A stretch of DNA of 24,917 nt from a virus, in IMG/VR virus record IMGVR_UViG_3300033141_001478, positions 11,152 to 36,068 of that record; one strand, written 5' to 3'. Both the position numbers and the translations under genes were made by a program. Positions 1-24,917 of this stretch are shown piece by piece (positions within the stretch are counted from its first letter, which is position 1; every line of letters begins with the position of its first letter). The notes beneath the pieces are model-generated. The model was given only the letters and a program-made list of their open reading frames with translations, was not told where the DNA came from and searched no databases.

Positions 1-698
1 AGAGTTCTCGCACCATCATTAACGACAATGCTCAAAATTCTATCTGCGGTTAATGTCTCTGCGGGCTTTAAAACCAAATCATATGACCCACCCTCGTCAA
101 GAATGTGAAGCCCTTCATTGGAAAAGGTCATCGTGTTTGTGCCATAGTTCGTATAAATGGCCGATCCACTGCTATAAAGCATTACATCGCTGTATATGCC
201 ATATATGGTAAATGTTGCAGAGCCATCAATGGTTTCACTCCCACTCGCATCGATAATTACATTATTAGCACCGATATTCTTTATGAACAATGGATGTTCC
301 CAGGTCGAAGCAGCATGAAGATTAACAGTCACATCTCCACTGGCCGTATTTACCAGAATAACATCGTCATCCGGGGTCGTAGTGTAGGTACTTATTTTTG
401 TAACAACACTGAAATTGGGATACCGCAATCTCACATTATCCCAGGTATATTTCAAAGCATCTTCAGAGTCATAAATTAAAATCTTGTAAATACCGTCACC
501 ATAAAGCTGCGATATGCCGCCTGTACTAAGGGTAACCTCGGAATAAGGGTTGGTTTTTTCCTTTTCGGTCCAGACGTTCTTAGGATTGCTTGTTCCTGCC
601 GCATAAAACTTGGCCTTGCCGCCCGATAATGGAAGACCAGTATCGGGATCGATGAGTCCAGAGAGTAAAAATCCTATTTGTATGGCTCTTGTTGACAT
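1..698 (-). CDS. Tail fibre/tail spike N-terminal part, cut by window edge
   Basis: The minus frame is open from an ATG at 698 to the left edge (about 232 residues seen). The N-terminus reads MSTRAIQIGFLLSG, followed by a segment with GLPLSGGKAKFYAAGTSNP and later YGDGIYKILIYD. That pattern (table of 'product, parameters, value' strands) is common at the start of phage tail fibres and other receptor-binding proteins. The later part is rich in Thr, Ser, Asp and Val and looks like beta-structure, for example DDDVILVNTASGDVTVNL, which resembles fibre shaft or capping repeats. The start overlaps the stop of the upstream gene as TAATG, so translation is probably coupled. The role as receptor-binding fibre is inferred from position (last of the head-tail operon) and the N-terminal pattern. 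The C-terminal, host-specific part lies outside the window. Confidence 0.7.
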   Translation of the reverse strand, partial: MSTRAIQIGFLLSGLIDPDTGLPLSGGKAKFYAAGTSNPKNVWTEKEKTNPYSEVTLSTGGISQLYGDGIYKILIYDSEDALKYTWDNVRLRYPNFSVVTKISTYTTTPDDDVILVNTASGDVTVNLHAASTWEHPLFIKNIGANNVIIDASGSETIDGSATFTIYGIYSDVMLYSSGSAIYTNYGTNTMTFSNEGLHILDEGGSYDLVLKPAETLTADRILSIVVNDGART

Positions 699-1627
699 TA
701 TCGTGTCCTTGCTTTTAAATATACAGAAGTATCTTCCATGTCAAAGCCCTTTGCCGCTTCTTTGAACGCAAGGGCTTTTAGTTCAAACATTTCGGTTGTA
801 ACCTTGCCAAACTTAGGAGCAATTAATACCGCAAGATTCCAGGTAATTGCAAGCAGCCATTCCTGCGGAAAATCAGGGTCATTTGCAGCAGCGTCAAAGT
901 CTTCGATTAAAATACGGCATGTAAACTTAATATATTCCTGAACATCATTGTTTGCAGGCCAGACATACATTTTACCGTCTGTTCTAATAGGGTCGTAATA
1001 AATCTGGTTTGCGCTTCCAGTTGAATCCTTGTCAGAAAGCCTCATATATTCGTCACGGGATATAATTCTTAGTGGAGTTTCGTATCCTGCGGGTGAGACC
1101 TTTCTGGCCTCGACAATCTCTAAAGGCCGTTGAATTTTGGAAGTATAGTTATAGACATGGTTATCTACTGCAACATCGTCTGTAAGGGAGTCTGTCAGGG
1201 TCACGGTATTTCCTGATGGTGCACCGTTTACGGTGGTCCACTGCACAGTTCCATCGTCCAATTCTATGCCTATATAGTCCCCGTTTGTGATGTTGTCATC
1301 TGAATCAACATCGATTGTACTGTCCCCGGAGGACGCCGCTGTTGCAATTTCGGTCTTATATGCCGTAGAAGCACAATGATCTCCTGTGGGTCCGATGTCA
1401 TAGGAGTACCCGCCGGATGAGGGAAATAGCGTGCCTTCCACGTTCTTCCACAACCCTATGCCTTCGGCCTGCCATGCCTTTATCATCAGGTTGAGTGTTC
1501 TTAAACAGGATGCCTGATCATTAGAATCCACAGTATCCCCACTACCAATAACCGCAATTAATTCCAATGCTTCGGATATGATAGTGCTTCCTGTCAAATT
1601 GTAATCATATGAATTAGATGTTGACAT
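698..1627 (-). CDS. P22 gp4-like head-completion / tail accessory protein
   Basis: This 309-residue protein resembles the packaged-DNA stabilisation protein (P22 gp4 class), which plugs onto the portal ring after packaging. The diagnostic part is near the N-terminus: LRTLNLMIKAWQAEGIGLW, the 'many residues then MIKAW.A.G..LW' helix shared by this family. It continues with the EGTLFP and Y.YDIGP segments. Residues around 90-165 form a Thr/Asp-rich insert that looks like an Ig-like or small beta domain. The C-terminus returns to helical sequence (EWLLAITWNLAVLIAPKFG), typical of the family. It is longer than P22 gp4 (about 166 residues) because of the insert. The ATG at 1627 overlaps the preceding stop (TAATG). 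Family assignment is fairly secure; exact position in the virion is inferred. Confidence 0.75.
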   Translation of the reverse strand: MSTSNSYDYNLTGSTIISEALELIAVIGSGDTVDSNDQASCLRTLNLMIKAWQAEGIGLWKNVEGTLFPSSGGYSYDIGPTGDHCASTAYKTEIATAASSGDSTIDVDSDDNITNGDYIGIELDDGTVQWTTVNGAPSGNTVTLTDSLTDDVAVDNHVYNYTSKIQRPLEIVEARKVSPAGYETPLRIISRDEYMRLSDKDSTGSANQIYYDPIRTDGKMYVWPANNDVQEYIKFTCRILIEDFDAAANDPDFPQEWLLAITWNLAVLIAPKFGKVTTEMFELKALAFKEAAKGFDMEDTSVYLKARTR

Positions 1628-2166
1628 TATGTCCAGCTTTCGTTGTTTAGGCCCGGTAAATAAATCGTGTTCCCGCTATCTGCCTTGAACGGAATTGGTG
1701 TATTCAAGGTTATCGCTCCCCATGTAGCAGAATCAGCGTCAGAAGCATATAGAATTTCACCGTTTTTATCTATCAAGACCTCACCGTTTTCATCCATCAG
1801 GGGTTCTTTGGTATAATCAACAGGGTCGCCATCTATGAATGACCAGTGTGTAGCGCCGTTATTCATAACAATACCAATTGGTTCCTTATCGTTCATCCCT
1901 GATGTGGAAGAAACATACACGGTAGTAGTCCAGATTAAAACATTTGCATAAACCGTTGTTTCACCTACCGCTTGTGCAATGGCAGGACGCGCAACGGGTA
2001 CAGATGTATCATCGGGTATGCTCTCAACAAAGTCCTGCGGATGTCTCGGCTCCCAGCAACCAGGATAATGCACCCATTGCCCCGTCCAATGTTCTCGCAT
2101 TTCTGACCTGCGGTACTTCCCACCACAGAAATCGCATGTCATCCAATAATCAAGTGGAATATACAT
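1627..2166 (-). CDS. Phage structural protein with N-terminal zinc-binding motif
   Basis: A 179-residue protein. The first 45 residues carry a Cys4-like or Cys/His site: C11-x2-C14, C37 and nearby H42, within 'CDFCGGKYRRSEM ... WEPRHPQDF'. The same 'CDxCG..YRRSEMR..W.G.WVC..CWEPRHPQDF' arrangement recurs in small proteins beside head-tail genes of many phages, which is why I call it structural. The C-terminal two thirds are a beta-rich domain with a Thr/Val segment (TTTVYVSSTSGM) similar in style to the insert of its downstream neighbour, suggesting both share a small domain. Its gene sits 2 bases after the upstream stop and overlaps the downstream start, so it belongs to the same operon. The biochemical role is unknown. 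Confidence 0.65.
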   Translation of the reverse strand: MYIPLDYWMTCDFCGGKYRRSEMREHWTGQWVHYPGCWEPRHPQDFVESIPDDTSVPVARPAIAQAVGETTVYANVLIWTTTVYVSSTSGMNDKEPIGIVMNNGATHWSFIDGDPVDYTKEPLMDENGEVLIDKNGEILYASDADSATWGAITLNTPIPFKADSGNTIYLPGLNNESWT

Positions 2167-2168
2167 TT

Positions 2169-2603
2169 TTACGCCCTCGGTCTGAACGTAATGGTAATGT
2201 TGTAACTATCTCCCGAAGTTGCACCGGATGATGTCAGCATAATATCGCCTGTACCTTCTTCGTTGTTATCAACGATACCACCAACAGGTCGATAATCTAG
2301 ACAATCGCTATCATTACCGCCGATTACACAGATGGGATCATCAGGCACCCCATCAAATTCCAGCAATATGGATGTAAAGCCGTAGCAGGAAAACTCCACT
2401 TTTTCTATAGCCAGCCTTGTTGCTGTATCACCGTTCACGGTTAAGTAGTCCCCGGCAGTAATTTTTCTAACATCCGACTCACCGGTGCCATCGCTTACAC
2501 AGGTTAAATTGACAACATACCTTTTATGGCCTTTTTGGTTCCCGGCATAATACCCATCCCAATTAGGAGGATAAACGTGTCTTGATGTAACTGTATCTGC
2601 CAT
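2169..2603 (-). CDS. Hypothetical virion protein
   Basis: A 144-residue acidic, beta-rich protein that I do not recognise. It has a ribosome site (GAGAGG) 7 bases before the ATG at 2603 and lies 3 bases from its upstream neighbour and 2 bases from its downstream neighbour, so it is clearly in the head-tail operon. The sequence is rich in Gly, Asp and Thr, with the pattern TAGDYLTVNGDTA and a C-terminus SYNITITFRPRA. This is typical of small beta-sandwich decoration, connector or tail proteins. No catalytic motif, signal peptide or membrane segment is visible. Position between the gp4-like gene group and the capsid genes suggests a connector or decoration role, but this is inference. Confidence 0.6.
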   Translation of the reverse strand: MADTVTSRHVYPPNWDGYYAGNQKGHKRYVVNLTCVSDGTGESDVRKITAGDYLTVNGDTATRLAIEKVEFSCYGFTSILLEFDGVPDDPICVIGGNDSDCLDYRPVGGIVDNNEEGTGDIMLTSSGATSGDSYNITITFRPRA

Positions 2604-2606
2604 GAT

Positions 2607-3368
2607 TTACCTCTCTTTCGCACAAAACAGATAATCCACCAGGAGTTGATGGACCTTTGCTTCGCCCGATTTAAAATAAAATGTTGGCCCAACTACAGAC
2701 ACAGGGATTGCACTTGGGGTTAAACTACCGGAATCAGTACCATTTACCCATGTATAAATATCCGTGCCGTCATAGTACATGCTCATTGTGTACCAAGTAG
2801 CTGTAGCATAAGTAGCTTTTACCGTTACATTGTCAAAAGAATCGTTCTCACCACAGATAAGGTCGATGTCGGTGTCAGCGTCAGGGCTATACCATCCGAT
2901 ACCGTCATCGAATGTGCGAGTTGTACCTGCGGTTGCAAAGAAGTTCGCTCCTGTCTGGTAGCTTGCGAGGCCAAGGAATAATTCGTTTTGCTCAATATTT
3001 CCAGCGGTATGGGTAATTTCAAACCTGACCTCCATTAGAAATTTCTTGTCGGAAGTCAATACCCATCCAGGTGATATTGTCTGAATCAACCCGCTCTCAT
3101 TATCGGCAGCGGTGGTTACAACCTTTAAACAGCCATTGGGCGAGTCTGAATCGGTCACAATAGAAACCGTGCCGTTTGCAGAGGCCACAACCGAAAGGCC
3201 ATTTTCAGTAACGCTTGTGTTGTTGATAGAGGTTGTATTGAATAGTGGACCGACAAAATCCTCAAAATACATAACCCATTTGGTAGGATCTGCGTAAGGC
3301 AGGGCGCCTAAAGGATCGCCGGAAGAAACTGTCGCAATGCCGTTAAGAAATCTTTTTGGTGTTCCCAT
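2607..3368 (-). CDS. Putative jelly-roll (concanavalin-like) virion protein
   Basis: A 253-residue protein with a strong ribosome site (AGGAG, 6 bases before ATG 3368). After a short N-terminal lead (MGTPKRFLNGIATVSSGDPL), the sequence WVMYFEDFVGPLF begins a long beta-rich domain. Recurring features are GLIQTISPGWVL, KKFLMEVRFEI, ELFLGLASY, GIGWYSPDADTDI and WYTMSMYYDGTDIYTWVNG. The 'F.ME.RFE' and 'W.....Y.dg..i..yvNG' patterns match the concanavalin/LamG-like jelly roll found in phage decoration and receptor-binding proteins. That fold call is by eye. The protein may decorate the capsid or bind carbohydrate. It is encoded between the sulfotransferase gene and the small connector genes. Confidence 0.6.
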   Translation of the reverse strand: MGTPKRFLNGIATVSSGDPLGALPYADPTKWVMYFEDFVGPLFNTTSINNTSVTENGLSVVASANGTVSIVTDSDSPNGCLKVVTTAADNESGLIQTISPGWVLTSDKKFLMEVRFEITHTAGNIEQNELFLGLASYQTGANFFATAGTTRTFDDGIGWYSPDADTDIDLICGENDSFDNVTVKATYATATWYTMSMYYDGTDIYTWVNGTDSGSLTPSAIPVSVVGPTFYFKSGEAKVHQLLVDYLFCAKER

Positions 3369-3377
3369 TTTGTTCTC

Positions 3378-4010
3378 CTAAGAACGCCTGATTAAATCCA
3401 GGCGCTCGGTTTGACGAGCGTTCTTAGAAAGAATCTGCTCTCTTGTGTTAGTATGAACCGGCCTTAAAACCCTAAATGTATCAGATTCCAGCCAGTCTAA
3501 AAGCTCATTTAATTTATCATTGTCATTTAAGTCTTCGGTTTTCATTACAAATATAGAAGCAGGGTATATTTTCCTGACCTCATGCTCTAAAAACCGGTAT
3601 CTTCTTACAGTTTTTACAATCGCGTCTTTGGTTTGACCGGGCGAATCGTAAGGATACCCTTTCCAGTCGTTATGCTCAAAACTTTGGAGCTTCGGGTTCA
3701 TGTATGACCAGAAAGACTCTATGACCTTGTCATCATCCCGAACAATATTAATAGCTTTTGCGTTCGGTATTTTCCGAAGGATAAGGTCGAGATAATTAAT
3801 CCAGTAATATCCAATATCACCTATAACCCGACCTTTCCTTCCGAGAAATTTACGGATTGCAATTTCTGTATCCGTAAAGGCTTGATACCACCCCAAGGGT
3901 ACTTGCTCATGTGACACCTCCCAACCCGACTGAAGATCGAGAAATGCCGCAAGGCTTTGAGTTCCACAACGGCCAGTACCAAAACCAACAATAACTTTGG
4001 TTACGTCCAT
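3378..4010 (-). CDS. Sulfotransferase-family enzyme (phage moron)
   Basis: A 210-residue cytoplasmic enzyme of the sulfotransferase fold, which moves a sulfuryl group from PAPS to a hydroxyl or amine. Two motifs support this: the N-terminal phosphosulfate loop GFGTGRCGTQSL (residues 9-20), and the 3'-phosphate-binding segment INIVRDDDKVIESFWSYM with R91 and S99 in the canonical R-x7-S spacing. The tail residues fit the usual alpha/beta layout. I chose the ATG at 4010 rather than a TTG at 4031: the protein then begins just before the core strand (MDVTKVIVGFG) and overlaps the upstream stop by 10 bases. Substrate is unknown; host surface glycan, a virion protein or a metabolite are all possible. 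Its place inside the capsid operon is unusual and suggests late expression. Confidence 0.8.
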   Translation of the reverse strand: MDVTKVIVGFGTGRCGTQSLAAFLDLQSGWEVSHEQVPLGWYQAFTDTEIAIRKFLGRKGRVIGDIGYYWINYLDLILRKIPNAKAINIVRDDDKVIESFWSYMNPKLQSFEHNDWKGYPYDSPGQTKDAIVKTVRRYRFLEHEVRKIYPASIFVMKTEDLNDNDKLNELLDWLESDTFRVLRPVHTNTREQILSKNARQTERLDLIRRS

Positions 4011-4936
4011 GCAGTAGCAGTTCCAGGCCAAGCAATACTTGAAGTATTGTCCTGGTCAACACCGTGACAATCAATACAATAAGACACCGTTAAGGCAGAT
4101 GCCGGGACCGTATTGTTTTTGTTACTGCCGTATCTTTCACCAACAAACACCCCAACTGTTGAGCCATCGATAGCAACACATAGCCCAGTTGTCGTATCAA
4201 GGTTAATCATCAGATTATCCTTAAATAAAGGTGTGCCGGTCAAAGCCGTAGCATCACAATCAAAAATAGCTGCCGTAGCAGCCATTACAATAGAGTTGCC
4301 AACAACGGTCATATCTACACACTCACCGGCAGTAAACACCAAACTTTCAGTACCACTTCCAGTATAAAGTTTAACCTCGTTGTTAATGAACGCAAAATAA
4401 CTTGCGCCGGCAGCAAGGTTTACACCTTCTTCAAGTTCTTTAGCTGCGGATGCGTCAGTCCATCTACAATTCTGGATCGTAAAATAGTCGCCGTCCGCCG
4501 ATACATCGAACGCACCATCGACATTAGCATAGTTGTTATATAGCCAAAGATTGCTGAAGGTTACGTTCGCAGCAGTTACATCTACATCAGCCGTGTCTGC
4601 GGTATCCCACACAATCTTAGCCTGCTTGCTTCCACAACCAGTTCCGAGTATGGTTACGCCAGCAACGTCACAAGTCAAATCACCAGCAGCGCTGATGTTT
4701 TCGATATGACCCGGCTTCACCATAATTATGTCACCCCTATTAGCAACACACCTGCTCATGCAGGAATCAATAGAAGTGTCTGGGTTCTTAAAAGTACCCC
4801 TTCCCGGAGAGCTTGCGTTCTCATCTACCCAAAACACGTTCCCGGGGTTTGCCATGTATAAAGGAACGCCACGAATTGTAATCCCGTGATTAAAACCACC
4901 AGGATAATGTGACATCCTCGGTAAAATTGTTGCCAT
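4001..4936 (-). CDS. Right-handed beta-helix virion protein
   Basis: A 311-residue protein with a strong ribosome site (AGGAGG, 6 bases before ATG 4936). The N-terminus NPGNVFWVDENASSPGRG followed by GDIIMVKPGHIEN is the usual entry to a pectate-lyase-like parallel beta-helix. Repeating short strands follow: DVAGVTILGTG, AANVTFSNLWLYNN, DYFTIQNCRW, YFAFINNEVKL and DMTVVGNSIVM. The 'V.....F.nl.l' and 'y..i.nn' ladders are coils of the helix. No catalytic residues can be assigned, so it is more likely structural (decoration, tail or base protein) than an enzyme. It is the first gene after the capsid gene and is separated from it by a pair of RNA hairpins. Its stop overlaps the start of the sulfotransferase gene. 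Confidence 0.7.
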   Translation of the reverse strand: MATILPRMSHYPGGFNHGITIRGVPLYMANPGNVFWVDENASSPGRGTFKNPDTSIDSCMSRCVANRGDIIMVKPGHIENISAAGDLTCDVAGVTILGTGCGSKQAKIVWDTADTADVDVTAANVTFSNLWLYNNYANVDGAFDVSADGDYFTIQNCRWTDASAAKELEEGVNLAAGASYFAFINNEVKLYTGSGTESLVFTAGECVDMTVVGNSIVMAATAAIFDCDATALTGTPLFKDNLMINLDTTTGLCVAIDGSTVGVFVGERYGSNKNNTVPASALTVSYCIDCHGVDQDNTSSIAWPGTATAWT

Positions 4937-4952
4937 AAAATCCTCCTATAGA

Positions 4953-4985
4953 ACCCCTATGGGGTGGCCCTATATTTCAAGGGCC
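4953..4985 (-). promoter_or_regulatory. Tandem hairpins after the major capsid gene
   Basis: In the 71-base gap between the capsid stop and the beta-helix start are two inverted repeats. One has arms GGCCCT (4966-4971) and AGGGCC (4980-4985), the other ACCCC (4953-4957) and GGGGT (4961-4965). Neither is followed by a T-run on the minus strand, so they are not classic terminators. They could protect the abundant capsid mRNA from 3' decay or mark a processing site. Confidence 0.5.
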
Positions 4986-5007
4986 AAAACCCTATAGTTC
5001 GTATTTG

Positions 5008-5889
5008 TTAAGCTCCACCGCCGTTAGATACTACGCCACGATAATCACTCCATCCAAAGCTGTAATAATCATACGTAAACGCCTTTAGATTTTGCGTATC
5101 ATGATCATTGTCCTGCTTCAGATCAAAGCTATAACGCTGATAATGCTTCATGCTGTCGGGACAATTAGTCCTGATGAAGAACGCATCCGAATCACTAAAA
5201 TAATGATTCAGTTTAATGCCATCAGGAAACGCATTAGTTGACCTTAAAACATTGGTGGCATTATTCGCAGTATCGTTCTGCAAAGTGCTCTTGAGAATGC
5301 GATTTGCCTCGAACCAATCGCTCCTATGGACATGAACACTTCGAGGCATAAGACCGATTTTCAGTCCTGCATCATCGGTCATGCCAGCAATCATGATCCA
5401 CATATCCTCAAGGGCCGCCTCGGAAATATCAGCGGCAGGATCGAGCTTATTGCTCTGATCCCCGATTGCAGATGGATGGTCGGTAGCGCAAAGGGTTTTA
5501 CCATCGCCACCGGTGTACCCAGCGGTGTGAGCACGGTTATAGACATTAGCAGCAACATTCTCTTTGGTCTGGCGCTTAGAAAAACCAAGAGCCTTCGCGC
5601 GAGACGAAGCCACCTTTTTATACAGGTTGTTTAATCTTTCCTCGAACGTTACAATAAAACCTAAAGAATAGGCCACATGCACATATCGAGAAACATAACC
5701 CTGCACCTGTCCAGTATAAGTTGTGGGTTTGCCCTGTTCTTTAATGGGCATTAATCCAAAACCTTTTAACTGAACATCCTCTTCCCAGGCCTGCTCGGAA
5801 CTGAAAGTTTCAAACAGGTCTTTATATTCTTCGGGATGTTCGCCATAGCCAACGCCGAACCACGCTTTAACTCCGGGCCACATCGCTTT
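5008..5889 (-). CDS. Major capsid protein, exon 2 (Mu gpT-like)
   Basis: Exon 2 encodes 293 residues of the major head protein, starting KAMWPGVKAWFGVGYGEHP. The pattern 'WPGVK.WFG..Y.EHP.EY.DLFE', then QAWEEDVQLKGFGLMPIKEQG, VSRYVHVAYSLGFIVTFEE and KQTKENVAANVYNRA-type helices, is that of the Mu gpT-like HK97-fold capsid family. Read alone, an ORF could begin at an ATG at 5892, but that ATG has no ribosome site and its G is the last base of a group I intron. The true start is 273 bases upstream in exon 1 (6163-6195). The spliced protein has 304 residues and begins MTTPIFTGSHP-KAMWPGV, matching the usual N-terminus of the family. The gene sits directly after scaffold and minor head genes, as expected. 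Confidence 0.85.
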   Translation of the reverse strand, partial: KAMWPGVKAWFGVGYGEHPEEYKDLFETFSSEQAWEEDVQLKGFGLMPIKEQGKPTTYTGQVQGYVSRYVHVAYSLGFIVTFEERLNNLYKKVASSRAKALGFSKRQTKENVAANVYNRAHTAGYTGGDGKTLCATDHPSAIGDQSNKLDPAADISEAALEDMWIMIAGMTDDAGLKIGLMPRSVHVHRSDWFEANRILKSTLQNDTANNATNVLRSTNAFPDGIKLNHYFSDSDAFFIRTNCPDSMKHYQRYSFDLKQDNDHDTQNLKAFTYDYYSFGWSDYRGVVSNGGGA

Positions 5890-6162
5890 CATTGTGTTCA
5901 GGTAAAGTCGCTAATTTTACCCCGCCTTTCGGCTGCTGCATGTTACCATGCAGATCGGACTATATCTTTATCCTGACAATTCAGGATAGGTGCCGCTTCC
6001 ACCCGCTTGGGTGTACTTCCTTTCGGAATAGTCTCTGAAGGTTTTTAGAAGCATAAAATTTTTGTGCTTCTAAACTTCCCTGCTGATTGTCCTTTTTAGG
6101 ATTTTCCAGCAATTCAACACCTGTTTACTTACAAGTTGCCTTGTAAGGCCCCTAAGCTACTA
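5890..6162 (-). ncRNA. Group I self-splicing intron in the capsid gene
   Basis: A 273-nt intron with no ORF, read on the minus strand. P1: exon 1 end CCCU (6166-6163) pairs with the guide GGGG (6152-6149), leaving the expected U-G pair at the splice site. P10: intron GCUU (6157-6154) pairs with exon 2 AAGC. P2: an 8-bp hairpin with a GCAA loop (6128-6147). P3: GGUGU with ACACC. P4-P5-P6: the GCUGGAAA ... AAUCAGCAGG core plus an AU-rich hairpin. P7: GACUA (6033-6029) with UAGUC (5962-5958), inside UCAGAGACUA and AAGAUAUAGUCC. P8: UAUCCUGA/UCAGGAUA. P9: CUGCAUG-GUAA-CAUGCAG (5936-5953), then two more 3' hairpins. The last base is G (5890), as required. I assign it to group I, probably an IA-like subtype; the subtype is less certain. 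Confidence 0.92.
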
Positions 6163-6195
6163 AGGGTGCGACCCTGTAAAAATAGGTGTAGTCAT
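6163..6195 (-). CDS. Major capsid protein, exon 1 (11 residues)
   Basis: ATG at 6195 opens MTTPIFTGSHP, then the frame meets two stop codons (TAG TAG) as the first intron codons. It has a strong ribosome site (AAAGGGGGG just before TTTATG), unlike the exon 2 ATG at 5892. 'TPIFTGS.P' directly followed by 'KA.WPGV' is the normal N-terminus of this capsid family, so joining 6163 to 5889 restores the protein exactly in frame. Start overlaps nothing and lies 12 bases after the stop of the upstream gene. Confidence 0.85.
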
Positions 6196-6207
6196 AAAGC
6201 CCCCCTT

Positions 6208-6819
6208 TTATGCGCCCGTAACGCCAAGGTATTTACCCGTAGCGTTCTCTTGTGTATTAAGCAGCACTTCCCAGATCGCATTATCCCCAAGCTCATTGTC
6301 AGGCATACTTGCAATGCCCACAATAAGCAGGGTGTTGGACTGGTCAGCAGACGGCCCGGTTGTCGTGCCTTCGTCAAGATTAAAGCCCGACAGTCCGGTC
6401 GTAGTATCCCCGCTTGAAGTTGCGATAAGCACGGCATTCGCACCTATCCAATTCTTAGAGGGAGTTCCACCACCGTCACCCCTGACATGGTAAACCACTG
6501 TAGGATCACAGCAAACATGGGCAATCCTTTCTGTAGAAGCGGGATTATACTGTTTAGTGAGATCGCTATACAGCGGATCAAAACTAACGATTACACCCCA
6601 GATAATGGTGCCGTCAGTTCCACCAGACTTATTAATTGTTATATATTTTCCAGTCGTATCCCTTTCCGCCGTAGTCGGTGAAATCAGGACAGGATCGCCA
6701 ATAAACAACGCTGTTGCGTAAGACGAGGAAATATAACAAGGAACCGTAGCACCATTCCAGGGAGCACCGTTTATATGGCGTGCTGGTCTTAAACCAAACG
6801 CACCAGATGGATTAGCCAT
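6208..6819 (-). CDS. Phage structural protein upstream of major capsid (possible decoration)
   Basis: A 203-residue protein. The ATG at 6819 has an excellent ribosome site (AAAGGAG, 9 bases upstream), so I prefer it over a TTG at 6825. N-terminus MANPSGAFGLRPARHINGAPWNGAT is a widespread phage pattern ('MAN..G.FGLRPVR..nGaPwnG'), followed by YISSSYATALFIGDPVLIS. The 'GDPV' loop and the beta-rich, Gly/Thr-rich remainder suit a small beta-barrel capsid accessory, like decoration or cement proteins coded beside capsid genes. It has no membrane segment or enzyme motif. It sits between the zinc-finger protein gene and capsid exon 1, within the same operon. Location in the virion is inferred only. 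Confidence 0.65.
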   Translation of the reverse strand: MANPSGAFGLRPARHINGAPWNGATVPCYISSSYATALFIGDPVLISPTTAERDTTGKYITINKSGGTDGTIIWGVIVSFDPLYSDLTKQYNPASTERIAHVCCDPTVVYHVRGDGGGTPSKNWIGANAVLIATSSGDTTTGLSGFNLDEGTTTGPSADQSNTLLIVGIASMPDNELGDNAIWEVLLNTQENATGKYLGVTGA

Positions 6820-6840
6820 TTTCAATACTCCTTTAAATAG

Positions 6841-7329
6841 TTATGGTGTTAGTTTTGTTTCAACTCTGATACCGGAGGACGGAACATACCGTTTATTTTC
6901 CGGTCTATCCTGAAACTTCCCTCCGTATATCTGCTCATCAATTTTATCTAATTCCCTATTTTTCTTTGCCTGGTCCTCATCGTACAATTCCTGGGGTATT
7001 CTCATTAAAACACCCTTAATTTCCGTGCCGTCATCGTTCGTGCCTACAGTTCCACCGGACATCGGGTCATCAACCACCTCATACCCTGCGGCCCTGGCCC
7101 TCTGGATTCTTCCGGGTTCTTTACGCCAGTTATCGTTGAACACCCGGTAATGGTATCCATCATCCGGGGAGGGCTTAAATCGCCTTTGCGGACTCCCGAA
7201 CGGCACTCTTTCCTGTCTTTCCTCTTTATTTTTAGGGCGGCATTTCATCTGATGCCCCCGCAATTGCTGAAGTGTGTCAAACTCCGCTTCATTGCAATAT
7301 TCGCACTTATATTTTCCCTGTGTGTTCAT
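6841..7329 (-). CDS. Phage protein with C2HC zinc finger at the N-terminus
   Basis: A 162-residue basic, probably cytoplasmic protein. The N-terminus holds a finger-like site: C9-x2-C12, H26 and C30, in KCEYC...LRGHQMKC. A linker rich in Lys/Arg/Pro follows, then YHYRVFNDNWRKEPGRIQRARAAGYEVVDD, a motif seen in small proteins next to phage scaffold and capsid genes. The rest is charged and helical (MRIPQELYDEDQAKKNRELDKIDEQIYGG). The ATG at 7329 overlaps the scaffold stop (TAATG), so translation is coupled to the scaffold. The finger could bind nucleic acid, but a structural zinc site is just as likely. A morphogenesis role is inferred from position. Confidence 0.65.
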   Translation of the reverse strand: MNTQGKYKCEYCNEAEFDTLQQLRGHQMKCRPKNKEERQERVPFGSPQRRFKPSPDDGYHYRVFNDNWRKEPGRIQRARAAGYEVVDDPMSGGTVGTNDDGTEIKGVLMRIPQELYDEDQAKKNRELDKIDEQIYGGKFQDRPENKRYVPSSGIRVETKLTP

Positions 7330-8150
7330 TATTCCTCCTCGAAGTATGATTTTACATAATCTTCTTTTGATTTAAACAACCCTTCATTTACCCATATATC
7401 ACACTGCGCTTTTGCGTCAGCCGGAAGGTCGTTATAAGTCTTGCTTTTCGGCTTTGTCTGTGTAGCTCTTTGTGTGCTTGAATCAACCATCGATGCTTTC
7501 TCCCTGTTAGGATTTGAAAATTTATGAGGAAACGCGTCTTTAACTTTTTGTTCGACTGTTTTTAAAACCTGCTCGTAGGGCATATCAGGACTTTCCTGGT
7601 CAATTACGTTCAGATAAGAATTGGCAAACAATGTTAAGTCCTCATCCTTTAAATACCAGTCATTATTCCGATGCCATTCCGCAAATTGGGCTGGCGTTTG
7701 GGCTTTTGCATTTTCCGGCTCTTTAACCTTAATGGGTTCCGGGGGCTGGAGAGCCTCTTTTTTTTCCTCAAGCTCTGCCCATTTTTCAGTATTACCCTCT
7801 GCGACAGCCTCCATCTGTTGTTTCTTTAATTCCAGTTTTGCTTTTTCATACTCCTTCTGACTAATCTTTTCGCTCATCTTCAGGAGCTTCTCGGTAGTCT
7901 CTTTCTGGCTCTCGATGGTAGATTTTAAATTCATGATTTCAGACTCATACTTGCTCATCTGACTTCTCATGATCGGCATAAGTTCATCGGCTCTTTTGAC
8001 ATATTCCTCAGCCGTTCGCCATCGAGACTTATCCCCCTTAAATTCTTCCTCTGGAATCCAACCCATTGTTTTTGCCCTCTCTATTATTTCCGGGGCAACC
8101 TCTGGAGCAACCTCCCCCTGCAATTCCTTAGTTTCGTTTCCTTCTTCCAT
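7329..8150 (-). CDS. Scaffolding protein
   Basis: A 273-residue, highly charged, helical protein that guides head assembly and is absent from mature virions. It begins MEEGNETKELQGEVAPEVAPEI, then has the recognisable scaffold segment MGWIPEEEFKGDKSRWRTAEEY, followed by a long coiled coil (about residues 60-130, with many Glu, Lys and Gln). The C-terminal part, ending DYVKSYFEEE, includes a Lys/Gln linker and a helical tail, where P22-like scaffolds bind the coat. Ribosome site AGGAGG lies 7 bases before the ATG at 8150. It is encoded directly before the capsid group and after a GroES-like gene, the usual morphogenesis order. Confidence 0.8.
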   Translation of the reverse strand: MEEGNETKELQGEVAPEVAPEIIERAKTMGWIPEEEFKGDKSRWRTAEEYVKRADELMPIMRSQMSKYESEIMNLKSTIESQKETTEKLLKMSEKISQKEYEKAKLELKKQQMEAVAEGNTEKWAELEEKKEALQPPEPIKVKEPENAKAQTPAQFAEWHRNNDWYLKDEDLTLFANSYLNVIDQESPDMPYEQVLKTVEQKVKDAFPHKFSNPNREKASMVDSSTQRATQTKPKSKTYNDLPADAKAQCDIWVNEGLFKSKEDYVKSYFEEE

Positions 8151-8177
8151 TTTTTACCTCCTGTGTCTGGCAACAAA

Positions 8178-8243
8178 AAAGGGATAAAGTGAACAGTAAA
8201 AGCTATATTTGTTCTACTGTGGACGCGTCCACTCCATCCCTTT
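8178..8243 (-). promoter_or_regulatory. Nested inverted repeats between co-chaperonin and scaffold genes
   Basis: Three paired repeats lie in the 133-base gap. The outer arms are AAAGGGAT (8178-8185) and ATCCCTTT (8236-8243). Inside are ACAGTA (8193-8198)/TACTGT (8215-8220), then the perfect 14-base palindrome GTGGACGCGTCCAC (8219-8232). They could fold into a three-way junction in the mRNA. No T-run follows, so this is not a plain terminator. Function is unknown: an mRNA-processing, regulatory or protein-binding site is possible. Confidence 0.45.
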
Positions 8244-8283
8244 AATGCTGTCCTTTGGCAGCCACTCCAAAGTTAGCCGGTTA

Positions 8284-8589
8284 TTATTCCTCTATAATTG
8301 CACAAACATCCTTATCATTACAAAGCCTATACTTTTCTCTCTCGCCGTTATCCTCAATCGTTATTAGACTACCAGCATAACGATTAAATATAACTTTGTC
8401 GCCTATTTTTGGAACAGGACCAGGCAGTTTGTCAAAAAACCCCTCGCCCACCGCCATAATTTCTCCGCGATCAACAGCGTATTGCTGTCTGTCACGGGTA
8501 TGGTCAGGGATAAATATCCCCCCCGCACTTCTATCATCCACTTTTTCGGGTTTTATCAGCACCTTATACTCTACTGGTTTAACTTTCAT
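8284..8589 (-). CDS. GroES-like co-chaperonin (Cpn10 family)
   Basis: A 101-residue protein of the chaperonin-10 family, the lid that closes GroEL and allows large proteins to fold. The family signature is clear: 'KVLIKPEKVDDRSAGGIFIPD' (compare 'RVLVK..e....s.gGI..P'), then GEIMAVGEG, KIGDKVIFNRYAGS (compare 'vG D.V.f..y.g') and ICAIIEE-like C-terminus. The mobile loop, which contacts GroEL, would be DRSAGGIFIPD. Length fits GroES (about 97). Ribosome site AGGAGA is 8 bases before the ATG. Phage T4 (gp31) and others carry such proteins to fold their capsid protein; location beside scaffold and capsid genes fits that. This would likely pair with the host GroEL. Confidence 0.88.
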   Translation of the reverse strand: MKVKPVEYKVLIKPEKVDDRSAGGIFIPDHTRDRQQYAVDRGEIMAVGEGFFDKLPGPVPKIGDKVIFNRYAGSLITIEDNGEREKYRLCNDKDVCAIIEE

Positions 8590-8599
8590 GTCCTATCTC

Positions 8600-8815
8600 C
8601 TATTCTGCAATATCCTCGAATTCCATGTTTAACAAATCGTCAAGTTCCTGGTATCTTCCTACTGCCTGTCCGTAATATTCATGCGACAAATTCATACATG
8701 CCCCATTTGCAAGCTGGTGGGCAATTTTATCCTGCCGTTCCTTCAGGACTTGAAACAGTTCCCTTGTTACCGGGTCTGCCTTCCATCGTCCCCAGTCCTC
8801 TTCGTTGATTTCCAT
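8600..8815 (-). CDS. Small phage protein overlapping the portal gene
   Basis: A 71-residue helical protein, MEINEEDWGRWKADPVT..., starting at ATG 8815. The longer reading starts at a TTG (8836) and has no better ribosome site. The pattern 'DW..W..dpvT...f..lk.r.......la.G' recurs in small proteins encoded next to phage portals. Its 5' end overlaps the 3' end of the portal gene by 89 bases in another frame, and its stop is 10 bases before the co-chaperonin start. No membrane segment or known domain. Role unknown; it may assist portal assembly. Confidence 0.65.
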   Translation of the reverse strand: MEINEEDWGRWKADPVTRELFQVLKERQDKIAHQLANGACMNLSHEYYGQAVGRYQELDDLLNMEFEDIAE

Positions 8816-10694
8816 ATTCCGCTTTAAACCCCTCAAGTAATAGTTTTAAATGTTCCCTATAAATATCAAGCTGTTGCCCTGCCTCTTGCGCTTCAGCCTT
8901 TGCAATGTGCTCCTCTGCCTGCGCTACAAGTTTAGCGATCTTAGCGTTTCTTTCCTCGCTCTCAAATCCAAACTTCATGACTTCAAACTCGAACTTGGCT
9001 TTTTCCAGTTCTAGCTTTTGCATTTCTACCTGAATTTTTGGATCGATCGGAGGTGGAGGCGCCTGTAAAAGTTTTTCTGGTTCGGGTTCCTGCATAGCCT
9101 CGGCAAAACGTTTATTGATTTCAGCGTCATTAAATCCCTGCCCCTTCATGCTCATCCATATTTGACCCTTGATTAGCTTTTGAGTGTTTGTGGTTTCATT
9201 CGGATCTGCAACCGGTAAAACATCACAGGTATCAGGGTTGTAATCGTCTTTCGGAATAGCCATTTGTGTATCAAGAACGGTAAAATAATTTACAGGCTTA
9301 AGATACTGGCTGTTCAAAAGAAATAATTTCTTATATTCGCTCTTAAAGGCCCTATAAAGCCGTTTATGAATAGATGAGAAAACCTTTAACCCTTGCTCTA
9401 TTCTTGCCAGAGTTGTAGTGGGACGCTCGGCCTCGTTGCTCTGAGCGCCGGTTAAAATCTCGGTCACAGAAGATAGCTTCTCACCGGCCTGCACCATAAA
9501 TCCCAACAAGTTAAACAACACTAAAGACGGTTCCTTTACAGGCAGCGGAAAAATGTTTTTTCTTAAATCATCTCCTGTAAATCCAACCGGTTTCCACTCG
9601 CCAGGTGAAAACTCAAGGTTGCCGCCGCCGCGGCCACGGCCAAGTTGAATGCCCTTGCCCAAGAATCCACCGTTAAGGTTATAAAGCGTGCCGCTGTCTA
9701 ATAACTGGTTGATTGTTGTGTTGATGGTTTTGTTGATGGGGGACAATAACCCGCCAAACCCCATATCATAAATACTGCCGGAAATTGATGGGAGAAAAGC
9801 AAATTTGGTAAAATACTGATCGGGGGCAATCTTTAATATTCTGCCCTTATACGTACGCTCTATGCTTTTAACCCCAAACCTTGCTACAATACGTGCTATT
9901 TGTTTGGTATCTTTATGGAAAGTGATGATATAGGGTTCTTTGTACCCGTCATCATCAAGATCGTACCATGTGTGCTGTTCGAGAAATATATGTTCCTGGT
10001 CGGGATCCCTTGCCACAATCTCTTGATCTTCGGCTTTAGTGCTTGACGGTGTGCCGTAGTCCTTGTTTAGAAATATATTCGCCCTGATTCTTTCTTCAAT
10101 TTCGTTCGGGTATAATGTAAAGGTGTCTGTAATTCTTGGCGCTGTCGCCATGTTTTTAGCGTAATAATTTATAACAATGTCGCTCGCCCTTTTAAACTCG
10201 CTTACGTTGCGCTGAAGGTTGCCGGAAAAATAAGTCTTTTTAAAGGCACAACCGATAATGGGTATGTAAGTCAGCAGTTTATCGGTGTCCTCTTCCCATT
10301 CTTCCATTTCATTTAAGCATTGATAAGACATGTGCTGCCCGATTCTCTGCGCTCTTTGCGCTTTCAATCCTTGAGGGTCTTCACCAATAACAAGACCTTT
10401 TACAACATCTGGGCCTTTTACAAAATTCGGGTACGCCCTTGCGGCAAACTGGATTGATCCGATGCCTATAAGGGGATATTTGACATTCGCGGCGTTCTGA
10501 AACGGAAAGTTTTTTTCTTCCCAGACCTGCTCAGCCAGTTCCATAGCTTCTTTATTCTTCTTTTCCCAACCGCTGCGGCTTTCTTTATCAATATCATACC
10601 CCGTATCAACAGCCGTTGCAATATCGGCAAGGGTTTCATCGTCCAATATTCGGGCAATGTTAATATTGTTAACAAGTTTTTCGATGTCTTTCAT
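8727..10694 (-). CDS. Portal protein (P22-like)
   Basis: A 655-residue protein forming the dodecameric ring through which DNA enters and leaves the head. Family marks include the N-terminal helical region, LYPNEIEERIRANIFLNKDYG, a central DLDDDGYKEPYIITFHKDT beta region, the stem segment (GSIYDMGFGGLLSPINKTI), and TTLARIEQGLKVFSSIHKRLYRAF in the wing-to-crown part. The C-terminal 150 residues are a long Glu/Lys/Gln coiled coil, like the barrel helix of P22 portal. Length fits P22 portal (725 residues) allowing for a shorter barrel. Start at ATG 10694, ribosome site GAGGTTGGG close upstream. It lies after the large terminase gene with one small gene between. A small gene overlaps its 3' end. 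Confidence 0.87.
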   Translation of the reverse strand: MKDIEKLVNNINIARILDDETLADIATAVDTGYDIDKESRSGWEKKNKEAMELAEQVWEEKNFPFQNAANVKYPLIGIGSIQFAARAYPNFVKGPDVVKGLVIGEDPQGLKAQRAQRIGQHMSYQCLNEMEEWEEDTDKLLTYIPIIGCAFKKTYFSGNLQRNVSEFKRASDIVINYYAKNMATAPRITDTFTLYPNEIEERIRANIFLNKDYGTPSSTKAEDQEIVARDPDQEHIFLEQHTWYDLDDDGYKEPYIITFHKDTKQIARIVARFGVKSIERTYKGRILKIAPDQYFTKFAFLPSISGSIYDMGFGGLLSPINKTINTTINQLLDSGTLYNLNGGFLGKGIQLGRGRGGGNLEFSPGEWKPVGFTGDDLRKNIFPLPVKEPSLVLFNLLGFMVQAGEKLSSVTEILTGAQSNEAERPTTTLARIEQGLKVFSSIHKRLYRAFKSEYKKLFLLNSQYLKPVNYFTVLDTQMAIPKDDYNPDTCDVLPVADPNETTNTQKLIKGQIWMSMKGQGFNDAEINKRFAEAMQEPEPEKLLQAPPPPIDPKIQVEMQKLELEKAKFEFEVMKFGFESEERNAKIAKLVAQAEEHIAKAEAQEAGQQLDIYREHLKLLLEGFKAEYGNQRRGLGTMEGRPGNKGTVSSPEGTAG

Positions 10695-10701
10695 CCCAAC
10701 C

Positions 10702-10926
10702 TCAATTTATTATTTTCATATCGGGCACAACGATTTTTGACTGTCTTTGCTTTACAATGGTATGAATAACGGCCTGTTCCGCCTTGCACATTATCTCCCG
10801 GAACATCAGGAAATTGTGGAACGGGCCAGTAACTTGAACAGAACCATCCCCCTTCGCTGTTATTGTGAGCTCGGCAACGATTTTTTTTGCGCCCTTTCTG
10901 AGCTTTTTTGCCTTTTTTTGACTCAT
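10702..10926 (-). CDS. Small hypothetical phage protein between terminase and portal
   Basis: A 74-residue protein beginning MSQKKAKKLRKGAKKIVAEL, so with a very basic N-terminus, followed by GSVQVTGPFHNFLMFREIMC and KAEQAVIHTIVKQR. The core (a beta pair then helix, 'V.GP..N...f..imckAe.av') recurs in small proteins beside phage portal genes. I take ATG 10926; a TTG at 10932 is less likely. A ribosome site (AAGGA) is about 10 bases upstream. A longer, different-frame ORF at 10691-11005 overlaps it, but this one shows better protein-like composition. Stop TGA lies 7 bases before the portal start. Function unknown. Confidence 0.6.
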   Translation of the reverse strand: MSQKKAKKLRKGAKKIVAELTITAKGDGSVQVTGPFHNFLMFREIMCKAEQAVIHTIVKQRQSKIVVPDMKIIN

Positions 10927-11006
10927 CCCCAAATATCCTTCCGTACTTTTGCCTATATTTATGATTGGTTGTCTTGTGATTTCTACACATTAAGTTCTCA
11001 GCCATT

Positions 11007-13583
11007 TTAATACCCCGTTATTGCGTCTCTACCCATATAAGCATATCTGGGTTCGTCATATTCAAAAAATGGCGCGGGTTCTTCCCACTTGGTGTTTAAT
11101 AAGCAAAGACGATACAGGTTTTCCATCATATCATCTTCGTCCTTGGAAACCTTTTGGGTGTTTTCGTCCCACATATAACCCTCGATTTCCCGGATTGTTC
11201 TTATTAAATCGTTAAAAAAGAATATCGAGGGCTTCTTGTTCGGCCCCATCAAGTGTTTTTTCACCTCAAGGATGCCTTGCTCCTTATCCTTGGTCGCGGT
11301 CTCAAGAATAATACCTTTACCCATTAAAATCCTTGAAATAATCTCGTACATCGATTCAGGGTTGTTAGAATCACCTTTTGCTAACGGGTCTATAATTACC
11401 CTGTTTACACGATAAGAGTGGTAGTTGACCGACCTTAAAATAGCTTCCGCTATCCATTTCGCGTCCCCATGATCCCAGATTTCCTCGCAAACATACCTGT
11501 CATTGCGAGGATCGGTCGCAATAAATAAAATCGCCTGCTTCTTACGAGGATGCACATCAATTGCAATATCAACCATCCAATCAAGCGGTATCTGAAACCG
11601 TTCAACCAAATGAGTCTTGCGATTATACTGAGGATAAATCAAGCCCGACATGTAAGACGGTATGCCGTGAATACGGGCCTCGATCTCATCTTCGTTCAGC
11701 AAAGACTTGTATTGCTCAACACCCTCTTCGTTAATCCCGTACCCGACATTAGACCAAATATCGCCGGTTACGTTAAAAACAGACGGGTCGGGCCGACCAT
11801 CATCTAAGGTTTTCTTGATAACCTCTCTGTCAACCCAGGCCTCCTTTAAAAGAGTCATACAAAACAACTCCCTGCCGTTCCGGTCTATCAACCCCCTCGC
11901 ATTCGCAACCCTGACATCGCGCTTGGGCGGCTCATCATAGCAATTACTTACCTGCATGCATTCACAGATAAAATTATGATTACCTTCAATAGTAAGGTCA
12001 TAAACCCGTGCAACCCCGGCAGGTTCAACAGATTTAACCTTGTGATATTGTATGCCGCGACGATGATTTTTTTGGCCTGGCATTAAATTGCTTCTGGCTT
12101 CAACTCCCCATGAGCAACGATTTATTTTACCCAAATACCGTTGATTAGCACCCTCAAGAGCAACCGCCAAATTTTTTCCAGGTACAAACTGCAATAAATC
12201 AATAAGCCTGGCGACAGATCCGCTTTTGGAAATATTTAAAAACCATTGATCTCGCCAAACACCAACCTTTTGACTTTTCTTAAACTGTATAGTAGAATGA
12301 ATGCCCAAACTTCTTAAAAGTTTGTGAAAATCTCGTACCAATCTTTCAGACGTCGAACCATAGCCAATACAACTTTTTATTGCCCACCCATCAGTTGCCA
12401 ATAATCCCTTAATAAATTCGATCTTTTCGTCTTTACAAAGAGTAAAAATCTCATCAGGAATAAACTTTTCGTAAGCTTTTTTCCCAGTCAATCCCAACTT
12501 ATTAAGCAACTGATACAAAATCCCATTAGAAGGCTGAATTTCATAATCATACTTTTTGCAATGCACTAATTTATAACCATTTAGTAAACCATCCCTAACA
12601 TAATCCAAAAATTCATCGCTTGCAGATGCAAGAAAAACCCTCTTTTTATCACTCCACCCATCCCCAATCCACGCACCAACAAAAAACAACAAGAATTTAA
12701 AAAGTTTATAAAAGTCGTTTCGGTTGGTGTCGTCTATTTCAACTAATGGGCAATAAACTTTGTCACCACCTGTTAATCTGCAAGCGGCCTTTTTCTTGTC
12801 TCGCGGGTTGTTATTTTTATTAGCTCGAATATAAATTTCATGATCTGGCGTACAAAGCAGTGTGATCCCACCACGCAAAACAACCCTAACAATTTTTTTG
12901 AACCCATTATCAATGACATTTAAGACCTTATGTTTACTGCGAACATGACCACCGCAAGTAGTCCATACTTCTTCGCCAACACATATATCCTTAATAGGCT
13001 TCCAAATCCCATTACCCATTAAAACACGCTGGTTTTCCTCAATACATACCAAATCACCAGACCACCCCTCGTGAAGCGCGCTCTCCTGTAAATTGCTCAT
13101 GATTTCAAGGGTAGAACCAGTTTTTTCATCCGTCCATAAGGCCTCTACGCCCTGGTTGTTCTTTTTCGTCTTTAACTTCCGGCTCTTAGGCCACCATTTC
13201 CATAACTCTGGAATCAAAACAGATTTTACATGCTTTTCCCAGTCCTGACCTATAATCCGTACCTTGCGAGGCTCGGTATGCCTAAAATGTAGCTTGGTGT
13301 TGTTCCACAAAAACTTGCCAAACATAACACTAAAACCAATCAGGGTCAGCAAAACTGTTTTGCCAATCCTGTTAGCTCCCGTGTATGTGAAAACCTTTAA
13401 GTTAGGATTTAACCAAGCATCTAATAACTCGGCCTGCAACGGATTCGGCCCAGGATTCGGCGGCGTGTCAAAAAACTCTATCCTGTTTGACTGCCGATAC
13501 GATTGAATCTGTAACTGAAGCTCCGCACGCTTACGTGCTAACTTCTCATACTCGGCTGATTCCTCCTTGGTCGGCTTCTTCAT
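11007..13583 (-). CDS. Terminase large subunit with intein
   Basis: The 858-residue precursor contains a terminase ATPase-nuclease split by an intein. The exteins (residues 1-179 and 548-858) give a mature protein of about 490 residues, the normal length. Walker A: GANRIGKT (69-76). Walker B is rebuilt only after splicing, from SGDLV joined to CYDEPP, giving hydrophobic residues then DEP. The C-terminal RNase H-like nuclease part includes DIAIDVHPRKKQAI (around 672-685) and RVIIDPLAKGD (around 728-738), where the metal-binding acidic residues should lie. The motor cuts and pumps DNA into the head through the portal. ATG 13583 has only a weak ribosome site, and an RNA hairpin lies just upstream. 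The unspliced protein should be inactive as an ATPase. Confidence 0.88.
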   Translation of the reverse strand: MKKPTKEESAEYEKLARKRAELQLQIQSYRQSNRIEFFDTPPNPGPNPLQAELLDAWLNPNLKVFTYTGANRIGKTVLLTLIGFSVMFGKFLWNNTKLHFRHTEPRKVRIIGQDWEKHVKSVLIPELWKWWPKSRKLKTKKNNQGVEALWTDEKTGSTLEIMSNLQESALHEGWSGDLVCIEENQRVLMGNGIWKPIKDICVGEEVWTTCGGHVRSKHKVLNVIDNGFKKIVRVVLRGGITLLCTPDHEIYIRANKNNNPRDKKKAACRLTGGDKVYCPLVEIDDTNRNDFYKLFKFLLFFVGAWIGDGWSDKKRVFLASASDEFLDYVRDGLLNGYKLVHCKKYDYEIQPSNGILYQLLNKLGLTGKKAYEKFIPDEIFTLCKDEKIEFIKGLLATDGWAIKSCIGYGSTSERLVRDFHKLLRSLGIHSTIQFKKSQKVGVWRDQWFLNISKSGSVARLIDLLQFVPGKNLAVALEGANQRYLGKINRCSWGVEARSNLMPGQKNHRRGIQYHKVKSVEPAGVARVYDLTIEGNHNFICECMQVSNCYDEPPKRDVRVANARGLIDRNGRELFCMTLLKEAWVDREVIKKTLDDGRPDPSVFNVTGDIWSNVGYGINEEGVEQYKSLLNEDEIEARIHGIPSYMSGLIYPQYNRKTHLVERFQIPLDWMVDIAIDVHPRKKQAILFIATDPRNDRYVCEEIWDHGDAKWIAEAILRSVNYHSYRVNRVIIDPLAKGDSNNPESMYEIISRILMGKGIILETATKDKEQGILEVKKHLMGPNKKPSIFFFNDLIRTIREIEGYMWDENTQKVSKDEDDMMENLYRLCLLNTKWEEPAPFFEYDEPRYAYMGRDAITGY
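11943..13046 (-). mobile_element. Intein with LAGLIDADG homing endonuclease in terminase
   Basis: A 368-residue protein intron, precursor residues 180-547. Block A: C180 followed by IEENQRVLMGNGIWKPIKDI. Block B: TLLCTPDHEI with the T-x-x-H pair (T245, H248). Block F/G: RVYDLTIEGNHNFICEC and the C-terminal VSN, followed by C548 of the extein. The usual penultimate His is replaced by Ser (546), seen in some active inteins. Between lies a LAGLIDADG-type endonuclease: the two helical motifs are FVGAWIGDGW (301-310) and FIKGLLATDGW (390-400). It is inserted in the Walker B motif of the terminase, a conserved site where inteins often sit. Homing to intein-free terminase genes is the inferred role; activity is not proven. 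Confidence 0.93.
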
Positions 13584-13600
13584 AAAAATATTACATCTCG

Positions 13601-13624
13601 AAAACCCCGTTCTTTAGGGCGGGG
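13601..13624 (-). terminator. Hairpin with T-run upstream of the terminase gene
   Basis: On the minus strand, CCCCG (13624-13620) and CGGGG (13609-13605) can pair around a 10-base loop, followed by TTTT (13604-13601). This is a weak intrinsic terminator or attenuator lying 18 bases before the terminase start, in the middle of the late operon. The plus-strand text (TTTAGGGCGGGGTAGTT) also resembles the end hairpin of IS200/IS605-type elements, so it may be a solitary element end. Confidence 0.4.
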
Positions 13625-13658
13625 TAGTTGATTCACTTATTTCCATTTTGGAAACAAC

Positions 13659-13814
13659 TCATTTCTGCTTCTTTGATTTTTTCCTCCAACCGCCACCCTT
13701 CTTCCTCACATATCCAGTGGATTCTGCGCAAACTGCGTACGGGTTAACCTTCTTCTTGCGCTTTCGGCTCTGTGACCTGACCTTCTTAACACACCTGTCT
13801 AATTTCTTCGGCAT
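13659..13814 (-). CDS. Small basic phage protein (MPKKLDRCVKKV family)
   Basis: A 51-residue, very basic protein, MPKKLDRCVKKVRSQ at the N-terminus and NPYAVCAESTG in the middle. That pair of segments ('MPKKL.RCV..V' and 'NPYAVC..STG') is found in many small phage and metagenome proteins of unknown function. The C-terminal third is Lys/Gly/Trp-rich (RKKGGGWRKKSKKQK) and could bind nucleic acid. The start has a ribosome site (GGGGG, 4-5 bases upstream). Its start codon is 3 bases from the stop of the HNH gene, so they are translated together. It is too short for typical gene callers. Role unknown. Confidence 0.7.
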   Translation of the reverse strand: MPKKLDRCVKKVRSQSRKRKKKVNPYAVCAESTGYVRKKGGGWRKKSKKQK

Positions 13815-13816
13815 CT

Positions 13817-14398
13817 TTACCCCCGCTTCTTCGATTTCCCACCCTTGGGCATGGGCCGGAAAAATGGGTCGGATTTAATGGGCTTCGCCTTCTTTTCCAC
13901 CTTTTTTACCCCCCGCTTTTCCAAAACAGGCCAAACAGGAATTACACCGCTGTCCTCTCCACCAGCACGATGCCAACGCATATGATCAGAATGATCCTTA
14001 AATACCATTAAATTCGATACCTCGTTGTTCAAGGTGTTTCCATCAATATGATGCACTACATGACCCTCTGCTAATGGGAAAAATTCCTTGACAACCCTCC
14101 GAGCCTCACGCTGACCATTACGATTCTCAGTGTATCCAAGATTGTGAAGGGCTTCGTAATAACACTTGGAACTGCAATAATTTAACCGAGTATTCCGAAT
14201 CTGATACCGATGCCTCCGAAAAACCTCACCACAACCCTTACAAACTACCTCCCACTTGCACTTCCCCGTGTCAATACCACGAGCATTTAACCACTTCTTG
14301 ACCGCCTGCCTCGTAACTCCAAAAAAATCCCCAATCATCTGTAAACTCTGTAAATCCTTGAACCATAACTCAATCGCCCTGTCATCTATCTTCGCCAT
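13817..14398 (-). CDS. HNH endonuclease with HTH and zinc ribbon
   Basis: A 193-residue nuclease with three parts. Residues 15-40 (LQSLQMIGDFFGVTRQAVKKWL) form a helix-turn-helix. Residues 50-80 hold a zinc ribbon: C53-x2-C56 and C75-x3-C79. Residues 111-145 are the HNH core: HVVHHIDGN with H116/H117 and D119, then N124/N125, N129, and the final H136...H143. This layout occurs in free-standing homing endonucleases of phages and in HNH proteins beside terminases that help packaging. I chose ATG 14398, which has GGGAGG 8-10 bases upstream, rather than the longest reading from 14473. A good sigma-70 promoter lies at 14427-14455. It could mobilise the nearby intron or intein in trans, or act in packaging; I cannot decide. 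Confidence 0.82.
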   Translation of the reverse strand: MAKIDDRAIELWFKDLQSLQMIGDFFGVTRQAVKKWLNARGIDTGKCKWEVVCKGCGEVFRRHRYQIRNTRLNYCSSKCYYEALHNLGYTENRNGQREARRVVKEFFPLAEGHVVHHIDGNTLNNEVSNLMVFKDHSDHMRWHRAGGEDSGVIPVWPVLEKRGVKKVEKKAKPIKSDPFFRPMPKGGKSKKRG

Positions 14399-14426
14399 AA
14401 TATACGCCCTCCCTGTCTTTCTATGG

Positions 14427-14455
14427 AGCATATACCAAGGTTTACAAAAAGTCAA
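14427..14455 (-). promoter_or_regulatory. Sigma-70-type promoter for HNH/terminase genes
   Basis: On the minus strand, -35 TTGACT (14455-14450) and -10 TATGCT (14432-14427) are 17 bases apart. The start would be about 30 bases upstream of the ATG at 14398. Matches are 5/6 and 4/6. It would add transcription of the packaging and head operon. Confidence 0.6.
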
Positions 14456-14471
14456 CATAAAGTTTACACTC

Positions 14472-14484
14472 AAGGGTGACCCTT
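14472..14484. promoter_or_regulatory. Operator-like palindrome upstream of the HNH promoter
   Basis: AAGGGTGACCCTT is a 13-base palindrome (odd centre), located 17 bases upstream of the -35 box. The core GGGTGACC appears again at 16094-16101, near the divergent control region. A regulator shared by both sites is possible. Confidence 0.4.
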
Positions 14485-14730
14485 TTTAAAATTTTCGTAC
14501 AGGGAGATGGATATATACACATACTACACCCTACCGTATACCCCCCCTACCCCATTGAATACACCAAAGAGACTCCTTTTTGGTCCAAATCTATCAGTAT
14601 CCCCAATCATATCCGTACCATACACAAAGGTTGACATAATCAACGTCTTGTAAGATATATTATGTAAACTTTCGTCATCCTGCATACTTAATAATATCCT
14701 ATACTTACGCTCTTGTAACGGATTGAGCTA
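14485..14730. other. Gap between small terminase and HNH genes
   Basis: About 250 bases without a clear gene. It contains the inverted repeat GTTGACATAATCAAC (14630-14644), a run of C residues near 14541-14555, and AT-rich stretches. A 53-codon minus ORF (ATG 14685 to TAG 14524) has only a poor ribosome site (AGGAT, 12 bases upstream) and no recognisable motif. I do not call it a gene. Confidence 0.4.
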
Positions 14731-15225
14731 TTATCCAGGCAATGAGCACCCTATATCTTGTGGTTTTGGCCCGGTTTCTAGGGCGCTATTGCCCTGGTCG
14801 TCCAGAACATCTTGGGGTTCAATACCGTATTTTTCTTCAAACTTTTCCATCCTTCGGCGCACCATCTCTTCGGCCTTAACTAGGTCTGCATACGCTATGT
14901 TTTCGGTAGACTGGCCGCGCTCTAACCTCTCTTTATCATAGAGAATTCCGAAGCACGTAATACGTTGGACAGGTGACATCTTTTTTATGTCAGCCGGAGT
15001 GAGTGCACTTAGTAATTGTAGCTGGTAATAAGCCAGGAGGTCGGCCCTATGTTCCTTATACTTTTTCAGGCCATTAGGTTGTATATTAAGGTGTTGTAAT
15101 CGTTTTGAGAGTGTGGATTTAGCTATGCCAAGATGTCTTGATGCTTCGGAGAGTGACATGCCGCGCACAGCGACAGCTTCGATGACCTGGTCGGCGGATA
15201 TTCCTTTCGGTGATGTTAGTGCCAT
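14731..15225 (-). CDS. Terminase small subunit-like HTH protein
   Basis: A 164-residue protein. Residues 9-47 contain a helix-turn-helix: ISADQVIEAVAVRGMSLSEA, then HLGIAKSTLSKRLQHLNI. A helical oligomerisation-type region follows (YKEHRADLLAYYQLQLLSAL), with RITCFGILYDKERLERGQST, a recurring motif in small terminases and related phage DNA-binding proteins ('alGilyDKerL.rGqst'). This subunit recognises the packaging site and recruits the large subunit. It is the first gene of the packaging operon, followed by the HNH and large terminase genes. The start at 15225 has no strong ribosome site. Upstream lies a 374-base leader with dense inverted repeats, a candidate packaging recognition site. 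Alternative: a generic HTH regulator. Confidence 0.72.
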   Translation of the reverse strand: MALTSPKGISADQVIEAVAVRGMSLSEASRHLGIAKSTLSKRLQHLNIQPNGLKKYKEHRADLLAYYQLQLLSALTPADIKKMSPVQRITCFGILYDKERLERGQSTENIAYADLVKAEEMVRRRMEKFEEKYGIEPQDVLDDQGNSALETGPKPQDIGCSLPG

Positions 15226-15244
15226 TAGAGAGTTTTAATAATCT

Positions 15245-15317
15245 CGTTAACCGTGTTTTGCTGAGTGGTTAACGCCCGCGGTAGTACCGCTAGATACGGT
15301 TAGCGGTTGCGGGCGTT
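15245..15317. repeat. Dense nested inverted repeats before small terminase gene
   Basis: Four inverted repeats interlock. CGTTAACC (15245-15252) pairs with GGTTAACG (15267-15274). AACGCCCGC (15271-15279) pairs with GCGGGCGTT (15309-15317). Inside are the palindrome GCGGTAGTACCGC (15278-15290) and CCGCTA (15287-15292)/TAGCGG (15301-15306). No T-run follows on either strand. It may be a terminase-binding (pac-like) site or a structured leader RNA. Confidence 0.55.
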
Positions 15318-15553
15318 GCCCCTGCTATTTAATTCCCCGGTATTTTTATTCCTCTGTTTTTATCAGGCTTACGTTGTTACTTGGATTGTTGGTCCGAGTA
15401 TCCGTCTCATCCGCGACATGATCCGGCCAGCTGTTTATCCTCGATCCCTGGTGCGTTTTCCAACCGGGGCTGCCAGGGTTATCTTTGGGATCCGTATCAG
15501 ATCCACAGAGTATTTTCATTATATTTTATTTTGATACCATATCTTGTGTTTGT
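15318..15553 (-). other. Leader region before small terminase, with repeated GGAT
   Basis: No convincing gene. A 57-codon minus ORF (ATG 15519 to TAA 15346) lacks a ribosome site. On the minus strand, seven GGAT copies occur between about 15505 and 15385 (for example TGTGGATC, TACGGATC, CAGGGATC, GCCGGATC, CGCGGATG, GACGGATA), which could be recognition repeats for the small terminase. This is only suggestive. Confidence 0.35.
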
Positions 15554-15583
15554 TGTATATCATAGCACAATTATGGCTGTCAA
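15554..15583 (-). promoter_or_regulatory. Promoter reading towards the packaging operon
   Basis: On the minus strand, a perfect -35 TTGACA (15583-15578) is followed 18 bases later by TATACA (15559-15554), or 16 bases later by GATATA. It lies just after the stop of the GIY-YIG/Fis gene and would start a transcript with a long (about 320-base) leader into the small terminase gene. Confidence 0.6.
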
Positions 15584-15599
15584 GGGTTCTTTTATATAA

Positions 15600-16049
15600 T
15601 TATGTAATATTAAGCTTTTTTACTCGATATCTGAATGTTCTAAATGATATTCCAAGTAATTGTGCAGCTTTTTGTTTGTGTCCACCCGTCAAATCTAACG
15701 CTCTCTTAATATAATTTATTTGGATATCATTTATCATTTCATCTAAATCAATTCCACCAGTAATCATTTCCTCATTTGATGTATATTCTACATCAAAATC
15801 TGGGTCCGAATTTTCAAATATAAAGTTTTTTATTTCTGCAGAGGGCCTGAACCATTCTCCGCGTATCAAATACTTTTTAAATTTTCTATGTAATTCTTTT
15901 TCTTTATTAATATTACCCTCCATTACACCTATGAGTGTTAATAGTTCTGGAGACCCTACCTGTAATTCACCCATACGATCTTTAATATTATTTTTACTAT
16001 AACCAATCTTTATTGCACCTTTTTTTCCCGATCGAATAAAATAAATCAT
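15600..16049 (-). CDS. GIY-YIG-like (T5orf172) domain fused to Fis-type HTH
   Basis: A 149-residue protein in two parts. Residues 1-75 resemble the T5orf172/MUG113 branch of the GIY-YIG nuclease superfamily: MIYFIRSG...AIKIGYSKN (a GIY...KIG pair), then R25, LQVGSPELLTLIGVMEGN, E52 in KELHRKFKK, and GEWFRPS. A linker rich in Asp/Glu follows. Residues 111-148 are a Fis-type helix-turn-helix (IKRALDLTGGHKQKAAQLLG then FRTFRYRVKKL), the domain at the C-terminus of NtrC-type sigma-54 activators. It lacks the AAA+ domain of such activators, so it cannot itself open a sigma-54 promoter. A strong ribosome site (GGAGG) precedes ATG 16049. The gene is divergent from a sigma-54 promoter, so it may regulate it. 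Nuclease activity is unproven. Confidence 0.8.
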   Translation of the reverse strand: MIYFIRSGKKGAIKIGYSKNNIKDRMGELQVGSPELLTLIGVMEGNINKEKELHRKFKKYLIRGEWFRPSAEIKNFIFENSDPDFDVEYTSNEEMITGGIDLDEMINDIQINYIKRALDLTGGHKQKAAQLLGISFRTFRYRVKKLNIT

Positions 16050-16086
16050 TATTTAACCTCCACCATATAACTTTTTAAGAATACAC

Positions 16087-16183
16087 TGACATTGGGTGAC
16101 CATTTTTGACATCCGTATTTATTTTAATAGTTTACCTGCCATTATTATATGTTTATTATATACATGCCTGACATTATTTGTCA
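16087..16183. promoter_or_regulatory. Phased TGAC repeats and palindrome upstream of sigma-54 promoter
   Basis: TGAC occurs at 16087, 16097 and 16107, exactly 10 bases apart (one helical turn), within ATACACTGAC..., GGGTGACC and TTTTTGACAT. Farther right is the perfect inverted repeat TGACATTATTTGTCA (16169-16183). These lie 80-190 bases upstream of the sigma-54 promoter, the usual position for activator sites, and also in the control region of the divergent gene at 16049. Confidence 0.5.
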
Positions 16184-16258
16184 ATAAAAATCGCCATAAA
16201 TGACCTTGTTTTTTTAAGAGGTTTTTATGTTTATAATGATTTAAGGGGTTTATCTGTC

Positions 16259-16275
16259 TTGGCACGATATTTGCT
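16259..16275 (+). promoter_or_regulatory. Sigma-54 (-24/-12) promoter
   Basis: TTGGCACGATATTTGCT matches the sigma-54 consensus (YTGGCACGNNNNTTGCW) at every fixed position; the GG (16261-16262) and GC (16273-16274) are 12 bases apart, as required. The predicted start is about 16286, 40 bases before the first plus-strand gene at 16327. Initiation would need a host bEBP (AAA+ activator) bound upstream. It should drive the cluster of small genes up to the terminator at 18200. Confidence 0.8.
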
Positions 16276-16326
16276 GTATTGAATAGGCAAATGAAAATGA
16301 CCATGCAAAACACAGGAGGTAACAAA

Positions 16327-16530
16327 ATGACCAATCATCCAAAAACAGGTGGCGAATGGGACCGCCACATTGAAACATTAGACGTTAAAGACATCACAAG
16401 GTATGTAGAGGCCCTGGAAGTTTTGAAGGATTGGAAAGAATTCAAGGCCGCTTTTGGCTGGACCTTGATGTTTTGTCTTATCCCCAGTCTGGCATACAAT
16501 AAACAAAAAAAAGGAGAGGAAAATGGTTAA
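16327..16530 (+). CDS. Small hypothetical protein, first gene after sigma-54 promoter
   Basis: A 67-residue protein, MTNHPKTGGEWDRHIETLDV at the start, with a helical charged middle (VEALEVLKDWKEFKAAFG) and a hydrophobic stretch WTLMFCLIPSLAY near the C-terminus that might anchor it to a membrane. Ribosome site AGGAGG is 8 bases before ATG 16327. I reject the longer reading from a TTG at 16279 because it would overlap the promoter's start point. The stop overlaps the next gene by 8 bases. I do not recognise the family. Confidence 0.65.
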   Translation: MTNHPKTGGEWDRHIETLDVKDITRYVEALEVLKDWKEFKAAFGWTLMFCLIPSLAYNKQKKGEENG

Positions 16531-16690
16531 AGGTTCAATGTTAACATACACTGGAGAGGATACAGTATTGTTAAAACATGGCAAACAATATCGACTTAAA
16601 CTTGATGTTTCGGACGAAATTGTTTGCATTTATACTTCTGGCTTATTTTATACATGGATTAATATAGATGAAACAGATTTGCTGGATTAA
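16523..16690 (+). CDS. Small hypothetical protein
   Basis: A 55-residue protein: MVKGSMLTYTGEDTVLLKHG, then KQYRLKLDVSDEIVCIYTSG and a C-terminal FYTWINIDETDLLD. It is beta-rich, like a small SH3-type or cold-shock-like barrel ('G....Y.G......KHGk.Y.l.l'). A strong ribosome site (AAGGAGAGG) precedes the ATG, and the start overlaps the upstream stop, which suggests translational coupling. It is below usual length cutoffs but has clear coding character. Function unknown. Confidence 0.7.
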   Translation: MVKGSMLTYTGEDTVLLKHGKQYRLKLDVSDEIVCIYTSGLFYTWINIDETDLLD

Positions 16691-16724
16691 AACCATGAAT
16701 ATAAAACACAGGAGGGATTAAGAC

Positions 16725-16931
16725 ATGAGAAATAAATATCAGGGTATATGCCACGACTGTGAAATAACAGTACCCGCAAAAGAAGGGATTCTTGAACGTC
16801 ACGGCAGAAAATGGATTGTCTGGTGTCAAGACTGTTACGATCGGTCAGACAATTCCAGTTATGAAGATCGGGCCTGCGGAGATCGGGCGTATGAGGACGC
16901 CTGCGCCAGGGCTTGCGGGTTTTATTATTAG
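16725..16931 (+). CDS. Small zinc-ribbon protein
   Basis: A 68-residue protein with two knuckles: C9-x2-C12 (ICHDC) and C34-x2-C37 (WCQDC), the spacing of a treble-clef or rubredoxin-like zinc ribbon. RHGRKWIVWC between them fits the beta hairpin. The C-terminal 30 residues are rich in Asp, Arg, Tyr and Ala (DRACGDRAYEDACARACGFYY) with low-complexity repeats of 'DRA'/'ED'. A ribosome site (AGGAGGG) is about 9 bases upstream of the ATG. It may bind nucleic acid or protein. No known family. Confidence 0.7.
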   Translation: MRNKYQGICHDCEITVPAKEGILERHGRKWIVWCQDCYDRSDNSSYEDRACGDRAYEDACARACGFYY

Positions 16932-16940
16932 GCATTAACC

Positions 16941-16958
16941 GCCGGGAGCAATCCCGGC
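16941..16958 (+). other. Intergenic hairpin with GNRA loop
   Basis: GCCGGGA (16941-16947) and TCCCGGC (16952-16958) form a perfect 7-bp stem closed by a GCAA tetraloop, 9 bases after the zinc-ribbon stop. No T-run follows. It is likely an mRNA-stabilising or processing element between genes of the small-gene cluster. Confidence 0.55.
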
Positions 16959-16979
16959 ACATCACAGGAGGGATTAATT

Positions 16980-17168
16980 ATGGAAAAAAGTACATATTTT
17001 GAATGCAACGATAACAATGACATCCATATTCTCACCGACAGCCCGGAAGGGCTAGTGGTGACAGAACTGGGAGGATACGAGGTCATTCTCCCAGGGTTGA
17101 CCAGGGAGCGCATTAACAATGATAGGCATCATCCGGTACTTATTAACGCGTTATCAAATCTCTATTAG
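16980..17168 (+). CDS. Small hypothetical acidic protein
   Basis: A 62-residue protein, MEKSTYFECNDNNDIHILTD, with a beta-rich core (GLVVTELGGYEVILPG) and a helical C-terminus ending in NALSNLY. A ribosome site (AGGAGGG) is 8 bases upstream of the ATG and the same leader (CACAGGAGGGATTA) precedes the zinc-ribbon gene, so the two leaders look duplicated. No known domain. It belongs to the sigma-54-driven cluster. Confidence 0.65.
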   Translation: MEKSTYFECNDNNDIHILTDSPEGLVVTELGGYEVILPGLTRERINNDRHHPVLINALSNLY

Positions 17169-17248
17169 ACCACAAAATTGTAATACAACCCGGTCAAGGG
17201 GAACGCTGGCCGGGAATAAAAGCCCTAAGCCAGGGCAAGGGAGGTAAA

Positions 17249-17428
17249 ATGGATAGAATAGTTAACATGACCCCTCATCCGATTATTATATTGGATGAGG
17301 AAGATCAGGAGATTGCCCGATTTGAAAGTGTTGGACAGATCCGGTTGGCGGTCGAAACGGTTCCGGCCGCCGAAATCGATGGGATCAAAACTTCTGTCAC
17401 CAATCCCGGCGGATGTTGTGCGGGATGA
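17249..17428 (+). CDS. NMTPHPI-type phage protein, probably completed by +1 frameshift
   Basis: The ORF gives 59 residues: MDRIVNMTPHPIIILDEEDQ... The N-terminus ('iVNmTPHPI') marks a phage protein family whose C-terminus usually reads like 'DVVRDE.G.IVGCR.L'. That C-terminus exists here, but one base out of frame: from 17406 in the +1 frame the sequence reads PADVVRDETGRIVGCRSLGR, stopping at 17468. The frames join cleanly at AAT CCC GGC (17402-17410), where slippage of CCC to CCG would give a 72-residue product. Family members I know often have a longer middle, so this copy may be shortened. Explanations: programmed +1 frameshift, a real disabling mutation, or a sequencing error. Ribosome site GGGAGG is upstream. 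Gene is in the small-gene cluster. Confidence 0.6.
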   Translation: MDRIVNMTPHPIIILDEEDQEIARFESVGQIRLAVETVPAAEIDGIKTSVTNPGGCCAG

Positions 17429-17521
17429 GACCGGCAGAATTGTCGGCTGCCGATCACTGGGGAGGTGAGTGAATATGGATGCTAAAATGATCCAAACATG
17501 GCGAACGTTTTTTAAAAAAAT

Positions 17522-17558
17522 GGCGCATTGCCGAATAATCGGGATGCGCCGTTTTTAT
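17522..17558. terminator. Bidirectional terminator/attenuator before gene 17572
   Basis: GGCGCAT (17522-17528) pairs with ATGCGCC (17544-17550), with inner CCGA/TCGG. A GTTTTTAT run follows on plus, and an A-run on the left gives ATTTTTTT on minus. It ends 13 bases before the ATG of the next gene, so it would act as an attenuator inside the plus-strand operon. Confidence 0.7.
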
Positions 17559-17571
17559 AATGGGGGGAGAA

Positions 17572-17907
17572 ATGAAAACAATAAGGGAGTTTATGTCGGC
17601 TGATCGCTATGTTTTTGATTTTGGCCTGTGTTCAACGAAAAATGGTTTTGCCCAGGTCGATACTTCCCAGGACGCCAGTTATTTTGGAACCTGGGCAAAC
17701 CCTGAACGCTTGATAATTATTAACTATTGCGAGGGTGATGTTACTACCCAGATCGCTGACAATAAAGCTGAGTTTGCCGAGGAGATCCGTAAAATTAAAG
17801 CCTGGCATGAAGAAATGGAAATGAAGTTTCTCGGCATTGATCCGGGGTTTAGTAAATCTCTTGCCGCGAAATTCCGCGATTTAGGGTTGGCCGATCTATT
17901 ACATTAA
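17572..17907 (+). CDS. Hypothetical protein, MKTIREFMSADRY type
   Basis: A 111-residue cytoplasmic protein. I take ATG 17572 (ribosome site GGGGGGAG) over ATG 17560, which lacks space for one. N-terminus MKTIREFMSADRYVFDFGLC, then a Gly/Ser region (TKNGFAQVDTSQDASYFGTWANP), then ERLIIINYCEGDVTTQIADN, then a long charged helix (KAEFAEEIRKIKAWHEEMEM). The C-terminus FLGIDPGFSKSLAAKFRDLG looks like a small helical end. The middle resembles a small alpha/beta domain often seen in phage and plasmid accessory proteins of unknown role. Read-through of the terminator just upstream, or none, would set its expression. Confidence 0.7.
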   Translation: MKTIREFMSADRYVFDFGLCSTKNGFAQVDTSQDASYFGTWANPERLIIINYCEGDVTTQIADNKAEFAEEIRKIKAWHEEMEMKFLGIDPGFSKSLAAKFRDLGLADLLH

Positions 17908-17912
17908 CATGT

Positions 17913-17952
17913 CAAAGAGCCTTCCTATATATCCCATTTGGGAGGCTCTTTG
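17913..17952 (+). terminator. Hairpin between genes 17572 and 17978
   Basis: CAAAGAGCC (17913-17921) and GGCTCTTTG (17944-17952) are a perfect 9-bp inverted repeat, with further TCC/GGA pairs inside. Only a short T-run (TTT) is inside the arm and none follows, so termination would be weak. It begins 5 bases after the stop of the preceding gene. Confidence 0.5.
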
Positions 17953-17977
17953 TCAAGCAAAAAAGGAGGTTAAGGTA

Positions 17978-18148
17978 ATGATTAATACCATTCAAAAAAT
18001 TAACATTAATGACACCTGTTACATCTGCAGGCAACGCCCGGTAAAATACCGGATATCATTCACGGATAGGGAAGCAACGGTTAATCTATGTGTATGTGAT
18101 CGTTGTATTGAGTTGTCGAGAGAGAAAATGCTTGAATCAATTCATTAA
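17978..18148 (+). CDS. Small zinc-ribbon protein
   Basis: A 56-residue protein, MINTIQKININDTCYICRQR, with cysteines C14-x2-C17 and C38-x-C40-x2-C43 (LCVCDRC), consistent with one zinc site. Between them a basic beta hairpin (VKYRISFTDREATVN). The ATG at 17978 has a perfect AAGGAGG ribosome site 9 bases upstream; the longer reading from 17909 runs through the hairpin and is rejected. It is the last gene before the terminator at 18166-18200. Function unknown; nucleic-acid or protein binding is possible. Confidence 0.7.
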   Translation: MINTIQKININDTCYICRQRPVKYRISFTDREATVNLCVCDRCIELSREKMLESIH

Positions 18149-18165
18149 GGTATCTCTTTTTGGGT

Positions 18166-18200
18166 ATAGGAACCTTTTTATTGAGATAGTCCTATTTTTT
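18166..18200 (+). terminator. Intrinsic terminator at end of small-gene operon
   Basis: ATAGGA (18166-18171) and TCCTAT (18190-18195), followed by six T residues, form a terminator 17 bases after the last gene. A competing pair TATCTC (18151-18156)/GAGATA (18183-18188) overlaps it, which could give an alternative fold. Confidence 0.6.
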
Positions 18201-18494
18201 AGGTCTTCTCAAAAACAAACTAAATAAACGGAAAATTGTATTGTAACCTGGTCCAAAACGAAGAAAACTACCAAAAACTCCGTGCGTTTGTCAGTGTATT
18301 TATCTTTCCAGGCTCAATATTTCATCTTTTCCTATAAGACCAGATCTTTTGTGCCGTTTTTGCAAGGGCGGTTCCTGTGGTAGTAACCAATGCTGAGAGA
18401 ACGTATCCAGACCTAATCTGCCGGCTGCTACTCTCGTGCGTGGCTCCAGTAACGTCATGGCAGCTTGACCGAGAGCACCATATCTCCGGCAAAT
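18201..18494. other. Intergenic region with structured inverted repeats, no clear gene
   Basis: No ORF with a ribosome site was found. On the minus strand a frame is open to TAA 18300 and gives protein-like text (MTLLEPRTRVAAGRLGLDTF, ATG 18458), but it has no ribosome site. The stretch 18419-18490 has GCCGG/CCGGC outer arms and TGCTCTCG/CGAGAG inner arms, so it may fold. It could be a gene remnant or a structured RNA. Confidence 0.35.
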
Positions 18495-18626
18495 AAAAAA
18501 GCCACCTGCAAATTAATACAGATGGCTCTTTAGGATTCGGACAGCGACAAGACCTAACGGCGAGGCTCCACTTCTCAGTGGACTGCCCGAAAATGCAATA
18601 CTATTTTTAACCGTTAAACTTGTCAT
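18495..18626 (-). ncRNA. Candidate small structured RNA
   Basis: A minus-strand transcript of about 130 nt fits between a promoter (18633-18662) and a terminator: GCCATCTG (18526-18519) and CAGGTGGC (18508-18501), then TTTTTT (18500-18495). Pairing in the terminator is perfect only on the minus strand (a G-U pair there, a mismatch on plus). Inside, CGGGCAG pairs with CTGTCCG as an outer stem. It encloses UCCACU-GAGA-AGUGGA, a perfect hairpin with a GNRA loop, and a second short hairpin (CCU/AGG). No ORF with a ribosome site lies in it. It matches no RNA family I recognise. Confidence 0.45.
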
Positions 18627-18632
18627 GGCTTA

Positions 18633-18662
18633 TGTGTAAACCACGACATATAGTGTTGTCAA
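18633..18662 (-). promoter_or_regulatory. Promoter-like sequence for candidate small RNA
   Basis: A perfect -35 TTGACA (18662-18657) is followed on the minus strand by TACACA (18638-18633, spacer 18) or TTTACA (18640-18635, spacer 16). The -10 box is poor. The region also has AAACTTGTCA ... TTGTCAAGTTT, an inverted repeat that could be an operator. Confidence 0.4.
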
Positions 18663-18691
18663 GTTTTTTCTTCACATTTTTTTCTTATTTT

Positions 18692-18874
18692 TCATAAGGA
18701 CAACGGGCACAGTTCACACGCATCGATAGTAATTGCCATGTCCCCGTCAATACATCGATAATAGCAAATTTTATTCAGTCCTGTGACTCTTTCGCCGGTT
18801 AGAAAGCAGCCGGTCGCCAGCGCAATGGATGTACTCAACAAAAAAATAATTGCCGCGATAACTAATTTTTTCAT
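18692..18874 (-). CDS. Small secreted Cys-rich phage protein
   Basis: A 60-residue protein with a signal peptide: MKKLVIAAIIFLLSTSIALA, then TGCFLTGERVTG. Cleavage after ALA is likely; an 'ATGC' site also resembles a lipobox but lacks the usual Leu at -3. The mature part has C-F-L, CYYRC and CELC cysteines, and matches a widespread small phage type ('GCFL.GE.v.GlnKICyY.C'). I chose ATG 18874, which has a perfect AAAGGAGG ribosome site; the longer reading from 18970 crosses a terminator. The product acts in the periplasm or outer membrane. Function unknown. Confidence 0.75.
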   Translation of the reverse strand: MKKLVIAAIIFLLSTSIALATGCFLTGERVTGLNKICYYRCIDGDMAITIDACELCPLSL

Positions 18875-18932
18875 AATGCCTCCTTTGTGTATATGTGTGT
18901 GTGTATATGCCTTGATGTGAAAAAACCCCAGG

Positions 18933-18964
18933 AAAAGCCTCTCAGCGCGTTTAAGAGGCTTTTT
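18933..18964 (-). terminator. Bidirectional terminator after RuvC-like gene
   Basis: AAAAGCCTCT (18933-18942) and AGAGGCTTTT (18954-18963) form a 10-bp stem with T-runs on both strands. It closes the replication operon on the minus strand before the secreted-peptide gene. Confidence 0.75.
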
Positions 18965-18984
18965 AGGCAAGGTCTTGCATATCT

Positions 18985-19494
18985 TTACAGCTGCACCTGA
19001 TTACTTCGCACGTCCACAAAAAAAACCGCTAAGGCAAATGCCTGCCAAATATCCTTACGAAATCCATAAAAAAAGCCCGGCTTTTTTTTTATGCCCTTAC
19101 CTAAATTACGCGTTCCATACGCAAACCTGTCAGCCAACGCTTGGATAATATTAGAGTCTTTGGCCCGGCTGTCATGACATATATGCAATTTCACCTCCAG
19201 TCTCGGCACCAGCCAAAAATCACCATGCCAAGCTTGGCAAAATCGGCCTGTCCAGAACACCGTGTCGAAAACCGTAGCACCGACTGGCATCCCGTACGAT
19301 CGTACTTGTTCGATAGCCAGATTTTTAGGAGCTCCCCCGACCAAATTTACCAAATCAAGCACAGTCTCATTATCTTCTATGCCAAATGCTTCAATATTTT
19401 CCCCATCCCACTGAACATATGCCGATTCGACAGGACCGGGGTCTATTGCTAGTACCCGGATTGCTTTTTGCGCGGGTGTTTTTTTTATTTGCAT
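18985..19494 (-). CDS. RuvC-like Holliday junction resolvase
   Basis: A 169-residue endonuclease of the RuvC/RNase H fold, which cuts branched DNA in phage recombination and before packaging. Catalytic acidic residues are visible in order: D18 in VLAIDPGPVESAYV; E62 in LAIEQVRSYGMPVGATVFDT; then K112-D113 in RAKDSNIIQALADRFAY; and D148 in RKDIWQAFALAVF. The 'DPG' start and the 'EQ.......g...v.....w.GRF' segment match phage RuvC-like families. A ribosome site (AGAGGGGG) lies 4 bases before ATG 19494. Its start overlaps the stop of the upstream membrane protein by 10 bases. It ends a replication-recombination operon and is followed by a strong terminator. Confidence 0.85.
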   Translation of the reverse strand: MQIKKTPAQKAIRVLAIDPGPVESAYVQWDGENIEAFGIEDNETVLDLVNLVGGAPKNLAIEQVRSYGMPVGATVFDTVFWTGRFCQAWHGDFWLVPRLEVKLHICHDSRAKDSNIIQALADRFAYGTRNLGKGIKKKPGFFYGFRKDIWQAFALAVFFVDVRSNQVQL

Positions 19495-19781
19495 AACCCC
19501 CTCTTTTCACAAAGCATATCCTCAAGCATAGAAAAATCCAGCTTATCATTTTCATCCGCAGTCAATAACCAAAGGTTCTCAAAGTGCATACCCATTTTTA
19601 ATTTACGGTTTTCGGCCTGCAACAACTCGTTTTTTTGAGATAATTGACGTATTGTTGCGTTTTTTCCCGGGACATGCCAAAAAGAGTCATACACCCCGAT
19701 AACACAAAATATCATTATCGCAGCACTCAATAATATCAACGCAAATCCGATTAATTTCCAACCCGCTTCATCGTTCATCAT
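19485..19781 (-). CDS. Single-pass membrane protein with coiled coil
   Basis: A 98-residue protein. After MMNDEAGWK comes a strong transmembrane helix (LIGFALILLSAAIMIFCVIG), then YDSFWHVPGKNATIRQLSQKNELLQAENRKLK, a heptad-like coiled coil, and an acidic C-terminus (DFSMLEDMLCEKRGLCK). It resembles small phage membrane proteins such as Rz-like spanin parts, but no lysis gene neighbours are seen. The ribosome site AGGAGG is 6 bases before ATG 19781. It overlaps the RuvC-like gene by 10 bases, so they share an operon. Topology is N-in or N-out; not decided. Function unknown. Confidence 0.7.
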   Translation of the reverse strand: MMNDEAGWKLIGFALILLSAAIMIFCVIGVYDSFWHVPGKNATIRQLSQKNELLQAENRKLKMGMHFENLWLLTADENDKLDFSMLEDMLCEKRGLCK

Positions 19782-19853
19782 CCTTAACCTCCTGTTTATT
19801 GTGTTTTTACCTGGGAAAAGAACAATAAGGATTTTCTTATTGCTTTTTCCGGC

Positions 19854-20708
19854 TTAATCATCTTTTTGAATTCTCCCCCATCCTCTGGGATTGCTTATTT
19901 GCGAACCATGACGGATTTTAAACATCGTGACCTTTCCGTTCGGATTGTCTTCGGGGTTTCTAAAATTTTTAGCATCGGTTATTTTTGCAACCCCCTTGTC
20001 TAATGATAAATAAAGACGCGCTACTTCTGCCGATCTCCAAGAGCCCAGGCCAACTTCCTGCCCGGGATTTTTTTGCAACGCCACAATCCCAATGGCACCC
20101 CCTAAATTGTCGTGTATGTTCTTCAATTCTCTACCTATCGCGTAAAACTCGTCATGGACTTCAAGAAAATCGATTATATTTAAATAGTTCGGGCCTTTGA
20201 AAACAACATCGCCAAAGTTGCTGGCCCTGCGATATGCTTTGAAATTCCAATCGTCAATATTTACATCATAGAAATTATTAAGCCTCCGGTGGAGCTCATT
20301 CTCTCCCATCTCAGAGTTGAAATACCGGACGTCCCACCTGAATCTATTTTCCTTAATAATATTTAATAATAAGGCGGTTTTACCTGCTGACTTTGCGCCA
20401 GCGACAATAATTAGATTACCGTCAAATATCTCGACCATGTCGCTTAAATTAAATGGCAGCCAGATATCTACAGACTCGCCATGAGCATTTACATAGTCCA
20501 TTTCTTCAAGCTCGGATTCTTTCTTTTTATAGACGGCCCTTCTGTTTGGATGCCGAATTAAATGCCCGGTTTTTACAAGCGTTTCGCATTTCCTGGTGTA
20601 ATGAGAAAAATACGCCGGATCATTGGTTAAATCTCTAAGAGAAAACCAGCCAGGAGCTTCGTTAACCCATTCCAACATTTCCCAGATTTCAATATCTCGA
20701 CTAGTCAC
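19854..20708 (-). CDS. RecA/DnaB-fold ATPase (replication helicase or loader)
   Basis: A 284-residue protein. Residues 1-65 form a winged-helix-like domain (WEMLEWVNEAPGWFSLRDLT...LVKTGHLIRH). The ATPase part follows: Walker A GAKSAGKT (104-111) after NLIIVA, a strand with F/YFNSEMGENELHRRL like the DnaB or KaiC core, a Walker B-like region FLEVHDEFYAIGRELKNIHD, then GGAIGIVALQKN, a sensor-like strand ending in Gln. Such proteins unwind or load helicases at phage origins. The start is GTG 20708 (GTGA overlap with the upstream stop); an ATG at 20678 is possible. The gene follows the replication initiator. It is shorter than DnaB (about 450), so a minimal helicase or loader is likely. Confidence 0.72.
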   Translation of the reverse strand: MTSRDIEIWEMLEWVNEAPGWFSLRDLTNDPAYFSHYTRKCETLVKTGHLIRHPNRRAVYKKKESELEEMDYVNAHGESVDIWLPFNLSDMVEIFDGNLIIVAGAKSAGKTALLLNIIKENRFRWDVRYFNSEMGENELHRRLNNFYDVNIDDWNFKAYRRASNFGDVVFKGPNYLNIIDFLEVHDEFYAIGRELKNIHDNLGGAIGIVALQKNPGQEVGLGSWRSAEVARLYLSLDKGVAKITDAKNFRNPEDNPNGKVTMFKIRHGSQISNPRGWGRIQKDD

Positions 20709-21322
20709 TTTTCACTATCTGGATAGACAATTTTTTGATATTTTTCTGGATTCCACTTTTTATCGTTTCTGGTCCATTGATAAAAAGCCGCTGTCCAATC
20801 GTTAAACTTATTTCCTTTAGCAGTGTGATAATTGCAAAAATCTTCAAAAAGGTGTTTAGCCCTTCCGTTATTTCCGCCTTGATCTTCAACATAATTTTTC
20901 ATTTTGTCGGTAAGGAAAATATTGGAAGGAATTTTAGTTTTTATTTTAAATTTAAACTCTGGGCATATATCTGTCTCTGTCTCTGTCTCTGTCTCTGTCT
21001 CTGTCTCTGTGTACAGTTCTGTACCATTCTGTACAGATTTGTACGAATTATCAAAAATAAGAAATTCAAGTTGTAAATATTTTTTAATATCAGGTTCTTG
21101 TGAAAGCCCACATTTTCGTTGGATAAAGGAAGGATCGTTAGGTATGTGATTGTCGATTTGGGACGCTAAAAGCCATATTTTAACTAATGCGCCAAATTCT
21201 GCATCCGTTAATTGTTCAAATTTATAATCCATTAAAAGTGTCCGATAAACTTTAATCCACTTCGGCTCCCTGTCTTTATAATGTTGAAAATCTTCCCAAT
21301 TCTTAACCTTTAAGTATTGCAA
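20705..21322 (-). CDS. Replication initiator/replisome organiser-like protein
   Basis: A 205-residue protein. From a TTG at 21322 (GGAGG 5 bases upstream) it reads LQYLKVKNWEDFQHYKDREP, then WIKVYRTLLMDYKFEQLTD, ALVKIWLLASQ and NHIPNDPSFIQRKCGL: the wHTH that begins phage replisome organisers. A low-complexity linker TETETETETETET (about residues 104-117) follows, coded by a hexanucleotide repeat. The C-terminal part (KMKNYVEDQGGNNGRAKHLF...TAAFYQWTRNDKKW) resembles the DnaT/DnaD-type helicase-loading region. I reject the longer reading from 21403 (also TTG), since it lacks a ribosome site. It should recruit the ATPase coded just after it. The linker repeat may vary in copy number. Confidence 0.75.
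   Translation of the reverse strand: MQYLKVKNWEDFQHYKDREPKWIKVYRTLLMDYKFEQLTDAEFGALVKIWLLASQIDNHIPNDPSFIQRKCGLSQEPDIKKYLQLEFLIFDNSYKSVQNGTELYTETETETETETETDICPEFKFKIKTKIPSNIFLTDKMKNYVEDQGGNNGRAKHLFEDFCNYHTAKGNKFNDWTAAFYQWTRNDKKWNPEKYQKIVYPDSEK
20971..21010 (+). repeat. Hexanucleotide microsatellite (CTGTCT)n in initiator gene
   Basis: About 6.7 copies of CTGTCT (plus strand). On the coding strand this gives Thr-Glu repeats. Since the unit is six bases, changes in copy number keep the frame and only change linker length. Confidence 0.9.
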
Positions 21323-21480
21323 CACAACCTCCAAAATACAAAAGCCTCTTGGAACATGCTCGGCTGTGATACCGCCCTTAACCTTACGATTAAGGGATTC
21401 CAAAAGGCTTTTCTGTTTTGCAAGTATTTATCATATTCACTATTTAGCATGCACCTATTAAAACCCATATTTCCGATCAT
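21310..21480 (-). CDS. Small hypothetical protein before initiator gene
   Basis: A 56-residue protein from ATG 21480: MIGNMGFNRCMLNSEYDKYL, then a segment RKAFWNPLIVRLRAVSQPSMF and QEAFVFWRLCCNT. The text is plausible for a real helical protein, but a different frame (KSLLESLNRKVKGGITAEHV) is also open across part of it. The ATG lies one base after the upstream stop (TGACATG), which supports coupled translation, but the ribosome site is weak. It overlaps the initiator start by 13 bases. Function unknown; low certainty. Confidence 0.45.
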   Translation of the reverse strand: MIGNMGFNRCMLNSEYDKYLQNRKAFWNPLIVRLRAVSQPSMFQEAFVFWRLCCNT

Positions 21481-21481
21481 G

Positions 21482-21694
21482 TCAAGGATTTTCCGCTTCC
21501 AGGCAATATTTGCACGCCGCCGGAACATGGAGATGGCCCATAATTTTACTGCCTGCATCGATCAGGGGCACATGGGGAGATTGTTCCTCAAACTCCGATC
21601 TTTTGCGGTATTTGCCACAATACGGGCAACGGCAATTCCCCCTATCGTCCCTTATCGATAGTTCCTGCATTACGGATAGTTTGGATAGTGTCAT
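21482..21694 (-). CDS. Small zinc-ribbon protein
   Basis: A 70-residue protein with a zinc ribbon: C23-x2-C26 (RCPYCGKY) and C61-x2-C64 (ACKYCL), separated by a 34-residue region with RKRSEFEEQSPHVPLIDAGS and GHLHVP. The ribosome site (AGAGGAG) is 7-9 bases before ATG 21694. The N-terminus MTLSKLSVMQELSIRDD is helical. A DNA-binding accessory for replication is possible given its place before the initiator and after the methyltransferase, but this is inference. Its 5' end overlaps the preceding small gene by 53 bases. Confidence 0.65.
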   Translation of the reverse strand: MTLSKLSVMQELSIRDDRGNCRCPYCGKYRKRSEFEEQSPHVPLIDAGSKIMGHLHVPAACKYCLEAENP

Positions 21695-21830
21695 TCCGTA
21701 TCTCCTCTAACGATATTTTGTTCAACGCCTCGATCAAAGACCTTGGCGTTTTCTCTGATTTGCAAGTTAAAAACCCCTCAGCTATCTTTTGCTTTCGGGT
21801 TTTTTTCCGGCGTTTTAGCTTTGTTCCCAT
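21642..21830 (-). CDS. Small basic protein between methyltransferase and zinc ribbon
   Basis: A 62-residue protein, MGTKLKRRKKTRKQKIAEGF, with a very basic N-terminus then TCKSEKTPRSLIEALNKI and SLEEIRNDTIQTIRNAG. The ribosome site (GGGGAAATT) is close to ATG 21830. It overlaps the methyltransferase 3' end by 53 bases and the next gene's start by 53 bases, so both ends lie inside coding sequence in other frames. This makes it less certain. It could be a nucleic-acid-binding accessory. No known family. Confidence 0.5.
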   Translation of the reverse strand: MGTKLKRRKKTRKQKIAEGFLTCKSEKTPRSLIEALNKISLEEIRNDTIQTIRNAGTIDKGR

Positions 21831-22653
21831 AATTTCCCCATAAACACATTTGCCCTGGATCTGTTTTGTCTAAAAGTGTTTGTGAAAATAGCGTTTTGTT
21901 TATTTCTTCTCGAACTTTTTTATTATAATCAATCCATTTTTCTGCTTTTCGATAAATTTTCCTATCTATTTCAAAACCATAGGCCTTCCGGTTAAGATTT
22001 TCTGCTGCTATTATTGTCGATCCACTCCCAGCCACAGGATCGGCTACTACATCACCCTCATCCGTAAAAATATTTATTAATTTTTCGAGCAAAGGTATTG
22101 GTTTTTGAGTGGGATGGATTTTTTCATATAACGGGCTGGTATTTTTATCCTTTTCCCAATCAATTATATTAAATATCATTTTTCCATTGTTGTTGAATTT
22201 TGGGAGTTTATCTCTAAACAATAATAAGCCATATTCAGCGTTATTTACAATTCTCATATTTGCCTTTAGGACTTGCGCGCTAAAATTCTTTCTAAAAATT
22301 AAATTTATATATTTCTTTATATCATACCGTTTTGCAAGTTCAATTAATCCGTGTTGCTGCTCAAACGAGCAAAAGATTATCATTGCAGGCGCACAACCCT
22401 TTTTTTTAGGCTCCTTTCTCATCATCTTACTGCAAAAATGCATAAATTCAGCAGAATTGAAATTTTCATCAGTTGCGAAAAACTTCTTGCCGGCAAGATC
22501 ACTTTCGCCTTTTGAGTTATCTCCGTCAATATACCATGCCGGGTTGGAGCCATATGCATTTATGCCAATATTGTATGGGATGTCGGCAATAATTAATTGT
22601 GCTTTCGGAAGATTATATCTCTTAAAATTTTGATAATGATCCCGTATTAACAT
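21778..22653 (-). CDS. Beta-class DNA N4/N6 methyltransferase
   Basis: A 291-residue enzyme that transfers methyl from S-adenosylmethionine to the exocyclic amine of adenine or cytosine. Motif IV comes first: ADIPYNIG (residues 23-30), a variant of DPPY with Ile in place of Pro. The C-terminal part holds HPTQKP (180-185) and motif I, ADPVAGSGST (204-213), followed by the acidic end of the strand, GFEID (226-230). That order (IV before I) defines the beta class. Phages use such enzymes to avoid host restriction or to mark origins. The recognition sequence cannot be read. ATG 22653 overlaps the DUF1937 stop by 7 bases. No restriction partner is nearby. Confidence 0.87.
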   Translation of the reverse strand: MLIRDHYQNFKRYNLPKAQLIIADIPYNIGINAYGSNPAWYIDGDNSKGESDLAGKKFFATDENFNSAEFMHFCSKMMRKEPKKKGCAPAMIIFCSFEQQHGLIELAKRYDIKKYINLIFRKNFSAQVLKANMRIVNNAEYGLLLFRDKLPKFNNNGKMIFNIIDWEKDKNTSPLYEKIHPTQKPIPLLEKLINIFTDEGDVVADPVAGSGSTIIAAENLNRKAYGFEIDRKIYRKAEKWIDYNKKVREEINKTLFSQTLLDKTDPGQMCLWGNYGNKAKTPEKNPKAKDS

Positions 22654-22979
22654 GTCAAATATAAAACTTTCCCTAAAGACTTAGCAATCTCAATCTCGGC
22701 TTTTATGCCTTCAGATCTTTCCCATCCAGGTAAACACAAAACACGGATCTCATCACAACTACTAAGAATCCAGAGGTCCTGCTCTAGCCAAAAATCATTA
22801 TCACAGGGGTCAACTCGACAATATTTAGAAATTGGAACAGAATGACTTAAAGGACTGAAAACTAAATATCCAGACTCCATTAATTCAGCGGCCTTCCTGT
22901 TCACCTGTTCAACTCTCCACTCCCTTACTTTCGGGTCTGGATGGCTGTATGGACATGCTAGATAGATTTTCTTTTTCAT
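22647..22979 (-). CDS. DUF1937-like / nucleoside deoxyribosyltransferase-fold protein
   Basis: A 110-residue protein. It begins KKKIYLACPYSHPDPKVREWR, then RKAAELMESGYLVFSPLSHSV, a middle CRVDPCDNDFWLEQDLWILS, and GWERSEGIKAEIEIAKSLGK. The 'YLa.PYSh', 'V.SPlsh', 'D...l..cD...vl.lpGw..S.G...E...A...gk' chain is that of DUF1937 and related nucleoside 2-deoxyribosyltransferase-like folds; the conserved Glu in KAEIEIA is the usual nucleophile position. It may act on nucleotide or base metabolism during infection, or on a signalling nucleotide. Ribosome site AGAGG lies 4-5 bases before ATG 22979. It is the first gene of the methyltransferase pair. Confidence 0.78.
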   Translation of the reverse strand: MKKKIYLACPYSHPDPKVREWRVEQVNRKAAELMESGYLVFSPLSHSVPISKYCRVDPCDNDFWLEQDLWILSSCDEIRVLCLPGWERSEGIKAEIEIAKSLGKVLYLTC

Positions 22980-23087
22980 GTTCCTCTTTCAACGGCTTCC
23001 CCGGTCTGATCTCTCGGCAATCGCACCTGTCCACAGGATTAAGATATCGAAGTCAGCATTTGCGGAAATATTTTGGGGCCATAGCGT

Positions 23088-23261
23088 TTAATCTTTTGTC
23101 AACTCGCAAATATATCGGTACAAATGCTTACCTGGGATTCTATTGTTTTGCAAATCATAGATGTAACGTTCGGTTACACCTAATTTTTCTGCAACGGCTT
23201 TTCGCGTGCCGAAAACCTTAACCAGTTGATTTATTTTAGTTTTTACGGTTCTTGGTTTCAT
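23088..23261 (-). CDS. Small HTH regulator (Cro/YdaS-like)
   Basis: A 57-residue DNA-binding protein, MKPRTVKTKINQLVKVFGTR, with a helix-turn-helix: KAVAEKLGVTERYIYDLQNN and RIPGKHLYRYI. 'G....A..lGv....iy.....ripg.h...i' is the Cro/YdaS type used as phage repressor or activator. It begins at ATG 23261 and has no ribosome site; the likely promoter (TTGACT then TAGTAT, 18 apart on minus) would start within about 10 bases of the ATG, so the mRNA may be leaderless, like lambda cI from its maintenance promoter. A palindrome (23278-23290) sits in its control region. It faces a plus-strand promoter, so it probably controls the switch. Confidence 0.72.
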   Translation of the reverse strand: MKPRTVKTKINQLVKVFGTRKAVAEKLGVTERYIYDLQNNRIPGKHLYRYICELTKD

Positions 23262-23277
23262 AATTCAAATACTAACA

Positions 23278-23290
23278 TGAAAAGTTTTCA
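23278..23290. promoter_or_regulatory. Operator-like palindrome between divergent genes
   Basis: TGAAAAGTTTTCA is a 13-base palindrome (odd centre), 17 bases from the HTH gene start. A related half-site pair, TGAAAAAAGTTCTTGA (23311-23326), overlaps the -35 box of the plus promoter. Binding there would block that promoter. Confidence 0.55.
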
Positions 23291-23322
23291 AAAGTCAAGA
23301 AAAAAATATATGAAAAAAGTTC

Positions 23323-23353
23323 TTGACATGCGCATATGGTTTGTGATTATAAT
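23323..23353 (+). promoter_or_regulatory. Strong plus-strand promoter
   Basis: Perfect TTGACA (23323-23328) and perfect TATAAT (23348-23353), spacer 19 (longer than the ideal 17). It would start near 23360 and drive the lipoprotein and following genes. Confidence 0.65.
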
Positions 23354-23390
23354 AGCCCAAACTTCAATTATGAGAAAATTTGGAAATCAA

Positions 23391-23759
23391 ATGCGCCACA
23401 TCATCTTAATTATTCTAATCATCATTTATCTTACATCCTGCGCTGGTTACCCCGGTCACCACAATTATCGTTCATGGACACGGACAGAAAAAATTATGCT
23501 TGCTGGTTCATGGGTTGCTGCTGGTCTGGACTATTATACATCCGAAAGGGCATTTGATACCCCTGAGAACCACGAATTAAATCCGGTTATAGGAGATCAT
23601 CCCACAGACACAGAACTTGCTGTAGCCCTGCTGACTTCTCAGATAGTGGTAACTATTATGGCTCATTGTTTTCCGAAATGGCGCAAGTGGTTATTGGGGG
23701 GGAAAGCAGCGATCAATTCGGCGTGTGTTTGGAATAATTACAACCTTATAAAGGATTAG
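23391..23759 (+). CDS. Phage lipoprotein
   Basis: A 122-residue protein. MRHIILIILIIIYLTSC ends in a lipobox (LTSC), so it should be lipid-anchored at the membrane. The mature part has SWTRTEKIMLAGSWVAAGLD, then YYTSERAFDTPENHELNPVIG and a hydrophobic helix VALLTSQIVVTIMAHCF near the C-terminus. The 'ELNP.iGdhP....' pattern is found in small phage and prophage membrane proteins of unknown role. Start: ATG 23391 has a weak GGAA 6 bases upstream; an ATG at 23370 would add seven residues before the signal. A superinfection or lysis role is possible. It is the first gene after the 23323 promoter. Confidence 0.68.
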   Translation: MRHIILIILIIIYLTSCAGYPGHHNYRSWTRTEKIMLAGSWVAAGLDYYTSERAFDTPENHELNPVIGDHPTDTELAVALLTSQIVVTIMAHCFPKWRKWLLGGKAAINSACVWNNYNLIKD

Positions 23760-23761
23760 CC

Positions 23762-23935
23762 ATGCTCGGCTCAACCCGAATCCAATACGAACTAAAAGAG
23801 AAATTGAAAGAGATTGCTGAATTGAAACGCCATCTTTCTAAATATAATCCCGATTCTTCGGCCATCCGCAATGGACGCAAAGGTTTCGGGATAAGCCACG
23901 ACCCAAAAGCAACGCCGATCAATCATAAAAATTAA
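23762..23935 (+). CDS. Small hypothetical coiled-coil protein
   Basis: A 57-residue protein: MLGSTRIQYELKEKLKEIAE, with a helical charged N-terminal half (ELKEKLKEIAELKRHLSKY) then a basic, Gly/Ser region (SSAIRNGRKGFGISHDPKAT) ending PINHKN. Ribosome site AAGGA is 7 bases upstream, and the gene begins 2 bases after the lipoprotein stop. The text is plausible for a real gene though it is short. Function unknown. Confidence 0.6.
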   Translation: MLGSTRIQYELKEKLKEIAELKRHLSKYNPDSSAIRNGRKGFGISHDPKATPINHKN

Positions 23936-23982
23936 GCGGGTCAGTCTTTCGGGAATGGCAAAGGGAGGCTACGATCTTTTAA

Positions 23983-24094
23983 AAGGAGGTGATTTGTTAC
24001 CGGCAAAGGCAAATATGATCTGCCAAACCGGGAGCCGCTTAAATAGGCTGTGGTTAGCCTCGGCGTAGTCTGCCGGTCAAAATCGGCGGCTCCC
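23983..24094 (+). ncRNA. Structured region with extended Shine-Dalgarno
   Basis: AAAAGGAGGTGAT (23983-23995) complements the 16S 3' end over 12 bases. A short ORF could start at TTG 23996 (or ATG 23955) and end at 24068. Downstream hairpins: GGCA (24007-24010) with TGCC (24021-24024), flanked by CCGG arms; an outer stem GGGAGCCGC (24030-24038) with GCGGCTCCC (24086-24094); and inside it AGGCT/AGCCT (24045-24060) and CGGC/GCCG (24061-24075). This fits a multi-arm RNA, perhaps a leader regulating the genes at 24114 on. Confidence 0.45.
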
Positions 24095-24113
24095 ACTTCA
24101 CAAAGGATTAATC

Positions 24114-24206
24114 ATGCAAACTTTAATCGATATAATATTGGAATTTATTATCATGGTTGGCGTGGTCTGCGTATCGGCTCTGCTGGCTATATTGATTGGG
24201 GGATGA
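24114..24206 (+). CDS. Tiny membrane protein
   Basis: A 30-residue protein, nearly all one transmembrane helix: MQTLIDIILEFIIMVGVVCV, then SALLAILIGG. Ribosome site AAAGGA is 9 bases upstream of the ATG. The stop TGA is one base before the next start. Such tiny membrane peptides in phages include holin-like and anti-host proteins, but there is no basis for choosing. Confidence 0.55.
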   Translation: MQTLIDIILEFIIMVGVVCVSALLAILIGG

Positions 24207-24207
24207 A

Positions 24208-24399
24208 ATGGAGTTTTATCTGGAAAGAAATAATAAGGATAGGGAGATGATAGAATTTTATACAACGAGAAAAAGTGGGAAAACCTATGTCTGGGGAATG
24301 TTCCATAGTGATTTTCTTTACGAAGGATCGGTCGCGCAAGATATTCTTGACCAGTTAGAAGATGGTCCGGTCAAAGTAAAATTGGAGATGATTAGATGA
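24208..24399 (+). CDS. Small hypothetical protein
   Basis: A 63-residue protein, MEFYLERNNKDREMIEFYTT, with RKSGKTYVWGMFHSDFLYEG and VKLEMIR at the end. The ATG at 24208 has a GGGGGA site just upstream, coupled to the tiny membrane gene; another ATG (24247) is possible. It reads like a small alpha/beta domain. The start of the next gene overlaps its stop (ATGA). Function unknown. Confidence 0.6.
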   Translation: MEFYLERNNKDREMIEFYTTRKSGKTYVWGMFHSDFLYEGSVAQDILDQLEDGPVKVKLEMIR

Positions 24400-24614
24400 A
24401 TGTCACAATACCAATAGAATTGGAATTTGAGATTGAATTTAATGTCATAAAAGAAGAGCCCAGGACCTGGGATTATCCCGGTCATCCCGCTGAGGTAGAA
24501 ATTTGTGCCATTAAATATAACGGTCATACAATTCCAGATGACATGGCTGATGAGATTATAAGAGACAACGAAGACGATATAGTTCAATGTTGTTGGGATG
24601 AGATTAAAGAATAG
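24396..24614 (+). CDS. Small acidic hypothetical protein
   Basis: A 72-residue acidic protein, MNVTIPIELEFEIEFNVIKE, then YPGHPAEVEICAIKYNGHTI and a Glu/Asp-rich helix (DDMADEIIRDNEDDIVQC). The overall pattern resembles a small beta-sheet protein of the type 'v.i.y.veF.y.p..p......p..E..ei..v..ng..i', common in early phage operons. The ATG overlaps the upstream stop (ATGA). Ribosome site GGAGATG is upstream. Function unknown. Confidence 0.65.
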   Translation: MNVTIPIELEFEIEFNVIKEEPRTWDYPGHPAEVEICAIKYNGHTIPDDMADEIIRDNEDDIVQCCWDEIKE

Positions 24615-24625
24615 GGAGAAGGAAT

Positions 24626-24917
24626 ATGGCACGTCCAAAGGGAGGATACCGGCTCAAAGATGGTACGAGAGTGCCGGGTGTAACCACCATAATAGGTAGA
24701 TTTAAGGATTCTGGCGGCCTTTTATGGTGGGCGTTTGAGCAAGGCCAAAAGTTTGAGCGCGGTGAAATATCCGGGCTTTATGAAAAACGGGATCAAGCTG
24801 CCGAAGCCGGTACGCTCTGCCATGATATGGTAGAGGCCCATATTAGAAAATGGGAAATGCCGGATTTGGAAAAATACGATCCTGAGTTGGTGTTATTAGC
24901 GCAGCAAGGATTTGAGA
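24626..24917 (+). CDS. PD-(D/E)XK (RecB-like) nuclease, N-terminal part
   Basis: The frame is open from ATG 24626 to the right edge (97 residues). MARPKGGYRLKDGTRVPGVT begins with the 'VpgvTtIi' segment of phage RecB-family exonucleases; RFKDSGGLLWWAFEQG and then RDQAAEAGTLCHDMVEAHI fit the 'AA..Gt..H...e..i' helix of the same family. The catalytic D/E-x-K residues would be outside the window. These enzymes trim DNA ends for recombination (lambda Exo- or Cas4-like). Ribosome site (GGGAGAAGG) is 5-7 bases upstream. Confidence 0.75.
   Translation, partial: MARPKGGYRLKDGTRVPGVTTIIGRFKDSGGLLWWAFEQGQKFERGEISGLYEKRDQAAEAGTLCHDMVEAHIRKWEMPDLEKYDPELVLLAQQGFE

Follow-up and report, generated by a model that had tools for sequence, protein, structure and literature searches.

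Where does the major capsid protein of this uncultured phage begin? Mechanical ORF calling starts it at an ATG at position 5892 of the window (the whole 24,917-nucleotide stretch analysed here), and such a start costs the protein its conserved first 11 residues. The alternative is that a group I intron interrupts the gene on the minus strand after codon 11 and that the missing residues are encoded upstream. The gene would then be laid out as follows.

6198..6215, minus strand: ribosome-binding region of exon 1, AGGGGGG just 5' of the ATG at 6195
6163..6195, minus strand: exon 1 of the major capsid gene, 33 nt, MTTPIFTGSHP, equivalent to the N-terminus of about 100 intron-less relatives
5890..6162, minus strand: group I intron, 273 nt, no endonuclease gene; boundaries from P1/P10 and relatives
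5890..5890, minus strand: terminal intron G (omega G); the same G completes the ATG at 5892 picked by gene callers
5008..5889, minus strand: exon 2 of the major capsid gene, KAMWPGVKAW...; PHROG 371 major head protein

On the minus strand the 5' junction reads ...AAAAGGGGGGCTTT ATG ACT ACA CCT ATT TTT ACA GGG TCG CAC CCT / TAG TAG CTTAGGGG... and the 3' junction reads ...CTGAACACAATG / AAA GCG ATG TGG CCC GGA... Joining 6163 to 5889 yields a capsid protein of 304 residues. The relatives used for the splice-site comparison were the best 80 of 524 IMG/VR matches, and among these the N-terminus M..TG.HP-KALWPG was unbroken at about 75 loci. It was also unbroken in most of 25 loci from bacterial genomes, many of them Gluconacetobacter, giving about 100 intron-less relatives with the layout of the spliced window protein, MTTPIFTGSHP-KAMWPGV. 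The closest capsid relatives among the best 80 matches (L002-L006, 69-76% amino acid identity) have no intron. This comparison is strong evidence for the splice sites; the 4-bp P10 pairing is weak evidence by itself, since random pairs reach 4 bp 7% of the time. The original prediction had placed the intron after 11 codons with exactly these splice sites and had expected splicing to produce a gpT-like N-terminus, and both points are supported by the Rfam match and compensatory pairs described below and by the restored N-terminus.

The identity of the protein was examined with sequence profiles and a structural model. PHROG 371 (major head protein) matched the window protein (E = 4.5e-7) and all 35 relatives compared. 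The Pfam family Mu-like_gpT (PF10124) was found in 32 of 35 relatives (best E = 5.8e-12). Several relatives from named phages carry the annotation major capsid protein. The AlphaFold2 model (pLDDT 85) had HK97-fold phage capsids and encapsulins as its top PDB matches (E of about 1e-10 to 1e-8). Sequence comparison returned no solved structure related to the protein. Together these results identify it as a Mu gpT-like (PHROG 371) capsid protein with a predicted HK97 fold. Alignment to capsid families, which the original prediction had suggested as a check, succeeded for PHROG 371 and, among the relatives, for the Pfam gpT family, but the window protein alone fell under the Pfam cut-off (15.4 bits against 20.1).

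When all Rfam families were searched with Infernal (cmscan), the group I intron family RF00028 scored 114.1 bits (cut-off 50; E = 2.4e-29) at positions 6172-5936 on the minus strand, a match that covers the full model (positions 1-253). No second Rfam match was found in the window or elsewhere in the 36-kb record. The folding energy of the intron was -93.2 kcal/mol compared to a mean of -64.9 for shuffled sequences (z = -6.4), and none of 200 shuffles was as stable. All of the pairings that the original prediction had named (P1, P2, P3, P7, P8, P9 and P10, with a terminal G) could be drawn, as could the rest of P3-P9 including P7.1, P7.2, P9.1 and P9.2; one candidate P6a pair failed to form. 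The main elements are listed here.

6149..6166, minus strand: P1, in which CCCU/UAG pairs with UUAGGGG (the internal guide), with U.G at the splice site
6154..6157, minus strand: guide half of P10, GCUU, pairing with AAGC at 5888-5885 of exon 2
6043..6075, minus strand: P6a hairpin; P6/P6a is the place of the GIY-YIG endonuclease gene in sister introns
6029..6033, minus strand: P7 5' strand GACUA, guanosine-binding site, pairing with 5962-5958; invariant in nine introns

Introns of the same type in related phages, described below, allowed these pairings to be examined by covariation. Two of them, L094 and L096, do not differ in ribozyme sequence and count once; the nine distinct introns aligned are therefore that of the window and eight sisters. 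In this alignment 49 of 77 pairs had changed on both sides and 89% of cells were paired (the counts for P6a come partly from trimmed endonuclease ends and are to be disregarded). None of 500 shuffles and none of six slid versions came near the observed covariation. P3 covaried while P4 and P7 were invariant, as expected of helices that belong to the catalytic core; P8 aligned more poorly (70% of cells paired). The P1 U.G at the 5' splice site was present in nine of nine, the last base was G in all, and P10 matched the site of its own intron over 3-8 bp (4 bp for the window intron, 8 bp for L094). The sequence evidence supports assigning the element in the capsid gene to the group I introns, and its conserved core suggests that it would be catalytic.

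The signals for translation are at the upstream ATG. In the 20 nt upstream of the exon 1 start (6195) the Shine-Dalgarno duplex energy was -11.2 kcal/mol, whereas the ATG at 5892 had a value of +0.3 kcal/mol, the weakest of 14 gene starts checked in the window. The first intron codon in frame with exon 1 is a stop (UAG). Because 5892 has no ribosome-binding site and the unspliced frame stops at the first intron codon, capsid production very probably depends on splicing. It had been anticipated that a gene caller would choose 5892, with the last intron base as the G of its ATG, and the ORF list does start there. That in-frame ATG at the 3' splice site, used by ORF callers, is what would favor reading the intron as a decayed relic, with the capsid protein made from 5892 without splicing and exon 1 reduced to a dead upstream peptide. 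We regard this as extremely improbable, given the difference in Shine-Dalgarno strength, an intact catalytic core and the conserved N-terminus that would be lost. Moreover, TAG, AAG and GGG all occur at the ends of sister introns, and L082 and L085 have the ATG in another frame, which argues that the ATG at 5892 is not a kept start. The idea that it is a selected second start was rejected on the same comparison and for its lack of a Shine-Dalgarno sequence.

We therefore return to splicing. With high confidence, we consider the element a td-like self-splicing intron at HP/KALWPG of the capsid gene and most likely an endonuclease-less member of a family of homing introns that target this motif. 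We take it to be group IA, from the general features of that group rather than from a subgroup model. In the proposed pathway the intron would fold within the capsid mRNA, and P1 would bring the U that ends CACCCU to the guanosine site. The guanosine bound there would attack after this U (6163), and the freed exon 1 would then attack after the terminal G (5890), with exon 2 held by P10, to give the 304-residue capsid protein. A ribosome on unspliced RNA would halt at the UAG and release an 11-residue peptide.

Introns of the window type interrupt the same gene in nine other sampled phages, and their four insertion sites lie no more than 25 nt apart. Sister splice sites were placed by P1, P10 and the restored protein, and sites are given relative to that of the window.

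Same site as the window: L094 (307 nt), L096 (842 nt), L109 (partial)
Site +7 nt: L058 (853 nt), L082 (839 nt)
Site +8 nt: L084 (807 nt), L085 (793 nt), L086 (783 nt), L089 (806 nt)
Site +25 nt: L106 (847 nt), a locus in the record of L037

Two of these are IMG/VR relatives (L058 and the record of L037). Further sisters came from a DNA pattern that links the P7 strand with the WPG codons TGGCCNGG. L058 and L087 belong to a single record, and L101 is a repeat of L084; each was counted once. In every full-length sister intron the guide sequence fits its own exons through P1 and P10. A search for same-site introns with an exon 1/guide pattern returned none besides L094 and L096 except chance matches, and the candidates L149 and L150 were rejected as such. 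Hits of the pattern scans at L095, L104 and L110-L115 had no capsid match and were also put down to chance. The scans touched a second, unrelated family of small proteins (exon 2 WPGVQSVE..., about 85 residues), in which a similar group I intron lies directly before the TGGCCNGG codons (loci L083, L088, L090-L093, L097-L100, L102, L103 and L105). This family, which had no PHROG match, is possibly a tail or other structural protein.

The sister introns differ from that of the window in what they encode. Related GIY-YIG endonucleases are encoded in P6 of seven sister introns, and the window intron and L094 are without one. Full-length sisters other than L094 have an ORF of about 200-250 residues within P6, and these ORFs align mutually at 24-78% identity (BLASTP). 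Pfam GIY-YIG was found in four of the five scanned; the fifth, L106, was shortened at its first ATG and its full frame aligns to the other sister ORFs. There was no ORF of at least 60 residues inside the window intron, in agreement with the claim that it has no endonuclease gene of its own, and only a short loop is present at P6/P6a. How such a copy can arise is illustrated by L094, which equals the L096 intron over 307 of 307 nt minus one clean 535-nt endonuclease deletion between short AAAT repeats; endonuclease-less copies do therefore arise by deletion among these introns. From this we infer that the window copy lost an endonuclease. Of the endonuclease-bearing copies found, none is close to the window intron, the best core identity being 72%.

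I-TevI and other intron endonucleases of the GIY-YIG type recognise long sites, and their cut falls 23-25 nt away from where the intron inserts (PMC2988022). With a long site and a distant cut, the insertion point could shift by a few bases while the motif recognised stays the same. In the relatives, the P6 endonuclease would cut a gene that lacks the intron, and repair of the cut would copy the intron into it; the family as a whole is presumed to be active in homing.

Whether the introns instead go back, without homing, to a common ancestor of all capsid genes of the gpT-like type and have since disappeared from most lineages can be judged from the capsid tree (114 rows). The four introns at the +8 site form one capsid clade (support 100), as such descent would predict, and show that short-term vertical descent occurs. 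Over the tree as a whole, intron-plus and intron-minus alleles are scattered, requiring at least six changes. The insertion points are four, and the core of the window intron is closer to introns at other sites, L082 at +7 (72%) and L106 at +25 (71%), than to the same-site L094 and L096 (64%). Inheritance without homing is therefore very unlikely, and the pattern is, as far as the sequences tell, one of horizontal spread with some vertical descent.

Several other genes of the window were noted. The large terminase gene (11007-13583, minus strand) contains an intein (Pfam Intein_splicing and LAGLIDADG_3), placed by eye at about 13046-11943 between the extein residues SGDLV and CYDEPP; one phage thus carries both an intein, in its terminase, and an intron, in its capsid gene. 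A free-standing HNH_3 endonuclease ORF (13817-14473, minus strand) adjoins this terminase gene. The ORF at 15600-16049 (minus strand) has a T5orf172/MUG113 (GIY-YIG-like) domain fused to a Fis-type HTH_8. A GroES-like co-chaperonin (8284-8589, minus strand; Cpn10, E = 3e-16) is near the portal gene, and a sulfotransferase-like ORF (3378-4031, minus strand; PF13469) lies inside the structural gene cluster.

The HNH ORF raises the question of whether the window intron never had an endonuclease and was moved in trans by a free-standing nuclease, as trans or collaborative homing has been described for T-even and related phages (PMC2988022). The presence of such an ORF in the same record is in keeping with this. 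Its position is not: it neighbors the terminase gene and is separated from the capsid gene by about 8 kb. The relatives, moreover, carry their nuclease at P6/P6a, where the window copy has a short loop. The T5orf172 ORF was considered as the trans endonuclease and rejected because it did not match the sister endonucleases significantly. On balance we think movement in trans unlikely and prefer a homing intron whose own endonuclease was lost.

The L094 and L096 loci (3545-3851 and 10283-11124, respectively) bear on what such introns may do to the gene. Their introns and about 500 nt upstream are identical, yet capsid exon 2 is only about 80-85% alike at the DNA level, and the sequences are identical again beyond the gene. 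Exon 2 appears to have been swapped, with the breakpoint at the intron, and this pair suggests a crossover role for the intron in the exchange of capsid exons. We offer as a tentative model, somewhat more likely wrong than right, that the first 20 or so codons of gpT-like genes are a hot spot for one family of GIY-YIG homing introns, in which the site slides over 25 nt, the guide re-adapts at every new site and the shared sequence serves as a crossover for exchange of capsid exons among phages.

Introns in phage capsid genes are already known, and the window intron adds one more case. Mycobacteriophage LittleE (Cluster J) has a probable group I intron in its major capsid gene, with splicing in infected cells shown by RT-PCR and N-terminal sequencing (PMC3706429), and a capsid-gene group I intron of lactococcal phage Tuc2009 is mentioned as a citation in that paper. 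As in the window, LittleE has intron-less sister phages and splicing restores a conserved protein; it differs in its 819-bp insertion, its LAGLIDADG-like endonuclease and its unrelated phage group, whereas the window intron is 273 nt, lacks an endonuclease and follows codon 11 of a gpT-like gene. Group I introns are frequent in phages, and hundreds of INPHARED records contain sequence similar to the window intron; no near-identical phage was found there. Among named phages, the td introns of PspYZU05 and T4-like phages gave the best-scoring DNA match, 75% across the 3' half of the window intron. Like td, the window intron has P7.1/P7.2 and P9.1/P9.2, and its sisters have a GIY-YIG endonuclease in P6; unlike td, which sits in thymidylate synthase, it has a different host gene and guide sequence. 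Foley et al., in 2000, reportedly described introns and their deletion derivatives in the lysin gene of Streptococcus thermophilus phages (cited in PMC8541194). These recall the L096/L094 pair, since in both cases a group I intron of a late gene occurs alongside derivatives with deletions; the gene and the host differ. Introns can also be numerous, as in the Jug phages, which average 18.5 group I introns per genome (PMC12363816). A search of the open-licence literature brought up no account of introns in capsid genes of the gpT-like type, and the new part here is the set of related introns at four nearby positions of one capsid gene.

These results have consequences for annotation and for intron biology. 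The error made at 5892 is likely to recur in other phages with short first exons. The locus suggests that, beyond the phage lineages already known, a late protein required in very large amounts can be placed behind a ribozyme. Ten intron-bearing phages, with and without an endonuclease and with four sites in one conserved motif, form a small natural series well suited to testing how introns home, how endonucleases are lost and how the guide sequence is retargeted.
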